Assembly: GCF_019603315.1 (NCBI RefSeq)
Contig: NZ_CP080649.1
Location: 2,676,176-2,740,175 of the forward strand
Source: Ruficoccus sp. ZRK36
GTDB taxonomy: Bacteria > Verrucomicrobiota > Verrucomicrobiia > Opitutales > Cerasicoccaceae
DNA length: 64,000 bases
Direction of reading: 5' to 3'
Below, piece by piece: positions 1-64,000 of this stretch. Both the position numbers and the translations under genes were made by a program. How positions within the stretch are numbered: position 1 is the stretch's first letter; the number at the start of each line of letters is the position of its first letter. Under the pieces are notes generated by a model, which ran no database searches, was not told the DNA's origin, and worked only from the letters and a program-made list of their open reading frames with translations.

Positions 1-731
1 CGAAGTGGATGCGGGAGTATCACTTTGAAAATGCCGATGCGATCGAGGAGCGCGTGGCAGAGATTCAGGACTCGGGCCGCACAAATGTGCTCGTGGGCGA
101 GGTTCACGAGCAGAGCAATACGGTAAAAGTGCTCGGCTCCTTCGCGGTAGCCGATCACCTGCGCGAAGAGGTGCCGGGCGTGATCAAGCACCTGCGTGAG
201 CAGGGCATCCGCCGGGTCGTTATGCTGACCGGAGATGCCAACCGCGTCGCCAAGGCCGTTTCTGCCGAGGCCGGGCTGGATGAATTTTATGCCGACCTCA
301 TGCCCGAGGATAAGGTGCGCCTGATGAAGGAGCTTTCGCGCGGTGACAGTGTCGGTATGGTCGGTGACGGCACCAATGACGCCCCCGCGCTGGCCTCGGC
401 TACGGTCGGGATAGCTATGGGGGCGGCTGGCAGCGATGTCGCTCTGGAGAGCGCCGATGTCGTACTCATGGCGAACGACCTGAAGCGCATCCCGTACATG
501 ATCGCGCTCAGCCACGCCGCACGCCGGGTCATGCTCCAGAACCTGATCTTTGCCGCCGGTGTGATCGTCGTCATGGTGCTCGCGACGCTGCTCCTCCCAC
601 TCGTCGGGTTGGAAGTACCGCTGCCACTTGGCGTCTTTGCCCACGAGGGCGGCACCGTGCTGGTCTGCCTCAACGGTCTGCGCCTGCTCGCCTTTAACGA
701 TAAGAGCCTTAATTGCGGTAGCGGGACGTAG
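1..731 (+). CDS. Heavy-metal P1B-type ATPase, C-terminal part (5' end outside window)
   Basis: The frame is open at the left edge (in frame from base 3), so only about the last 240 residues of a cation-pumping ATPase are visible. They contain the end of the phosphorylation domain: MLTGD, then about 45 residues later GDGTNDAPAL, the Mg-binding hinge motif of all P-type ATPases. Two hydrophobic segments follow (about nt 540-640), and the protein ends with an LNGLRLLAF tail, the usual end of ZntA/CadA/CopA-like pumps. The membrane ion-site motif (CPC or similar) and the metal-binding N-terminus lie outside the window, so the metal (Zn/Cd/Co/Cu) cannot be read. The family call is secure; the substrate is open. 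Confidence 0.9.
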   Translation, partial: KWMREYHFENADAIEERVAEIQDSGRTNVLVGEVHEQSNTVKVLGSFAVADHLREEVPGVIKHLREQGIRRVVMLTGDANRVAKAVSAEAGLDEFYADLMPEDKVRLMKELSRGDSVGMVGDGTNDAPALASATVGIAMGAAGSDVALESADVVLMANDLKRIPYMIALSHAARRVMLQNLIFAAGVIVVMVLATLLLPLVGLEVPLPLGVFAHEGGTVLVCLNGLRLLAFNDKSLNCGSGT

Positions 732-810
732 GCAGGACATGATCCTGCGCCTGTTGCTGCTTTTGGGGTAGCCATGGCCGGGGGCGGCTTATATAACCTC
801 TGGCTTTCTT

Positions 811-1389
811 ATGCCACTTCCCAATATTGCCACCCGCCGCGGTGACAGCGGTAAGACAGCCCTGTGGTCCGGCGAACGTGTCTCCAAGACCGACCCACGC
901 ATCCGCATGACCGGCGAGATCGATCTCGCACTGGCCGTGCTCGGCCTGGGGCACCGCTATCTGCGAGCCGGGGACGATTTCGCCCGGCAGCTGAGCACAG
1001 ACTTTCTGCACCTGCAGCGACGCTTCACCTACCTGATGGGTGAGGTCTCCACCAGCGAGGAGGGTAAGGAGAAATTCATTGCGCAAAAGGAAGCTATCTC
1101 CGAGGCCGACGTCGAGTTTATCCAGGGCGTTTACGAGCGCCTGCGCAAGCACCTCGACGACATCGGCTACAAGTTCGATTTCAGCTCTTGGAAAGTCTCC
1201 GGGGAGACCGGCGAGGCCGCTGCACAGTTCCACGTCATCCGGGCCACCTTCCGCCGTGTAGAGCTGCAGCTCTGGGACCTGCATGAGCAGGGCTTCACCA
1301 TCCGCGAGCCGCTCCTGAAGTGCCTCAACCGCTTCTCCGACGTGCTCTTCTACACCTCCGTCCTGCTCGAAGAGCCGGCTGGTGCGTGA
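811..1389 (+). CDS. PduO-type ATP:cob(I)alamin adenosyltransferase
   Basis: A 192-residue protein of the usual PduO/MMAB length, which transfers the adenosyl group of ATP to cob(I)alamin to make coenzyme B12. The N-terminal ATP-binding strand is TRRGDSGKTAL (residues 8-18, family pattern TRxGDxGxTxL), followed by the RVSKTDPRI(x)3GEID region. The C-terminal helices carry RATFRRVE (144-151; family R-A-x-C-R-R-x-E) and LNRFSDVLF (172-180; family LNRLSDxLF). The Cys usual in the RATCRR motif is Phe here and GDGG is GDSG, so it is a diverged member. It lies 80 bp downstream of the ATPase gene and convergent to the next gene. Cytoplasmic; family confidence is high, in vivo role inferred. Confidence 0.85.
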   Translation: MPLPNIATRRGDSGKTALWSGERVSKTDPRIRMTGEIDLALAVLGLGHRYLRAGDDFARQLSTDFLHLQRRFTYLMGEVSTSEEGKEKFIAQKEAISEADVEFIQGVYERLRKHLDDIGYKFDFSSWKVSGETGEAAAQFHVIRATFRRVELQLWDLHEQGFTIREPLLKCLNRFSDVLFYTSVLLEEPAGA

Positions 1390-1483
1390 CCGCACAGGAC
1401 ACTCCGGCTGGAGCAGCATTGAAAGTGCAGGCTCTGCCTGCCGCGGGTGCGGGGCGCGGAGCCCCGCAAAAAAAACATCTCTC

Positions 1484-2302
1484 TCACACCACGAGCGTCG
1501 GCTCGTGTCCGCTGCCGATAAAATCCTGCACGGCGCGGGTGAAGGCCGCAGGCGCTTCCCACGGCACGCGATGGGCGGCGCCGGGGGCGGCCCGGAAGGT
1601 AAAGGTCGGGCAGGCTGCGGCGAGTTTTTCGCCGACTGCGCTGTAGGCTGGGTCGTCGGCCCCGGCCAGAAAGAGCACGGGCGGTTCCGGCAGGCGCGAA
1701 AGCTCCGGCAGCAGATCGTCCTGGCGGCCCTTGGAAAAGGCATCAAAGAGCCGGGCGATTTTTTCGCGATCGAAGTCCCCCTCACGTGGCGCACGGGCGT
1801 TCGCACGGCCCCCAAAGACTCCCTGCGCATCCCACTCGGCCAGGAGCTGTTCCCACGGCTCACTGAGAAAACGCTCTCCCCAGTGCTGGTCGTGGGCGAG
1901 CCGGGCGGCTTTGGCGTTCTCGTCGGCCAGGCCGGAGTCCGCACCGACGATGATAGCCCCTCTCCATAGCGTCGGCTGCTCCACCAGCGCGTGCAGCGCC
2001 AGCCGGCCTCCCAGCGAGTACCCCAGCAGCCACGGGCGGTTGTCGTCAGCAGCTCTTTCTTTCTGCTCAGCAGCCGTCGTCTCCCGCTCCACCCGTTGGC
2101 AAAAATCCGCCGCCCAAGTCCGAAAGGGGTTCTTATCCTGCGCGAGGGCGTCCGTGAGCAGGGCTTGCGTGGTGTCCGCCCAGAGGTCCTGCGTCCGCCA
2201 CTCCAGCGGCTGTCCGTCCGGCCCATGCACCATGCCGTCAAACCGCTCCCAGACGGCGGGAGTCTGGAGATTTCCGTGCAGGGCGTACAGAGGGGAGGGC
2301 AT
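1484..2302 (-). CDS. Alpha/beta hydrolase, MenH-like
   Basis: A 272-residue alpha/beta-hydrolase-fold protein. The start at 2302 (MPSPLYALHG) is chosen because the fold begins right there with the first strand and an HG oxyanion motif; the frame is open 46 codons further upstream but that stretch is not hydrolase-like. The nucleophile elbow is GYSLGGRLAL with Ser96, the acid is likely Asp216 or Asp217 in AGADDP, and the base is His244 in GAAHRVP. The GYSLGGR elbow resembles MenH (menaquinone synthesis, SHCHC synthase), but many esterases look the same and no other men gene is in view. Transcribed divergently from the Y-family polymerase. Confidence 0.75.
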   Translation of the reverse strand: MPSPLYALHGNLQTPAVWERFDGMVHGPDGQPLEWRTQDLWADTTQALLTDALAQDKNPFRTWAADFCQRVERETTAAEQKERAADDNRPWLLGYSLGGRLALHALVEQPTLWRGAIIVGADSGLADENAKAARLAHDQHWGERFLSEPWEQLLAEWDAQGVFGGRANARAPREGDFDREKIARLFDAFSKGRQDDLLPELSRLPEPPVLFLAGADDPAYSAVGEKLAAACPTFTFRAAPGAAHRVPWEAPAAFTRAVQDFIGSGHEPTLVV

Positions 2303-2502
2303 GGTCAGTGGAGGATTCGGATCGCCATTGAGTGAACATCTCCCCGCGCCCACGGGCGAGCACAAAGCCCTGCGTGGGTACATCCTCATCAATGAAAACG
2401 TGAACAAATGTTTACTAAAACAACTTGCGCGGGGGGACAAGATCGGCGAGAGTGGGGAGGTCCGAGAGTCCGGTTTCGGTTCTCACTTTTTCCCGAAAAA
2501 CC

Positions 2503-3729
2503 ATGCCACTGCGCTACATCTTTGTCGATCTGGACAGCTACTTCGCCTCCTGCGAGCAGCACCTCCAGCCGCGCCTGCGCGGGAGACCGGTCGGTGTCGT
2601 GCCGGGTATGAACGAGGGGACCTGCTGCATCGCGGCCAGCTACGAGGCCAAGGCCTTTGGGGTGAAAACCGGCACCGGCGTGCGCGAAGCGCGTTTCCTG
2701 TGCCCGCAGATTACGCTGGTCGAGGCGCAGCCGCGCCGCTACGTGGAGCTGCACCACCAGATCAAGGACGCGGTCGAGCGTCACCTCCATGTGATCGAGG
2801 TGAAATCCATCGACGAGATGTACGGCGAGCTGCCGAGCCATCACCGTAACGAGGCTGATGCGCGGCGCATCGTGGAGGACATCCGTGCTGACATTGCAGC
2901 GGAGATCGGCCCCTCGCTGAGCTCCTCCTACGGGATCGGCCCAAACATCCTCCTGAGCAAAGTCGCCAGCGGGATGAACAAGCCCAGCGGCACGACCTTT
3001 ATCCACGACCACAGCTGGCCGGGATGCTTTTCGGCGCTCAAGCTGCGCGACTGGTACGGGATCGGTAAGAATATGGAGCGTCGCCTGGCGGCCCACGGTA
3101 TTCGCACGATCGAGCAGCTCTATGCGGCCTCCTGTCGGGAGCTGCGGCATATCTGGGGCGGGATTGATGGGGAGCGGCTCTTTGCCGAGCTGCGCGGAGC
3201 CGAGGTGGAGCGCCCGCCCACGCGCCGCCGCAACCTCAGCCACTCGCACGTGCTCCCGCCCCGCAAGCGCACCCGCTCGGGAGCCTTCGCGGTGCTCAAC
3301 CGCCTTACGCAAAAGGCCGCCACCCGGCTGCGCCACGAGGCCTTTTTCGCCGCCTCAGTCGAGATTGGTGTGCGCTATGACTTTCAGTCGAAGTGGACTG
3401 CTGAGACGCACTTTTTCGAAACGCAGGAGACGGCGGTTTTTCTGAAAATGATCCGTAAGCTCTGGGAAACGATGCCGGAGGGCCTGGGCGATCCGACACA
3501 GGTCTGGGTCGTACTCGGCGGACTGCTCCCGGTCGAGCAGGATTGCCCACCGCTTTTTGACGAGTGGCGCGACGAGCGCCGCTTACGGCTCGATCGGGCC
3601 ATGGACGCCTTGAACCGCCGCTACGGGACCCGCTGCCTGTACTACGCCGCTGCGCATGAGGGCCGTGACGAGGCCCCGATGCGCATCTCCTTTACCCATG
3701 TGCCCGACCTTGAGGTCGAGCGCGACTGA
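2503..3729 (+). CDS. Y-family DNA polymerase (DinB/Pol IV-like)
   Basis: A 408-residue translesion polymerase. The start at 2503 (MPLRYIFVDLDSYFASCE) places the first catalytic aspartate, Asp9, at the usual distance from the N-terminus. YEAKAFGVKTG follows (about 47-57; family Y-x-A-R-x-F-G-V), then KSIDEMYGEL, whose Asp104-Glu105 pair is the second catalytic site (the family SIDE motif). SYGIGPNILLSKVASGMNKPSG is the conserved finger/thumb junction and WYGIGKNMERRL is the HhH element. The C-terminal little-finger domain is present. It is about 55 residues longer than E. coli DinB, and no imuA or dnaE2 lies beside it. No beta-clamp motif was recognised at the C-terminus. Confidence 0.87.
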   Translation: MPLRYIFVDLDSYFASCEQHLQPRLRGRPVGVVPGMNEGTCCIAASYEAKAFGVKTGTGVREARFLCPQITLVEAQPRRYVELHHQIKDAVERHLHVIEVKSIDEMYGELPSHHRNEADARRIVEDIRADIAAEIGPSLSSSYGIGPNILLSKVASGMNKPSGTTFIHDHSWPGCFSALKLRDWYGIGKNMERRLAAHGIRTIEQLYAASCRELRHIWGGIDGERLFAELRGAEVERPPTRRRNLSHSHVLPPRKRTRSGAFAVLNRLTQKAATRLRHEAFFAASVEIGVRYDFQSKWTAETHFFETQETAVFLKMIRKLWETMPEGLGDPTQVWVVLGGLLPVEQDCPPLFDEWRDERRLRLDRAMDALNRRYGTRCLYYAAAHEGRDEAPMRISFTHVPDLEVERD

Positions 3730-3745
3730 TGTTCCGATTCGTGTA

Positions 3746-6700
3746 TTATTTTTCCGATACAGGTGCTTGTTCGCTCTTCTCTGTCGGGTCGTCGCGGACG
3801 ATGTGTAGCGTGCGCTGCGGGAAGGGGATCTCGATGCCCTCGGCAGCGAAGCGCTTGACGATGGCGTGATTGATCGCGCTCTGGGTATCGAGCCGGAAGT
3901 CCATGCTCTCCAGATACGCGAAGCAGATAAAGTTCAGCGAGGAGTCGGCCATCTCGGTGAAAAAGATGCGCGGGGCCGGGTCTTCGAGCACGTTTGGCGT
4001 CTGATCGAGGATTTCCTTCAGGATCTTTACGACCTTCTCGGTGTCCGTGCCATAGGCCACCCCGACGGGGATTTTCAGCCGCGTCATGGTATCGCTCAGC
4101 GTCCAGTTGATGAGCTTGCCGGTGATGATGGTCTTGTTCGGGACGATGACCTCCCGCCGGTCAAACTCACGGATCGTGGTGCCGCGGATACGGATGCGTG
4201 CAATGCTTCCCGTCGTGTCGTCGATGGTGACGATGTCCCCGACGCGGATCGGTCGCTCGAACAGCAGGATGATGCCCGCCACCAGATTACCAAAAATCTC
4301 CTGCAGCCCGAAGCCGAGCCCCACCGACATGGCGGCGATCAGCCACTGGACCTTGGCCCACTCGATCTGGGCGATGATGCTGGCCCAGATGACCCCGCAT
4401 AGGACGATGCAGTACGCCACCAGCGTTGAGAACGCATGCCTGTTGCCGGGACTGATACTCTTTATCCTGCGGACGATAACGATCTCGATAATGCCCGGCA
4501 GATTGGTCGTCATCACGATGGTCGTGATGACGCAGATGATGAGCATCACGACCTGCCCCAGCGTCAAAATGGGGGAGTCGTTGCTGCCGATCAGCGGGTA
4601 GTCCGAGAGCGTGCGAAAGGCCGGTAACGCGCCGTGCCAGATCAGCGCCAGCCCGATGATGAAGAACACCACGCGCAGCAGGTTGAGAATCTGGCGAACC
4701 TGCGGGTCGATTTCGCGCCAGCTGGTGTTCTCGTTTTCCTCCTCAATCACCGGGGTGTCCCCAGCGGTATTCTCTTCGGTGGCTTTTTCCGCAGCCTGTG
4801 CACGCTCCAGCATGATGGCCTTGTAGCGGTGGATGCGCAGGTAGCGGGAGAGCAGGCCGTCGATGACCGCAATGCCTGCCAGCAGCCACAGCGTGTAGAC
4901 TGTGGTGCGGACCATGGCCATCACCCCGGCCATGTAGCCCAGGCTGATCGTCACGGCGAGCATCGTTACCCAGCCCATCAGCAGCAGATATACGCCCCAG
5001 CGCAGTACCGCGTGGCGGAACAGCCCGAAGCGCATCCCGCTGTCGGCGAAGATACCGCGGTCCGGGTGGAAGACCCGCCGGAATGCAAAGATGAGCAGGA
5101 TCAGCGCGATCAGGTACAGCACGCGTGAGCCTGAGTTCGTATCGAAGAGGACCCCGTAGTAGAGCAGAAAGCTCGCGGCAAAAGTCACGAAATACGCCGG
5201 CAGCATGAGCAGGCGGACCGTGCTGTTAATGGCCCGGCAGGACTGCTCGCTCCAGCGGAAGTGCTGGGCCCCGAGATTGTTCGGTAGCGAGAGGCGATAG
5301 AGCAGCATAAGCGAGATCGTGCCGGGTATGATGCGGAAGCAGGTGGACGAGATGGCGTTCGAGAAGGAGTCGTCGATACTCGGGATGTCCACCGTCCAGG
5401 CGATGCCCAGCAGCGTCAGCACGGGGATCAGCGATAGGCCAACCTCGAACAGCAGCAGCAGAAGCGTATCCGTGAACTCGGCGTCGCCCAGCGTTCGCTG
5501 TCGCAGAGGTGCCAGACGGCGGCCGACACGTCGGGCCACAAGGAGCAGCAGAATGGTACCCAGGAGGGTGAGGGCCAGACGCTGAAAACCATAGCTGAAA
5601 ATATTGCTGATGGTACGCCCTGTGCGCTCGGTGATGTCCTTGGCGATACTGGGCAGCGCCATGAAGTCCTGCTCGGATAGACGGTCCCGGTCCGGGATCC
5701 ACAGGAAGTTCTCGGCTGCAAATTCTTGAAAGGACTCGACCGCAGCCAGCGCACTGTCAACCGCGGTCGCCGTCGAGACGACAGCCTCGAAGTAGTTATC
5801 CGTATCGGTGACCAGCCCTTTGAGGATATCCGCCCGCTGGGTGAGGAGCTCGTGCAGCAGACGCTCGCGCACGGTCTTCTCGGCCTCGTTTGTGAGCTTC
5901 GGGAGCTGCTCGCGGTAGGTGGCCATGGCTTCGTCGATGTCGGCGGCCTTGTCCCTTTCCTGTTCGAGGTCGAAAAGGTTGAGCTGCACCTCGCGCACCC
6001 GGTCGTTTATATCCTCCTGCTCGCTTTCGAGCTTCTCGGCACTGGGCAGGGTGCGCCGCTCACGGTGCAGCATGGCCCCGACGGATAGGGAGTGCCCGGC
6101 GATCGCCAGGCGCTGCTCGACCTTGTTGAGCTGGGCCTGAGTCTGCTCGGTGAGTTCATTATAGTAGGCCAGTTGGTCGTTCTGCTTGCCGATTTGCTCG
6201 GTCAACTGCTTACGCGCGGTGATCCAGCTCTGGTTCTGCTGGGCAATCTGCCGCAGGACAGGGTCCTGCATGGCAGCCTGGCGCATGGCCTGCCGTGCCT
6301 CTTCCTCCTGCTTGTTGAGGGCAGCCTTGCGTAAGCTTTCGACCTGATCGTTGAGGGCGTCGATGCGGGCGGTCAGAGCGGCCTGCTGAGCCTCGGCGAG
6401 TTCGCGTTGCGCATTCCGGTAGGTGCGCCGCAGGTCTGAGGTGGCCGTCTGCCGCTCCAGTAGCGAGAGCTGTGCCTGAAGCTGCTGGATCCGGGCCTGC
6501 CGGGCGGCCTTCTCGGCAGGGCTGCCGCTCTGGTTTTTCTTTAACTCACTGAGGCGGGCCCGCAGCTCGTTGACCTGACCGGAGGCTGCGAGCTTTTCCT
6601 CCGGGAACTTGCTGATCCGCGCCCGAAGGTCCTGCAGTTGCGCATTGATGGCATCCTGCTGGTTCCTGAGCTGAGTGAGGAGGGTTTCGGCGTCGGAAAG

Positions 6701-7147
6701 CGCAGTCGGCGGTGGGCTGTCAGGCGTCTGTTTGACGAGGGTGGCTTGCTCCTTGAGCGTCTGCGTGTCGGCTTGCGCGGAGCTGACAACTTTCTCCAGG
6801 GCTGCCAGGTCGGACTTGTACTGCTGCGCCTCCTGGAGCGAGCTTTTGGCGTCCTGGATGGCCTTGTAGTCGCTGCTGGCGGGTTGATCCTCCTTCGGGG
6901 CGGGGTAGCGCTCCTCAAGCCCGCTCAGGATATCGACGGTGATCTCGCTGGTGATGGTCTGGCCGGACTGGGCCGGGGCATTGGGCTGCGCGGTGGCGTT
7001 GTCCTGGGCCAGCAATAAAACCGGCAGGAAAAACAACAAACTGAAAACCTCGAGCCGGGCGCGTCGGGAGAGGTAACCGAAAAGGGCCGCGCACCATGAC
7101 AATGCGAAGTCCGGTGATGCGGATTTCATGCCCGCAGTCTCTGCCAC
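3746..7147 (-). CDS. MscK/KefA-like mechanosensitive channel
   Basis: An 1133-residue inner-membrane protein. After a signal-like hydrophobic stretch (about residues 33-47) come roughly 430 residues of Gln/Glu/Ala-rich coiled coil, expected to be periplasmic. A long multi-helix membrane region starts near residue 510. The C-terminal MscS module has the pore helix AMSVGLGFGLQEIFGNLVAG, the beta-domain entry FERPIRVGDIVTI and the usual alpha/beta end. This order matches the large MscK/MscM class that opens on hypo-osmotic shock. A start at 7129 (MKSAS) is an equally good choice. The gene stands alone, with its stop 16 bp from the convergent polymerase gene. A 29-residue Glu/Asn-rich loop separates two membrane blocks. 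Confidence 0.88.
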   Translation of the reverse strand: MAETAGMKSASPDFALSWCAALFGYLSRRARLEVFSLLFFLPVLLLAQDNATAQPNAPAQSGQTITSEITVDILSGLEERYPAPKEDQPASSDYKAIQDAKSSLQEAQQYKSDLAALEKVVSSAQADTQTLKEQATLVKQTPDSPPPTALSDAETLLTQLRNQQDAINAQLQDLRARISKFPEEKLAASGQVNELRARLSELKKNQSGSPAEKAARQARIQQLQAQLSLLERQTATSDLRRTYRNAQRELAEAQQAALTARIDALNDQVESLRKAALNKQEEEARQAMRQAAMQDPVLRQIAQQNQSWITARKQLTEQIGKQNDQLAYYNELTEQTQAQLNKVEQRLAIAGHSLSVGAMLHRERRTLPSAEKLESEQEDINDRVREVQLNLFDLEQERDKAADIDEAMATYREQLPKLTNEAEKTVRERLLHELLTQRADILKGLVTDTDNYFEAVVSTATAVDSALAAVESFQEFAAENFLWIPDRDRLSEQDFMALPSIAKDITERTGRTISNIFSYGFQRLALTLLGTILLLLVARRVGRRLAPLRQRTLGDAEFTDTLLLLLFEVGLSLIPVLTLLGIAWTVDIPSIDDSFSNAISSTCFRIIPGTISLMLLYRLSLPNNLGAQHFRWSEQSCRAINSTVRLLMLPAYFVTFAASFLLYYGVLFDTNSGSRVLYLIALILLIFAFRRVFHPDRGIFADSGMRFGLFRHAVLRWGVYLLLMGWVTMLAVTISLGYMAGVMAMVRTTVYTLWLLAGIAVIDGLLSRYLRIHRYKAIMLERAQAAEKATEENTAGDTPVIEEENENTSWREIDPQVRQILNLLRVVFFIIGLALIWHGALPAFRTLSDYPLIGSNDSPILTLGQVVMLIICVITTIVMTTNLPGIIEIVIVRRIKSISPGNRHAFSTLVAYCIVLCGVIWASIIAQIEWAKVQWLIAAMSVGLGFGLQEIFGNLVAGIILLFERPIRVGDIVTIDDTTGSIARIRIRGTTIREFDRREVIVPNKTIITGKLINWTLSDTMTRLKIPVGVAYGTDTEKVVKILKEILDQTPNVLEDPAPRIFFTEMADSSLNFICFAYLESMDFRLDTQSAINHAIVKRFAAEGIEIPFPQRTLHIVRDDPTEKSEQAPVSEK

Positions 7148-7228
7148 AGGTGTCTTTGCGTCAAGCTCCGGCTCACACTGTGACCGGGCATTAGCCTTTG
7201 TCCGTCAAAGACATGCCGCTATTAAAAG

Positions 7229-7302
7229 TGGCAGGCCCGCAGGGATTCGAACCCCGACAAACAGAACCAGAATCTGTCGTGCTACCGTTACACCACGGGC
7301 CT
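7229..7302 (-). tRNA. tRNA-Gln (anticodon CUG)
   Basis: The reverse strand folds as a complete 74-nt cloverleaf. The 7-bp acceptor stem AGGCCCG/CGGGCCT is followed by discriminator G and an encoded CCA. The anticodon arm ACAGA-TTCTGGT-TCTGT presents CTG at positions 34-36, and the T arm has GGTTCGAATCC. The anticodon CUG reads CAG, so this is tRNA-Gln. It sits alone between the channel gene and the AraC gene. Confidence 0.95.
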
Positions 7303-7404
7303 AAGTCGAAGCAAAAGGAGAGCATGCTTACTCGTCAAGGCGTATAATTTCAAAAAGTTGAAAAGAATTCACACAGACGGCATTATTAGTCGGATTATTT
7401 AGCC

Positions 7405-8256
7405 CTAATCCCTGGTGTGATGCGGGATACCGGCCCTCAGGCGGTATTGGCGCGGTGTCGTGCCGTAAGTCTCGCGAAAGAGCTTATAGAAGTGCCCGAG
7501 GTTATCGAAACCGCACTCAGCGGCGATATCGACGATCTGCTGGGCCGTTGTTTCAAGCTGCATGGAGGCCCATTTGAGGCGGGCGCGGTTGACGAGTTGG
7601 CTCGGAGTCGTCCCCAGATAGCGCCGACAGTCCCGGCAGACATGCTCATGGCTGCGACCGGCCAGCCGCACAAGCTCGGGCACACCCCCGGCGAAGCGCG
7701 GCCAGGACTGGATGCCGCGCTCGGCCCGGATGAGCCACTCCGGGGCAGGGGAGCGTTGTTTCCGGTGGCTGAGTTGGTTGGCAAGCACGGCGAGCACCCC
7801 CATCAGGAACGCGGTTGCATTGGTCTCGCTCCAGCGCCCGGCCGCCAGATCGAGCCCCATCTGCCGGACGCGTTCCCGGTCCTCAGGGCCGATCTGGAAT
7901 TCGCGGTCTTCGATTCTTTCGCGGTCAAAGAAACGTGGTTTCCCGGGCCAGAAGTTATCCCTGACCCGGTGCCAGATATCGGGCCGAAAGGCGAAGTTGA
8001 TCAGGCTGAGTTTACCGTCCGCATCCGCCGCTGAGAAATCGTGCCAGTCATCGTCTCGGATCAAAGCAAAGTAGCCTGTTTCCATCCGTCTTTCATGCCC
8101 TTTGTATAAGTGTATGCCCTCGCCGCTTTCGATCCAGAAAAACTCAAAAAAGTCCTGTTTGTGGGGGTTGTTAAGGGGTCTTTGCGAGTAGGTCCATGCT
8201 TCGTATGTACAGGGATACCGTTTCGGCCAACTCTGGCATGATAAAAAACGCATCAA
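7405..8256 (-). CDS. AraC-family transcriptional regulator
   Basis: A 283-residue regulator with an N-terminal cupin-like sensor domain (about 1-150) and a C-terminal double helix-turn-helix (about 185-275). The second HTH reads QQIVDIAAECGFDNLGHFYK followed by LFRETYGTTPRQYR, the AraC signature. The first HTH (LVRLAGRSHEHVCRDCRRYL) contains two unusual Cys. It is divergent from the GH38 gene with only 71 bp between start codons, so it most likely controls that mannosidase in response to a sugar. That role is inference from position. Confidence 0.88.
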   Translation of the reverse strand: MMRFLSCQSWPKRYPCTYEAWTYSQRPLNNPHKQDFFEFFWIESGEGIHLYKGHERRMETGYFALIRDDDWHDFSAADADGKLSLINFAFRPDIWHRVRDNFWPGKPRFFDRERIEDREFQIGPEDRERVRQMGLDLAAGRWSETNATAFLMGVLAVLANQLSHRKQRSPAPEWLIRAERGIQSWPRFAGGVPELVRLAGRSHEHVCRDCRRYLGTTPSQLVNRARLKWASMQLETTAQQIVDIAAECGFDNLGHFYKLFRETYGTTPRQYRLRAGIPHHTRD

Positions 8257-8327
8257 ATAATCGTAATAAATAGTCAGGGCATCGCAAGATATTGATCGCT
8301 GAAAAATGGTAGAGTCAAAGCATTGTT

Positions 8328-11300
8328 ATGTTCCCTAAAACCCAACTCCCCCAACTGATCCCCAATCGCCTCGGTAACTGCCTGGACCGGCTCAAAAGTG
8401 CCATCTGGCAAGACGAATGCCTCGTGTCTGTGGCAGCCTCCGAGCCATCCCCAACCCAGCTCCCGCTCGCCGAGGGAAAACAGCTCCAACTCACACCGGT
8501 CGAGCCCTGCTCATCCTGGGGGAAACTTTTTGACCAGCGTTGGTGCAGAGTCACGCTCAACAAGCCCGCTGATGCCAACACCTGGCTGCACTGGATCGAT
8601 CAGGGTGAGGCCACTCTCTACGTCGATGACGAGCCGTACTATGGCTTCAATGTCGCGCACCGTTACTGCCGCCTGCCCGAGGGTGTAAAGGTGCTCTGGG
8701 TGCAGTCGAGCTGCATCCAGAGCGCGATCTGGCACCCGGAGGCCAAGCCCATGAAGGCGGGCAGTTTGTTTGAAAAGGCCTTTATCGCTCGCCGTGACGA
8801 TGAGGCCTGGGGAGCCTACCATGATTTGAAGTGCCTCTTTGACCTGGCTCTCGACCAGCGCCGCCGGGAAAACCCGCAGGCACCCGAGGGGCTGGTTGGG
8901 ATCGGCTTTCAGCCGCTGCTTGAGCGTCACACCCCGGTGCTGCGCCTGATGTTTCGGGGCATGGCAGAGGCTGTGGATGCGCACGACCGCGAGGGCCCCG
9001 CCGCGTTACGCTGTGTATTGGCCGGCCTCTACAAGCAACTGCGGGATGACAAGGTCTTCTCCCGCTGTGTCCTGACGGGCCACGCGCATATCGACCTGGT
9101 CTGGATCTGGCCCGAGCGCATGGGCGAGCTGAAAGCCGTCAACACCTTCGCCACCGCTAACCGGCTCATGCAGGAGTACCCCGAGTACAAATTTGCCTAC
9201 AGCCAGCCCGCCAGCTATGAGGCTGTCGCCCGTCGCGAGCCGAGTCTCTACGCGCAGGTGCTGCAGCGTATCCGCGAGGGTCAGTGGCAGGCAACGGGCG
9301 CCATGTATGTGGAATCCGATACAAACCTCGCCTGTGGCGAGGCGCTCGCGCGCAGCTTCCTGCTCGGGCAGCAGGGCTTCTCGGCCATCAATGGAAATCG
9401 CTCTCGCCTGACCTGGCTGCCCGATGTCTTCGGCTACTCGGCCTGTCTGCCGCAGATCATGGCGCAAACTGGCGTGGACTACTTTTTCACCACCAAGCTG
9501 AAATGGAACGCCGTCAACCGCTTCCCCTACAGCAGTTTCGTCTGGCGCGGCAACGATGGCTCCGAAGTCCTAGCCCACGTCACGCCGGAGGCTGGCTATA
9601 ACGGCGATGTCAGTGTCGGCGGTGTCGTCGGCCCCATGCTGACCCATCAGCAGGCGGATGTGCATCAGGAGTACCTCCTGCCCACCGGCTACGGTGACGG
9701 CGGTGGCGGCCCCACCGACGAGATGATGGAGCGTGCCCGCCGGTTGGGAAATCTTCCCGGCATGCCTGCTATGGAGTGGGACCATCCAGAGTCGTTTTTC
9801 GAGCGCATGGAGTCCGTCAAATCAGAGCTGCCCGTCCATCAGGGCGAGTGCTATCTGGAGTATCATCGCGGTACCTACACGACCCACGGAAACCTCAAGG
9901 CTGCCTTTCGCGGGCTCGAGCGTGCCCTCCAGCTGGCCGAGGCCGTGTCTGCCGCCACCGGCCAGCGCTGGGATCTGGAGCACGCCTGGAAGCGACTCGT
10001 CTTCGCGCAGTTCCACGACTACATCCCCGGCAGCTCTGTTTGGGACGTCTACCTGGAGGGGGTGCCCGAACTCGAAGCGCTCGCTGAGGATCAACGGGCC
10101 AAGGCGGCGGATGCGCTCAACGTTGAGGATGGCGAGCTCTGTGTGTTTAACCCGCACGCCATCACGGTTAAAAAGTGGATCAAACCGACCGCTAAAAAGA
10201 AGCCCGTCTATGTGACGCTACCTCCGCTCAGTGGATCGTGTATCGATAATGTCATGACAGCCGAGCCCGAGTCTGTACACGTTAAGGGAAAGACCGTCTC
10301 CAACGGACTGGCTTCATTTCGCGTCAACGCCTCCGGCTGGATTGACCGGCTGGAGTGGGAGGGTGTGGCCGTGCCCCTGAGCGGCCCGCTCGGGCAGCTC
10401 ACGCTTCACCCAGACCGAGCCGCCCGTTATGATGCCTGGGACATCGACCGCCATGTCCTGGCTCTCGGTGAAGTCTGCAAGGCCAAGCCCACGCTCGAAC
10501 CTTTCGCGGACGGTCCCCAGCGGGCCGGTGTACGTGTAAGCCGCCCCGTGGGTGATAAAAGCACCGCCACGGTGAGCTTCATCCTTGAGGCAGGAAGCCC
10601 GCTCCTCCACATCGAGGTCGAGCTCGACTGGCAGGAGCCGGAGCACTTGCTCAAGTTGCATTTCCCGACCGAGTATGCCGCCGCTCAGGCACGCTTTGGC
10701 ATCCCCTACGGCAGTGTGTTGCGGGCCCAGCAGCCCGGCTCGATGGGCGCTGAGGCCATGTGGGAGGTTCCCTTTAGCCGGTATCTCGCGGTCTTCGACG
10801 AAGGCGAGCGCGAGGGGCTCTTTGTCGTCAGCGAGTCAACGTACGGGGTCAGCGTGCGCTCGGGTAGCGTCGGCGTCAGCCTGGTGCGTAGCCCCCGTGT
10901 CAACGGTTTTGACCCCGAGCATGCTTCCCCCTGGCCGCATCATCTGAGCCGGCTGGAGGTGCCTGGTCCATATAGCGATATCGGTCGCCATGCCATTCAC
11001 TTGGCCATCGGTCGCTATGACAGCACGCTCCCACGCGAACGCCAGCCCGCCAGTCTGGCCGACACGCTTTACACGCCTCCGGTTGTGTACACGGGGAAGG
11101 AAATCTCCCCAGTGATCAAAGCGCTGGAGGGCGGAGACTCACTCGTGCCGTGTTGGGTGAAACCAGTGGAAAACAGTGGCTGGATACTGCGCCTGCATGA
11201 GGTCGGCGGACGCCGCGGCGAGTTAAACGTCCGCCTCGCCGACGGTTGGAAGCTCGAGCGCACAACGATCGAGGAGGGCGCCTTCAGCTCCTGCGGCGAT

Positions 11301-11354
11301 ACCCTACGCTTCAAGCCGTATGAGGTTGTTAGCCTCTGTGTGGTGCGCGAGTAG
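8328..11354 (+). CDS. GH38 alpha-mannosidase
   Basis: A 1008-residue glycoside hydrolase family 38 enzyme of full family length. The zinc-binding catalytic barrel has GHAHIDLVWIWPERMGELK near residue 250 (family HxHxDxxW) and WLPDVFGYSACLPQI near residue 365, in which the Asp is the catalytic nucleophile and zinc ligand. FTTKLKWNAVNRFPYSSFVW follows, and a beta-rich C-terminal half completes the protein. No signal peptide is visible, so the enzyme is probably cytoplasmic and acts on imported mannosides. The divergent AraC gene is its likely regulator. About 170 bp separate it from the downstream tmRNA gene. Confidence 0.92.
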   Translation: MFPKTQLPQLIPNRLGNCLDRLKSAIWQDECLVSVAASEPSPTQLPLAEGKQLQLTPVEPCSSWGKLFDQRWCRVTLNKPADANTWLHWIDQGEATLYVDDEPYYGFNVAHRYCRLPEGVKVLWVQSSCIQSAIWHPEAKPMKAGSLFEKAFIARRDDEAWGAYHDLKCLFDLALDQRRRENPQAPEGLVGIGFQPLLERHTPVLRLMFRGMAEAVDAHDREGPAALRCVLAGLYKQLRDDKVFSRCVLTGHAHIDLVWIWPERMGELKAVNTFATANRLMQEYPEYKFAYSQPASYEAVARREPSLYAQVLQRIREGQWQATGAMYVESDTNLACGEALARSFLLGQQGFSAINGNRSRLTWLPDVFGYSACLPQIMAQTGVDYFFTTKLKWNAVNRFPYSSFVWRGNDGSEVLAHVTPEAGYNGDVSVGGVVGPMLTHQQADVHQEYLLPTGYGDGGGGPTDEMMERARRLGNLPGMPAMEWDHPESFFERMESVKSELPVHQGECYLEYHRGTYTTHGNLKAAFRGLERALQLAEAVSAATGQRWDLEHAWKRLVFAQFHDYIPGSSVWDVYLEGVPELEALAEDQRAKAADALNVEDGELCVFNPHAITVKKWIKPTAKKKPVYVTLPPLSGSCIDNVMTAEPESVHVKGKTVSNGLASFRVNASGWIDRLEWEGVAVPLSGPLGQLTLHPDRAARYDAWDIDRHVLALGEVCKAKPTLEPFADGPQRAGVRVSRPVGDKSTATVSFILEAGSPLLHIEVELDWQEPEHLLKLHFPTEYAAAQARFGIPYGSVLRAQQPGSMGAEAMWEVPFSRYLAVFDEGEREGLFVVSESTYGVSVRSGSVGVSLVRSPRVNGFDPEHASPWPHHLSRLEVPGPYSDIGRHAIHLAIGRYDSTLPRERQPASLADTLYTPPVVYTGKEISPVIKALEGGDSLVPCWVKPVENSGWILRLHEVGGRRGELNVRLADGWKLERTTIEEGAFSSCGDTLRFKPYEVVSLCVVRE

Positions 11355-11524
11355 AGTTGCATTTCGCGCTTGAAAGTACGCCTCAGCGGGGCGATATTTA
11401 TCCTCTTGTTCTTTGAGAAACGCCCACGGGTGCATGGCGAGCGAACCGCTCGGCCTTGTGTGTCCCGTCCCGCATTTCTCAATTTTCAGGCCCCTGTCAC
11501 AGACACGCCTGAGACTCTGATTGT

Positions 11525-11876
11525 GGGGGTGTTCCGGATTCGACCCGGAGCCGTAGGGCCTGGCTGCATGCCGGAGATGATGGTTGGCTCCGTATCAAAT
11601 CCATCAAAATCATATATGGCGAACATGAATACGCCATGGCTGCCTAATTAGCGCAGTCACGCAGAAGGGCTGATACCTGTTAAGCCTGGAAGCGATCATC
11701 TAGCAGGCATAGTCCGCTCCGGGCGTCCGGGAGAGGGCCGTACTCCAACAGGACTCTCGCCTCGTGAAAGCGCGCTTTATCGCGTTCTCGAGGTTAAACT
11801 AAACATAAAGCTAAGCATGTAGACGCCTTGTCTGAAACCTCCGGACACGCGGGTTCGACTCCCGCCACCTCCACCA
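11525..11876 (+). ncRNA. ssrA: Transfer-messenger RNA (tmRNA)
   Basis: The 5' end GGGGGTG pairs with CACCTCC near the 3' end, followed by A and an encoded CCA, giving the tRNA-Ala-like acceptor arm. TTCCGGATTCGAC near the start and CTAAGCATGTAGA plus ACGCGGGTTCGACTCCCG near the end are hallmark tmRNA segments. The tag frame is best read at 11618-11647 as GGC then EHEYAMAA and TAA, ending in the hydrophobic-AA degron expected for ClpXP. The resume codon is inferred. The 352-nt length is normal for a one-piece tmRNA. Its 3' end is the integration site of the island that follows. Confidence 0.95.
11860..11874 (+). repeat. attL core (ssrA 3' end)
   Basis: TCCCGCCACCTCCAC, within the T arm and acceptor strand of ssrA, is identical to the copy at 22643-22657. 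Confidence 0.85.
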
Positions 11877-11894
11877 ATTTTTCCTATCTTGCTA

Positions 11895-11959
11895 TGTATC
11901 AACGCATAGCCTTGTGATAGAGCGATTTATCCTCGATTTGATACAACAAGTTGATACAA
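11895..11959. promoter_or_regulatory. Integrase arm-type sites, left end
   Basis: Two direct copies of TTGATACAA (11938-11946 and 11951-11959) and one inverted TGTATCAA (11895-11902) lie between attL and the integrase start. The same 9-mer recurs at the right end of the island. This is the expected layout of arm-type binding sites for a tyrosine integrase. Binding is inferred from position and repetition only. Confidence 0.6.
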
Positions 11960-11977
11960 ATCGAAAGGATGGATCAA

Positions 11978-13735
11978 GTGCCTAGGAGACCCAATGGCCT
12001 CAGGAAACGAGGCAACACTTGGGAGTATCGAAGGGTTATTCCGAGTGACGTGCGTGATTCTATTGGCAAGAGCGAGATCATCCGTTCCCTAAAGACTTCA
12101 GACTATCAGAAAGCTTCGCGCAGGTACCAAGTCTACGAGATTGAAGCCAATAACCTGATTGATAGCGCACGGCGTAAGAAAAAGCAGCAAAGCCAGTCTG
12201 AACAAAGCCCTATTCCTTCGCTGTCGACTGAGGAAATCCAGTGTATGGTGCTGCAATGGTTCCACGAGCTAGAACGAGCATCCGAGAAAGAAAGAGATGA
12301 ATACATAGACGAGGACTCTGAGATTCAGGGGAATATCATTGATGGCCTACAGGCAGACATCGCTGCACTGTCTGATGAAATAGGCCCAAGGAGTAGAGAC
12401 AAGTACCACTCAGACATTGGGCAAGAGGAAACCGATAAGCTGCTTGAGCAAAATAATGTATTCCTCTCCCGAGACTCGGACACGTATATGCTTCTTAAAA
12501 AACAGGTTGTGCGTGGGTTGATTGAAAATTATGAACGTACGATACGGAGCCTTGGTCATCGAGGATTTCATCCTTTGTATGAGTATTTTCGAAATGTAGA
12601 CGAAGTAACTCCTCCCCCGGAAAGTGTCAGAAATCATAAGCCCAAGAGTAAGGTGACGGTTCTGGCCCTTCTCGAACGCTATATGCAGGAAAAAGAAACC
12701 TCACCGCGAACTCGTTTGCAGTATGAGTCACATGCAGAACGATTTGCCGAATATATAGGACAAGACAAGTCCGTTGCTGAAATCACACGAGACGATTTCG
12801 TGAAGTACCGCGATCTACTGAAGCAGGTTCCCTCCAATGCCGCTAAGCATTTCCCCGGCTCGACCTATCAGCAGATCGTCCAAACAAAGAAAGCCAAGGA
12901 GCTGTCTAAGCTACATCCGCGTACAATCAACAAGAACTTTGAGACCCTTTCCATGCTTTTTAGACATGCCTGTGAATGGGGATGGGTAGTTCGGAACAAC
13001 GCCCAGAAGTTACAGCTATCATTGGACTCTACTAAAATTACGCAGAATGGGAATTCATTTTCTACCGATCAGCTTACCACCATCTTTTCAGCGCCCCTCT
13101 ATACTGGCTGCATAGATGATGAGAGGAATTATTCGAGGGTAGGCCCGAGAGTTGTCAAACGAGCCCGATATTGGATTCCCCTAATATCGCTTTATTCGGG
13201 GATGCGACTGAACGAGATATGCCAGCTCTACCTAGATGATTTAAAGGAATTGGATGGTATTCACTACATCATGATTCGAAAAACCAATGATGACGGATTG
13301 CCTCTTGCGGATAAACGATTGAAGAGTAAGGCAGCTATACGTGAGGTTCCCGTGCATCCCGAATTGCTGGAGCTTGGATTCATCGATTATGTGCAAGAAC
13401 AGGCAAAGAAAAAGAGCACGCGCTTGTTTCCGGAACTAAGGTACAAGAATAACGGTTACTCCGATGATTTTCAGAAGTGGTTCAATCGCTTTTTGAGGTC
13501 AGTAGGGGTAAAGAAGAAAGCACGGGAGATCTGCTTTCATTCCTTCCGCCATACATTCAGGGATGCCTTGCGTGAGGCTGAAGTATTTTCCGAGCATTAC
13601 AAAAGGATCTGTGGATGGACGGAATCTGACAGCACGGCCAGCGAATATGGTAGGGGTGTTGCTATTGCCACTCTTTACCGACAAATTTCAAAGGCGCAGT
13701 ATCCGGCCCTCGACCTCAGCCACTTAAAACGGTGA
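11978..13735 (+). CDS. Tyrosine recombinase / island integrase
   Basis: A phage-type integrase of about 585 residues. The GTG at 11978 (MPRRPNGLRKRGNTWEYRR) is preferred because AAAGGA lies 8 nt upstream; ATG 11969 and TTG 11951 are alternatives in frame. After an N-terminal arm-binding region and a SAM-like core-binding domain (about nt 12640-12960), the catalytic domain has SGMRLNEICQL (Arg I), HSFRHTFRD (HxxR) and SEYGRG (likely nucleophile Tyr). It is the first gene inside attL, which is the usual position for an integrase that uses ssrA as its target. It should excise and insert the island. Confidence 0.92.
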   Translation: MPRRPNGLRKRGNTWEYRRVIPSDVRDSIGKSEIIRSLKTSDYQKASRRYQVYEIEANNLIDSARRKKKQQSQSEQSPIPSLSTEEIQCMVLQWFHELERASEKERDEYIDEDSEIQGNIIDGLQADIAALSDEIGPRSRDKYHSDIGQEETDKLLEQNNVFLSRDSDTYMLLKKQVVRGLIENYERTIRSLGHRGFHPLYEYFRNVDEVTPPPESVRNHKPKSKVTVLALLERYMQEKETSPRTRLQYESHAERFAEYIGQDKSVAEITRDDFVKYRDLLKQVPSNAAKHFPGSTYQQIVQTKKAKELSKLHPRTINKNFETLSMLFRHACEWGWVVRNNAQKLQLSLDSTKITQNGNSFSTDQLTTIFSAPLYTGCIDDERNYSRVGPRVVKRARYWIPLISLYSGMRLNEICQLYLDDLKELDGIHYIMIRKTNDDGLPLADKRLKSKAAIREVPVHPELLELGFIDYVQEQAKKKSTRLFPELRYKNNGYSDDFQKWFNRFLRSVGVKKKAREICFHSFRHTFRDALREAEVFSEHYKRICGWTESDSTASEYGRGVAIATLYRQISKAQYPALDLSHLKR

Positions 13736-13741
13736 TGGTTA

Positions 13742-13757
13742 TTGCAACCCGTTTCAA
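13742..13757. repeat. Island palindrome copy 1 (imperfect)
   Basis: TTGCAACCCGTTTCAA just after the integrase stop differs by one base from the perfect palindrome TTGCAAC-N2-GTTGCAA seen at 16295-16310. Confidence 0.5.
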
Positions 13758-13760
13758 ATT

Positions 13761-14057
13761 TTAGCTCTGGTACCCCTCTTTCAGGTCGGGGAGGGAGTCT
13801 TTAGTTTCCCCTAATGGCGGGAACAAGCTTTCGATGGGTACTTTCAGGATATGGGCGATGATGTGCAATTCGTAATCCTGCACAGACCTTACCTGATGCT
13901 CTATCTTGGATATGCCGGTTTTTTCCAGTCCGTCTAGACCAGCAATTTGCAGTTTGGCGGCAAAGGCTTCCTGAGTCAGTCCGCGAGCGGAACGAGCCGA
14001 TGCTATCTGTTTGCCTACTACATTGCGAAAACGCCGACGTTTTGGTTGTTGCCCCAC
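13761..14057 (-). CDS. XRE-family helix-turn-helix regulator
   Basis: A 98-residue protein with a Cro/C1-type helix-turn-helix at about residues 14-72: IASARSARGLTQEAFAAKL, then a GISKIEHQVRSVQDYEL recognition region and LKVPIESLF, the usual end of the five-helix domain. The basic N-terminus (KRRRFR) may add DNA contacts. It is convergent with the integrase (26 bp between stops) and divergent from the next gene. It is the only dedicated transcription regulator in the island and is the candidate binder of the TTGCAAC palindromes. That link is inference. Confidence 0.82.
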   Translation of the reverse strand: MGQQPKRRRFRNVVGKQIASARSARGLTQEAFAAKLQIAGLDGLEKTGISKIEHQVRSVQDYELHIIAHILKVPIESLFPPLGETKDSLPDLKEGYQS

Positions 14058-14165
14058 GGCGCAAAATAATAGCAGGTTTAATCACTCTGATGTTGCCCCG
14101 TGGATCAACTGTATGATAATGTTATTTTTTACCGAAAACTAACCATAACTAAACGCTTAGCCATC

Positions 14166-14681
14166 ATGCACAGTTGTCCTGAATGCGGTCAAAACCTTCC
14201 GAATGTCGGTAAGAAATGCCCTCACTGCGATCATCGGTTCACGGATGAGGAGAAAGCAGCCTTCAAGGCCAAGCAAAAAGAATATGCTTTTGGCTGTCTG
14301 GGGCTTGTCATCCTCATGATTATCATCGGAGCAATCGCTAGCTGCATGGGAGATGATGACGGTAAAGACCTTTCTTTGGGGCATAAGCTTGCCATACTCA
14401 ACTCCAATGAGCGGGTAAGTAAGGATGATGCGACGGTTAGGCGATTTGCCTATCTACTCGATGAAATTGCTGAAAAGACTGGGTACGATAAGCAGCGTAT
14501 TGCCGATGTAACATATGGCGGCGTTGAGATGCTGAAAAAGAAATATGGGATAGAGGTTGGTTTGCTCAACTTCATGGAAGAAGCCAACACTGCCTTGGGC
14601 GAAGGCAATGAAATGAATATCCGATATGAAGATGTTGTTACCGGCATGATTATCACTATTTCGTCAGAGGCTGGACAATGA
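14166..14681 (+). CDS. Zinc-ribbon, single-pass membrane protein of unknown function
   Basis: A 171-residue protein; the start at 14166 (MHSCPECGQN) is chosen because a zinc ribbon begins immediately, although the frame is open from 14100. CPEC (4-7) and CPHC (18-21) form a short zinc ribbon. A charged linker is followed by a transmembrane helix (about 41-61, FGCLGLVILMIIIGAIASC) and a roughly 110-residue soluble tail containing LDEIAEKTGYDKQRIADVTY. No family was recognised for the tail. Island cargo, AT-rich, with no close partner gene. Confidence 0.6.
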   Translation: MHSCPECGQNLPNVGKKCPHCDHRFTDEEKAAFKAKQKEYAFGCLGLVILMIIIGAIASCMGDDDGKDLSLGHKLAILNSNERVSKDDATVRRFAYLLDEIAEKTGYDKQRIADVTYGGVEMLKKKYGIEVGLLNFMEEANTALGEGNEMNIRYEDVVTGMIITISSEAGQ

Positions 14682-14967
14682 CATATCCCGATTGGGAAGG
14701 TATGTGCCCAAACCGCTGAAACATGCCCTGTGTGAGCGAGTACTGGAGCTTTCTCAATTTCAACGAATCTGACAAAATCTTACAGTGCTGTGGTAAAAAA
14801 GGAAAAGCAGTCTGATCGTATTTTTCTCCTTAACGCACAAACCAACCTTTACCTGTTAAATGCGTTCTGAGTGTTCGTGTATGGAAAGCATTTTTTCGCC
14901 AATACGAGTTATTCAAGATAGACGTTGTTGTCCATTTTGCATAAGATGTTGCCGGTAGGCAGCACTG

Positions 14968-15636
14968 ATGAGCGGCAAGTACATACCGATAACGAAAAAG
15001 GGCTACAGCCTCTTCGAGGTTTCGTCAGCTTTGCAAAAATCCATTCGGCGTGGGCTAGAGCGGGACGCCCTCTACTGGGGCTGGGAACTGGAGCTTTCCA
15101 ACTACGGCAAATACTTCTGGAAGCGGATGGTGATCATCGCGGTCGAGGACATCGGGCCTGCTACGCAGGACGCGCACTTGCATGTGCTCAACTACCAGAA
15201 GGCTTACGAGGATTTGAAGAAACGAAAGGCCCACGAAACCTCGTTGATGATCGCCGCCGCTGTCGTCTACCTGTGCCGATGTCCGAAGAGCCGACTCTAC
15301 GATTGGGTGAAGTGCTGGATGATCGACACGCACGATCACCGAAATCTCAAGGTGCCTGACTACGCCTTGGATGTGCACACACGGCGGGGGAAGCAAATGG
15401 GCCGGACGGTCGATGACTTTTTTGAAACGGGTTGCATCATCGAGCCGCACAAGGTCGCGCAGGGCGAGACGGAATACAGGGAGACCATGCGCGAGTTCTA
15501 CTGCGAAACCTCACCCGGAGCGCGTGCGGCCAAGGAGTCTTGCAAGGTGCTGCCTGATGAGCACCCGGATCGACTGGGGAAATTCAAGAAGCCGCTTTCG
15601 GATAAGCAGCAGATCGAGTTGTTCGAAGATTTATGA
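14968..15636 (+). CDS. Orphan MgsA/RarA C-terminal domain protein
   Basis: A 222-residue protein matching the C-terminal, non-ATPase half of the MgsA/RarA (WHIP) recombination proteins: SALQKSIRRGLERDALYWG (about 20-38), then KRMVIIAVEDIGPA and IAAAVVYLCRCPKSRLYDW, which fit the family pattern A-x-x-K-S-I-R-R-G-D-x-x-A-L-Y-W, A-S-E-D-I-G and Y-L-A-x-A-P-K-S. No Walker motifs are present. In RarA this region mediates tetramer formation and SSB contact, so the protein may act at stalled or recombining forks. It overlaps the serine recombinase start by 4 bp (ATGA), so the two are translationally coupled. Base composition here is richer in GC than the rest of the island. Confidence 0.65.
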   Translation: MSGKYIPITKKGYSLFEVSSALQKSIRRGLERDALYWGWELELSNYGKYFWKRMVIIAVEDIGPATQDAHLHVLNYQKAYEDLKKRKAHETSLMIAAAVVYLCRCPKSRLYDWVKCWMIDTHDHRNLKVPDYALDVHTRRGKQMGRTVDDFFETGCIIEPHKVAQGETEYRETMREFYCETSPGARAAKESCKVLPDEHPDRLGKFKKPLSDKQQIELFEDL

Positions 15637-16265
15637 ACTACATCGCCTACTACAGAGTCTCGACGGCGCGGCAGGGAGTGAGCGGACTCGGACTTGAGGC
15701 ACAGCAGGAGGCAGTAGCCCGCTACTTGAGCACAGCGGGCGGCGTTGCGCTTGATTCCTTCGTCGAGGTCGAATCCGGCAAGAAAAAGAACCGTGTTGAG
15801 TTGGGGCGAGCTATTGCCGCCTGCAAAAAGCACAAGGCGATCCTGATTATCGCCAAACTCGACCGCTTGGCCCGCAATGTTCACTTCATCTCCGGCCTGA
15901 TGGAGGGCGGGGTGGAGTTTGTTGCAGTCGATAATCCGCACGCAAACCGCCTTATGCTGCACATGCTGGCTGCTTTTGCCGAGCATGAGCGGGAGCAGAT
16001 CAGCAAACGCACCAAGGAAGCCCTCGCCGCCGCCAAGGCTCGGGGCGTTCGGCTTGGCAGGAACGGAACAAAGCTGGCTTCTGAGAATAGGCGTAGAGCA
16101 AGCGACTTCGCCAAGGCTATACTTCCATCCATTCAGGAAATAAAAGGCCGGGGAATTGATTCTCTAAGCTCTATCGCAAGGGAATTAAACGACATGGGCA
16201 TCCATACCCGCGAGGGTGGGCAGTGGCACCCCATGAGCGTCTCCAGAGTCCTGCGTCACGCCTAG
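15633..16265 (+). CDS. Serine recombinase (resolvase/invertase family)
   Basis: A 210-residue small serine recombinase. The nucleophile is Ser10 in YYRVSTARQG. LIIAKLDRLARN supplies the conserved catalytic Arg pair, and HMLAAFAEHEREQISKRTKE forms helix E. KARGVRLGRNG links to a C-terminal DNA-binding segment with SLSSIARELNDMGIHTREGG(x)W, typical of Hin/Gin-like or transposon resolvases. It overlaps the preceding gene by 4 bp. It may invert or resolve DNA within the island; the palindrome 30 bp after its stop is a possible site, but that is speculation. Confidence 0.88.
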   Translation: MNYIAYYRVSTARQGVSGLGLEAQQEAVARYLSTAGGVALDSFVEVESGKKKNRVELGRAIAACKKHKAILIIAKLDRLARNVHFISGLMEGGVEFVAVDNPHANRLMLHMLAAFAEHEREQISKRTKEALAAAKARGVRLGRNGTKLASENRRRASDFAKAILPSIQEIKGRGIDSLSSIARELNDMGIHTREGGQWHPMSVSRVLRHA

Positions 16266-16294
16266 GCAAGCCTGTTTACCCTAGCGGGTGAGAT

Positions 16295-16310
16295 TTGCAA
16301 CCCGTTGCAA
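16295..16310. repeat. Island palindrome copy 2 (perfect)
   Basis: TTGCAAC-CC-GTTGCAA is a perfect 7-bp inverted repeat with a 2-nt centre, 30 bp after the recombinase stop and about 90 bp before the large P-loop gene. Copies at 13742 and 20613 also lie between genes. Confidence 0.6.
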
Positions 16311-16397
16311 TGAGCATGACAATGATACGCTAAGCATCCTACCATTTTGTAGCACTTTCGATTGCGTACTGCCTTGCTGCTTGTATAAACACTAGCT

Positions 16398-19300
16398 GTG
16401 CCTACTGATCATAAATTTCCATGGAAGCGATTTTGGGTCCGAGCTGGTGGAAAATTTTCACTCGAAACCCAATGGGGTGATAGCGACGGCTTACTGTACG
16501 ATCCAGAGATGAGATACAGTCCCAATTCTCATTTGCTTGATACAAATTTACTTACCGCTCCCAAACCAGGATGCATCGTTTTGTGTGGCGAGCCGGGTAT
16601 GGGTAAAACTATTGCCATAGATGATGCAATTGCATCAACGTTTACTGATACGAGCGCACTAATTTACCACAAGTTTAGGACTATACCAGATGCTGCTGTT
16701 TTTGAAAAACGAACAGTAGAGTCACGCAAATGGCTAGAATGGAATAGTGGCAGCCATCTTCTAACGATGGTTATTGATGGTGTCGATGAGGGTTTGATTA
16801 AGATTGCAAGCTTCGTCAGCTACCTCTCTGGGTTACTAACTGATTGCCCAGTAGAGCGATTACAGCTGATCCTTGCATGTCGATCTCTGGAGTGGCCTGA
16901 AAGCGAGGGCAATGAACTTTCTGCGAATTGGACGGGATCAGAAATAAACACTGAATTAGTCGGTAAATTTGAATTATGCCCTTTGCGCAGGAAGGATGTA
17001 GTGGTCGCTACGCAAGCAATTCTCTCTCAACGCGGAGAGGAATCCGAAACAGATACATTTTTTAGGTGGGCCATCGAAAACAGACACCATGGCCTTATTT
17101 CCCGCCCATTAACGCTTAAGATGGTACTGGATGCGTACCAAAGTGGTGTGGCAGGTAGTACCTCTCGTACTGAATTTTATCTCGGTTATGCAAAGAAGCT
17201 CTGTGCAGAGATCGACGAAAGTCGTGCTACAAGTTTACGCAATCTCCCAGTTGAGCGACTAGCTGTTTCAGCAAGTATACGCTTTAGGGTCGCATCGCGT
17301 ATTGCTGCCCTGATGGCTCTATGCGGGAGATCCGCTATCGCCAAAGAGGCAGTTGATGAAGATAGCAATGACCTTTTGTACTCAGAAATTGAGCAAGGAG
17401 GCGAAGTTTGCGAGGGAACAAGGTTTCCTCTCTCACGTACTCAACTCGAATCAACACTCGAAACCCCTCTATTTTGGTTAGCCGATGACTTGAGAGCACA
17501 CTTCTACCATATGTCGTTTCTAGAATGTTTGGCTTCAGATTACCTTAAAAAATTACCAGTAGCCCAACTAAAGACCCTACTCACTGATGGGGATGATTAC
17601 GGGGCTTACGTCCATCCGCAACTTGCTGAAGTCACCGGGTGGCTTGCGCTACAGAATAAGGAATTCTTTGATTTTATTTTGGCGAATGACCCTGAAGCTC
17701 TATTGCGAGTGGACATGCAGCATACTGATGCCTCCTACAGGTCTGCTCTTGTCGATGCAGTTTTAGCTAAAGCAGGGAAGGAACGTTTGTTTGATCGTGC
17801 AGGTTATGGACGTTTCTTGCATACTTTGAATCATGAAGGCCTGTCCGAGCAATTGCGGCCATGGATAGTCGATAAAAGTCAAAACCTCATAGTGCGCCGC
17901 ATTGCACTTGAAATTGCAGAGAAATGCCATCTCGCATCATTATTTGAGGTTGTATTCAAACAGCTCCAAGACACATCCGACCAATTAACCAATTTCCTAG
18001 ATTCCTCAATAAGTTACCTAGCGACATCAGAGCATTCTGAGCAAATTGAGTGCTACGTTAGAGAAGAGTTCGAAAGCATGACTAGCCACACGCTTTTTTG
18101 TCTTATACGACAGCTTTTAAAGTCAGGTCATTGGCGAATAGCGGATAGTTTGCCTTATCTAGAGAAAGTATGCTCACAGTCATCTGCCGATTACATACTT
18201 AGTCAATACATTGAATCAAATGATGTATTACCTCTATTGCGTGAAGCTGTTTTATGGGGTAACTGCTTTGATTTTCAGAATGATATGGAATGCCTTGTTA
18301 CGCATGCTGTATCCGTTGCCTTAGAGCAACGAAAAGATCCCGCTGTAATAGATGCTTTAGCAAAACTTTGGGTGCATGCGACACGATATCATGCCACTCT
18401 TCATTCGAGCCGTGACGAAGAAAATGGAGACGGTTTTAGCAAAATAATCAGTGCAGATTCTGTCTTCAGGAGAAGTATGGTTCACCAGTCAATACTCTAC
18501 ATGAAGGATCAGGATGATGAAGAAATGAGAGTATGGTACTTCTATGACATTTGTTTGTTAGAAGATTTCTCGTTCTTGTTGGATCAGATAGCTATTACGC
18601 GTGGTCGTACACAAAGCATTTACATTGAAATCGCTAATCGTACGTATCGCCCCGAGGTGCACCATGTAAGTATAGATAAGATGCTTGAACTGGCTAAAGT
18701 ATATGTTGATTTTTCCAACGCTTTTAGATGGTATCTAAGACCAATCGAACTTGAATCAGAAGAAGCTGGTAAGCATCGCGATAGCTACTATGAGCGATTG
18801 AAACGAGATCGGGATATTGCTGAGAGAAGGCAGAAGCGCGATTTAAAACCAATAGAGGAAGTATGGGACGAAGCCATCAGCTTTTTAGATCGGGACGATC
18901 CTCGATGGTGGATTCGTTCCTGTGAAAGATTATTCTATAGGGAAACTGATAACTCTTTAAGAATAGCTGACAGAGGGCATGACTTTACCACGTCTAGCGG
19001 TTGGGCTTACCTTGATCCTACCAGTAGGCAAAGGTTTATTGCAGGTGCAAGAAGGCTTATACTTGAGGCCTCAGGGGTCGAGGAGCATAAATATGGGAGT
19101 CATTACGTCTACAATAGCTGGGCATATTCTGCGTTATACTATTTTCGCCATGAAATTCTGCGAGACTCTGATCTGGCAGATGCAGTAACGAAAAAATGGA
19201 TACCTGCCATGCTAGACCACTTTAGTAATGGCGATGACCATCACCTTGAGATGGTTGCCCTTGCTTACAGCTTGGCACCCCATGTTGTGTGCGAGTGGCT

Positions 19301-20603
19301 AGATGCAGTACTAAGCACCTCGCTCGCTTCCGAGAATACGTATGTCTTGGAACTCCGAGAACTCAAATTGATCTGGAATGAGAGCATTTCAGAACGAATC
19401 TATAATATAGTCTGCAACTCAGATTTATCTGCTAACGCTGCCTATTCATTGATCGAAATGACCTACGACTATGACGAGAGTCTTGCATTGAGAATTTGGA
19501 AGCACTGCTCTACACTTACTGACACTTCCATTTGTAGTATGGCAAATGCAGCATTTTGTTCAAAAGGCCTATTCAAATACTGGGATGAGCTATGGCCTTT
19601 GCTAGAGAGTGATCATGCTCTTGCAGAAAGTTGTTTTTACAAATTTGAATATCATGAACGCAAATCGCTCTATCAAAACTGTGAGATTGATCGAGAACGC
19701 AAGATAGCTGATTTTTATCTGTTGTTTAGACAAGTATTCCCAAAGAGCGAAGATCCTGAATTTGAGTCTGGAACTGTCCCGCCCAGAGTTAGCGTGGCAA
19801 GACTCAGGGATGACATTCCTTCAATCCTGGTTAGTTTTTCAACCGTAGAAGCCATAAAAGAGCTGGAGAGATTGGCTAACTCTGTTCCTGAGGAAGAGCG
19901 TATTTGGATGCGTTGGAAATTACACGAGGCAATTGATGCCAATAGGCGAAAAGAATGGAAGCCACCGACTGCAGAGTTCGTCCTCGATTTAGTGTCTGAC
20001 ACACATAAGAGATGGTTGAGGAACGAGAGTGATCTTATGTCGCTGGCTATTGAGTCATTGGTACGTTTGGAGGACAACCTCCAGAGGAGTAGTAATTCAC
20101 CAAAACATGATTACTGGCTGAAGCGTAAAGGCGATGACGGAGTGGATTATTGGAAACCTGACAGAGAGACTGCCCTTGCGAGGCGTATTGCTAACTGGCT
20201 GGAAATCGATTTGCCAAAGGCATTAGGGATAACAATACAGGTAGAAGTTCAATTGCAGATTGATGAGCGAACGGACATTGAAGTTAAGGCAGTCGGTATC
20301 GGAAATAATGAGATGCGCCCCCTAGAGCTTACTATCGAGGTAAAGGGGTGCTGGCACAGTGAGGTAACGATAGCTCATAAGACTCAATTAGTAGATCGAT
20401 ATCTAAAAAACTCTGGGCGTACTCACGGCATCTACCTTGTTGTCTGGACTCTGTGTGATAGATGGAATGATTCACGGGGATCGGACGCATGTCGAATGGC
20501 ATCTAAAACTCTGGATGAAGCGAGAGCGGAATTAAAAAGGCAGACAAGCGAGATAACGATGCCTCATGTAATTGCGCCGTTTCTGCTTGATGCGACAATT
20601 TAA
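16398..20603 (+). CDS. Large NACHT/STAND-like P-loop protein with C-terminal PD-(D/E)XK-like nuclease motif
   Basis: A 1401-residue protein. The P-loop is GEPGMGKT (64-71) and the Walker B is TMVIDGVDEG (123-132); a sensor-like LILACRSLEW and a winged region follow, the arrangement of NACHT/STAND NTPases. Residues about 400-1250 are helical, with a repeat-like alternation of short amphipathic helices, as in STAND sensor arms. Near the C-terminus Asp1293 (ERTDIEV), Glu1314-x-Lys1316 (LTIEVKG) and Gln1330...Tyr1335 (QLVDRYL) fit the D...ExK...QxxxY pattern of PD-(D/E)XK nucleases. The likely reading is a sensor-ATPase-nuclease that detects an invader. The effector is C-terminal, whereas Avs-type STANDs carry it N-terminally. 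The gene is AT-rich. Defence function is inferred. Confidence 0.75.
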   Translation: MPTDHKFPWKRFWVRAGGKFSLETQWGDSDGLLYDPEMRYSPNSHLLDTNLLTAPKPGCIVLCGEPGMGKTIAIDDAIASTFTDTSALIYHKFRTIPDAAVFEKRTVESRKWLEWNSGSHLLTMVIDGVDEGLIKIASFVSYLSGLLTDCPVERLQLILACRSLEWPESEGNELSANWTGSEINTELVGKFELCPLRRKDVVVATQAILSQRGEESETDTFFRWAIENRHHGLISRPLTLKMVLDAYQSGVAGSTSRTEFYLGYAKKLCAEIDESRATSLRNLPVERLAVSASIRFRVASRIAALMALCGRSAIAKEAVDEDSNDLLYSEIEQGGEVCEGTRFPLSRTQLESTLETPLFWLADDLRAHFYHMSFLECLASDYLKKLPVAQLKTLLTDGDDYGAYVHPQLAEVTGWLALQNKEFFDFILANDPEALLRVDMQHTDASYRSALVDAVLAKAGKERLFDRAGYGRFLHTLNHEGLSEQLRPWIVDKSQNLIVRRIALEIAEKCHLASLFEVVFKQLQDTSDQLTNFLDSSISYLATSEHSEQIECYVREEFESMTSHTLFCLIRQLLKSGHWRIADSLPYLEKVCSQSSADYILSQYIESNDVLPLLREAVLWGNCFDFQNDMECLVTHAVSVALEQRKDPAVIDALAKLWVHATRYHATLHSSRDEENGDGFSKIISADSVFRRSMVHQSILYMKDQDDEEMRVWYFYDICLLEDFSFLLDQIAITRGRTQSIYIEIANRTYRPEVHHVSIDKMLELAKVYVDFSNAFRWYLRPIELESEEAGKHRDSYYERLKRDRDIAERRQKRDLKPIEEVWDEAISFLDRDDPRWWIRSCERLFYRETDNSLRIADRGHDFTTSSGWAYLDPTSRQRFIAGARRLILEASGVEEHKYGSHYVYNSWAYSALYYFRHEILRDSDLADAVTKKWIPAMLDHFSNGDDHHLEMVALAYSLAPHVVCEWLDAVLSTSLASENTYVLELRELKLIWNESISERIYNIVCNSDLSANAAYSLIEMTYDYDESLALRIWKHCSTLTDTSICSMANAAFCSKGLFKYWDELWPLLESDHALAESCFYKFEYHERKSLYQNCEIDRERKIADFYLLFRQVFPKSEDPEFESGTVPPRVSVARLRDDIPSILVSFSTVEAIKELERLANSVPEEERIWMRWKLHEAIDANRRKEWKPPTAEFVLDLVSDTHKRWLRNESDLMSLAIESLVRLEDNLQRSSNSPKHDYWLKRKGDDGVDYWKPDRETALARRIANWLEIDLPKALGITIQVEVQLQIDERTDIEVKAVGIGNNEMRPLELTIEVKGCWHSEVTIAHKTQLVDRYLKNSGRTHGIYLVVWTLCDRWNDSRGSDACRMASKTLDEARAELKRQTSEITMPHVIAPFLLDATI

Positions 20604-20612
20604 TGTTCTCGG

Positions 20613-20628
20613 TGCAACCAGTTGCAAA
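20613..20628. repeat. Island palindrome copy 3
   Basis: GTGCAAC-CA-GTTGCAA, 10 bp after the stop of the P-loop gene and 65 bp before the polymerase-like gene, matches the 16295 palindrome except at the first base and the centre. Confidence 0.55.
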
Positions 20629-20692
20629 ATGTATACCACATAAATAGAGAGAGGGTAGGAACGGGAGGAAGAGATGGAAAGGAAAGTAGAAG

Positions 20693-21895
20693 ATGCTGCT
20701 GCCTGATGAGTTTTTACTGCCTGAAAGACATAACCTTCTTTCCGTCTTAAGGCAGGCGGGAGTTGCGCATGGTCTTCGGCCTGAGCGTTACGATAAAGCA
20801 AAGCTTTTTATTACACTGATTAACTGGTTTGGGTTTTCACGGTTCTACTCAAATGAAGAGCACAACCCATGGATTCAGCTAAAGTCTACGTTTCTAAGAA
20901 GGCTTATGGGGGGCGCTTATCCCGTTTTGATCCGTGATATGTTGGAAAGTGCAGGGGTTATAGAGGTTGACCATTCTTATCAGCAGGGCAGAAGGTCGAA
21001 GAGCTATAGGCTCTCGGAGCGATTTGCAGGGCGCAGGCTGGTTATGCCCCCTATGCCGCATGGTATGCGGGAAAGAATTAGGCAGCTTAACGCAGAATTC
21101 GAGAGGTCGAATCCTCTAAACGAAATACAACAGGCGATCAGAGATAACATACAGCGATTTTCCTTAGATAATTCAGTCTCCCTCTACCTGATGGGCTTTG
21201 ACGGACACCGGTTTTCGCATCGTGAAATATGCCGTTGCTTTATTGAAGAGCGGCCATCGTTTTTTAAGGTCAGCAATAGGAGTGGCCGTTGCTTCCACGT
21301 GCTTACGAGCATGCCCAAGCAAATGAAACGGTATTTACGTATTGATAATGAGTTGGCTGTAGAGATTGACATCCCATCGGCTCAGCCCTTATTGGCTGCA
21401 ACATTGTACGATGTACGTGACGTTGAGCACGTTGTCGAAAGGCGACATTATCTGTCGTTCGTCGCCTCTGGATTCTATGAAAGCCTGAGGGATGCGGCTA
21501 GGGTTGACTGGCCTAGGGATGTAGTGAAAAGGCATTGCTATAGTACAATTTTCTTCGCATCGGATTGGCCTGTTGGCGACCTATGGAATGCTTTTAGGGC
21601 GCAATTTCCTATTTTAGCTCGATTGATTGCTACTCGAATTAGAAATCACACAGGTTCAGAGGGTGGGAATTCGGGATTAGCTATCTACTTGCAGAGCATG
21701 GAATCCAGAATCGTTGTCGATACGGTTGCTGCGCAACTATACCGGGATGGCATCGTTTTTGCAACAGTTCATGATTCCATTATTTGTAAAGCTTCTGATG
21801 GAGAATGGGTACTTGAATTGATGTCTAACTCAGTTAGGCAAGCTCTTGGTGAGTGCGTTGAGCTTCCTTGGCGAATCGAGGAATTGCATGTTTAA
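20693..21895 (+). CDS. Protein with winged helix and family-A-polymerase-like palm
   Basis: A 400-residue protein. Residues about 60-112 look like a winged helix (LIRDMLESAGVIEVDHSYQQ and SKSYRLSERF). The C-terminal half carries three spaced motifs like the palm of DNA polymerase I: motif A LAVEIDIPSAQPLLAA with Asp226, a motif-B-like RDVVKRHCYSTIFF with Lys279, and motif C FATVHDSIIC with His360-Asp361. LQSMESRIVVDTVAAQLY sits just before motif C, as the conserved Gln helix does in Pol I. There is no 3'-5' exonuclease domain and the whole is far shorter than Pol I. It may synthesise or copy short nucleic acid, or be an inactive relative. The fold call rests on motif spacing only. Confidence 0.55.
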   Translation: MLLPDEFLLPERHNLLSVLRQAGVAHGLRPERYDKAKLFITLINWFGFSRFYSNEEHNPWIQLKSTFLRRLMGGAYPVLIRDMLESAGVIEVDHSYQQGRRSKSYRLSERFAGRRLVMPPMPHGMRERIRQLNAEFERSNPLNEIQQAIRDNIQRFSLDNSVSLYLMGFDGHRFSHREICRCFIEERPSFFKVSNRSGRCFHVLTSMPKQMKRYLRIDNELAVEIDIPSAQPLLAATLYDVRDVEHVVERRHYLSFVASGFYESLRDAARVDWPRDVVKRHCYSTIFFASDWPVGDLWNAFRAQFPILARLIATRIRNHTGSEGGNSGLAIYLQSMESRIVVDTVAAQLYRDGIVFATVHDSIICKASDGEWVLELMSNSVRQALGECVELPWRIEELHV

Positions 21896-21964
21896 CTTTG
21901 GGAATGGTATTGGACAGACAGCTAAGGCAGGGTCTACCATGAGCAATGTTTCTATTTAGTTTCC

Positions 21965-22552
21965 ATGGCAAAGCGAGAGCAGTTCAAGTCCTTCAATGAA
22001 ATTGACCAACCTGATGGCCGCTGGAGTATCTTCGTCATCTGCAACGAGCACACAGGAGAGGAACGCCGCTACTCCCATCGAGAGCACTACGACGCAATTC
22101 AGGAGATTGAGATTAAAGACTCAGTGCCAACGGCTGTGTATCATCATTTTCTGACAGCAAAACACCTCTTGCTGTATGCGTGGCAGTGCTATCGCTTTAC
22201 ACCTGTTGCAAGTATGCAGGCATATAGCGCGGTTGAAATGGCCCTCAGGAAGAAATGCGAGATTGAGAACATACCGATTCCCAAGTGGAGGGGATTAAAA
22301 CAGCTACTGGAATTAGCAGAAGAGAAAGGCTGGATCAGTAACCATCGGTTCCATATCTACAATCGCCAAGTGACAGAGCATTTGCGCGCAAAGTCCCAAG
22401 GAATCCGAAGCAACAGGCCAAAAGATTACTTGGGAGTCATCAAGGGAGGTATTCCTCGCATGAGAAATGCATACGCCCATGGCTCAACTTCGCTAGATAA
22501 CTCTATGATTGAAGTCATCACCTGCGGAGAGATCATCAATCAGCTTTTTTAG
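21965..22552 (+). CDS. HEPN-like protein with RNAYAH motif
   Basis: A 195-residue, largely helical protein. Helices around 60-100 (FLTAKHLLLYAWQCY, SAVEMALRKKC) and RMRNAYAHGS at 165-174 match HEPN-domain architecture. Arg167-x4-His172 is the metal-independent RNase motif of toxic HEPN proteins. An N-terminal strand region of about 45 residues precedes the helices. It is the third gene in a co-oriented run (70 bp after the polymerase-like gene) and the last gene before attR. No antitoxin-sized partner is adjacent. The likely role is RNA cleavage on infection or stress; this is inference from the motif and context. Confidence 0.6.
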   Translation: MAKREQFKSFNEIDQPDGRWSIFVICNEHTGEERRYSHREHYDAIQEIEIKDSVPTAVYHHFLTAKHLLLYAWQCYRFTPVASMQAYSAVEMALRKKCEIENIPIPKWRGLKQLLELAEEKGWISNHRFHIYNRQVTEHLRAKSQGIRSNRPKDYLGVIKGGIPRMRNAYAHGSTSLDNSMIEVITCGEIINQLF

Positions 22553-22558
22553 ACTCAA

Positions 22559-22593
22559 TTGATACAAAAAAACGCTACATTTAGATTGTATCA
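22559..22593. promoter_or_regulatory. Integrase arm-type sites, right end
   Basis: One direct (22559-22567) and one inverted (22586-22593) copy of the TTGATACAA motif mirror those at the left end, inside attR. Confidence 0.55.
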
Positions 22594-22642
22594 TTCTTAT
22601 CAATCATAGATAAACAAAGGGATGAGGGCATTTTGGTTACAT

Positions 22643-22657
22643 TCCCGCCACCTCCAC
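22643..22657 (+). repeat. attR core
   Basis: Exact 15-bp copy of the ssrA 3' end (TCCCGCCACCTCCAC); identity stops two bases before the CCA is complete and immediately upstream of the T stem, so only the core is duplicated. Confidence 0.85.
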
Positions 22658-22872
22658 TTTGAGAGACACTCGGATTTTTTCATTTCCGACAAACCCATCT
22701 CCTTTCGTTTTGGGAAGCTTTGATGTCGAACCCATGCATTGTGGACTTTTGGCCGCATACAAGACGGTTTGAGTGGCGGCATTAAGGGGACTAATAATGG
22801 ATGATTGGCTTTTGTATTTATTGTATTCACCTGCCTACGTGGTAATTAATTATATTTACCATTGTCATTTTT

Positions 22873-25800
22873 ATGAGTTTTCTCCGCCCCGCCATGATCT
22901 CTAAGTTCTTATCATATGTAGCTGTTACTTGGTTCTTGAGCTGTTTGTCAGTTCATGCTGAATGGGCTCGGATAAACCAGTCTCAGTTTCTGAACTCTGA
23001 TCTAAACGAAATTACCCATGGTGGAGAGCAGTGGGTTGGCGTTGGTGAGCGCGGAATGATCGCTTTGTACGACGGAATCGGTTGGAATGAATTGGATCCG
23101 GTGACAGATCACGACCTGAACGCGGTTGCATACAGCGACTCCCGCTTCATAGCGGTCGGCGACAACGGATTGATTCTCCACTCTCAAGATGGCTCGACTA
23201 CCCAGTGGAGTGTGGCTTCATCCAACACGCTTGAAAATCTCGTAAGCGTTCAGTATCTGAATGGCCAGTGGGTTGTCTTGGGGGATCAGGGGCAGCTAGT
23301 CACCTCTCCTGATGGTGTATCCTGGGATGTTGCATACCCTGGATCGAGCTCTTCATCCGATCGGTTTAGATGTATTACTTACTTCGATGGTGAGTATATC
23401 GCACTGTCTTCACCTAGGCTCTGGAGGTCGTCTGACTTGGTCACATGGACAGAAGACTCGGTCGATACGCATGTAAGTTATCCAATCGGAATTGAGGTAT
23501 TGAATGGAAGTCTTGTTGTTTGGGGAGCTTACATGATGATCGCGAGTTCTGCGGACAGCTACCTGTGGGTTCAGGAGGTGCGGCCAGAGCAGAGTGATCA
23601 TTACATCACAGATATTATCTACACAAGCGGGATGTACTTTGCCACGACATCAGATCGTTTTCAAAAAGAAAACGGGACAATTTTCTACTCTAGCGATCTG
23701 ACAAGTTGGGCTAGGGCGGACGGTTCCGGGCGTCACCATATCGCGATGGATGGCAGTGTATTCTTTGCCGACGCAGGAAAGTTAGCCGAGATGTCCACGG
23801 ATGGTATTCACTGGAGTGAGGGAAAGTCTGTCTGGGAGAATCATGCCGTCTTCTCCAATGGACAGTTTTACACAGTTGACAGGAGCTTTCTGTATTCCTC
23901 TCAAGACGGCATCAACTGGGCGCGATCAAGTTTGCCCGATGGTGTAAGTGGAGAGGGACTTTTTGAAGCGAATGGGGTATTTATCACTGCTTCTGACGGA
24001 AAAGTATCCAAGTCAACTAACCTCCAAAACTGGCAAACAGTATCCACGACTTACTCTAAGATCGGGAAGGACTTTTTGTATGCCTTTGGCAAGTATTACG
24101 CCATTGGTAACGATTTATTCGGCGTAAGGGTTGTACTAAAATCCACCGACGCTCTCAGTTGGTCTACGATTGGTCCAGAGTATAATCTTTCGAGTGAGGG
24201 AGGCTCTATCGCATATGGTAATGGAAGACTGGTTATTCTGGAGGATGCGATGAATGCTATGTCTATTAAAATATCCACGAACGGCCAAACTCCAACCATG
24301 TATAATCTCTTTGATCAGCCAGGTGCTTCAGGAGTCGCATTTGGTAACGGGGTTTTTGTGGCTGTTTCTGACTATGCAGATTATGAAATCAGGACATCGA
24401 CCGATGGGCTCAACTGGACTGTTCGGCAGGCACCTAGTAAGTTGTTGGGAGGATTGCATGAGATCTGTTACGTGGGGGGGCGATTCATAGCCCGAGGTGA
24501 CTCACAAATGCTTAGCTCTACTGATGGTGTGCAGTGGAAGACGCTATCGGTTGAGATATGGGAAGCTGACTATCAATATAGGCTCGACACACGCCAAGCC
24601 GCATATGGCAATGGCGTCTGGTTCGCGCCGGGAGGCTACGCAGTCGTCACTTCCGATTTCAACGACTATCAGGTGGTGGGATCTGTGTCAGATCAAGAGT
24701 TCGTTGAGGTTCAGTACCTTCACGGTGCCTTCTGGGCATTGGCGCAGAGAGCAGGTAATATTAGCGGCGGTACCATATGGCGGTCTACAGATGGAGCGCA
24801 CTGGACTGTTGTACAGCGTACTCTGTTCTACCCCAGCCAGCTTATTGGTTACGGAGAGGGGGTCTTTGTTATTGATGACACTTTTGGTAACGTGGCTTTC
24901 TCTGTGGATTCGCTTGATTGGGTGACATACGATTCTGAGCTGTCCCGAACTCGGACGCTCGCAGTAGTTGGAAATACTATGTACGCTGGCCAACAACGCG
25001 GCCTGTACAAATCTGTGGACGGCGTCTCTTGGAGCCGGATTGAGGCAATCCCAGACGATGATGTTCTGCTCATCGTGACTTCGCCCCTCGGCATCACTCT
25101 TGTTTTGGATGACGACTACAGAACAAGTATCTATCATTCCAATGATGGTACTGTCTGGACGCTAGCCTACTATTCGGGTCCAACAGGCGATCTCGATCTG
25201 GTCGATTTGCTATATGATGGATCCAAGCTGGTCGCATGCAATCGTTCAGGCTACATTTTGCAATCCAGCGACGGTGTTACGTGGGTTCAGCAAGCTACCC
25301 CATCGAATATCCCGATGGCCCGTTCCACCGTGACGGACAATCTGATTTATACGCTGCATGATAACGGTATTTACGTATCAACTAAGGATGTACCTTACCT
25401 GTTTGGATTAATGCCGACAGTGGGAAAAATCTCCTCTGTTGCACATGGCAATGGGGTGAGCGTAGCAGTTGGTGTCGATGGGGGCATATACAGGCAAGTG
25501 CGCGAGCCAGTCAGTAACGCACCCGCGAGTATCACCGTATCGAATGTTGGCGCCCGATATCTCGAGGTGTCATGGTCCGATCCTCAAGAGGCCCCAGCGG
25601 GCTATGTCCTTTTTTACAAAAAGAAAGATGCGGAGGAGTGGAAGCAGCATTCCTACCTTTCTGGGGACACCGATTCAGTGGTCATCGAAGGGCTTGAGCC
25701 AGCGGAAGAGTATCAGTTTCGCATGCGTAGAATTGCATATGATGCGACACTGTCCTTTGTAGACATGGTTGGCCCTTTTCCGCAGACGCTGACTTCTCGA

Positions 25801-26193
25801 CAGGAATGGCGCCGGGGTTACTTCAATGGTATCGAAAATTCGGGCGATGGGGCTGATAACAATGATTTCGATAACGACGGACTGGAGAACATCGTTGAGT
25901 ATGCTTTCGGAACCAATCCATGCATGGCGAATGTACTTCCAATTGAGTATGGGGTCGGTCCTAGTACCTCGATGTCGAACTACAACCGAATCACAGTTAA
26001 GTATCCGACAGATTCTCTACGCACGGACATTAAACGATCCCTGCAGTACTCCAAGGACCTAATCAATTGGTCTAGCTCAGGCTTCAGCTGGGTGGGTACA
26101 GAGCCGCTCGACGACACTACGAGTTTAGTCACGTCTTCGTTAACCACTAACAGTGAATGTGTATACATTCGATTTTCAGTAACCGATAATTGA
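22873..26193 (+). CDS. Large secreted beta-propeller/BNR-like protein with FN3 and Ca-binding tail
   Basis: An 1106-residue exported protein; a signal peptide is visible at residues 8-29 (MISKFLSYVAVTWFLSCLSV), so 22894 may be the true start. About 850 residues are degenerate repeats of the form 'ssDGxxWxxv...yxxGxFvavg' (for example SSTDGVQWKTLS, SQDGINWARSS), as in BNR/sialidase-like or YCF48-like propellers. A fibronectin III domain follows (about 885-975), then GDGADNNDFDNDGLENIVEY with AFGTNP, a thrombospondin/EF-hand-like calcium loop common in Verrucomicrobia. No catalytic motif was seen. Likely a surface or extracellular binding protein. Base composition is intermediate between the island and the core. 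Confidence 0.75.
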   Translation: MSFLRPAMISKFLSYVAVTWFLSCLSVHAEWARINQSQFLNSDLNEITHGGEQWVGVGERGMIALYDGIGWNELDPVTDHDLNAVAYSDSRFIAVGDNGLILHSQDGSTTQWSVASSNTLENLVSVQYLNGQWVVLGDQGQLVTSPDGVSWDVAYPGSSSSSDRFRCITYFDGEYIALSSPRLWRSSDLVTWTEDSVDTHVSYPIGIEVLNGSLVVWGAYMMIASSADSYLWVQEVRPEQSDHYITDIIYTSGMYFATTSDRFQKENGTIFYSSDLTSWARADGSGRHHIAMDGSVFFADAGKLAEMSTDGIHWSEGKSVWENHAVFSNGQFYTVDRSFLYSSQDGINWARSSLPDGVSGEGLFEANGVFITASDGKVSKSTNLQNWQTVSTTYSKIGKDFLYAFGKYYAIGNDLFGVRVVLKSTDALSWSTIGPEYNLSSEGGSIAYGNGRLVILEDAMNAMSIKISTNGQTPTMYNLFDQPGASGVAFGNGVFVAVSDYADYEIRTSTDGLNWTVRQAPSKLLGGLHEICYVGGRFIARGDSQMLSSTDGVQWKTLSVEIWEADYQYRLDTRQAAYGNGVWFAPGGYAVVTSDFNDYQVVGSVSDQEFVEVQYLHGAFWALAQRAGNISGGTIWRSTDGAHWTVVQRTLFYPSQLIGYGEGVFVIDDTFGNVAFSVDSLDWVTYDSELSRTRTLAVVGNTMYAGQQRGLYKSVDGVSWSRIEAIPDDDVLLIVTSPLGITLVLDDDYRTSIYHSNDGTVWTLAYYSGPTGDLDLVDLLYDGSKLVACNRSGYILQSSDGVTWVQQATPSNIPMARSTVTDNLIYTLHDNGIYVSTKDVPYLFGLMPTVGKISSVAHGNGVSVAVGVDGGIYRQVREPVSNAPASITVSNVGARYLEVSWSDPQEAPAGYVLFYKKKDAEEWKQHSYLSGDTDSVVIEGLEPAEEYQFRMRRIAYDATLSFVDMVGPFPQTLTSRQEWRRGYFNGIENSGDGADNNDFDNDGLENIVEYAFGTNPCMANVLPIEYGVGPSTSMSNYNRITVKYPTDSLRTDIKRSLQYSKDLINWSSSGFSWVGTEPLDDTTSLVTSSLTTNSECVYIRFSVTDN

Positions 26194-26405
26194 TAGTGTT
26201 TGAGCTGAAGGTGTCGACCGCATCGTTAAATACCCAAAAAAACGTCGGTTTGGCAGGTGCATCAGCCTGTGTCAGGGGTGAGGACTGGGGCAGTGCCCGA
26301 GCAGTATGTCCACAGTACGAAACTACGTGTGCGATTCAATGACCTTAACTGAGTCTTGGTCCGAAAAAATAGATTCGCGGGGTGCTGTTAATGAATGAGT
26401 TAAGC

Positions 26406-26438
26406 AGGCGGAGTGAAATCCCGCCTCCTTCACTTTTT
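26406..26438 (+). terminator. Possible terminator / degenerate att site
   Basis: Two mutually exclusive stems, AGGCGG/CCGCCT and AGTGAA/TTCACT, the latter directly followed by TTTT, could end transcription of the upstream secreted-protein gene. The same bases match 19 of 26 positions of the ssrA T arm and acceptor strand (11849-11874), so it may instead be an old attachment-site remnant. Confidence 0.4.
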
Positions 26439-26459
26439 ATTTGTCCTAAATGGCTAATA

Positions 26460-26476
26460 TTACGCAATTTGCGTAA
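26460..26476. repeat. Perfect 8-bp palindrome
   Basis: TTACGCAA-T-TTGCGTAA, a perfect inverted repeat in the gap between the secreted-protein gene and the Crp/Fnr gene; operator-like, function unknown. Confidence 0.45.
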
Positions 26477-26616
26477 ACGGCTGGTGTCCGTGTGGATGGA
26501 TATGCCTTTCACGGGTTTCAAGTCGCTAAGCATTGGTAGCCTATCCAGAAAGGATATTGTTAACATCCCCGCCGCTTTATCCAGAGTAGGTGCCGAGCCC
26601 TTTGCAGTCACCGCTT

Positions 26617-27288
26617 TTAATCGGCCAGGCGGATAAGTTCATCTCGGTCGAGAATACTGATGTCTTTGCCGTTCATCTGGATGATACCGGCCTCAGTGAG
26701 GCGGGCGAAGACGCGCGAAAGCGTTTCCGGGGAGGTGCCGAGGAGGTTGGCCAACTGTCCTTTGGGCAGGCGCAGCGTCACCCGCTCGGGATGCTTCTGG
26801 TTTTCCGTCAGATAGATCAGATGGGAGGCCAGGCGGGCAGGAACCTCCTTTAGCGCGAGGCTTTCGATCTGCTTGGTGAAGCGGCGCAGCTTCTGCGCGA
26901 GATTTGCCAGCATATTCAGAGAGAGAGTGGGGTGGCGGGAAATCGTCTCTGCCAGCTCCGCCCGTGGGAAATAGAGCAAACGCGAAGTCTGGGTCGCGCT
27001 GGCCGAGGCCGGGTACGGAGCTCCATGAAAGACCGGAACCTCCGCGAAGGACTCCACCGGTCCGCACACATGCAGGATGATTTCTTTTCCCTCGGCGTTG
27101 CTTTTGAAGATTTTCACCTGACCCTGCGCCACGAGGTAAAAACCCTGCGCGGGTGTTCCCTCGACGAAGATCAATTCACCGCGGGCCACCTTCTTCTCCG
27201 AGCAGATTCCGGCCAACGAGGAGATATCCTGCTCGCCCAGCCCTTGGAACAAGCTGCACTGGGAAATAATGGCTTCGTATTCACTCAT
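26617..27288 (-). CDS. Crp/Fnr-family regulator (Dnr/NnrR-like)
   Basis: A 223-residue regulator with an N-terminal cyclic-nucleotide-binding-fold domain (about 10-125: LIFVEGTPAQGFYLVAQGQV), a dimerisation helix and a C-terminal winged HTH, LPKGQLANLLGTSPETLSRV. The E-T-L-S-R recognition helix is that of FNR-type proteins, which bind TTGAT/TTGAC half sites. There is no N-terminal Cys cluster, so it is not an oxygen-sensing Fe-S FNR; Dnr/NnrR-type NO sensors also lack it. It is divergent from hcp, whose promoter has a perfect FNR-like box. The probable role is activating hcp under nitrosative stress. Confidence 0.88.
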   Translation of the reverse strand: MSEYEAIISQCSLFQGLGEQDISSLAGICSEKKVARGELIFVEGTPAQGFYLVAQGQVKIFKSNAEGKEIILHVCGPVESFAEVPVFHGAPYPASASATQTSRLLYFPRAELAETISRHPTLSLNMLANLAQKLRRFTKQIESLALKEVPARLASHLIYLTENQKHPERVTLRLPKGQLANLLGTSPETLSRVFARLTEAGIIQMNGKDISILDRDELIRLAD

Positions 27289-27371
27289 GATCGTTCGGGA
27301 AAAGCTGTGGGGACAGTAGAGGGGGTACTTGGGGCGAGACGATGGAATTTTTCTGAAAAAAGGATCGGTTT

Positions 27372-27413
27372 TTGACCTGCGTCAAGGAACTCCAAGGCGG
27401 GTTTTGCTAAAAT
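27372..27413 (+). promoter_or_regulatory. hcp promoter with FNR/Dnr-type box
   Basis: TTGAC-CTGC-GTCAA (27372-27385) is a perfect 5-bp inverted repeat with 4-nt spacer. TGCTAAAAT (extended -10, hexamer 27408-27413) follows. A start near 27420 would place the box centre at -41.5, the class II activator position of FNR/Crp proteins. The hcp start codon is at 27449. Confidence 0.75.
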
Positions 27414-27448
27414 CGTGGAAAATCGACCACGCGAACTCGGGAAATAGT

Positions 27449-29080
27449 ATGTTTTGTAATCAGTGTGAACAGACCGCCCACGGCATTGCCTGCGACATCG
27501 CCGGTGTATGCGGGAAGAACGAAGACGTCGCAGCCCTACAGGACGCGCTCATCCACGCGCTGCAGGGGCTGTCCTACTGGGCACGGGAAGCGCATCGTCT
27601 CGACCTGCGCGACGAGCAGATAGATATTCTCGTCCTGAAGGGCGTTTTCACGACCCTGACCAATGTTGACTTCGATCCGGCGCGGCTTTCGGAGCTGATT
27701 CGCGAGGTGGTCGCCCGTCGTGAGGCACTGGCCGCACGCGTGGCGGCACACGGCGGAGGCGTCCCGGTCGGTAGCGATTGCCTGGCCTTTGCCCCGGCGG
27801 TGGACGACGACGCACTGGTCGATCAGGGAAAAGCGCTCAACCTGATCGAGAGCCTCGACGTTGACCCCGACATCCGCTCGCTCAAACAAATCCTGCTCTA
27901 CGGGATCAAGGGCATCTGCGCTTACGCCGAGCACGCCAGCAAGTTTGGCCAGTCTGATCCCGTCGTGATCGACTTCATCCACGAGGCCCTGATCGCGCTG
28001 GATACAGATGGCGTCTCTCTGGAGGATGGCGTGGCGCTCGCGCTCAAATGTGGTGAGGTCAACCTGCGGGCGATGGAGCTGCTCGACGCGGGTAATACCG
28101 GTCACTACGGGCACCCGGTCCCGACACAGGTGCCGCTGGGCCACCGCAAAAACAAGTGCATTCTCATCAGTGGCCACGACCTGAAGAATCTCGAAACGCT
28201 CCTGCAGCAGACCGAGGGCAAGGGGATCGACGTGTACACCCACGGCGAGATGCTTCCCTGCCACGGCTACCCGGAACTGAGGAAGTACCCGCACTTTTAC
28301 GGCCACTACGGGACTGCCTGGCAGAACCAGCGGCTGGAGCTTCCGGCCTTTCCGGGGCCGGTGCTTTTCACGACGAACTGCATCCAGCGCCCCGCCAGCA
28401 CCTACGCCCAGCGCGTCTTCACCACCGGGCTAGTTGGCTGGCCCGGTGCTCAGCACGTGCCCGAGGACGACTTCTCCGTAGTCGTAGAGATGGCTCTGGA
28501 GATGGACGGTTTTACCGACTACTGCGACAAGGGAAGCGTCACCACAGGCTTTGCCCGTAACGCCGTGCTCGGCGTCGCCGATCAGGTCATTGACGCGGTC
28601 AAGGCCGGGGCGATCAAGCACTTCTTCCTCGTCGGCGGCTGCGATGGTTCCCGCCCGGGGCGCAACTATTACACCGAGTTCGTCAAGCAGACCCCGAAGG
28701 ACTCGGTCGTGCTGACCCTGGCCTGCGGTAAATTCCGCTTCTTTAATCAGGACCTGGGCACCATAGGCGGCATTCCGCGCCTGTTGGACATCGGCCAGTG
28801 CAACGACGCTTACTCGGCCATCCAGATCGCCGTTGCGCTGAGCGAGGCCTTTGACTGTGGCGTGAACGAGCTGCCGCTGTCGATGATCCTGTCCTGGTAC
28901 GAGCAGAAGGCCGTTTCTATCCTGCTGACGCTGCTTTATCTGGGGATCAAAAACATTCGCCTGGGGCCGACGCTGCCCGCCTTTATCACGCCCAATGTCC
29001 TGAACTATCTGGTCGATGCCTATCAGATCCAGCCAATTACGACACCGGAAGCGGATCTTCAGGCGATCCTCGCCTTGTAA
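27449..29080 (+). CDS. hcp: Hydroxylamine reductase / hybrid-cluster protein
   Basis: A 543-residue hybrid-cluster protein. The start at 27449 is fixed by MFCNQCEQTA, since Cys3-x2-Cys6-x8-Cys15-x5-Cys21 is the N-terminal cluster motif. This spacing is that of the Desulfovibrio-type (4Fe-4S) class, not the E. coli Cx2Cx11Cx6C type. The later cluster ligands are visible in GEMLPCHGYPEL, TTNCIQRP and TLACGKFRFF. Hcp reduces NO (and hydroxylamine in vitro) in the cytoplasm. The upstream FNR-type box and divergent Crp/Fnr gene suggest control by NO or anoxia. YecH and an NnrS-like fragment follow. Confidence 0.95.
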   Translation: MFCNQCEQTAHGIACDIAGVCGKNEDVAALQDALIHALQGLSYWAREAHRLDLRDEQIDILVLKGVFTTLTNVDFDPARLSELIREVVARREALAARVAAHGGGVPVGSDCLAFAPAVDDDALVDQGKALNLIESLDVDPDIRSLKQILLYGIKGICAYAEHASKFGQSDPVVIDFIHEALIALDTDGVSLEDGVALALKCGEVNLRAMELLDAGNTGHYGHPVPTQVPLGHRKNKCILISGHDLKNLETLLQQTEGKGIDVYTHGEMLPCHGYPELRKYPHFYGHYGTAWQNQRLELPAFPGPVLFTTNCIQRPASTYAQRVFTTGLVGWPGAQHVPEDDFSVVVEMALEMDGFTDYCDKGSVTTGFARNAVLGVADQVIDAVKAGAIKHFFLVGGCDGSRPGRNYYTEFVKQTPKDSVVLTLACGKFRFFNQDLGTIGGIPRLLDIGQCNDAYSAIQIAVALSEAFDCGVNELPLSMILSWYEQKAVSILLTLLYLGIKNIRLGPTLPAFITPNVLNYLVDAYQIQPITTPEADLQAILAL

Positions 29081-29128
29081 ATGTTAGTATCCATAAATAA
29101 CGACAGTAACCCTTATTCATAACTAATC

Positions 29129-29383
29129 ATGTCCGATCCTATTCAAGAAGAAATCCACGGCCACGCCGTGCTGCAAATGATGAGCGAATCCGAGCGCACC
29201 TTCTCCAGGGAGAGCTTGATCGAAACGATTCTAAACACCTTTGGCGAGCAGGCCCGCTTCTACATCTGCTCAGGTGGGGGGATGGACGCCGAGGAACTGG
29301 TCGATGCGCTGATCGCCAAGCGGAAGTTCCAGGGGCCGGCGGACGCCTTCCAGTTCAATCCACAGGCGATGTGCGATCACTAG
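29129..29383 (+). CDS. YecH-family metal-binding protein
   Basis: An 84-residue protein matching the YecH family along its whole length: IHGHAVLQMM at the start, FGEQARFYICSGGGMDAEEL in the middle and the C-terminal CDH. The conserved His and Cys residues are presumed metal ligands. It starts 48 bp after hcp on the same strand and is probably co-transcribed. Biochemical role unknown; association with anaerobic or nitrosative-stress genes fits its place here. Confidence 0.82.
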   Translation: MSDPIQEEIHGHAVLQMMSESERTFSRESLIETILNTFGEQARFYICSGGGMDAEELVDALIAKRKFQGPADAFQFNPQAMCDH

Positions 29384-29399
29384 CCCACCTGTTACGGAT

Positions 29400-29588
29400 A
29401 TGAAATCGCTTCCCATAGCTACCGCTGCCGAGCCTGCACGCCTCGGTTTCTGGCAGCTCGTCGCCGAAGGCGAGCCCTACCGCCTGCTTTTTGCCGTAGG
29501 GACGCTACTGGGGGTGTTTGGCGTGTTCACGCTGCTCGCGGCATTGCGCTGCCTTTGCGAAGCGCACGGCATTCAGTGGATCTACTAG
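29400..29588 (+). CDS. Short NnrS-like N-terminal fragment
   Basis: 62 residues with one or two membrane segments. GFWQLVAEGEPYRLLFAVGT followed by LLGVFGVFTLLAAL resembles the first helix of NnrS, a roughly 12-helix heme/copper protein induced with NO-detoxifying genes. The remaining helices are absent: the frame stops at 29588 and no continuation was found in the other frames downstream. It sits 16 bp after yecH. It is either a truncated nnrS remnant or a genuine small membrane protein of the hcp operon. Confidence 0.5.
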   Translation: MKSLPIATAAEPARLGFWQLVAEGEPYRLLFAVGTLLGVFGVFTLLAALRCLCEAHGIQWIY

Positions 29589-30023
29589 TACCCCTGAAAG
29601 TCCGACTTGTGCTATAAGCTCCTGAGTGCGCGCAGCGGGCCGCCACGATCGCTGTACAGAAACTGCCGCTGTGTTTCGCTCGGTCCCGACTTTGTCATGG
29701 ATAATACAAGGCGGCACCAGCTTCTGGGATAGCGTTTTCACAAGTATGGATATACCCAGTGGTGGCTCATGGGCATGCGTATGCCTTGGGCGTCGGACAG
29801 ATGCCCCGGGTGTTATATCGGCTTACGCGACATTACCGAGCCGGGAGGAAATCTCCGTTTTGAAGCGCGTTGGTATGTGAACGGAGATCTGCCATGCATG
29901 TTCTTCGGGATCGGGGAGGGGAGGGATCGTTTTATCACTGATCTGCTGCCAGCTCTGTGAGTCTTATCCGGAAACAACTTGACAGGTGCGAGCAGTTACT
30001 TCCCATTACGCACCGTTGAGCCG
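29589..30023. other. Intergenic region with no supported gene
   Basis: Short open frames occur (for example 29769-29960) but none has a recognisable domain or good start signal. The region probably holds the promoter of the efflux operon; no clear operator was identified. Confidence 0.5.
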
Positions 30024-30422
30024 ATGTCGCTAAGGAATATCATCAGTACAGGACTTGTTTGCCTCATCGCCATAAACGGTATGGCCGATGCGATGGGCAC
30101 GTTACTGATGTGTCTGCATACGCAGGACACTGCAGCCGCACCGGTCGTTAGTTACGACGGAAACTGCTGCCATGAGGTGAGCAATTCCCGGTCGCCCGAG
30201 TGCGGCGACTGTACGGATGTACGGCTACAGAGTATCGATGCTCAGGTGATCCGGATGAGTGATCCCGTGATGCCTCATCTGGCTGCCACCTGTGCTGATA
30301 CTCTCCCCGTCGCCCCCCCGGAGCTGAAGGGGGTGGAGTCTCGCGGTCCGAATCCCGCCCGAGCTCCTCCAGCGATGCATACGTGCCGGATGGTCGCACA
30401 GACCGTCGTGCTGCGCATTTGA
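30024..30422 (+). CDS. Small exported Cys/His protein of metal-efflux operon
   Basis: A 132-residue protein; the start at 30024 (MSLRNIISTGLVCLIAINGM) gives a clean signal peptide ending near residue 25. The mature part has CLHT, NCCHE and CGDCTDVRL. The paired Cys with a C-T-D-(I/V) motif recall small periplasmic proteins encoded just before CzcC/CusC-type genes in other bacteria. It is the first gene of the efflux operon and may bind or buffer metal in the periplasm. The tail is Pro-rich and of low complexity. No catalytic motif; function inferred. Confidence 0.6.
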   Translation: MSLRNIISTGLVCLIAINGMADAMGTLLMCLHTQDTAAAPVVSYDGNCCHEVSNSRSPECGDCTDVRLQSIDAQVIRMSDPVMPHLAATCADTLPVAPPELKGVESRGPNPARAPPAMHTCRMVAQTVVLRI

Positions 30423-30522
30423 TCCTGATCCCTGTTGTTGGGCGCTTTCCACGGTGGAGAGCGCATCGATGCATGCCTTATCGCAAGGCTGTGCATGCCC
30501 TCAACTGGCATCAGGATTTTTC

Positions 30523-31788
30523 ATGCACTTATATTCCTATCTTTCAACGTACACACTCATATTGGGCGTCTCAGCTGGGACGCTACCCGCCGAGCCCACC
30601 TCGGCGGTGGAGACAATAACTCTTCAAACCGCGCTTCACCGCGCTATCCCGAATGACCCACGCCTCGGGCTGAACTCGGCTTTGGCGGATGCGGCCGACG
30701 GGCAAATCGAACAGGCGGACCTGCCTCCAAACCCGGTTGTTGGTGCGGAGGTGGAGAACTTTCTCGGCACCGGCCCCATTACGGGTGTTCAGGGCCTGGA
30801 GGTTACGCTCGGGTTCAGTCAGGTTATCGAGACTGCCGACAAGCAAGCCCGTCGCACCGCATTGGCGCGGCGCGAGAGGGATATCGTCGATTGGCAGCGC
30901 GAGGTGGCACTCTCGGAGCTTGAGGCTGAGGTCCGAGCAAGTTTCACCGAAATATTGCTCGCTCAGGAATCCGTCGAACTTCGTCAGGAGCAGCTTGAAC
31001 TGGCTGAGCAGAGCGAGCGTGAGACGGCACGATTAGTGGAGGCCGCTCGGTCTTCGCAGGTAGAGCTCTCACGGGCAGTCCTCGCTGTGCGCCAGCAGCG
31101 CTATGCCCTGGAGCAGGCCCTGAGGTATCTGAGCGTGGCCAAGGCAAACCTGGTCATGTTATGGGGACCGCAGGCAGAAGCCGACTTCGATGTCGAGGGG
31201 ACGATCCGCCTGGAGCCAGATGTTCCTGCTTTTTCCGACTTGGTGGCCAGCCTGACCAACACCGTCCATCTGGGGCAGTATGAGGCGCTCCGCAGTAGCC
31301 GCGAAGCCGCTCTGGAATTGGAGAAGGCGCAAGCAGTTCCCGACTTCGAAGTCTTTGCAGGCGGTCGCTACTTCAACGAGGATAACGGTAATTTCGGCTT
31401 TGTTGCCGGGATTGAAGTCCCTTGGCCGCTCTTCGACAGGAACCAGGGGAACATCCGTACGGCGCGGGCACAAGTGCGTGCCGTCGAATACGAGCGCGAG
31501 GCGCTGCGTCGCGAGCTGCTCATCCGGCTCAACCGTGCCTACCAGGCGCTGACGAGTGCGCACGCCGAGGCGATGTCCGTCCAAGAGCAGTTGATGCCGG
31601 GAGCCGAGCAGGCTCTGGCGGATATATCCGCAGGCTACGAGCGTGGCCAGTACACGCAGCTGGATGTGCTCAGTAGCCGCGAAACGCTCTTCGAAGTCCG
31701 TGAAGCCTATCTGGGTGCGCTTCAGCGCTACACCGCTGCCCAGATTGAGATCCAGACGCTCACGCGCCCTGTCAACGGCCGGCCATAA
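30523..31788 (+). CDS. CzcC/TolC-type outer-membrane efflux factor
   Basis: 421 residues from the ATG at 30523, which starts a signal-like MHLYSYLSTYTLILGVSAG. The body is two long helical hairpins (for example ELEAEVRASFTEILLAQESV and the C-terminal SAGYERGQYTQLDVLSSRET), with LPPNPVVGAEVENF early on, matching the outer-membrane efflux (OEP) family of CzcC/CusC. It forms the trimeric outer-membrane tunnel for the RND pump encoded three genes on. First 30 residues chosen by the signal peptide; an upstream start at 30454 is unlikely. Confidence 0.88.
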   Translation: MHLYSYLSTYTLILGVSAGTLPAEPTSAVETITLQTALHRAIPNDPRLGLNSALADAADGQIEQADLPPNPVVGAEVENFLGTGPITGVQGLEVTLGFSQVIETADKQARRTALARRERDIVDWQREVALSELEAEVRASFTEILLAQESVELRQEQLELAEQSERETARLVEAARSSQVELSRAVLAVRQQRYALEQALRYLSVAKANLVMLWGPQAEADFDVEGTIRLEPDVPAFSDLVASLTNTVHLGQYEALRSSREAALELEKAQAVPDFEVFAGGRYFNEDNGNFGFVAGIEVPWPLFDRNQGNIRTARAQVRAVEYEREALRRELLIRLNRAYQALTSAHAEAMSVQEQLMPGAEQALADISAGYERGQYTQLDVLSSRETLFEVREAYLGALQRYTAAQIEIQTLTRPVNGRP

Positions 31789-31827
31789 AATACACCGTTT
31801 ATAAACACATTCAAAACACTTACCATT

Positions 31828-32358
31828 ATGTATATATTTAAAATCAAATCAGTCTCTGAAAACTCAGCACGCGCCTTGACCTATGCTGTCGTCCTGGCAG
31901 CAGCGTCGCCACTGGTAAACGCGAACACAGAACCCACCAGCGACGGGAAATGCCCCGATCAACCGGTCATCACCCAGACACATGGCAAGCACTACTCCCA
32001 TGCCAGAAATGGCCGCCGTCATGGGGTGGGATTTTTGGGGACTACGCAATCTGAGGTTAAGGCCGAATCAAGCCCCTCACAAGCGTCTCCAGCGTCGCCG
32101 AAAAGCACAGAAGGCTGCGTTTCTAGCGCGGATAAGGAGCTCACGAAGGCGGCGAATGAGACTGACGAAAAACGCTGTGAGGTAAAAACGCAGGGGCATG
32201 GCCGCCACTACTCCGGAGGTAAGAAGGGACGTCGCCATGGCACACCGGCCTTTGGGGCGAAAGTCAGCCATGATAAATGCGGAGACAACACGTCTGCCGA
32301 CGGCTCCCCGGCTCCTACTGCCCCTGTGTCAGACAGCGAAACAACCTCCAACCAGTAG
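31828..32358 (+). CDS. Exported His-repeat protein in efflux operon (undescribed)
   Basis: 176 residues with a signal-like segment ending near residue 33 (ALTYAVVLAAASPLVNA). Two 20-residue repeats stand out: 52-71 (HGKHYSHARNGRRHG then VGFLG) and 124-143 (HGRHYSGGKKGRRHG then TPAFG), consensus HG(K/R)HYS-x3-(N/K)GRRHG-x3-(L/F)G. A Cys precedes each repeat (Cys42, Cys117). The rest is Ser/Pro/Ala/Lys-rich linker. It lies between the outer-membrane factor and the fusion protein, so it is probably a periplasmic metal binder or chaperone. I recognise no family. Confidence 0.65.
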   Translation: MYIFKIKSVSENSARALTYAVVLAAASPLVNANTEPTSDGKCPDQPVITQTHGKHYSHARNGRRHGVGFLGTTQSEVKAESSPSQASPASPKSTEGCVSSADKELTKAANETDEKRCEVKTQGHGRHYSGGKKGRRHGTPAFGAKVSHDKCGDNTSADGSPAPTAPVSDSETTSNQ

Positions 32359-32364
32359 CTTAAA

Positions 32365-33372
32365 ATGAACGTTGTAAATAAAATGCGACCCACACTATTT
32401 CTCGCTACGCTGTTGGGGCTGTCCCAGGCGACGCTCGCGTATTCAGATACGGATACGCATGACCACGGTGATCACTCCGGACATAGCCATGCCGATGAAG
32501 GCTCCCCCGCCGACGGGCATGGCGACGAGGACGAGCATCACGACCACGAGGAGGGCGTCGTGGTGCTCTCGCCGGAGGTGCTGGAGGAGTTCGGCATCGA
32601 GCTGGCGCAGGCCGGGCCGGGCACCTTGCACGAGGAAGTGATTCTCCCCGGCGAGATTCAGTTCAATCGTGAACATGTCGCCTACGTGACGCCCCGCTAT
32701 GCCAGCACCGTACTGGAGATCAAGGCACGGCTTGCGGACCCGGTTAAGCAGGGGCAGGTCCTGGCCATGCTGGAAAGCACGGACACGCTTCGACCCTTTG
32801 AGATCACGGCACCCTTTGACGGTGTCATTACGGCCTATGAGATTACGCAGGGTGAAACGGTGGAGGCGGGCGCCCCTCTGTTTACCGTGGCTGATCTGTC
32901 CACACTCTGGGCGGACCTGCGTATTTACCAGCGCGATCTCGGTAAGGTCACCCGAGGGCAGCCGGTACTCATAACCGGCGGGCATGAGGGCGGTGAGTTT
33001 CGCGGCACGGTTGGGTACATCGCTCCGGTTATCGACGAGCACACCCGTACCGGGCTGGTCCGGGTCGTGGTAGAAAATGCGGAGGGACTCTGGAAGCCCG
33101 GTCAGTTCATCAAGGGAAGCGTCACGGTTGGTAATCACCATGCGGACATCGTGATCCCGCGCACAGCGGTCCTCGACTACGAGGGCCAGACGGTCGTGTT
33201 TGTGCAGACGGACGATGGCTTCGAGCCGCGTCCGATTGTACTCGGACACGGTGATGCCGATTCGCTGGCCGTCGAAAGCGGCCTGGAGCCGGGAGAGACT
33301 TACGTCGCACAAAACCCGATTTCGCTGAAGGCGGAACTGGGCAAAGGCTCATTCGGCGGACACCAGCACTAA
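32365..33372 (+). CDS. CzcB/CusB-type membrane fusion protein
   Basis: 335 residues. A signal peptide (about 1-27) is followed by a strongly His/Asp-rich stretch (about 29-66, many H-D/H-E pairs such as HDHGDHSGHSH), expected to bind divalent metal. The HlyD-like body has a split lipoyl domain (YASTVLEIKARLADPVKQGQ and FDGVITAYEITQGETVEAGA) and a beta-barrel (FRGTVGYIAPVIDEHTRTGL). The usual long helical hairpin is very short. It bridges the outer-membrane factor and the RND pump. The start is 6 bp after the previous stop, so this is one operon. Confidence 0.9.
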   Translation: MNVVNKMRPTLFLATLLGLSQATLAYSDTDTHDHGDHSGHSHADEGSPADGHGDEDEHHDHEEGVVVLSPEVLEEFGIELAQAGPGTLHEEVILPGEIQFNREHVAYVTPRYASTVLEIKARLADPVKQGQVLAMLESTDTLRPFEITAPFDGVITAYEITQGETVEAGAPLFTVADLSTLWADLRIYQRDLGKVTRGQPVLITGGHEGGEFRGTVGYIAPVIDEHTRTGLVRVVVENAEGLWKPGQFIKGSVTVGNHHADIVIPRTAVLDYEGQTVVFVQTDDGFEPRPIVLGHGDADSLAVESGLEPGETYVAQNPISLKAELGKGSFGGHQH

Positions 33373-33392
33373 CCCCCAGCGCAGCAAATACC

Positions 33393-36300
33393 ATGTTACA
33401 GAAACTCATTGATTGCGCCCTGCGCAACAAGCTCGTGGTGGTGCTCCTGACGCTCGCCGTGATGGCGAGCGGCTACTGGAGCTACAAGCAGTTGCCCGTG
33501 GACGCATTTCCGGATGTCTCTCCGGCGCTCGTACAGGTCTTTACGGTGACATCCGGGCTCGGCCCTGAAGAGGTTGAGAAGTTCGTCACTTTTCCCGTGG
33601 AGGCCTCGATGAGCGGCCTGCCCGACGTGGAGGAAATTCGCTCGGTCTCGAACTTCGGACTGTCCGTGGTGAGTGTCTACTTTAAGGACGGCACGGACAT
33701 CTACCACGCCCGCCAACTGGTGGGTGAGCGTTTGTCTGAGGCACGCGAGGCGATCCACGATGGCTTTGGAGAGCCACAGATGGGGCCTATCTCAACCGGG
33801 CAGGGGCTGGTGCTCTATTACAACCTCATCGATACCACTGGGCAGTACAGTCTGGAGGAACTACGCAGCATTCAGGACTGGGTGGTGAAGTACAACCTCC
33901 AGACTGTTCCTGGTGTGACTGAGGTGCTCGGCATTGGCGGGCAGGTCAAGCAGTTCCAGGTCAATGTCGACCCTGACGCTCTGCTGCGCTACAATCTGAG
34001 CCTGGGCGAGGTCATCGAGCGCATCAAGGCGAACAACCAGAACGTCGGCGGGCAGTTCATCGAGCACAACGGCGAGATGTTTATCGTCCGCTCGGAGGGG
34101 CTGGTCGGAGACCAGAGAGATCTGGAGCGCATCGTGATCACGCACGAGGACGGCACTCCGGTATACCTGGAAGATGTCGCCACGGTAGACATCGGCGGCG
34201 AGATCCGGCAGGGCATGCAGACCCGCAACGGGGAGGGCGAGGTGGTCTCCGGCATGGTGATCAAGCTCTACGGCTCAAATTCTTCCACGGTGATCGAAGC
34301 GGTGGAAAAGAAACTGGCGGAGATTGAGAAGGCTTTACCCGAGGGCGTGATCATCGACGCGTACTATCAGCAGAAAACGCTCGTGCAGGCCGCTGTCGGC
34401 ACTGTCACCCGTGCGCTGCTTCAGGGGATCGGGCTGGTGGTGCTGGTCCTGCTGGTCTTCATCGGTGGCTTCAGGCCCAGTCTGGTGGTGGCGATTTCGA
34501 TCCCGTTCTCGGTTTTGTTCGCGGCCATCGCGATGTACTACTTTGGCATCTCCGCCAACCTCATGTCGCTGGGCGGGCTCGCAATCGCTATCGGCATGAT
34601 GGTGGACGGGACCATCGTCATGGTCGAGAATTCCGACCGTCTCCTGCGGCAGGCGGATGCGCGCGAATCCAAGTTTCGCGTGATCGCGCGCGCCTGCCGG
34701 GAGGTGGCGCAGCCGATCACCTTTGCGATCCTGATTGTCGTGCTGGTCTTTATCCCGCTGTTCACGCTTCAGGGGGTGGAGGGCAAGATGTTTCGCCCGC
34801 TGGCTTATACCGTGGCGCTGGCCATGTTTGGGTCGCTCATCTACGCGCTGATCGGGGCACCGGTTTACTCCGCTCTGCTGATGCGTAAGCCCCGCCGGAA
34901 AAAGGATGCTGCCCACGGGGAGAGCAGGGATATCTGGATCGTCCGCGCATTAGTATCCGTTTATCGCCCGATCGTGGGACTGTTCGTGCGTGTGCGCGTC
35001 TTGGCGGTTATGCTTTCGGTGCTGCTGCTCGCGCTGGGTGCGTGGATATTCCCCAGGCTGGGGTCGGAGTTCACGCCGCGTCTGATGGAGGGCGACATCA
35101 TTGCCAATCTCACGATGGCGCCCTCGGTCTCGCTGGGGGAGACCATGCGCAACAGCCTGATTGCGGAGAAGCGTCTGCTGACGGTTCCCGAGATCGAGCA
35201 AGCCGTCTCGCGCATCGGTCGAGGTGAGGTCGGCGCCCATGCCGACCCGATCAACACCGTGCACATGATGGTCGTACTCAAACCCAAGGATCAATGGCGG
35301 GCGGGCTTTACCCAAATCGACGTAGAAAACGCCATGCGCGAAGCGCTGGAGGGCATGCCGGGCGTGCAGGTCAATATCACCCAGCCCATCCAGCTCTCCG
35401 TGGACGAGCTCATCGGTGGCTCAAAAGCCCAGCTCGCGATCAAGCTTTTCGGGGCGGACCTGGATGTGCTCAAGGTCAAGGGCGAGGAAATCGCCGACGT
35501 GGTCAACGGCATTGAAGGCGCCGCCGACGTGCAGACCGGCCAGGTTATTGGCTCCCCACAGATCGTTATCCGGCCCGACCGCGAGGCCATCGCCCGGCAT
35601 GGACTCAATCTCTCTGAAGTGCAGGAGCTGATCGAGGCCGCCGTCGGTGGCGTCGAGGCTGGGCAGATCTACGAGGGCGTCCAGCGCTACGATATCTACG
35701 TGCGCTATCAGGAGCAGGCACGTGATTCGCTGGAAGATTTGAGCCATCTGATCGTGCGAACCTCAGAGGGTACACTGATCCCACTGGACGAAGTAGCCAC
35801 GATCGATGAAATCGTAGGGCCTCGACAGATCGTCCGCGAGAACAACCAGCGTTATCTGGAAATCCAGGCCAATGTCGTGGGCCGCGACATCGGAGGTTTC
35901 GTGGCCGAGGCACAGACCGCCATCGAGGCGCAGGTCGAGCTCCCCTCGGGATACCTGGTGTCGTGGGGCGGCCAATACGAGCTCCAGCAGGAGGCGAACA
36001 AGCGCCTGGCAGTCGTCGTGCCGGTCACGCTCGCCCTCATCATGTTGTTGATCTACATGTCATTCGGGTCGGTAAAGAACACAGCGCTTATCCTGCTAAA
36101 TATCCCGCTGGCTCTGGTCGGCGGCGTGGCCGGACTCTGGCTGGCGGGGGAGAATCTCTCTGTGCCGTCCAGTATCGGTTTCATCGCGCTGTTTGGCATC
36201 GCCCTGGGTAACGGGATGGTGCTAATGACTTACCTGAACCAGCTTGTCCGTGAAGGCAAAAACGTGGACGACGCCAGTATCGAAGGAGCCTGCCTGCGCG

Positions 36301-36500
36301 TGCGCCCGGTGCTGATGACCGCAGGGACGACGCTGCTGGGGCTGCTGCCGCTGCTACTGGCTACCGGAACGGGAAGCGAGGTGCAGCGGCCGCTGGCGCT
36401 GGTCGTCATTGGCGGCTTGCTATCCTCCACTGTGCTGACGCTGCTGGTCATTCCAGCACTGTATAAGTGGTTTGCCATTAACCCGAGGCTGGAGGCCTGA
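33393..36500 (+). CDS. CzcA/CusA-family heavy-metal RND efflux pump
   Basis: 1035 residues, the full length of HME-type RND pumps, with 12 membrane helices and two large periplasmic loops. The N-terminus (LIDCALRNKLVVVLLTLAVM) and VDAFPDVSPALVQVFT are classic. Helix 4 reads GLAIAIGMMVDGTIVMVEN, closer to the CusA-like 'AIAIGxMVD' than to the CzcA 'LDFGxIVDG' signature, so Zn/Co/Cd specificity should not be assumed. The neighbours supply the other two pump parts, and the His-rich proteins suggest a divalent or copper-like metal. It exports metal from cytoplasm or periplasm across the outer membrane by proton exchange. Confidence 0.92.
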   Translation: MLQKLIDCALRNKLVVVLLTLAVMASGYWSYKQLPVDAFPDVSPALVQVFTVTSGLGPEEVEKFVTFPVEASMSGLPDVEEIRSVSNFGLSVVSVYFKDGTDIYHARQLVGERLSEAREAIHDGFGEPQMGPISTGQGLVLYYNLIDTTGQYSLEELRSIQDWVVKYNLQTVPGVTEVLGIGGQVKQFQVNVDPDALLRYNLSLGEVIERIKANNQNVGGQFIEHNGEMFIVRSEGLVGDQRDLERIVITHEDGTPVYLEDVATVDIGGEIRQGMQTRNGEGEVVSGMVIKLYGSNSSTVIEAVEKKLAEIEKALPEGVIIDAYYQQKTLVQAAVGTVTRALLQGIGLVVLVLLVFIGGFRPSLVVAISIPFSVLFAAIAMYYFGISANLMSLGGLAIAIGMMVDGTIVMVENSDRLLRQADARESKFRVIARACREVAQPITFAILIVVLVFIPLFTLQGVEGKMFRPLAYTVALAMFGSLIYALIGAPVYSALLMRKPRRKKDAAHGESRDIWIVRALVSVYRPIVGLFVRVRVLAVMLSVLLLALGAWIFPRLGSEFTPRLMEGDIIANLTMAPSVSLGETMRNSLIAEKRLLTVPEIEQAVSRIGRGEVGAHADPINTVHMMVVLKPKDQWRAGFTQIDVENAMREALEGMPGVQVNITQPIQLSVDELIGGSKAQLAIKLFGADLDVLKVKGEEIADVVNGIEGAADVQTGQVIGSPQIVIRPDREAIARHGLNLSEVQELIEAAVGGVEAGQIYEGVQRYDIYVRYQEQARDSLEDLSHLIVRTSEGTLIPLDEVATIDEIVGPRQIVRENNQRYLEIQANVVGRDIGGFVAEAQTAIEAQVELPSGYLVSWGGQYELQQEANKRLAVVVPVTLALIMLLIYMSFGSVKNTALILLNIPLALVGGVAGLWLAGENLSVPSSIGFIALFGIALGNGMVLMTYLNQLVREGKNVDDASIEGACLRVRPVLMTAGTTLLGLLPLLLATGTGSEVQRPLALVVIGGLLSSTVLTLLVIPALYKWFAINPRLEA

Positions 36501-36503
36501 GCC

Positions 36504-36692
36504 ATGTAGTACAATCAAAGCCTACATAGAGCCTAGCTGCCGGGATGAGGTGGCGCTCGCCCTGCACCGTATCGAGGGACTGACCGGGACGAGCTTCTCC
36601 GAAGTACTCGGTTTTTGGCGCGGCAAGGTGGAGGACCGTCATTCTAAACCGAGGCTCCGCAAAATGGAGTGGGGGAAGGTGTCCCTCGAACT
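36504..36692 (+). pseudogene. Remnant of P-II-like (PII-NG) gene, frameshifted and truncated
   Basis: Directly after the pump stop, the frame beginning at 36508 encodes STIKAYIEPSCRDEVALALH, then GLTGTSFSEVLGFWRGK and KVSLELP: the first two thirds of a P-II/GlnB-like protein. An ATG at 36504 is one base out of frame; removing the T at 36507 would give MSTIKAYIEPS. Similarity stops near 36692, within the 3' end of the opposite-strand GH31 gene, so the C-terminal third including BDKGR-type residues is gone. P-II-like genes are known next to CusA/CzcA operons, which supports the identity. Confidence 0.65.
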
Positions 36693-39025
36693 CCCTTCAT
36701 GGTGTGCTGCCACAACTTGGAAAAGTCGTTTTCACCTGCCTCGACCGATGCGCCGTTCACGCGAATTTCATCAAAGGCACCCACGAAGGAGAATGCCGGA
36801 ACAATTTTCCCGTATCTGTCGATTGGCTGTGCCCACTCGACCTCTATGCGCTTTTCACTTATCCGCACGTGGATGTCCATGGTCGAAATGACTCCGTCCT
36901 GGTACGACAGGCTGTCTCCGTCGTCAGCGGTGTAATGGTAAGAAAATTCTCGCTCAGTGCCGGGGCGCCCGACGATGAGGAAATTAACATGGAGCAGGTC
37001 TGTGGCATTCGCGGAGGGCTCATCCTGCCGCAGCGGGATTATTGATCCTTCTCTGAAAAACACCCCGCTTGTTTCGGCATTTTCAGTATACTGCAGCGGG
37101 CTTCCTCCCGTCGTCCACTCGTCCTCGAAGGGCTGATACCAATCCTGCCCAGCGGGTAGGGGGATGCGGCGTTTGGTTTCGTCTTCGGACAGGCAGGGGG
37201 CGTGCAGAATGGAAGGCCCGACCATGAAGGCGTCGTCAACATAGCTCAGGTCAAGCTCATCGCTGCTGTTAAAATCATAGAACAAGGGGCGCATGATGGC
37301 GTCACCCCATTCCTGTTGAGCGATGAACTGCTGATAGAGATAGGGCATCAGCAGGTAGCGCAGGCGAATAAAGGCACGGCAAATCTCCAGCGTCTTCTGG
37401 TCAAAGGCCCAGGGCTCTTGTTTTATGCTGTTGAGGACAGAGTGGTTCCTGAAGAATGGAGTGAGAAAGGCGGCCTTGAACCACGCCCGAAGCAGTTCCG
37501 GGCATGTGTCTCCATCGAAGCCTCCGACATCAGCTCCGTTGAAAGGAATGCCGCTCAGGCTGAGGTTGAGGCAGGTGGGGATCATCATCCGAAGGTAGTG
37601 GAAGTTCGCTACATTATCGCCTGTCCACACCGCCGCGTATTTGCCCCCAGAGAGAAAGTTGGACCGGGTGAGCAGGAATATTCTCTTCTCGGGGTGCGCG
37701 CGCTCAAATCCCTCCCGCGTTGCGCGGGCCATGCCGAGGGCGTACTGGTTGTGGTACGTTTCGTGCGGGTGCTCACCATCCGCACCAAAGCGCATATCGT
37801 AGGGATTACTTTTCCCCGCCGCCGGGTCGTTCATGTCCAGCCAGGCGCCGACGAATCCCTGTCGTGCGAATGTCTCGGCCTGGTCGGCCCACCACTGGCG
37901 GACTTCCTCGCGGGAAAAATCCGGAAACACGGTCAGCCCCGGCCAGACCAACCCGACGAACTCTGTCCCCTCCGGGTTCTTGCAAAAGGCATTCTGAGCA
38001 TGCCCAGTCTGATAGACATCGTAGTCAGGGTCCATCTTCACGCCGGGGTCAATGATGGGGACGACAGGGTGCCCAGCCTTACTCAGTGCCATGACCTCCT
38101 CTGCGAAGTCCGGGTTCTCTGCGGGGTCGGCGGTGAAGACGCGGAAACCGTCCATGTAGTCAATGTCCAGCCATAGCCCGTCAACCGGGATGTCATGCTG
38201 CTCAAAGTCCTCTCTGAGCGCCTGAAGCTGGCTCACCGAGCGGTAACCCCACCGCGACTGTTGGTAGCCCAGAGCCCACAGGGGCGGCCGCGGAGTCGTG
38301 CCCACCATTTGCTGGAACTGTCTTGTCAGTGCCGCCAGGGTAGGAGCCGCCAGGATGAACAAATCAGGCTGGCCGCTCTCGGCTCCGATCAGGATGGCAT
38401 CTTCATCTCCCGTGCATACTTGGGTGAAGCTTTCGATCTTCAGCCGGGCAGCAATGGATAGAAAGGTGGCCTGCGGGTTATTATAAAGCAGGCCGACCCA
38501 GCCAGCTGGCGTCTGGATGATCAGGTAGGGTACCGAAACGTAGTACGGGTCGGGCCGACCTGCCACGATCTGCTCAAGCGGGAAATCGGCGAATACATCG
38601 GTGTTCCAGAATTTCGTGCGAAGGCCTGTGTGCTCGAATCCCGTGACTTTTGACCCCGCCCCGTAGTAGCGGTACTCCTGCTGATGGCAGAAGCGGAACA
38701 TCGATGCGGTGCCACATTTACCAAACGTACGCTGAGGCAAAGACTGGAGCAGTGTCTGCCCATCGGTGTTGCTCAGGTGTATCGCGCCCTCAGGGGTGAT
38801 TTCAAGTTGGTAAGGTTGACCGTCCTCGACGGCTTCCGGATTCAGCTCTGCCTGAGAGTAGTTTTCATCCCAGGACGCACCGCGAACGGTCAGCCGGAAT
38901 ATGCCCGGACGGCAGGTGTTCACCTCCACCGGTCGTGTCTCACCTGCGAATTGGAAATGCGCCTTAGGCTCGTAGCCGCTGGCGAACTGGAAGTTTTGGC
39001 TGAATGGGTATTTGTTAAAGTACAT
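36644..39025 (-). CDS. GH31 alpha-glycosidase (glucosidase/xylosidase-like)
   Basis: A 793-residue family GH31 enzyme without signal peptide. The catalytic barrel has DGLWLDIDYMDGFRVFT, the nucleophile Asp in GAWLDMNDPA (family WxDMNEP; here Asp replaces Glu) and the acid/base Asp in WTGDNVANF. FNGADVGGF and FRNHS follow. N-terminal beta-sandwich (1-230) and C-terminal strands are present. Substrate (alpha-glucoside, xyloside or other) cannot be read. The start is 6 bp after the lyase stop, so they are co-transcribed. The last ~15 residues (RGTPSPTPFCGASV) are read from antisense of a P-II remnant, so the original stop may have been lost. Confidence 0.88.
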   Translation of the reverse strand: MYFNKYPFSQNFQFASGYEPKAHFQFAGETRPVEVNTCRPGIFRLTVRGASWDENYSQAELNPEAVEDGQPYQLEITPEGAIHLSNTDGQTLLQSLPQRTFGKCGTASMFRFCHQQEYRYYGAGSKVTGFEHTGLRTKFWNTDVFADFPLEQIVAGRPDPYYVSVPYLIIQTPAGWVGLLYNNPQATFLSIAARLKIESFTQVCTGDEDAILIGAESGQPDLFILAAPTLAALTRQFQQMVGTTPRPPLWALGYQQSRWGYRSVSQLQALREDFEQHDIPVDGLWLDIDYMDGFRVFTADPAENPDFAEEVMALSKAGHPVVPIIDPGVKMDPDYDVYQTGHAQNAFCKNPEGTEFVGLVWPGLTVFPDFSREEVRQWWADQAETFARQGFVGAWLDMNDPAAGKSNPYDMRFGADGEHPHETYHNQYALGMARATREGFERAHPEKRIFLLTRSNFLSGGKYAAVWTGDNVANFHYLRMMIPTCLNLSLSGIPFNGADVGGFDGDTCPELLRAWFKAAFLTPFFRNHSVLNSIKQEPWAFDQKTLEICRAFIRLRYLLMPYLYQQFIAQQEWGDAIMRPLFYDFNSSDELDLSYVDDAFMVGPSILHAPCLSEDETKRRIPLPAGQDWYQPFEDEWTTGGSPLQYTENAETSGVFFREGSIIPLRQDEPSANATDLLHVNFLIVGRPGTEREFSYHYTADDGDSLSYQDGVISTMDIHVRISEKRIEVEWAQPIDRYGKIVPAFSFVGAFDEIRVNGASVEAGENDFSKLWQHTMKGVRGTPSPTPFCGASV

Positions 39026-39031
39026 AGTATA

Positions 39032-41266
39032 CTAGTGAAGGTCGAAGGTGATGGATCCGCCTGGAGTGATGGGTTGACGGCTGTTGTCCTCGGAGATCAG
39101 GACAATATCCTGCGCTCCCTTGGCGTTTTGGAGCTCATAGCTGACTCCGTCTGCTGACTTTGTCCGGACGAAGTAAACAGTGCTGGTGCTCGATAGCGTG
39201 TAAGTCGTCTCGCCGAGGCTAAAGCTCACCGCGCCGTCCGCTCCGGCCCACTCGGAGCCGTCGTCAGCACGGCCTTGTATCCCCAGCAGAGTGTTTATCT
39301 GGAGTTCCGGAAGGGCCTCGGGCGACCACTTCTGCGGAGTTTGCCCATCAGGTGAGAGCATGAGCTGCCAGGACTTTTCTCCTGCCTCCAGGTTCCACTT
39401 GCCGGGAGCCTTTGCGCTAGCGTTGAGAGTCGGGTGGCCCTGCATGACGGGCATGAGGATGTTGACAAAGCTGGCGGGAGCTTCGGCCTCTTTTGCATAG
39501 ATGATGGTATGCAGCGGGTGCCGCTTGAACGTCCGCCATCCGAGCACGGGGTCCGTTTGACCGGACACGCTGGAAACCTCTAGTGCGCTGCTCTCAAGCG
39601 GGTACAACTCGATGCCTCGCCCCTCGCTGTCATGGGCCGAGACGGCCAGCGTTTCGGCATCGATCTCCGTCGGTGCGTCGAAGTGGAAGAGAGCTTCGTA
39701 GCGGTGATGGCCACTCCCTAGTAGACGGTCCCAGACCACAAACAGAGCCGGCTCCAGGTACAGTACGCTGCGGACATGGCGAATGCTCTTGTCCAGCTCG
39801 CCCTCGTACCCGATCGGCCAATAGTTGCGCCGCTCATAAACGGCCTGCTGATAGCCGGCGTCATAGACACCCTCGGCCAGCACAAACCCAGGGGTGGCAC
39901 ACCATCGGTTTTCGACTTTGGTCTGCGATCCGCTCGCATGCTGTTGCTTGCCATCGACGAGTAGGGTGTTGTGGGCTGCAGTGCCGAGCGCGTAGCTGCG
40001 CCACTCGGAGCTGTCGTAGATACAGTGGCCCGCCTCCGTGAGCAGCTCCCGCCCGCCTACTGACAGTATCAAGCCGAGACGGTCCTGGTGGAAGTGCTCG
40101 ATGCCGGGAGGGCCAGCATCGAACCACAGCGTAAAGTCATCGGGGCTCCATCCACTGCGAAAGATCGCGTAGCCGGCATCCGGGAGCCAATCGCAAAGGG
40201 CGGGAGCTTGCCCTTGATCTCCTCCCGACACCACATAGGAAATTTCCGGGTCGTCCCACAGATCGAGGGATGAGCGCAGCGTGCTTTTTGTATTGAGCGG
40301 CAGACCGTCGTTAAACATCGGGACATTACCGGCCTGGTCCATCATGGCCCGCTCATAGGCGTACATGCTCCGCAGACCCTGCTCAAAGTACGCGCTGGGG
40401 CTTGTCCCGGCCGTTTTCAGTAGGTCCAGCGCCCGACGGAAGCGGGAGATCGTCACGTCGTGGTACCAGGGGCTCAGCTCTTTCTGCGAGCCATCAGCGT
40501 TGACCTGACGGCTCATCTCTTTCTCCAGTCTAGCCAGAGCCTGCTCCCGGTATGCCGGAGAGGCCTTCCACTCCGGGAACAGCATGGCAAGCGTCAGCAG
40601 GCCGAGCGCTTCATTCGCGACCCAGTTCCCCGTCCTGCGGGGGCCGGCCTTGAGCACGCCTGCCAGGTACTCGGCATGCTCCATCGCGGACTTGACGAAA
40701 GTATAGTTTGTGTCCGGCGTGAACGCTTCCGCATCTATGAAGCTGACGTAGGCGTAGGGCCACGTGTCGTCCATGCGTATGGCGGCTTCGAGTGAGCGCC
40801 ATATCAGGGCAGCCTGTTCGGGGGAGTCCTTGGTGGCATCTTGTGCCATCCAGCTTTGCATCTGCTCGACCCAGGCCTGCGTGTAGCGCTCATCTCCCGT
40901 GAGCAGGTAGGCATCGGCCAGCGGGCGCCAGAAGGGCATGCGGTTGATGTAGTATTCGAACTCGCGGGTGTATACAGGTGACTCGGTCGGGACGGGATTC
41001 GCAGTCCAGTTGATAGTCTCTCCGAAGTCGATATAGAGCGGGTCTTCGCGGTACTCTGGTGGGATAATCCCCTGCACCGGAATACGCCCCTCGACGATGG
41101 CGTCAGCGATAGCGACCGGATTTTGCTCAATCCTGGTCTCGTGGAAATGGTTTCTGAAGAGTTCCTGCCACTGCGAGTCTGTGAAGTCCCGGCGATAATC
41201 CAGGTAGAGCGCCTTGGCAGTCTCTGTGTCGTCCGCAGCAAGCGCCTCCTGCACAGGCTCGAGCAT
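39032..41266 (-). CDS. Heparinase II/III-family polysaccharide lyase (catalytic part)
   Basis: 744 residues from ATG 41266. An alpha-barrel (TGNWVANEALGLLTLAMLFP, ELSPWYHDVTISRFRRALDL) precedes the heparinase II/III beta-sandwich with EHFHQDRLGLILSVGGRELL and GTAAHNTLLVDGKQQ, the His/Tyr-rich signature of PL12/PL15/PL17-type lyases of acidic polysaccharides such as alginate or heparin. No signal peptide is present in this frame. The frame stays open upstream of 41266 through EEDFWARIRWDASPMLEPV, which looks like genuine lyase N-terminus, back into the A10 run at 41323-41332. The real protein is therefore probably longer, fused to the upstream exported CBM-like part by a -1 shift. Confidence 0.85.
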   Translation of the reverse strand: MLEPVQEALAADDTETAKALYLDYRRDFTDSQWQELFRNHFHETRIEQNPVAIADAIVEGRIPVQGIIPPEYREDPLYIDFGETINWTANPVPTESPVYTREFEYYINRMPFWRPLADAYLLTGDERYTQAWVEQMQSWMAQDATKDSPEQAALIWRSLEAAIRMDDTWPYAYVSFIDAEAFTPDTNYTFVKSAMEHAEYLAGVLKAGPRRTGNWVANEALGLLTLAMLFPEWKASPAYREQALARLEKEMSRQVNADGSQKELSPWYHDVTISRFRRALDLLKTAGTSPSAYFEQGLRSMYAYERAMMDQAGNVPMFNDGLPLNTKSTLRSSLDLWDDPEISYVVSGGDQGQAPALCDWLPDAGYAIFRSGWSPDDFTLWFDAGPPGIEHFHQDRLGLILSVGGRELLTEAGHCIYDSSEWRSYALGTAAHNTLLVDGKQQHASGSQTKVENRWCATPGFVLAEGVYDAGYQQAVYERRNYWPIGYEGELDKSIRHVRSVLYLEPALFVVWDRLLGSGHHRYEALFHFDAPTEIDAETLAVSAHDSEGRGIELYPLESSALEVSSVSGQTDPVLGWRTFKRHPLHTIIYAKEAEAPASFVNILMPVMQGHPTLNASAKAPGKWNLEAGEKSWQLMLSPDGQTPQKWSPEALPELQINTLLGIQGRADDGSEWAGADGAVSFSLGETTYTLSSTSTVYFVRTKSADGVSYELQNAKGAQDIVLISEDNSRQPITPGGSITFDLH

Positions 41267-41313
41267 GGGCGAGGCATCCCATCTGATCCTGGCCCAGAAA
41301 TCCTCCTCAGAGA

Positions 41314-41991
41314 TCAGCGCTCTTTTTTTTTTCCGAGTACTGGAGTGAGCGGTGTCTGAGGGGCAGCCTCTTCAAACGTTACATGGCTCCAGCAGACGGT
41401 GCCCTGAGTCTGGGCACTGGTTAGCTGTATGTTGACCAGACGTGTCTGTGGCGGAAACTCAACCACTGCGTCGATCTGTGTCCATTCTTCGGGCAGCTGG
41501 GTGGTTTCGATTTGAGCCGGTGGGCCGACGCTCAGCTCCACTTTGTTTCCCAGGCCGATATACAGGTGTTGCCCGAGTTTGGCATCCTGCCCATCAGCGT
41601 TTTTGCACAAAACACGTATGACCAGGCCGGGGGTGTCCGGCTTTACGGCCATACCGGGTTCGGTCTTGATCCAGGCGCTTATCCGGTAGCGTTTGCCTTC
41701 TTGTACGGCTATGGCCTCTGTCGATGAGAATGCATAGCGCGCAAAAGACGCCGAACTCATCGCGACACTGGGCCGATTTTCCGGCCCGTCATGGCTGATC
41801 GAGTACTCGCACTTGCTCTGCGCAGAGCTGGATGGGACGAATAGGTACCAGCCATCCCGGCCCTTCTCGAAAGAGCCATTGTGGAGGAGTTGCTCGCTGC
41901 CATAGCCAGCGCTGCATGTGAAGGTTGCTGCTGCCAGCAGCAAACTCGTCCACGTGCGTTTGCATAAAACCTGAATCGAAAACGAAGCCAT
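41314..41991 (-). CDS. Exported CBM-like domain protein, probably the N-terminal part of the lyase
   Basis: 225 residues from ATG 41991. A signal peptide is visible (about 1-28, TSLLLAAATFTCSAGYGS), then one jelly-roll carbohydrate-binding-like domain: LLHNGSFEKGRDGWYLF, YRISAWIKTEPG and the closing TVCWSHVTFEEAAP, as in CBM4/CBM16-type modules. The frame ends in GKKKER and TGA at 41314, immediately after an A10 run. The -1 frame at that run leads straight into the lyase. So this is either a separately secreted CBM protein or, more likely, the first half of one exported CBM-lyase. Confidence 0.7.
   Translation of the reverse strand: MASFSIQVLCKRTWTSLLLAAATFTCSAGYGSEQLLHNGSFEKGRDGWYLFVPSSSAQSKCEYSISHDGPENRPSVAMSSASFARYAFSSTEAIAVQEGKRYRISAWIKTEPGMAVKPDTPGLVIRVLCKNADGQDAKLGQHLYIGLGNKVELSVGPPAQIETTQLPEEWTQIDAVVEFPPQTRLVNIQLTSAQTQGTVCWSHVTFEEAAPQTPLTPVLGKKKER
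41323..41332 (-). other. A10 run: candidate -1 frameshift/slippage site
   Basis: On the coding strand GGA-AAA-AAA-AAA-GAG runs in the CBM frame; the terminal A-AAA-AAA heptamer fits X-XXY-YYZ. A -1 shift gives AGA-GCG-CTG-ATC and enters the lyase frame; zero frame stops 9 codons' distance or less later (TGA at 41316-41314). A one-A insertion would have the same effect, so transcript slippage, a real mutation or a homopolymer sequencing error are alternatives. Confidence 0.6.
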
Positions 41992-42032
41992 AGAAAACCG
42001 GGTGTGCGTGAATACCGTGGGTGCGATGACGA

Positions 42033-42809
42033 CTAGCGACGTGCCTTCCTGAGGCGTACGAGCAGTCCTACGCAAAGGATGCCGCCCCACAGCGCGAAGT
42101 CTGAAGCTTCGGGGATCGCATTGATACTCACATTGCTGAATGTGATGCTCTTGGCGGCGGTTCCGCTGCTGTCGTTGACGAACGCGATCGTATCAAACGT
42201 CATGCCGCCGGTGGTGGTAAATCCGGTCGTGTATAAATCTGAGCCGTTGAGGGCGACGGTTACATTCACATTGCTGCTCTCGTCGAGAAAGTAGGTGATG
42301 GAGAGGGCGCCGTTGAGCGTGTTGGAATAGCTGCCGGTGTTCGTGGTGTCGGTAGTCCGGTCACTCCCGAAAAACATATCCCCGTCTGTCCCCGTCTCGT
42401 AGGTCGTGTCGGACGAGGTCTGCCTGACGATGACAAAGATACCGGCATCGTTGGATGCTGAGGCATTGAACGCCGAACCATCCTCCAGCGGTGTGCCTCC
42501 GCTATTGAAAAGCCCAACGCGAAACAGCCCGAACCCCTCGGTCTGGTTGAAATTCATGCTCAGGGTCACGCTCTCGCCAGCGCTCATGACGCTCAGCGTG
42601 TCCGACAGGTTTGCTCCAAAGGTGTAGTAGCTGCTGCCGTTGGCGTCCATGGTAACGGCGTCGTTACCGGCATCGACGTCGAGCGTCCCATTGGTGTTAC
42701 TGACGTAGGTCAGGTCGCCTCCGTCTATGATGACAGCATGGGTGGAGGTGACGGTCAGGAGTGAAGCGATTCCGGCAAGGATAAGTTTGGAGCTCAGGTA
42801 TGGTTTCAT
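42033..42809 (-). CDS. PEP-CTERM sorting-domain protein
   Basis: 258 residues: signal peptide (1-25, MKPYLSSKLILAGIASLLTV), a beta-rich Ser/Thr/Gly/Asp-rich body with the look of a LamG/jelly-roll surface protein, and a C-terminal tail INAIPEASDFALWGG followed by a hydrophobic helix and RLRKARR. The P-E motif, helix and basic end are the PEP-CTERM signal processed by exosortase; the motif here is IPEAS, a common Verrucomicrobia variant. It heads the minus-strand CBM-lyase-GH31 operon (41 bp to the CBM start) and is probably displayed or secreted with those enzymes. No catalytic motif seen. Confidence 0.8.
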   Translation of the reverse strand: MKPYLSSKLILAGIASLLTVTSTHAVIIDGGDLTYVSNTNGTLDVDAGNDAVTMDANGSSYYTFGANLSDTLSVMSAGESVTLSMNFNQTEGFGLFRVGLFNSGGTPLEDGSAFNASASNDAGIFVIVRQTSSDTTYETGTDGDMFFGSDRTTDTTNTGSYSNTLNGALSITYFLDESSNVNVTVALNGSDLYTTGFTTTGGMTFDTIAFVNDSSGTAAKSITFSNVSINAIPEASDFALWGGILCVGLLVRLRKARR

Positions 42810-42978
42810 GGGATAGACGTTTGGGGTTAGTGACTCAGGAGCGTTTTTATCGACGCGTGCATGATTAGTTCATCATAAGTCGCTTCAGATCTGCGACTGG
42901 AGAACTGATGTACTGCATGGGGTTCAGATTTATCTTTGCGTTGACATTATTCAAAACATTGTTGATGCACATTGGTGC

Positions 42979-44001
42979 GTGAGCAACCGAGTAACTATCC
43001 GTGAAATTGCCCAAAAGGCTGGTGTCCACCATGCCACTGTGTCGCGTGCCCTGCGTAATGACCCGCAGATTGCGACGGAGACGCGCGAGCACATTTTGAA
43101 GCTTGCTCGACGGATGGGGTACCGCCCGGACCCGGCGCTGTCCTCGCTCATGCGTTACCGTAGCGCCAAGGCCGCGCATCACTACCAGGCGGCCTTGGCA
43201 TGGGCCACAAACTATCCCACGCGTGACGGCTGGCTGACCCATGAGAAAGTCGGGTACTATAGCGGAGCACTGCAACGGGCCGAGGAGCTTGGCTACTCGT
43301 TGGATCCCTTCTGGCTCGGGGAGGCGGGCATGAGCGGTGCACGAGCCTCTGCCATCCTCAAGGCCCGCAACATTCAGGGGGTCATTCTGCTACCCATGCC
43401 GAAGGCGAATGTCAGTATCGACCTGGATTGGGACCAGTTTTCGGCCGTCTCGATCAGCCATACGGTGACATCTCCGCACCTCAATGTCGTGACCAATCAC
43501 CATTTCCGGTCAATGGCGCTGCTCATGAAGCAACTGGATGCGCTCGGCTATAAACGGCCGGGTTTTGCCTGCTTGCGGCGCATTCATGAGTCTGTCGATC
43601 GAGCATGGGCTGCCGCCTTTGAAATGTATCGGCCAGGCGCCGGCAGCCGCGCGGACATCCCCTTGTATATTTACGAAGAAGAGTCACTGCCTGCCTTTGA
43701 ACATTGGGTCAGGACCTATAAGCCAGACGTTATCGTCGCCCACAGTGATAATATCATGCACTACCTCAAGGAGATGCAGCTTCGCGTGCCCGAGGATATC
43801 GGTGTCGCCATGGCTGCGCGCCACGGTGTGAGTAGTGATTGCTCAGGGATCGACGAAAACAATAACACGGTGGGAAGAGTCGTCGTGAATGTGGTCGTCG
43901 AAATGATTCACAACAATGAGCGTGGCATCCCCCAAGTGCCCATCACCACGCTGGTCGAAGGATTCTGGGTGAATGGCAGCACGCTGCGGACGAGTCTTTA
44001 G
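42979..44001 (+). CDS. LacI-family transcriptional regulator (first copy)
   Basis: 340 residues from GTG 42979. The N-terminal HTH is VTIREIAQKAGVHHATVSRALRND with the hinge RMGYRPDPALSSLMRYR. The periplasmic-binding-like effector domain follows (LKARNIQGVILLPMP, GYKRPGFACLR). It is divergent from the PEP-CTERM/lyase operon across a 169-bp gap and is the likely sugar-responsive regulator of that operon. The 'PDPxLSxLxxYR' hinge is shared with the LacI at 57741, so both belong to one subfamily. TTGACA at about 42942 may be its -35. Confidence 0.92.
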   Translation: MSNRVTIREIAQKAGVHHATVSRALRNDPQIATETREHILKLARRMGYRPDPALSSLMRYRSAKAAHHYQAALAWATNYPTRDGWLTHEKVGYYSGALQRAEELGYSLDPFWLGEAGMSGARASAILKARNIQGVILLPMPKANVSIDLDWDQFSAVSISHTVTSPHLNVVTNHHFRSMALLMKQLDALGYKRPGFACLRRIHESVDRAWAAAFEMYRPGAGSRADIPLYIYEEESLPAFEHWVRTYKPDVIVAHSDNIMHYLKEMQLRVPEDIGVAMAARHGVSSDCSGIDENNNTVGRVVVNVVVEMIHNNERGIPQVPITTLVEGFWVNGSTLRTSL

Positions 44002-44087
44002 CAGCGATTATATTCGAAAGTGGTGGCGCACCAATGTGCATAATGTAAGCGTCGTGAACTTTACACATATCGCTATATTCCGGTCTT

Positions 44088-44753
44088 ATGCCCCAGACCG
44101 TGAAGATAATGTTAAAGCGTATGCGAATTGTCTATCGGGGTGGTTTTACGCTTGTTGAATGCTTGGCCGTTATTGCGGTGATTGGGCTGCTTGCCTTGCT
44201 CATCATACCCCTTACTCAGCGCGTCAGGCTTTCCGCCCAAAAGACCGAGGGGACCTCGAACCTGCGTCAGGTGGGGCTCGCCATCGGTCTCTACGCGAAT
44301 GCTAACGGAGGATATCTACCCGGACCCTTACGCTCTGGGCAGAAGCCCTGGTATTACCGTAATGCAGATGAGCCGCAGCTGGCCTACCTTACGGCTTCCT
44401 ATCTGGGGCTGCCCGATCCGATCTCATACCCCGCGAAGAATCCGTACTTTCTGACTGATCGCTGGGAAAGTGTACAGGGGAACATGGCCCGCCAGGCTCC
44501 CTCGTACCTGATTAATGACCTGGGAGGGCCTGCTCAATCGCCATGGGGTTACCCGACGTATATATACCGGCAATCCAAGCCGGTTCATGTCATCGAGGAT
44601 CCTTCTAGTACCTGGGCGATAAAAGACCTGGACAAGGAGAATGCCAATGATGCCGCTGGCTGGTACTCAACTCTGCCGGATGGTCCGATCTACGGAGATG
44701 GGCGTAACGTACTTTATTTTGACTGGCATGTCGAATTCGTGCCGGTTGAGTAG
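44088..44753 (+). CDS. Prepilin-like (type II pseudopilin) protein
   Basis: 221 residues with a class III prepilin leader: RGGFTLVECLAVIAVIGLLA, cleaved after GG, followed by the hydrophobic helix. SNLRQVGLAIGLYANANGGY and the C-terminal VLYFDWHVEFVPVE (family F-x-D-x-H-V) match the DUF1559/'H-x9-DG' proteins abundant in Planctomycetes, Verrucomicrobia and Lentisphaerae. It sits 86 bp after the LacI gene. Its exact function is unknown; such proteins often accompany carbohydrate loci in Opitutae. Confidence 0.82.
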   Translation: MPQTVKIMLKRMRIVYRGGFTLVECLAVIAVIGLLALLIIPLTQRVRLSAQKTEGTSNLRQVGLAIGLYANANGGYLPGPLRSGQKPWYYRNADEPQLAYLTASYLGLPDPISYPAKNPYFLTDRWESVQGNMARQAPSYLINDLGGPAQSPWGYPTYIYRQSKPVHVIEDPSSTWAIKDLDKENANDAAGWYSTLPDGPIYGDGRNVLYFDWHVEFVPVE

Positions 44754-44841
44754 CATCGATGGGGCCTGACCGGTCATAAGTCCGACCAGATCCTGCACCG
44801 AATGATTTTTACTTTTGGCTCAGTGTCTCTAGTGTGCGGCG

Positions 44842-45684
44842 ATGTTACGACTGGGAGAATTCCATAAGTTAATCATTGATAGGGATGTTGAGCCAGGGCT
44901 GTACCTGCGCAATGACGACGGCGACGAGGTCCTGCTGCCGGGTAAAGACATGCCCAAGAGCTTCCAGTTGGGAGAGGTGATTGAGGTCTTTGTGTATCTG
45001 GACCATAAGGAACGCCCGATCGCGACCACGCGGCAGCCCCTGATCCAGACAGGCCGCTTCGCGTATCTGCAGTGCACCTCGACGACCGGGATCGGGGCCT
45101 TTGTCGATTGGGGGATGGATAAGGAGCTGCTGGTTCCCTTTGCCAATCAGGAGGAGTCCATGCGCAAGGGCAACTCGTACATTGTGTATATGGGGGTGGA
45201 CGAGGTAACGGGCCGCCTCGTCGGCTACACGAAGTTGAACAAGTTCCTGCGCTGCGAGAAGTCCAACCTCAAGCGCTACGAGCAGGTGGATCTGCTCGTG
45301 TCCCACTTTACCGACTTAGGGGCCAATGTGATTGTGAACGACCGGCACCGGGGGATGATTTTCAACAACTCGATCTTCGAGGAAATCCATGTCGGCGACC
45401 GCATGAAAGGCTACGTGAAAAACGTGCGTGCGGACGGTAAGCTGGACATCGTCCTGCAGCCGGAGGGGGAGCGGGGCGTGGCCGACTCGACCGCGCTGGT
45501 TTACGCGGCGATCGAGAAAAACGGCGGCGTCCTCCCGCTCCATGATAAAAGCTCGGCCGAAGACATCTATGATGCGCTTGGGATCAGCAAAAAAGTCTTC
45601 AAGCGTGCCGTGAGCGCTCTCTACAAGGAGCGCCGTATCGAGCTGAACAAGGACAGCATATCGATCACCGGTGGTACGGCGTAG
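44842..45684 (+). CDS. CvfB-like S1-domain RNA-binding protein
   Basis: 280 residues with the CvfB/YitL layout: tandem S1-like OB folds (LGEVIEVFVYLDHKERPIAT; GIGAFVDWGMDKELLVPFAN; VGDRMKGYVKNVRADGKLDI) and a C-terminal winged helix (SAEDIYDALGISKKVFKRAV then SALYKERRIEL). In Firmicutes CvfB binds RNA and affects virulence and stress gene expression. It is a single-gene unit here, with no partner. Core-like composition. Confidence 0.88.
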   Translation: MLRLGEFHKLIIDRDVEPGLYLRNDDGDEVLLPGKDMPKSFQLGEVIEVFVYLDHKERPIATTRQPLIQTGRFAYLQCTSTTGIGAFVDWGMDKELLVPFANQEESMRKGNSYIVYMGVDEVTGRLVGYTKLNKFLRCEKSNLKRYEQVDLLVSHFTDLGANVIVNDRHRGMIFNNSIFEEIHVGDRMKGYVKNVRADGKLDIVLQPEGERGVADSTALVYAAIEKNGGVLPLHDKSSAEDIYDALGISKKVFKRAVSALYKERRIELNKDSISITGGTA

Positions 45685-45794
45685 GTACCGAGACACGACC
45701 GAGCACGGATGGGTCGCGCTGCATTCCAGGCAGGGTGAAGCATGCCGGTGTCTCTGGCGATCGAGCAGTGCTTAGGCGGCATCGGAAGGAGTAT

Positions 45795-47054
45795 TCATTT
45801 GCGACCGCCGATCCAGCCCTTGCGCCAGAAGTAAAACGCCAGTGCGCCCGTCATCGAGAGGCACAGTCCCCAAAATACGTAGTAGGAATACTGCCAATCC
45901 AACTCGGGGATGTGCTCGAAGTTCATCCCGTAAACACCGGCCACAAACGTCACCGGGATGAAGAACGACGCCATGATGGTCAGCACCTTCATGATCTCGT
46001 TCATCTTGTTGCCTACGGAGCTCTGGTAGAGATCGTTCAGGCCCGAAGCGGTTTCCCGGTAGGTCTCCACGATGTCGATGGCCTGCATCGCGTGATCATA
46101 CACGTCGCGGATAAACGCCTTTACCGGCTCGCAGATCGCACCCGACTCGTCGCGGTAGACCAGATCGATCACCTCGCGCATGGGCCAGATCGTGCGGCGC
46201 AGTTGCGAGAGGTCGCGCTTGATCGCAAACAGCCGGTGCTGGGAGGCGGGCTTGGGGTCATAGGCGATGTCTTCCTCCATGTCCTCCAGTGCCGTGCCGT
46301 AGCCCTCGATCAGGGGAAAGAGGTGGTCGATGACGGAGTCCAGTAAGGTGTAGAGCAGGTAGTCTGTGCCGTGCTGCATGAAGCGGGCGCCCTTGGCTTC
46401 GATCCGCTTGCGCACCGGGTCAAAGACGTCGCCCCTCATTTCCTGAATCGTGAGCAGTGTATCCTTGAATTTGAAAATGCTGACCTGCTCATTGCGCAGC
46501 TTGCCCTCTGCGATTTGGATCATGCGGATCACGAGAAACAAGTGGTCGTCGTGCGCTTCGAGCTTGGGGCGCTGCAGGGGCTGGATGACGTCCTCCGCCG
46601 ACAAGGTGTGGAAACCAAAATGCTGGCGCAGGCGGTCAACTGTCACCGGGTTCAAGCCATCAACATTCAGCCAGCGAACCGTAGCGCCCTCGGGGCGTGG
46701 CTTCGCCAGGAAGGCTTCGAGGTCATCCACGTCGGTCACCTCGTACACCTCGGGGCCATAGTCCAGACAGGAAATCGTAACCGGGATATCGTTGGCGTTC
46801 TCACGGTTGAGGTAGTGCTCGATACCCGGCGCCGAGCCCGGTGCCGAGCCTTTCATCGCCACCGTGTCATGCGTTTCCAGGCCCAGCACAGATGCTCCGA
46901 TATGTTTGACGCCGCGTCCGATAGCAGTCGCCGTGCCGGTCACGACATTGGTCACGGCCCCGGTGGATGTCGTGATGACGTTTGTCACACCCTTACCGAC
47001 TCCCGAAACTCCTTTGCCAACTTCTTTTACCGCATTGCGCACCTGCTCTTTCAT
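45795..47054 (-). CDS. corA: CorA-family Mg/Co transporter
   Basis: 419 residues. The C-terminal pair of membrane helices contains the YGMNFEHIPELDW signature (GMN) and ends in FYFWRKGWIGGRK. The long stalk helix (LFAIKRDLSQLRRTIWPMRE) and cytoplasmic funnel precede it. An unusual ~55-residue N-terminal extension of Gly/Val/Thr-rich near-repeats (VGKGVSGVGKGVTNV, TGAVTNVVTGTATAIGRGVK) is added before the conserved domain; it is amphipathic and of unknown purpose. It forms the usual pentameric inner-membrane channel. Confidence 0.92.
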   Translation of the reverse strand: MKEQVRNAVKEVGKGVSGVGKGVTNVITTSTGAVTNVVTGTATAIGRGVKHIGASVLGLETHDTVAMKGSAPGSAPGIEHYLNRENANDIPVTISCLDYGPEVYEVTDVDDLEAFLAKPRPEGATVRWLNVDGLNPVTVDRLRQHFGFHTLSAEDVIQPLQRPKLEAHDDHLFLVIRMIQIAEGKLRNEQVSIFKFKDTLLTIQEMRGDVFDPVRKRIEAKGARFMQHGTDYLLYTLLDSVIDHLFPLIEGYGTALEDMEEDIAYDPKPASQHRLFAIKRDLSQLRRTIWPMREVIDLVYRDESGAICEPVKAFIRDVYDHAMQAIDIVETYRETASGLNDLYQSSVGNKMNEIMKVLTIMASFFIPVTFVAGVYGMNFEHIPELDWQYSYYVFWGLCLSMTGALAFYFWRKGWIGGRK

Positions 47055-47210
47055 GATGCCAGCTTATGCTCATCGGGCAGAATCTCAAGCATCCGGCAAA
47101 GCTTGTGCGCGTGAGATTATGACACTGACCATAGGGAAGGGAGGCCGATCAGCAAGTTTGAGTGACACGGGGATTTTTCATTTTGCTCAAGTTCGGGGGC
47201 CGGAGACGTG

Positions 47211-47267
47211 TTGAAAATATTCTGAAAACAAAGGTAATTTACATCTATTTATACATGATATTTTCAA
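47211..47267. promoter_or_regulatory. Inverted repeat upstream of oxidoreductase cluster
   Basis: TTGAAAATAT (47211-47220) and ATATTTTCAA (47258-47267) are perfect 10-bp inverted arms separated by 37 bp of AT-rich DNA, 80 bp before the first gene of the cluster. A looped operator or cis-regulatory hairpin is possible. Confidence 0.4.
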
Positions 47268-47346
47268 AACTAAACTTGCTGAAATCGAATCCGCTTTGGC
47301 AATATGATCGGACACAACGAAACGCTCAATCATACCCCCAACCCAG

Positions 47347-48408
47347 GTGAGAGAGAATCCCCCAGCTCAGGATTTGCCACGAAAAATCAAGATCGGGCAG
47401 ATCGGTATCGGCCATAATCATGCCTCTGAAGAGATGGCAACCGTCCGCCGTCTGTCGGATGATTTCGAAGTCGTCGGTGTCGTCGAGGCGGACCCACAGT
47501 GGCGTGAGAAGCGCGGCGAACTAGAGGCGTACGAGGGGCTGCCCTGGCTAAGAGAGGAGGAGCTTTTCAATACGCCCGGACTGGAGGCTGTCATGGTGGA
47601 GACGGATGTCCCCATGCTGGTGCCGACGGCCATGCGCTGCCTGGAGGCGGGATTTCATGTGCATATGGATAAGCCCGCGGGTTATTCGCTGGAAGAATAC
47701 CGGACGATGCTCGACCTTGCGGCTCGTAAGAACCTGACGGTGCAGCTCGGCTACATGTACCGAAACAATCCGGCGGTGCAGCTCTGCCAGCGGGCGGTGC
47801 GAGAGGGGTGGCTGGGTCAGGTGTTCGAACTGTCCACCGTCATGAGCCGCACCATGGACGACGATTATCGTCAGTGGATGTCGCAGTTCCACGGCGGCAG
47901 TATGTACATCTTTGGTAGCCATCTGATCGACCTCGTTATCTCGATCTTGGGGAAGCCACAGCGGGTGACGCCGTTCCTCCGCCAAACCTTTCCTGACAAG
48001 GATACCCTGGTGGACAATGCCTTTGCGGTTCTTGAATACCCGAAAACGGTGGCCTCGGTGCGCACGTCGATCCTGGAGGTCGATGGCTTCCGACGTCGCC
48101 AGCTCGTCGTCTGTGGCGACAAGGGGACCTTTGAGGTCAAACCCATCGAGGGGTGCGATGTGCAGCGGCAAGACCCCCCGTTGCCCGCGTTGACGCCGCG
48201 CCTGATCCTGGAGGCCGCCTGTGGCGAGTTTCCTGCGGGCATCAACGACATCGTGATGCCGCCGATGAGCGGACGCTACGACGGCCAGCTAAGTGAGTTT
48301 GCGAAGATCGTACGTGGAGAGATTGAGAACCCGTATCCGCTCGAGCACGAGTACACCGTGCAGGAGGTCCTGCTCGCGGCCTGCGGGGACGAACCCGTTT
48401 CATTCTAG
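47347..48408 (+). CDS. Gfo/Idh/MocA-family oxidoreductase (first)
   Basis: 353 residues from GTG 47347. The Rossmann start is KIGQIGIGHNHASEEMATVR (GxGxxH in place of the usual GxGxxG), followed by VHMDKPAGYSLEEY, where DKP replaces the family's EKP motif, and the C-terminal substrate domain with MSQFHGGSMYIFGSHLIDLV. Members oxidise or reduce sugars and cyclitols with NAD(P). It is the first gene of a tight plus-strand cluster of five oxidoreductases. The altered nucleotide loop suggests an atypical cofactor mode. Confidence 0.87.
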   Translation: MRENPPAQDLPRKIKIGQIGIGHNHASEEMATVRRLSDDFEVVGVVEADPQWREKRGELEAYEGLPWLREEELFNTPGLEAVMVETDVPMLVPTAMRCLEAGFHVHMDKPAGYSLEEYRTMLDLAARKNLTVQLGYMYRNNPAVQLCQRAVREGWLGQVFELSTVMSRTMDDDYRQWMSQFHGGSMYIFGSHLIDLVISILGKPQRVTPFLRQTFPDKDTLVDNAFAVLEYPKTVASVRTSILEVDGFRRRQLVVCGDKGTFEVKPIEGCDVQRQDPPLPALTPRLILEAACGEFPAGINDIVMPPMSGRYDGQLSEFAKIVRGEIENPYPLEHEYTVQEVLLAACGDEPVSF

Positions 48409-48436
48409 TCACGTATTTTTAGCCAATAATTACCCT

Positions 48437-49189
48437 ATGAAATATCAAAACAAAGTCGCAGTGATCACCGGTGGAGGTGGTATGCTTGGGAGCGCGATTG
48501 CGCGTCAACTCGCCGCGCAGGGCGCGTCTGTCGCCCTGGCCGATATGAATCTGGATGAGGCCCGGAAACGGGCCGATGAAATCGTATCGGCGGGCGGGCG
48601 TGCCCTGCCGTTATCGGTTAATGTCTGCGACCGTGAATCCATCAACACGATGGTGGGCACCGTCCGCGAGCAGCTCGGCGAAATCGACATCCTCGTCAAC
48701 AACGCTGGCGGAAGTGCCCGCAGCCAATGCTCGCTGTTTCACGAGGCGAAAGACGAGGTCATAGACCGCATCATTGATGTGAATCTGAAGGGACCGATCT
48801 ACTGTATCCGTGCGGTGGTGGAGCAAATGGTGGCTCGCCGCTCCGGGAAAATTATTAACATCGGGTCCATCGTCGGCGTGCAGGGGCTGGCCTACTGCGC
48901 AGATTATTCGGCTGCCAAGGGGGGCATCATCGCGATTACGAAGACGCTGGCCATGGAGCTGGGCGAGTTTGGGATCAACGTGAACTGCGTCTCGCCGGGG
49001 CTGGTGCCGCGTCCCGACCAGGACGCTGAGTCTATGCGCAAAACGAACTACCTGCGGCGCATCTGCTCGGCTGACGATGTCGCAAATGTCGTTGTTTTCC
49101 TGCTTTCGAGCGAGGCGGACTTTATCACGGGACAGAACTACGTCGTCGATGGTGGGCGCAGCCTTGGGCTGATGAAACGCGTCGATTAG
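48437..49189 (+). CDS. SDR-family oxidoreductase
   Basis: 250 residues. Start at 48437 (MKYQNKVAVITGGGGMLGSA) is fixed by the TGxxxGxG-like cofactor loop and good spacing. NNAGG, the catalytic Ser in NIGSIVG, and Tyr-x3-Lys (DYSAAKGG) complete the classical short-chain dehydrogenase set. C-terminal YVVDGGRSLGL is typical of FabG/GDH-like members acting on sugars. 28 bp after the first gene of the cluster and 22 bp before the next. Confidence 0.92.
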   Translation: MKYQNKVAVITGGGGMLGSAIARQLAAQGASVALADMNLDEARKRADEIVSAGGRALPLSVNVCDRESINTMVGTVREQLGEIDILVNNAGGSARSQCSLFHEAKDEVIDRIIDVNLKGPIYCIRAVVEQMVARRSGKIINIGSIVGVQGLAYCADYSAAKGGIIAITKTLAMELGEFGINVNCVSPGLVPRPDQDAESMRKTNYLRRICSADDVANVVVFLLSSEADFITGQNYVVDGGRSLGLMKRVD

Positions 49190-49211
49190 CTCTACTCTTT
49201 TGGGCTACGAC

Positions 49212-50231
49212 ATGAAGCAAAAGACCATTACATTTACATCCGTCGGTAAAGCCGAGCTCATTGAGTCCGATCTTAAGCCCCTGTCCACTGATCAGGTGCT
49301 GGTGGAGAATGAAGTCTCCGGTATCAGTGCCGGGACTGAGCGTGCTTGTTTAATGGATATGCCCAATCTGGGGGATGAGCCTGCCGGTAGCTTCCCCAAA
49401 AAGCTTGGCTACAGCGGTGTGGGGCGTGTCGTGGAGGTCGGCGCTAGTGTGTATCAGGTCAAAGTCGGGGATCGTGTGCTGAGCTACAAGGGCAGCACTC
49501 ACTCGAACTACAACATCCTCAAGGGGGATGAAGTGCTGAAGCTCGAAGACGATTCATTGCCTTCTGAGCATGCGGTCTTTGCTGTTATTGGAAGTTTTTC
49601 GCTTAACGGCCTGCGCAAGGCGCGGCTGGAAATCGGCGAAAGCGCGGTCGTCGTCGGCCTAGGCATTCTCGGTCTGTTGGCTGTGTCGCTTAGCCGCATT
49701 GCGGGTGCTTCTCCTGTCATTGCGACAGACTTGAGCGCGGCGCGGCGTAAAACGGCGCTCGAGATGGGGGCGCATCAGGCCTTCGATCCGTCCGCCGGTG
49801 ACTATATCGAGCAGGTCAAGGCTGCCTCCGGCGGCGGTGCTCAGGTTGTGGTCGAGGTCACTGGTCAGTCGATTGCCCTGAAGCAGGCATTCTCATTCGT
49901 CAAACCGTTTGGTCGCATCTCGCTGTTGGGCTGCACGCGAGTCTCGGATGCGGCGATAGATTTTTACCAGCAAGTACACCGACCGGGGGTCGAGATCGTC
50001 GGGGCGCATGGTAGAGCACGTCCCCAGATGGAGTCGCGTCCGCATGCCTGGACCTGGCAGGACGATATTCTTGCGCTATGGCGTTTCATGGCTGACGGAC
50101 GCCTGGACATGGGCCAGATTTTGACGGAGGTATACTCACCTGAGGAGGCTCCTGTCGTGTATAAAAACCTGGCTGAGGCGCCGCAGGATTTTCCGGTCGG
50201 CGCGGTCTTTGATTGGAGACGCTTGAAGTGA
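49212..50231 (+). CDS. Medium-chain (ADH-like) dehydrogenase without structural zinc motif
   Basis: 339 residues from ATG 49212 (TTG 49200 possible). GroES-like N-terminus (SGISAGTERACLM, then LGYSGVGRVVEVG and VGDRV) and Rossmann fold (VVVGLGILGLLAV) identify the MDR superfamily. The Cys-x2-Cys cluster for structural zinc is absent and the catalytic CxG(T/S)D is replaced by SAGTE, as in sugar-dehydrogenase-like or BchC-like members. It ends in GTGA: its TGA overlaps the GTG start of the next gene, so translation is coupled. Confidence 0.88.
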   Translation: MKQKTITFTSVGKAELIESDLKPLSTDQVLVENEVSGISAGTERACLMDMPNLGDEPAGSFPKKLGYSGVGRVVEVGASVYQVKVGDRVLSYKGSTHSNYNILKGDEVLKLEDDSLPSEHAVFAVIGSFSLNGLRKARLEIGESAVVVGLGILGLLAVSLSRIAGASPVIATDLSAARRKTALEMGAHQAFDPSAGDYIEQVKAASGGGAQVVVEVTGQSIALKQAFSFVKPFGRISLLGCTRVSDAAIDFYQQVHRPGVEIVGAHGRARPQMESRPHAWTWQDDILALWRFMADGRLDMGQILTEVYSPEEAPVVYKNLAEAPQDFPVGAVFDWRRLK

Positions 50232-51370
50232 GCTCATATAAGAAGGTCTGGCGTGTAGGGATTTTACATGACACGAGTAAGCCCGGTCTTGGAGGCCACC
50301 TGACGCATCTGGCTTTCACGGGCCTTCCGCAGGTCGAGATTGTCGGGCTGGTAGACTCCAATTATGATGGCATTGAAGCACGTATGCTGGAGATCGGAGC
50401 GGTACGCCACTATGGCAGTCTGGATGCGCTTCTGGATGATGGCCCGATCGATATCCTTGTTATCTGCTCGCGTTTACCTGGTGAGCACTCAGAGCCGCTT
50501 AGGGTGGCGGTTGAACGCGGTATTCATGTCTATTGCGAGAAGCCTCTATGCGCAGGTTTAGACGAAGTAGACCACATTGTTGAGCAAGCCGAAGAACGGG
50601 GTGTATGTATCGCGGTGGCACACCTTGGGCGCTATGCGAATGTCTTTCAGACCGCCAGGGGTATGATCGGGAACGGCGATATCGGACGGGTGGTATCTTT
50701 TTATGGCCGTGGTAAAGAAGACCACCGTGGGGGCGGGGAAGATATGCTTGTTTTGGGTACCCACATCCTGGATCTGGGATGTTACTTATTAGGAGCGCCA
50801 AGGTCTGTTTTTGCCGACATCACCTTTGAGGGGAAACCGATCAAAGCCGGGCAATGTCTTGAAACCGCCGAGCCCATTGGGCCGGTAGCCGGTGACGAAG
50901 TCCTGGCCATGTACCAATTCTCCAACAGCGTGCGAGGCTGGTTCGAAAGCCGCCGGGGTATGACCGAGCGTGGCGTACGTATGGGAATAACAATTGTCGG
51001 TACGACCGGTACACTGGCCGTGCGCTTTGACGAGGAGCGTAAACTGCGCCTGAGTCGTTCCGCCTTCCCTCCGGAGGATGAAGCCTGCTTCGAGGACGTA
51101 CCCTTGCTGGATGAGACAGTGATTCCGGGGGCTTCGCCGCTTGAGTTTGGGAGCTACAAGGGGCACCAGCACTACTTTATCCGTAATAACCGCCGGGCTG
51201 CTTGGGATCTGATTTGCGCCCTGAAGGAGGGACGGGAGCCACTGGCCAGCGTGCGGGATGCACAGGTGGTGCTAGAAATGATTTACGGCGCATACGCGTC
51301 ACAACTGACCGGCTCACGGGTGAGCTTCCCGCTGTGTGAACGCCGGCATCCATTGGAGATCGTAGCATGA
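50228..51370 (+). CDS. Gfo/Idh/MocA-family oxidoreductase (second)
   Basis: 380 residues. GTG 50228 overlaps the previous stop (GTGA). VWRVGILHDTSKPGLGGHLT is an unusual cofactor loop without the GxGxxG. The EKP motif is intact (VYCEKPLCAG), as is GGGEDMLVLGTHILDLGCYL, the active-site helix. It ends in ATGA, overlapping the quinone-oxidoreductase start. Two Gfo/Idh/MocA proteins plus an SDR and two MDR proteins in one operon indicate stepwise oxidation or reduction of an unusual sugar or cyclitol. Confidence 0.88.
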   Translation: MSSYKKVWRVGILHDTSKPGLGGHLTHLAFTGLPQVEIVGLVDSNYDGIEARMLEIGAVRHYGSLDALLDDGPIDILVICSRLPGEHSEPLRVAVERGIHVYCEKPLCAGLDEVDHIVEQAEERGVCIAVAHLGRYANVFQTARGMIGNGDIGRVVSFYGRGKEDHRGGGEDMLVLGTHILDLGCYLLGAPRSVFADITFEGKPIKAGQCLETAEPIGPVAGDEVLAMYQFSNSVRGWFESRRGMTERGVRMGITIVGTTGTLAVRFDEERKLRLSRSAFPPEDEACFEDVPLLDETVIPGASPLEFGSYKGHQHYFIRNNRRAAWDLICALKEGREPLASVRDAQVVLEMIYGAYASQLTGSRVSFPLCERRHPLEIVA

Positions 51371-52359
51371 AGGTAATCAAGGTAAACGAAGACGAATCGC
51401 TGGCGTGGGTCGAGGTCGAGGACCCGGTTTGTGAACCCGGCGGAGTCATTATTGGCATTCACGCTTCCGCGGTAAATCGTGCGGACCTGCTGCAACGCGC
51501 GGGCAAGTACCCGCATCCCCCTGGCTGGCCGGAGTGGCCGGGGCTGGAGGTCGCGGGGGTGATTCTGGAGGTGGGGCAGGATGTCGATGGCTCCCGCTGG
51601 AAAGTCGGGGATAGGGTCTGCGCACTGCTTGGCGGTGGCGGCTATGCTGAAAAGGTTGCCGTGCCTGCGGAGTTGTTGATGCCGGTGCCGGAGGGCTTGT
51701 CGATGGCTGAGGCGGCATCGCTGCCGGAGGTTTTTGCCACGGCCTGGTTGAACCTTGTGAACGAAGCGCACTTGCAGTCTGGCGAGACGATGTTCGTCCA
51801 TGCCGGGGCCAGCGGGGTAGGGATTGCAGCCTTGCAGATTGCCAAGCATCTGGGCGCGCGCACCGTGACCTCGGTAGGGGGGCAGGCCAAGGCCGAGCTG
51901 ATGCGGGAGCTCGGGGTGGACCGCATCGTGAACCACCACGAGGAGTCGGTGGAGTCGGTCTTTGATGAGTGCCTGGCCAGTGGTCACCCTATCGATGTCG
52001 TGCTGGATTGTGTGGGAGGTAAAACCCTCGGCGAAAACCTCTCCAAGCTCGCGCTGGAGGGGCGCTGGGTGCTGATCGCCACCCTGGGCGGTGTGACGAC
52101 TGAGCTGGCCCTGCGGGCTGTGCTCACGCGGCGTCTTCGGCTCATCGGCAGCACGCTGCGTTCGCGTTCGCTAGAGCAGAAAGAGCGTATCCTGGGCGAA
52201 CTGGTCGAGCAGCTGTGGCCGCAGTTTGAAAGCGGACAGATCAAGCCGGTGGTCCACACCGTCCTGCCGATTGAGCAGACTGATGCCGCTCACCAGATAC
52301 TTAAGAACCGCGAAAACCGGGGTAAGGTTGTATTGACGATTCGTGACGGCGCGGCCTGA
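51367..52359 (+). CDS. NAD(P)H quinone oxidoreductase, PIG3-like MDR protein
   Basis: 330 residues; ATG 51367 overlaps the preceding TGA. HASAVNRADLLQRAGKYPHP and WPGLEVAGVILEVG are hallmarks of the PIG3/TP53I3 quinone reductase family. The NADP loop is VHAGASGVGIAAL. The end GKVVLTIRDG is typical. It is the last gene of the coupled cluster; the usual substrate is a quinone or enone, so here it may reduce an intermediate of the pathway. Confidence 0.9.
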   Translation: MKVIKVNEDESLAWVEVEDPVCEPGGVIIGIHASAVNRADLLQRAGKYPHPPGWPEWPGLEVAGVILEVGQDVDGSRWKVGDRVCALLGGGGYAEKVAVPAELLMPVPEGLSMAEAASLPEVFATAWLNLVNEAHLQSGETMFVHAGASGVGIAALQIAKHLGARTVTSVGGQAKAELMRELGVDRIVNHHEESVESVFDECLASGHPIDVVLDCVGGKTLGENLSKLALEGRWVLIATLGGVTTELALRAVLTRRLRLIGSTLRSRSLEQKERILGELVEQLWPQFESGQIKPVVHTVLPIEQTDAAHQILKNRENRGKVVLTIRDGAA

Positions 52360-52400
52360 GCCGCCTGCTTTCGCGCTCCCGAAAAGGGAAATTATTTGCT

Positions 52401-53099
52401 ATGTCCAGTTACCATATAACGGGCATTATCAGTGCGCTTTTGTCCATTTTGGCCTCGGCCGGGCTGGCGACACAGGTGCGCCTGCTGTGGAAACGCCACC
52501 GCGAGCGCCAGGAGGGGCAGTCCATCTCCGAGGGGCTATCACTGAACCGATTCGTGACGAGCTTCATTGTTTTTCTGGCATTGTTCACATACGGAGGGCT
52601 GCTCAATCCGTTTAACCACTACCTCGCCTGGCCCCGTGTACTTGGCATTTTTCTGGTGTTGTTAATCCTGTGGATTATTTTTCGTGACCGACAGTGCCGC
52701 GGATCGGGCTGGGCTTTCATCGGCTGTTTATGCGCCTTTTTGGTCTCGGTACTGGTGATCGCCTTTGGGCGCCCCATTGAGAACCCAAACCCGGTCGTGC
52801 TGCCGAGTCTGGTGGTGGTGGTGAGCCTGCTGTATCTGCAGGGAGGGATCATCCAGATGCAGATGATTCGTCGGCTCCGCAAGACCGGCAGCCTCTCTCA
52901 GGGGATGCACCTGCTCTTTGTGCTCAAGGATGTCTCTCTGGTCACCTTTGCGATCGCGATGGGGGCGCGGGACGGCTGGCCCATCCTGTTTACCTGTGCG
53001 ATCGGGCTGACGGTTAATGTCGGGACGCTGTGGTGCTTCCGGTGGGTGCGGCGGCAGGACTTCGACGACTCTGTCGCGAAGGATGCGGCTGCGAGCTGA
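52401..53099 (+). CDS. Seven-helix membrane protein, PQ-loop/SWEET-like
   Basis: 232 residues with about seven hydrophobic segments. ATQVRLLWKRHRERQEGQSI followed by SEGLSLNRFVTSF resembles the PQ-loop repeat of small sugar or amino-acid transporters (QV-x-x-x-W/K...S-x-G-L-S). A second such repeat (QGGIIQMQMIRRLRKTGS then LSQGMHLLFVLKD) is present after a central helix, giving a 3+1+3 layout. Substrate unknown. Lies 41 bp after the oxidoreductase cluster, possibly the last gene of the operon. Confidence 0.68.
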   Translation: MSSYHITGIISALLSILASAGLATQVRLLWKRHRERQEGQSISEGLSLNRFVTSFIVFLALFTYGGLLNPFNHYLAWPRVLGIFLVLLILWIIFRDRQCRGSGWAFIGCLCAFLVSVLVIAFGRPIENPNPVVLPSLVVVVSLLYLQGGIIQMQMIRRLRKTGSLSQGMHLLFVLKDVSLVTFAIAMGARDGWPILFTCAIGLTVNVGTLWCFRWVRRQDFDDSVAKDAAAS

Positions 53100-53439
53100 C
53101 ATTCAGACGAGATCGGGCTTTGGATTGTTTTTAAGGTTTTGCATATAAACTATTTACATCTCTTTTCTCAACTGTGTGAATGAGGGTGGGGTTGCATCAC
53201 TGGCAGGCTCTCACTACGCCATTAGATGTTTCCTGTGTCGAAAGATTGCTTAAAACTACCTGCAAGGGGGAGTAGGATGCATTAGCATACTCCTTTGCTT
53301 TATCTCCATCCCGTCACAGGGAGTCACTCTACCATCATTGCTTTCAGCTGTTTATTTTCTGGCCCGATGCTATCTATGGGTATCGGTGCCAGGTGAAATG
53401 TGCCTTTGAGATCCCCAACGAAAGAAGAGAAAATCTACC
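53100..53439. other. Intergenic region with hairpin
   Basis: No gene seen. Contains the bulged hairpin at 53262-53298 and the leader of the LVIVD-repeat gene; no confident promoter hexamers. Confidence 0.45.
53262..53298 (+). other. Bulged hairpin upstream of LVIVD gene
   Basis: GCAAGG/CCTTTGC outer stem, GGAGT/ACTCC and ATGC-ATTA-GCAT tip form a long imperfect hairpin about 140 bp before the start codon. Could be a terminator of the upstream gene (no strong T run) or a leader element. Confidence 0.35.
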
Positions 53440-56067
53440 ATGCGTATGTTTAATAAAACCCTTTGTCTGATGCTTGCCCTGTTCACCACGATTGGAGTGG
53501 TTACCAATGCCGATGCTGTGGGGGCGAGCGACGTCACCCTGGTCGGCCAAAAGTACGGATCGATGGAAATGGTCCGGGTCGATGACTGTGAGGGTCTGAC
53601 AGAGGCTTGGGAGCTCGATTGTACGGCCTCGGCAAAGCCCGGAGACTTTGGCCTAAGCTTTCCGGCTGCACCGTTTGATCTGCAAAAAGGAAAAGTCTAT
53701 ACGCTCAGCTTTTATGCAAAGCTGTCTGACGTATTCGATACGATTACGGTGTCGATCGACAGTGATTCCGGTAAAAAAACGGCAGGCTTTACGTATCAGC
53801 TTTCCGGGCAATGGACGCAGATTTTTGTGCCCTTTAAAGCCACAGGTCAGGAAGCACGCATCACCATGACCCTTGGCGGTGAACCCCAGAAGGTCTATGT
53901 CGGCGGCCTCCGTGTCGAGGCCAGCGGTGTGCCGTTCGAGGAGACTAAGAGCGGCTACTACATGGTCGAGTCTGATGGCTGGGAAACGGTCGTCATTGAC
54001 TGGGATCAGGGCATGGGAATCGGTGAGTGCACGGACGTGATTGCAAATGGCGAGTATATCTATGCCATTACGAAGCGTGCTCTCCACGTCTTTAAGACCA
54101 ATGGCAGGGGAGAGGACCCGACGCTGGTTAAAAGCACCGAGCCGTACGGCGATTTACGGCAGATGAGCATGACGGATGACAAGAAGGCGATCGTCGCGAC
54201 CGCCAGGGCGAATGAAGTCTATGTCTTCGACATCTCGGACCCTGAGAACCCGGTTGTCGCCTCACGGATTGACTCGATCGAGGCCGCCACGGGCATCGAT
54301 GTACAGGGCAAGTACTGCTATATCGCGGACAGATCCTACGGCGTTGATATCTTTGACATTTCAGACATCTATAACCCCGTCATGGTCTCGAATATCCCGG
54401 CCGGAGAGAGCCAGGACTGCAAGGTGTATGATGGCTATCTATACATCGGCATATGGGGCGCCCGCAAGGTCCGCATCTGCGATGTGCGCGATGTCGACAA
54501 CCCGAAGATCATTGGTGATATCCAGCTGAGAGGTCGCGGCGATGGCGTGAATATCAAGGACGGGATTCTCTATGCTGCCACCGGCCACATGGAGGACTGG
54601 GAGCCGCAGTCCACAAGCCAGGGCTACGGCAACGGCAACGGTATGGAAATCTACGATGTGCGGGACCCGAGAAAGCCTGTCCTGCTTTCAAGAGTCCGGA
54701 CGGATGGGCAGATGTACTGCTCGTACCCCGACATCTGGCGGGTGAGCGTCGCCGGTGACTATGCGTACCTGTCGAGCACCTATAACGGTATCTACGTGTA
54801 CGACACGACCGACAAGCGCCTGCCGCGGCGCGTTGCGCACATCGATGTCGTCACTGAAAAGGGTGAGCCCGGGTATGCGGACCTGAAGCGGAAGTCCACC
54901 TGGGTCTATCCTTTTGATACGGAGAAGGTCCGAAACGGTGCCCTCATCGATTGCGACGTGCAGGATGGAACCATGTACATCGCCAACACTTCTAATGACC
55001 TGTACGTGCTTCACGGTAAGGACTACCTGGCTGAGGCTACAGACGAGAACGACTCCACGGTCTTCCCCGGTCAGGATTACAGCGGCACCTATTACACAAA
55101 TGACCTCGCCGCAATGGGCTTTAAGAACCCCAAGCTCTTTAAGCCCGGCAGCCAGGTGTGGAGCAGTGCCAGGTATGGTGACTATACCTACGTGGCTTCA
55201 GGCTCAGATGGTATTTACGTGATCGACGATGACATGAACGTCATCAGCCAGTATCCGTCGAACGACATTACAAATGACATCCAGATCGTTGGGAACCGGA
55301 TCTATGCGGCGGAAAATACGGCTGGACTGTGCATTTACGAGATCGACGAGGCCAGTCCCGAGAAGATTACCCTCAAAGGGACCTATAAACAGGGAGTCAT
55401 GCCGATCGTCGAGGTAGCACCTTCGCCGGATGCCAGATATGCTCTGGTCCAGACGGGTAATGTCTCTGCACTGCTCGATGTCTCGGATATCGAGCACCCG
55501 ACGCTGTACAAGCGATTCCCCTACACCATGGTTTACCAGAACCAGATGACACGCGAGTGCGCTCAAGACCGCTATCTGATGATCTACACCCCCTACTCAA
55601 AGACGGTGGTCTGCGACTTTGGTGAGGACGGTAGCTATGAGAAGCCGGAGATCCACACCTCCTGGAAGATCAATTCCTCTAAGCATCGAGTCGGTGGGCT
55701 GGCGGCTGACGGTGACTTCGTCCTGGCGATGGTGGGCGATAGCGTCTGCCGCTTTGATCCCTCAAATGAAGAAGTCTACAAGATGCCCCTCGGGAGTAAT
55801 CCCGACCTGCAGTTGTTTCAGGTAAAAGGTGTTCACGGAAAACCGTCCGTGATTGGTGATTACGTATTCGTTGCGGATCGCATGAGCGGAGACCTTTCTA
55901 TCCTGAAGCTGTCTGAAGACCGCAGCGAGCCACCCGTCCTGGTGAAGGAAGCCACCTTTAAAGGCAACCCTGCGCGTGCGACAGCAGTGGGAGAGCGTGT
56001 CTACCTTCCCCTTGGCTACGGTGGTCTTGCCAGCTTCGATATGGCAGGTCTTTCCAGTGAGGACTAG
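53440..56067 (+). CDS. Large secreted LVIVD-repeat (beta-propeller-like) protein
   Basis: 875 residues. Signal peptide 1-27 (CLMLALFTTIGVVTNADAVG). A CBM-like jelly roll (about 45-165: YTLSFYAKLSDVFDTITVSI) is followed by multiple LVIVD repeats such as VYVFDISDPENPVVASRID, VDIFDISDIYNPVMVSNI and MEIYDVRDPRKPVLLSRV. These fold as a propeller and occur in surface and S-layer-like proteins. No catalytic residues recognised. A strong terminator follows at 56116. The neighbouring sugar loci suggest binding of polysaccharide or a cell-surface role. Confidence 0.85.
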   Translation: MRMFNKTLCLMLALFTTIGVVTNADAVGASDVTLVGQKYGSMEMVRVDDCEGLTEAWELDCTASAKPGDFGLSFPAAPFDLQKGKVYTLSFYAKLSDVFDTITVSIDSDSGKKTAGFTYQLSGQWTQIFVPFKATGQEARITMTLGGEPQKVYVGGLRVEASGVPFEETKSGYYMVESDGWETVVIDWDQGMGIGECTDVIANGEYIYAITKRALHVFKTNGRGEDPTLVKSTEPYGDLRQMSMTDDKKAIVATARANEVYVFDISDPENPVVASRIDSIEAATGIDVQGKYCYIADRSYGVDIFDISDIYNPVMVSNIPAGESQDCKVYDGYLYIGIWGARKVRICDVRDVDNPKIIGDIQLRGRGDGVNIKDGILYAATGHMEDWEPQSTSQGYGNGNGMEIYDVRDPRKPVLLSRVRTDGQMYCSYPDIWRVSVAGDYAYLSSTYNGIYVYDTTDKRLPRRVAHIDVVTEKGEPGYADLKRKSTWVYPFDTEKVRNGALIDCDVQDGTMYIANTSNDLYVLHGKDYLAEATDENDSTVFPGQDYSGTYYTNDLAAMGFKNPKLFKPGSQVWSSARYGDYTYVASGSDGIYVIDDDMNVISQYPSNDITNDIQIVGNRIYAAENTAGLCIYEIDEASPEKITLKGTYKQGVMPIVEVAPSPDARYALVQTGNVSALLDVSDIEHPTLYKRFPYTMVYQNQMTRECAQDRYLMIYTPYSKTVVCDFGEDGSYEKPEIHTSWKINSSKHRVGGLAADGDFVLAMVGDSVCRFDPSNEEVYKMPLGSNPDLQLFQVKGVHGKPSVIGDYVFVADRMSGDLSILKLSEDRSEPPVLVKEATFKGNPARATAVGERVYLPLGYGGLASFDMAGLSSED

Positions 56068-56115
56068 CACACCCGCCGATGGCGTCCACAGGGCGCGTCG
56101 GCAGCCATTCTTTCG

Positions 56116-56152
56116 AAAAGCTCAGAGCATGATGCGTGCTCTGAGCTTTTTT
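56116..56152 (+). terminator. Rho-independent terminator of LVIVD gene
   Basis: AAAGCTCAGAGCA (56117-56129) and TGCTCTGAGCTTT (56137-56149) form a perfect 13-bp stem with a 7-nt loop, followed by a T6 run. It lies 50 bp after the stop codon. Confidence 0.9.
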
Positions 56153-56626
56153 GTGTAGTTGCGGGGAGGCGTCAGCCTTCAGTTAGCCGTATGCCAGGAT
56201 GACGGTTGTGTAGAGTTGGTCGGCCGTTGTGGCGGAGACAGGAGCGCCCCTCTCGCCATCTCGGGGATGTCTACTCAGAGGAGCGATGGGGGATCAATGC
56301 CGACTGGCTCGCTGGAGGGCGGCTATTTGGCAGGGCTAGGCAGCAAATAACGATGCACATTTCTTTCTGCGCACGTACTGCGTACGAGATTCTTAGCCGT
56401 ATCCGTCAGGGGTAGACTAAAGCCCGCCCCGTGATAGATCCTGTAAAAGAAAAAGCCCTGCGGATAGACACGGCCTGGATATGCGCCATCCGAAGCTCCG
56501 AACGCAGCATCTGCGTGTCGGAGCCTTGGACGACTATCCAACTTACAACCCGTTTTGGGATGTTAAAAGAGAGAGGACGGGAGTGCCACGCGGTGAGAGT
56601 CCACGCGCGGATACCGTGTGTACGCC
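56153..56626. other. Intergenic region with no supported gene
   Basis: 474 bp between convergent genes. Short open frames on both strands have no recognisable domain, signal or start signal. No repeat or RNA gene seen. Confidence 0.5.
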
Positions 56627-57484
56627 TTAGGAGCGCTGCTTGAGCAGTCGCTTGCGCAGCGCGATCAGCATGCCTGCCAGACCGGCGATGAGCATATAGG
56701 AGGAGGACGGCTCAGGGATGCTGATGTCGGAGCTGACCTTGAGGTTGTCCAGATAGAGTGTCCCTGCGAAGTCGGACTCGCTGTTGGCGCTTCTTTTGGC
56801 GTTAAAGTTGACCATTTGGATAAGTGATCCGGCGGGATCTTCGCCAGCCGTTCCCCAGTCATGTGCAATCTGGACGCCATTGAGATAGACATCCATGCTG
56901 TAGGCGGCGATAGAGCCACCTGCGTAAATCATGGACTCGTCTGTATTGTTAAATACGATCGAGAGCGTATTGGCCGTATCCATATCGTAGGTGACGGCCG
57001 TTGCTGGATCTCTGGTCACATATTGGCCGTACGCTTTCATGATCTCTCCGTTTTGGATGTAGATACCGAAGCTGGTCTTTGTGTTGCCGTCACCAGTGCC
57101 GAAGCGAAGGATGAAGCCCGCTCCGTTAAAGAGGTCGTCTGAGGCATCGTAGAAGTCGAGATCGATCTGGCCGGTATAGGTACCGGTAAAAGAAGACGTG
57201 GCGTCCGACATGTTCTGGTTATTTGTGACGCTGGTGTCAGCGATATAGCCGTACTGGTTGTCGGCGCCGAAGTAGTCGCCGCTGTCGTGGGCCTCGAAGT
57301 ACACGTCATTGGTATTCGTCGTGCTCGACCAGTATGGACTGGCGCTGGTGATAGCACTGCCGGGGGTGTAGCTTTCGAAGTTCTCGAAGTACAGGACCTC
57401 GGCGGAGGAGGTTAACGGGAGCGCACCCGCGAGGATCGATGCGGAGAACAGGATGGGAGTGAGCTTTGAGTTGGATGTTTTCAT
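56627..57484 (-). CDS. PEP-CTERM sorting-domain protein (LamG-like body)
   Basis: 285 residues from ATG 57484; the frame extends 34 codons upstream but the signal peptide begins here (MKTSNSKLTPILFSASILAG). YFENFESYTPGSAI and the alternating strands with DSTVTNNQNMSDATS and VYLNGVQIAHDWGT look like a concanavalin/LamG-type jelly roll. The tail ISIPEPSSSYMLIAGLAGML followed by RKRLLKQRS is a canonical PEP-CTERM signal. Last gene of the minus-strand run with a LacI gene upstream. Confidence 0.85.
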   Translation of the reverse strand: MKTSNSKLTPILFSASILAGALPLTSSAEVLYFENFESYTPGSAITSASPYWSSTTNTNDVYFEAHDSGDYFGADNQYGYIADTSVTNNQNMSDATSSFTGTYTGQIDLDFYDASDDLFNGAGFILRFGTGDGNTKTSFGIYIQNGEIMKAYGQYVTRDPATAVTYDMDTANTLSIVFNNTDESMIYAGGSIAAYSMDVYLNGVQIAHDWGTAGEDPAGSLIQMVNFNAKRSANSESDFAGTLYLDNLKVSSDISIPEPSSSYMLIAGLAGMLIALRKRLLKQRS

Positions 57485-57740
57485 GTGATTCTTGTTTTTA
57501 TGGGGTTGTCGTTGGATTTTTGCAGGAAAGCTGGGGGGCATAGGGGATGCCCTGATCGGTCTGTCTTCGTGTGTAGATCCGGACACATGAACCCCAGGCG
57601 GTCAGGGACCCCAAGTGCACGACACAGAAATGACTTACCCATGCCCAGTATCCTGACGCAGATACCGATCCGTGGAAATACTGCTCCTATTCACGCGCGC
57701 TAGTAAAACGCGGGGCCATGGGCCGGCGAGACAGTCCTTT

Positions 57741-58826
57741 CTAGCGCTGGGAGTTCTTGCGACGAGAGCGGGGAGCTTTCTTGGCCTTTTTACGCTTGAG
57801 GGCAGGCAGAGTGGGGCTGTCATGCCAGATGCCCTCTACGTGGATGCGCAGGACCTTTTCGGGTACACCCGTTTCCCCGCGCTGGAGCATACGCGTGAGG
57901 TGATCCACCGCGACTTCACCCACGTGATAGCCGTCCTCGGTGACGCCGGCGATGCCGACGTCTGTCTGCTCGCAGGAGAGCATCGGACAGACCACCGCCA
58001 GATCCTCAGGGATGCGAAGTCCGCTCCGCTTCATCAGGTTAACCATGTAGTAGCTGTCAACGATGACGGCCTCAGGCTTTTCCTCACGAAGGCGATTGAT
58101 GAAGGCGTCCAGGTCCCATCCCCATGTCCTTTGGTGCACCAGCGGTGGCTCACCGATGCGGTATTGTGCGGCCAGGTACCCGGCCAGAAAGTTGTTATCG
58201 GTCCTGTCATTAATCCCAAATCCAATAGCCAGTGAGATGCGCCGGTAGCCCTTTTCGTGCAGCTTGTGCATGGTCTGTAGCATGGCCCGGTACTGGGTGG
58301 AGCAGACGGTGTGCAGCTCGGGCTTGAGCAGGGAGTACCCGAAGGTGACCATCGAGAAGTCGTCCCAGGGGAAGCCCTCTACCACACGGGGTAGGGGCTG
58401 AGGAAAGAGCAGGATGCCGCGGATGTTGCGGGCCTTGAGGATCGAGGCCTGGCGGTCGTAGGGGATTTCGTTGGGGTTAAACTCGAAGGTCTCCAGCGTG
58501 AAACCGTTTTCCTTCGCGCGGGCAAGGGCCCCCTGATGGTACTGCCTGAATACGCCAACATCCCGCCAATCAAAGTCGCGCTGGTCTGTGAAAACGAGCC
58601 AGGCAAGGGTGCCGTGAAAGGCGTGGCTCCGGGTCGTGTTGCGGTACATGGCCAGCGCCGAGAGCATCGGGTCCGGCGCGTAGCCGAGCTTCCGGGCAGC
58701 CTCTATGACGCGCTCGCGGGTCTTCTCCGGGATGCTGGGGTGGCTGCGCAAGGAGAGCGAAACCGTGGCGCGGTGTACACCGGCCTCTTTGGCAACGTCT
58801 TCCTGGGTAACACGCTTTTTATCCAT
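57741..58826 (-). CDS. LacI-family transcriptional regulator (second copy)
   Basis: 361 residues. HTH VTQEDVAKEAGVHRATVSLS, with VSLSLR where the usual helix reads VSRALR, so the hinge/minor-groove contact may differ. Hinge KLGYAPDPMLSALAMYR and LKARNIRGILLFPQP match the first LacI protein. The C-terminus has a very basic tail (KRKKAKKAPRSRRKNSQR) of unknown role. It lies between the sugar transporter and a PEP-CTERM gene on the same strand, and probably regulates this locus. Confidence 0.92.
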   Translation of the reverse strand: MDKKRVTQEDVAKEAGVHRATVSLSLRSHPSIPEKTRERVIEAARKLGYAPDPMLSALAMYRNTTRSHAFHGTLAWLVFTDQRDFDWRDVGVFRQYHQGALARAKENGFTLETFEFNPNEIPYDRQASILKARNIRGILLFPQPLPRVVEGFPWDDFSMVTFGYSLLKPELHTVCSTQYRAMLQTMHKLHEKGYRRISLAIGFGINDRTDNNFLAGYLAAQYRIGEPPLVHQRTWGWDLDAFINRLREEKPEAVIVDSYYMVNLMKRSGLRIPEDLAVVCPMLSCEQTDVGIAGVTEDGYHVGEVAVDHLTRMLQRGETGVPEKVLRIHVEGIWHDSPTLPALKRKKAKKAPRSRRKNSQR

Positions 58827-58954
58827 GGCAAGTGACCCGGATAAGGTGATGTCGCAACAAAACTTACGTCAAGCGTATACTCATTGTGCAATGGCCTGCC
58901 TGCCGTTTGTTTTCGCAGTGACTCAAGCCTGAAAAAGGCGCGGGGAGGGCGACG

Positions 58955-60364
58955 CTACAGAGAGCGGCGGTGCTCCAACTCCTCGCGAATCTCATGCATT
59001 CGGCCCTTGGTCAGCGGATAGATGATGACCAGTAAGATACCGATAACGATCGAGGTCGTCGGCACAAAGGAATACAGGAAGCGCATCATGAAGATGGTGT
59101 GCTCGCCCTGCGCACCGCCGTGTGCCTGATTGAAGCCCACCCATACCAGAATAAAGCCCGACATACTGTACACGATGGAGAAGGAAAACTTCATGACCCA
59201 GGAGTGGACGCTGCCAAACATACCCTCGCTGCGGGTGCCGGTCTTCAGCTCATCGTAGTCGCACACGTCGGCACGCAGGGAGGCGATGAGCATCCAGAAG
59301 CAGGCGTTACCGGGGGTCATGATCATGGGCGGGATGATTTGCCAGTAGGGGTGCTCTGGTGTGATCAGGAACCACTTGGAGACGGTGCCGACGAGGGCCA
59401 GACTCATGCCGCACAGCAGGATGAGCTTCTTCTCCACGTTAGCAAAGTAGTGCCCCACGACGGCCACCACGAGCATGCTCAGCGGTACATTGCACGCAGC
59501 CAGGATGAAGCCGATCTTTGCCCCGGCCTTGAGGTCGCCGTCGTTGACGTAGTAAACATTCAGGTAGGTGCCCAGCGTGTTCACCATCTGGTTACCGATC
59601 TGCATGAAAATACACAGTCCGATCAACAGCAGAAACGGCCGGTTGGTCATCGTGCTGCGGATGGCCTTGAGGATCGGGACTTTTTTCTGCTTCGCCGCTA
59701 CGCTCATGTAGCGTTCCTTGGAGCGGACCGCACAGATGACCCCCATGACGAGAATGAAGCCGCCCACGATCGTGGTGAGGGTGCGCACACCGGTCAGCGT
59801 GTCCCCAAAGAAGTCAAACTGCGACAGCCAGAAGATGGAGGGCAGGATCAGCCAGCCAAGGCTCTGGATAAAATACACGAACGAGGTCACGCGCGTGCGC
59901 TCCTCGTAGTCAGGTGTCATCTCAGTGAGCAGCGCCTGAAAGCTGACCCCGTACACCGTGGCGCAGGTGTAGAAAAGGATGGTGGCGGTGGCGAAGTAGA
60001 TCGCCATGGCCGTGCCTCCCCAGCCCTCAGGGACGCACCACACCAGCGGGTACAGCAGCCCGCACAGGATGGCCCCGACAAAGAGATAGGGACGCCGCCG
60101 GCCAAAACGCGTGCGGGTATTGTCCGAGACCGCCCCCATGACGGGGTCGGTGACGGCGTCCCAAATACGGACGATCCCAAATACCGTGCTGATCACGGCG
60201 GGATTAAGCCCGAGCACCATGTTATACACCGAGTTGGCCAACGACATGATACCGTTATCGGTCATCATCTGAGCCAGGCCCCCTCCGCCCATGGTCAGTT
60301 TCTCCATGAAGGGAATCTTGTCAGGAGCTTTGGTCTCGCTGTGTGTGTGATGCTCTTTTTTCAC
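58955..60364 (-). CDS. GPH-family (MelB-like) sugar transporter
   Basis: 469 residues with 12 membrane helices. GGGGLAQMMTDNGIMSLANS, IWDAVTDPVMGAVSDNTRTR and FGRRRPYLFVGAILCGLLYP are the cation-binding and loop 2-3 motifs of glycoside-pentoside-hexuronide:cation symporters. It imports an oligosaccharide or uronide with Na+ or H+. It lies 165 bp downstream of the clan-A glycosidase on the same strand, so it probably takes up that enzyme's product. A His-rich N-terminus (KKEHHTHSE) is a minor oddity. Confidence 0.9.
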   Translation of the reverse strand: MKKEHHTHSETKAPDKIPFMEKLTMGGGGLAQMMTDNGIMSLANSVYNMVLGLNPAVISTVFGIVRIWDAVTDPVMGAVSDNTRTRFGRRRPYLFVGAILCGLLYPLVWCVPEGWGGTAMAIYFATATILFYTCATVYGVSFQALLTEMTPDYEERTRVTSFVYFIQSLGWLILPSIFWLSQFDFFGDTLTGVRTLTTIVGGFILVMGVICAVRSKERYMSVAAKQKKVPILKAIRSTMTNRPFLLLIGLCIFMQIGNQMVNTLGTYLNVYYVNDGDLKAGAKIGFILAACNVPLSMLVVAVVGHYFANVEKKLILLCGMSLALVGTVSKWFLITPEHPYWQIIPPMIMTPGNACFWMLIASLRADVCDYDELKTGTRSEGMFGSVHSWVMKFSFSIVYSMSGFILVWVGFNQAHGGAQGEHTIFMMRFLYSFVPTTSIVIGILLVIIYPLTKGRMHEIREELEHRRSL

Positions 60365-60529
60365 CGTGATTTCTAAAATGTATTGAAGGTCGTGCCGACC
60401 AAACTCCCAGACGAGGTCGTTGGTGTCTCTGTGGGAACTGCGTGCTGCGTGAGCGACGAAGTTACCTGCATAGCTGTCGCATAGGCTCGGGGATACGGCG
60501 TGATGCCATACCCGTGCTTACGAGGGCTC

Positions 60530-62080
60530 TTATATATTCTCGCCCAGGTGGATGAGAATCGGGTGGGGCGGGACGCCAAGGTCCGGCAGAAGAAGTTTTC
60601 CGTCGTCGGTCTTAGACATCAGGACCGGATAGGTATCGCCGGTTATGAGGTCCTCGACAACGAGGTCGTCCGCATCGTCAAAGGGGATGTCGATCGTGAC
60701 GTCGGCCGGGCGTGGAGCCAGATCGTTGACACGCTCCATGGACCACAGCGCGATGACGACATTGCCGTTTTTGTCCAAAAACTGGTAATTCGCGATCCTG
60801 TCCGGCACACTCAGTGTAGTGCCATCCCACCAGGAGACGGGGTTCCCGTCTGGGCGTGAGGAGCGGGGCTCGACAGTGACCTTGACCACATCGGTGGGCG
60901 TAAAGCCATCCGTGGCGATAGCGACTTTTCGCACCGCGTCATAGACGGGCTTTTTCCGCCCGCTGCTGGTGATGAGCCCGAAATTATTCTCCGAATTCAA
61001 AGAGGTCTCCAGCGGCTTGCTCTTCATGTTGTAGCGATCGTCGAGGAGCGAGTAGATGGCAGACATTTCCACATCCAGGGCAAAGCCCTCGATGAAGCGT
61101 CGCTGGGCGTAGGCGGCAGCGGCCTGCTCCGTGAAGCCCCAGTAGTTGCCGCGGTGGTTGCCGCGCAGGCGGAAGTTGCTGAAGCCCCATTCGGTCAGCC
61201 AGATTTCCTGGGGGCCGTCGTACTCAGCGGAAAAGGCGCGCATCATCTTGATGAACGAGGCAAAGGTGCCCTCGGCGTCGGCGACGTCGCGATTGCCGTT
61301 GCGGGTAAAGTTCTTCTCACCGGCTGCGTAGGGGACCAGTTCCGGGACGGTGCGGTAGCTGTAGGGGTGGGCGGTGATGCCGTCCACGGTGCCAGCCAGG
61401 CCGCCCTCGATCTGGCGGTAGTTGATGGCCGGGAAGGAGCCCAGGCCGATGACCTTCATGTCCGGATTGGCTTCCTTGACGGCGTCAGCAGCAGCGTTGA
61501 GCATCACGCGGTAGTGATCCAGCCAGCTCTGCACCTCGCCGGTCTTGACGTCGAGGCCGTACCAGTCGCCACCGCTCGTCGTGCCCTCGCCATAGTAACC
61601 GGCGTACCAGTTAAAAGGCTCGTTCTGGACCTCAATAGCCTGCACCTTGCCGTCCAGTTCCTTGGCGACAAAGGCGGCGAAGCGCGCATAGGCCTCGGGG
61701 TCGAAGTTATTCTCGTAGAGTCCGTTACCCCCGGCCAGCGTGAGGCAGACTTTCAGGTTGTACTTGTGAGCGAGATTAATCCACGCCAGGTCATGCTCCC
61801 GAAGCTTGTAGACGCCTTTTTCGCGCTCGACCTGTCCCCACAGGATTTCATCCCGTATCCAGCCCACACCGAGGTCTGCAACCATCGGCATGTACGTTTC
61901 AGGATCCCAGTGCTCCATCCCTTTTTTCTGGATGAAGTGTGTGCAGACTCCCATCAGGGGATTTCGCACGTCTGTTGTCTGGGCAGGGGCGCCCTGAGCG
62001 TGACTCAGGGTCGCTCCTGCCAGAGCAAACAGAGCTGATAGACCTATTCTCTTAACCGTCCCTGTGGGGATTGATAACAT
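60530..62080 (-). CDS. Secreted clan GH-A glycoside hydrolase (GH39/GH5-like)
   Basis: 516 residues with a signal peptide (about 1-28, IGLSALFALAGATLSHAQG). A TIM barrel of clan GH-A is clear: the acid/base Glu154 in IEVQNEPFNWY at the end of strand 4 and the nucleophile Glu297 in IWLTEWGFSNF at strand 7. The region after residue 400 forms a small beta domain. The pattern (NEP plus TEWG) is seen in GH39, GH5 and GH-related beta-glycosidases, so subtype and substrate (xylan, mannan, galactan) cannot be set. Secreted or periplasmic; co-oriented with the transporter. Confidence 0.82.
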   Translation of the reverse strand: MLSIPTGTVKRIGLSALFALAGATLSHAQGAPAQTTDVRNPLMGVCTHFIQKKGMEHWDPETYMPMVADLGVGWIRDEILWGQVEREKGVYKLREHDLAWINLAHKYNLKVCLTLAGGNGLYENNFDPEAYARFAAFVAKELDGKVQAIEVQNEPFNWYAGYYGEGTTSGGDWYGLDVKTGEVQSWLDHYRVMLNAAADAVKEANPDMKVIGLGSFPAINYRQIEGGLAGTVDGITAHPYSYRTVPELVPYAAGEKNFTRNGNRDVADAEGTFASFIKMMRAFSAEYDGPQEIWLTEWGFSNFRLRGNHRGNYWGFTEQAAAAYAQRRFIEGFALDVEMSAIYSLLDDRYNMKSKPLETSLNSENNFGLITSSGRKKPVYDAVRKVAIATDGFTPTDVVKVTVEPRSSRPDGNPVSWWDGTTLSVPDRIANYQFLDKNGNVVIALWSMERVNDLAPRPADVTIDIPFDDADDLVVEDLITGDTYPVLMSKTDDGKLLLPDLGVPPHPILIHLGENI

Positions 62081-62134
62081 GCTCGTTTTCTCGGTGGGTA
62101 TTTCTTGTGTCGATGCGAGTGAGTGTCTGGGGCC

Positions 62135-63535
62135 TTATTTTCTGCGCTTGAAAACAAGGACAGAAAGGGCGCCGATACCGATGATCAGGCCCAGGGAAGA
62201 CACTTCCGGAATGTTTGTCGTGACATCCATCATGACGTTGTGGCTGTTCTCGGAGAGATACAGGGTCACCGACCAGTCACCGTAGGTGCCAGTGGTGTTG
62301 CTGCCCAGAGTGCCGACGATATTTTCCGTGGAGGAAATGAGCGTGTAGGTACCCTCCTGAGTGCCGCTGAGGAAGTCGAAGTCGAAGCTGTCGAGGTCGA
62401 GTGCGCCCTCGCCAATATTGACCGTGCCGGTTACATCAATGCGGTCGCTGGCATCGACGGCTGCGATCTGGTAGACCAGAGCAGCCGGAGCAGCGGCTGC
62501 GGCCGAGATGTCGAGCGTACCGGTGCCCAGATCCATGGTGAGTGTACCCACGCCATTGTCACCCGGGGTGAGGCCACCGCCATTGGCGACGACGATATCG
62601 GCATCGGCGGTCGTGATCGAGCCGCTACCACCGAGCAGGCCACCATTGATCTGGTAGGCTCCGGCGTTGGCATGAGTGCCATTCACGAGCAGGGAACCAC
62701 TGTTGATCGTGGTGGTGCCTTTGTAGGAGTTGGTACCGGCGAGGCGCTGGGTGCCCGTGCCGTTCTTGATAAGGTTCAGGGTGACCGTGCCAGCCTTCGT
62801 GCTGTCATTAGTGCGGTCAAGGATCGTGCCGGAGTAGGTGTAGTCCGTGTCGTTATCGATCGTCAGCGTCGTGGTCAGGGTTGCGTTCGTGGCCTGGAGA
62901 CCAGCGCCAGTCACGTAGAGCGTACCGACATCACCCGTCAGACCTGTGCTGCTGACCTCACGTGCCGCATCACCGCCCGTGCGCAGGGAGGAGATGGCGA
63001 GCGCGCCTTGCGCATCCATAAAGCTGATCAAGCCCAGAGCGGCGCTGTCGGCGTTGATGTTGAGATTCTCGTAGACCAGGGTCGACCCGGTTACATTCAG
63101 GCTGCCCAGGGCGTTTGCCTGCCAGGAGTTGACGCCACCCAAGTTCAACGTGCCGTCACGGGCATTCAGGGTCTCAAGGTTCAATGAGAGTTTCTCGTCA
63201 GCGGAGTTGGAGGTGATCGACAGCGTCAGGCCACCATACTTGATCAGCTGATCCATCGTCATGGTGTGGTCGCTGCCGTAGCCCACCAATGACCAGCTGT
63301 TCGCACCTGTCTCATATTTGAGCTCGTCGATCGTGACGTCTGTGTCGACGTAAGCTTGGCCGAATGCGGTCGGGGCACCAACGATGTCGCCGCTGCCGGG
63401 CTGGCCAACCGGGCTCCAGTTATTGGTATCGCTCCACAGGCCACCCGCATTCGAGTTGGTCCACGAATAATTAGCGGCCGTCAGGGGGAGGGCAGCAAAA
63501 AGAGCTGCCGTGAGTATTGGATAGGTCTTGTTCAT
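62135..63535 (-). CDS. PEP-CTERM autotransporter-repeat-like surface protein
   Basis: 466 residues with signal peptide MNKTYPILTAALFAALPLTA. NYSWTNSNAGGLWSDTNNWS is the start motif of autotransporter-associated beta-strand proteins, and TLNLIKNGTGTQRLAGTNSY then KGTTTINSGSLLVNG is the PATR repeat ('LTGtNTYtGgTTInaGtL'). The C-terminus IPEVSSLGLIIGIGALSVLV followed by FKRRK is a PEP-CTERM signal. Such proteins form extended beta-helices at the surface of Opitutae. Precedes the glycosidase on the same strand (54 bp). Confidence 0.85.
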   Translation of the reverse strand: MNKTYPILTAALFAALPLTAANYSWTNSNAGGLWSDTNNWSPVGQPGSGDIVGAPTAFGQAYVDTDVTIDELKYETGANSWSLVGYGSDHTMTMDQLIKYGGLTLSITSNSADEKLSLNLETLNARDGTLNLGGVNSWQANALGSLNVTGSTLVYENLNINADSAALGLISFMDAQGALAISSLRTGGDAAREVSSTGLTGDVGTLYVTGAGLQATNATLTTTLTIDNDTDYTYSGTILDRTNDSTKAGTVTLNLIKNGTGTQRLAGTNSYKGTTTINSGSLLVNGTHANAGAYQINGGLLGGSGSITTADADIVVANGGGLTPGDNGVGTLTMDLGTGTLDISAAAAAPAALVYQIAAVDASDRIDVTGTVNIGEGALDLDSFDFDFLSGTQEGTYTLISSTENIVGTLGSNTTGTYGDWSVTLYLSENSHNVMMDVTTNIPEVSSLGLIIGIGALSVLVFKRRK

Positions 63536-63556
63536 TGCGCTCGGGATAGTTGGTTT

Positions 63557-64000
63557 TTATCGTTCAAGTTTTGCTGTTCGGGAGGTCATGTTCCCGTATG
63601 AAATTTTGATTTTGCCTTCGTCGAATCGCTGCTGGATCTCATCAACGGACAAGGCATCGACATGGCCATCGACGAACACCATGTTGACCTTGTCGCCGTG
63701 TACGGGCTTGATGTCGGTGATGTACTTCGGCCAGTTGTAGTACCAGTTTTTCGCCAGCTGACGGCCACTGCGCGGGGCATCCAGGATCATGACGCACTGG
63801 CTCGGGTTGATGAACATGCCCAGGTTTTTGTCCATCACGCCTTGCTTGGCGTAGGGGTCGTCGTTACCCATCGCCCCATAGGAGAGTTTTCCGTTGTTTT
63901 CCAGTGCGGCGTTGGCTTCGTTAATCCAGCCCGTTTCATCCAGTGGGCATTCGAAGACGCCCGCGTCGGCGATCAGGCTCGGGTAGACGTGCTGCCACCA
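63557..64000 (-). CDS. Prepilin-like protein, C-terminal part (5' end outside window)
   Basis: The frame is open to the right edge. About 147 residues are visible, starting WWQHVYPSLIADAGVFECPL, with SQCVMILDAPRSGRQ and MVFVDGHVDALSVDEIQQRF, the C-terminal DGHV element of the DUF1559/prepilin-like family also seen at 44088. The leader and membrane helix lie outside the window. It heads the visible part of the minus-strand glycosidase run. Confidence 0.75.
   Translation of the reverse strand, partial: WWQHVYPSLIADAGVFECPLDETGWINEANAALENNGKLSYGAMGNDDPYAKQGVMDKNLGMFINPSQCVMILDAPRSGRQLAKNWYYNWPKYITDIKPVHGDKVNMVFVDGHVDALSVDEIQQRFDEGKIKISYGNMTSRTAKLER

Follow-up and report, generated by a model that had tools for sequence, protein, structure and literature searches.

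On the minus strand of the 64,000-nt stretch of Ruficoccus sp. ZRK36 DNA analysed here (the window), the gene of a protein with a CBM_4_9 domain is followed by that of a polysaccharide lyase in another reading frame, and the two meet at a run of ten A residues (Table 1). The CBM protein (MASFSIQ...) has a signal-peptide-like N-terminus, MASFSIQVLCKRTWTSLLLAAATFTCSA, scores 27.0 bits against CBM_4_9, just above the Pfam gathering cutoff of 25.9, and is modelled as mostly strand (pLDDT 74.5). The lyase matches Hepar_II_III_N (202.4 bits) and Hepar_II_III_C (100.2 bits), both above cutoffs, and keeps the residues that are invariant among its relatives (N235, Y289, H412 and H453). Its best sequence and fold matches are heparinase III/HepC (PL12; PDB 4mmh, 5jmd, 4fnv), with which it shares both Pfam domains. 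Judged from these matches, it is a relative of heparinase III. The two NCBIfam HepC equivalog scores, 180 of 700 and 118 of 600 bits, lie far under what each model demands, so the enzyme is to be read as a relative of HepC.

Table 1. Features at and around the CBM-lyase junction (positions in the window).
Feature	Position	Strand	Basis or remark
GH31 glycosidase, downstream neighbour	36644..39025	-	no apparent signal peptide
Heparinase III-like polysaccharide lyase, Hepar_II_III_N + C, -1 frame	39032..41329	-	765 codons from the run; stop-free inside
First standard lyase start, ATG	41264..41266	-	a start here drops the conserved N-terminal segment; no signal peptide
ISEEDFWARIRWD, conserved lyase-domain start, three codons 3´ of the run and 5´ of the first ATG	41276..41314	-	motif test; model helix 8-16
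Secreted protein of the CBM_4_9 family (225 aa), C-terminus ...PLTPVLGKKKER*	41314..41991	-	CBM_4_9 match; homologues L033-L039
Stretch with both frames open, A10 within	41317..41371	-	779-aa open frame; codon-usage path
A10 run (T10 on the plus strand)	41323..41332	-	no A10 elsewhere in the genome; heptamer A_AAA_AAA in phase with the CBM frame
Weak candidate for a nascent-RNA stem-loop immediately 5´ of the run	41333..41402	-	z -3.24 when the run is included
PEP-CTERM-type exported protein, upstream neighbour	42033..42809	-	similar genes precede relatives' CBM genes
LacI-family regulator, divergent	42979..44001	+	

The junction reads GGA AAA AAA AAA GAG CGC TGA on the minus strand, with the stop of the CBM frame 9 nt 3´ of the A10 run. 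The lyase frame is -1 relative to the CBM frame and stays open upstream through the run as far as an in-frame TGA (41372-41374), so that the full open frame including the lyase comprises 779 aa and both frames are open for about 55 bp around the run. One base added at A10 brings the intact lyase frame of 765 codons into register. The layout thus agrees with the first-pass annotation, which had described an ORF with a signal peptide and a CBM ending just past the run, a lyase frame without signal peptide that is open back through it, and a slippery heptamer A_AAA_AAA at the junction; the heptamer is in phase with the CBM frame (GG A_AAA_AAA).

Reading of the lyase appears to begin at the junction itself. 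A Viterbi path based on codon usage assigns lyase-frame coding signal from 41315 onward, and between the upstream stop and ATG 41266 the lyase frame contains no ATG, GTG or TTG. The 13 residues of ISEEDFWARIRWD in this interval correspond to the beginning of the relatives' lyase domain (ITEEDLLDHLDFT, ITDEEFLGALDLT and LTDAEFFAKLDLD), and in four relatives the local alignments begin at lyase residue 4 or 6. In a motif test with seven motif-showing relatives, a subset picked after the alignment had been viewed, the segment gave a shuffle p of 0.0002 and ranked second among the 44,103 13-mers of the strand. This test replaced one with an HMM of the whole lyase, which was uninformative for the N-terminal 21 residues (18 of 300 shuffles were equally good). 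The structure model of the lyase is poor overall (pLDDT 65) and has a helix at residues 8-16 with a pLDDT near 78. The lyase has neither a start nor a signal peptide of its own that would retain the conserved N-terminus. Because homology and coding signal both set in at the junction and before ATG 41266, the lyase looks as if it were built for reading from the junction.

Taken alone, the run is no rarer than chance predicts. The 3.76 Mb genome (two contigs) has one A10, that at the junction, and seven A9, where 1.6 and 7.1, respectively, are expected under a dinucleotide model; this match to the chance prediction counts against slippage. That the single A10 falls within a frame junction spanning about 55 bp is unexpected by chance, and this speaks for a causal link between the run and the break between the frames. 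The link could be slippage, a replication indel or a base-calling error. As to codon choice at the site, AAA makes up 33% of lysine codons and GGA 12% of glycine codons, and the 314 ORFs sampled contain 27 KKK tripeptides, only one of which is written entirely with AAA.

Relatives provide both arrangements of the CBM as ordinary genes. Stand-alone exported homologues of about the same length occur in several genomes (L033-L039), three of them ending in a TPLT/TPLS-type tail like that of the present CBM, and in three cases (L114, L115 and L116 in G163, G219 and G075) a CBM of the same family continues without a frame change into a Hepar_II_III_C enzyme. The free CBM and the fused enzyme that had been proposed as the two products of a shift therefore have counterparts, and the suggested comparison with relatives found three genes fused in one frame; none keeps a split at an A-run, which is absent from all relatives, both in the matches from 373 genomes of the order and in a wider search of genome contigs. 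Furthermore, the enzyme of the three fusions belongs to another subfamily without a Hepar_II_III_N match, which speaks against slippage of the present lyase. The lyase relatives inspected have either their own signal peptide (e.g., L003, L005, L007, L008 and L027) or an in-frame N-terminal domain (L041, L056, L058 and L076). In G219, which has the closest relative of the lyase (34%) in a syntenic position (L074/L117), a PEP-CTERM-type gene comes first, a two-module CBM gene second and a lyase with its own signal peptide third. Homologues encoding two separate exported proteins, which the first-pass annotation would have taken as a refutation, are thus found in the closest syntenic relative but not in the three other cases. 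A plausible history is that a deletion took the signal peptide of the lyase and joined the two genes.

Production and export of the lyase probably depend on slippage of RNA polymerase at the A10 run, and a shift by the ribosome is less likely. The exported CBM would be followed by a -1-frame lyase no longer equipped with a start and signal peptide of its own. Slippage at the run joining them would add an A in a fraction of transcripts; the majority of messages would then yield free CBM and the minority an exported CBM-lyase with the linker TPLTPVLGKKKR-ALISEED. In favour of this, the run exceeds the length of about nine A/T at a junction by which poly-A slippage genes are recognised, and slippage is efficient at 9 A/T (PMC5009743). 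A second mark of such genes, conservation of the run at the same junction in relatives, is not seen here, and with the A-run split in no relative, slippage has no backing from conservation. Of the shift idea in the first-pass annotation, which had invoked dnaX, it is the transcriptional form that fits better. An in-phase slippery heptamer is common to the junction and to the -1 ribosomal frameshift site of E. coli dnaX (A_AAA_AAA here, A_AAA_AAG there), but neither an SD-like stimulator 5´ of the run nor a significant downstream hairpin was found at the CBM-lyase junction. A hairpin with suitable spacing can be drawn downstream; at z +0.37 and -0.57 it is no better than shuffled sequences and was not kept as a candidate frameshift stimulator. 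A dnaX-like -1 ribosomal shift is therefore less likely than transcriptional slippage. The stem-loop on the 5´ side of the run is reminiscent of a nascent-RNA stem in the Roseiflexus IS element (PMC5009743). It is weakly suggestive and not exceptional for the region, with 20% of gene windows from the same region equally stable and 3.4% also having a closed 3´ end, and such an unremarkable structure does not help the case for slippage. It is fairly likely that the run really is A10 in the DNA, and slippage as the way in which the lyase is expressed stands at roughly even. What we infer as a whole, namely a true A10, slippage at this site, its rate and its upkeep by selection, falls a little below that. 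One further possibility, which we regard as rather doubtful, is that A10 acts as an export switch in a carbohydrate-utilisation operon, setting the ratio of free CBM to exported CBM-lyase by slippage and replacing the former signal peptide of the lyase.

A run of ten A residues is of sufficient length to slip. In tssM1 of Citrobacter rodentium, A11 before an early stop gives 20-25% transcriptional slippage and both products are needed (PMC4256274). The CBM-lyase junction likewise has poly-A just 5´ of an early stop, the rest of the protein in the downstream frame, and two potential products. It differs in protein and run length (tssM1 has 11 A), in that slippage is proven for tssM1 and proposed here, and in that the short form here is a recognised type of stand-alone protein. 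Shigella spa13 has A10, as here, and makes 25-30% extended product (PMC6260861, PMC5009743); slippage reaches a C-terminal extension there and would do so here, but spa13 is a type III secretion gene with proven slippage, whereas the gene described here, with slippage proposed, is one for polysaccharide degradation. If the proposal is correct, a secreted polysaccharide lyase joins the small set of bacterial poly-A slippage genes, and slippage gives an enzyme its export signal and binding domain while still releasing free binding protein. It would then also follow that such genes get annotated as broken or cytoplasmic.

A slippery A9/A10 run and products of two lengths are also features of Thermus dnaX, of two-ORF dnaX genes with A9 or A10 (PMC5009743, PMC3711429), and of dnaX in the family of Ruficoccus sp. 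ZRK36. One of the seven A9 runs of the genome lies in dnaX (L083, G000:C1:2866139-2866147), and a run is present at the same place and in the same phase in all ten family genomes compared (L119-L128), as A9 in nine and as A10 in G006. The zero frame continues to tau in seven of the ten, Ruficoccus sp. ZRK36 included. It stops right after the run in G004 and G005, where tau would need a shift, and the extra base in G006 leads to an early stop. With the dnaX run conserved across the family, recoding at A-runs is to be expected in this lineage and is probably routine there. The CBM-lyase run, by contrast, is not conserved.

The main alternative to slippage, and one that we place on the unlikely side, is a sequencing or assembly error that hides a true A11 and an ordinary single-frame CBM-lyase gene. 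The longest A-run of a genome is the likeliest site of such an error, which counts against slippage; this one is a single base short of fusion, single-frame CBM-lyases occur in relatives, and the presence of a 6 kb cloning-vector-like contig shows that the assembly was not carefully curated. Against an error, the CBM homologues end at the same place as stand-alone proteins, and the A9 of dnaX agrees with most relatives, i.e., other long runs were read correctly. Across 450 kb (386 kb elsewhere in the genome plus the window), with 26 runs of 7 or more in coding segments, long runs coincided with no further frame switch; none of the 38 flagged same-strand frame switches had a run of >6 within 60 bp, in a scan that did not flag the junction itself, with its gap of 46 bp between the two coding segments. 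A start-codon criterion in the same scan had no power, a start lying near almost every switch, and the homopolymer comparison alone was used. Up to A9 the assembly seems sound, and A10 versus A11 lies beyond that comparison.

An authentic A10 could also have arisen by a replication indel, ordinary or phase-variable, within a fused gene; the lyase would then be off in the sequenced clone, with leaky slippage at most. A-runs are mutational hotspots, surface and secreted proteins are typical products of phase-variable genes, and unconserved frame transitions and singletons were treated as probable indels or errors in a published survey (PMC3711429), which also weighs against slippage; that no relative keeps the A-run split agrees with this. 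We nevertheless consider an indel clearly unlikely, as the lyase frame is undecayed and, with slippage of about 25% at A10 as in other bacteria, some expression of the gene would remain. Finally, two separate proteins may be made. The CBM would be exported, and the lyase would stay in the cytoplasm as a leaderless protein starting at ATG 41266 or at a rare CTG that overlaps the stop of the CBM frame; translational coupling may be involved. The adjacent GH31 glycosidase likewise has no evident signal peptide, and the toroid helix begins at about residue 21, such that ATG 41266 retains most of the domain. The missing SD was dropped as an argument against this start, the genome being SD-poor. This arrangement is quite improbable in view of the conserved ISEEDFWARIRWD upstream of ATG 41266 and of the inspected lyase relatives, which have a signal peptide or an N-terminal domain of their own, and it leaves unexplained why the sole A10 lies at the junction.

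Some observations concern the genome and its relatives more generally. SD 5-mers are nearly absent before starts, with 5.8% of 276 genes (window and L086-L104) compared to 3.6% at a control position. The second contig (L105, G000:C2:1-6050) encodes a His-tag/T7-tag leader, LacI, kanamycin phosphotransferase, TetA-like fragments and a P2-gpI-like tail protein, names that come from reading the translations; this content resembles that of an expression plasmid and suggests that the assembly was contaminated in the laboratory. In relatives (L033-L039, L106-L116), a PEP-CTERM-type protein, a CBM of this family, an enzyme of the Hepar_II_III type and a LacI regulator form a recurrent exported cassette, in which the gene order varies and the CBM is free or fused.
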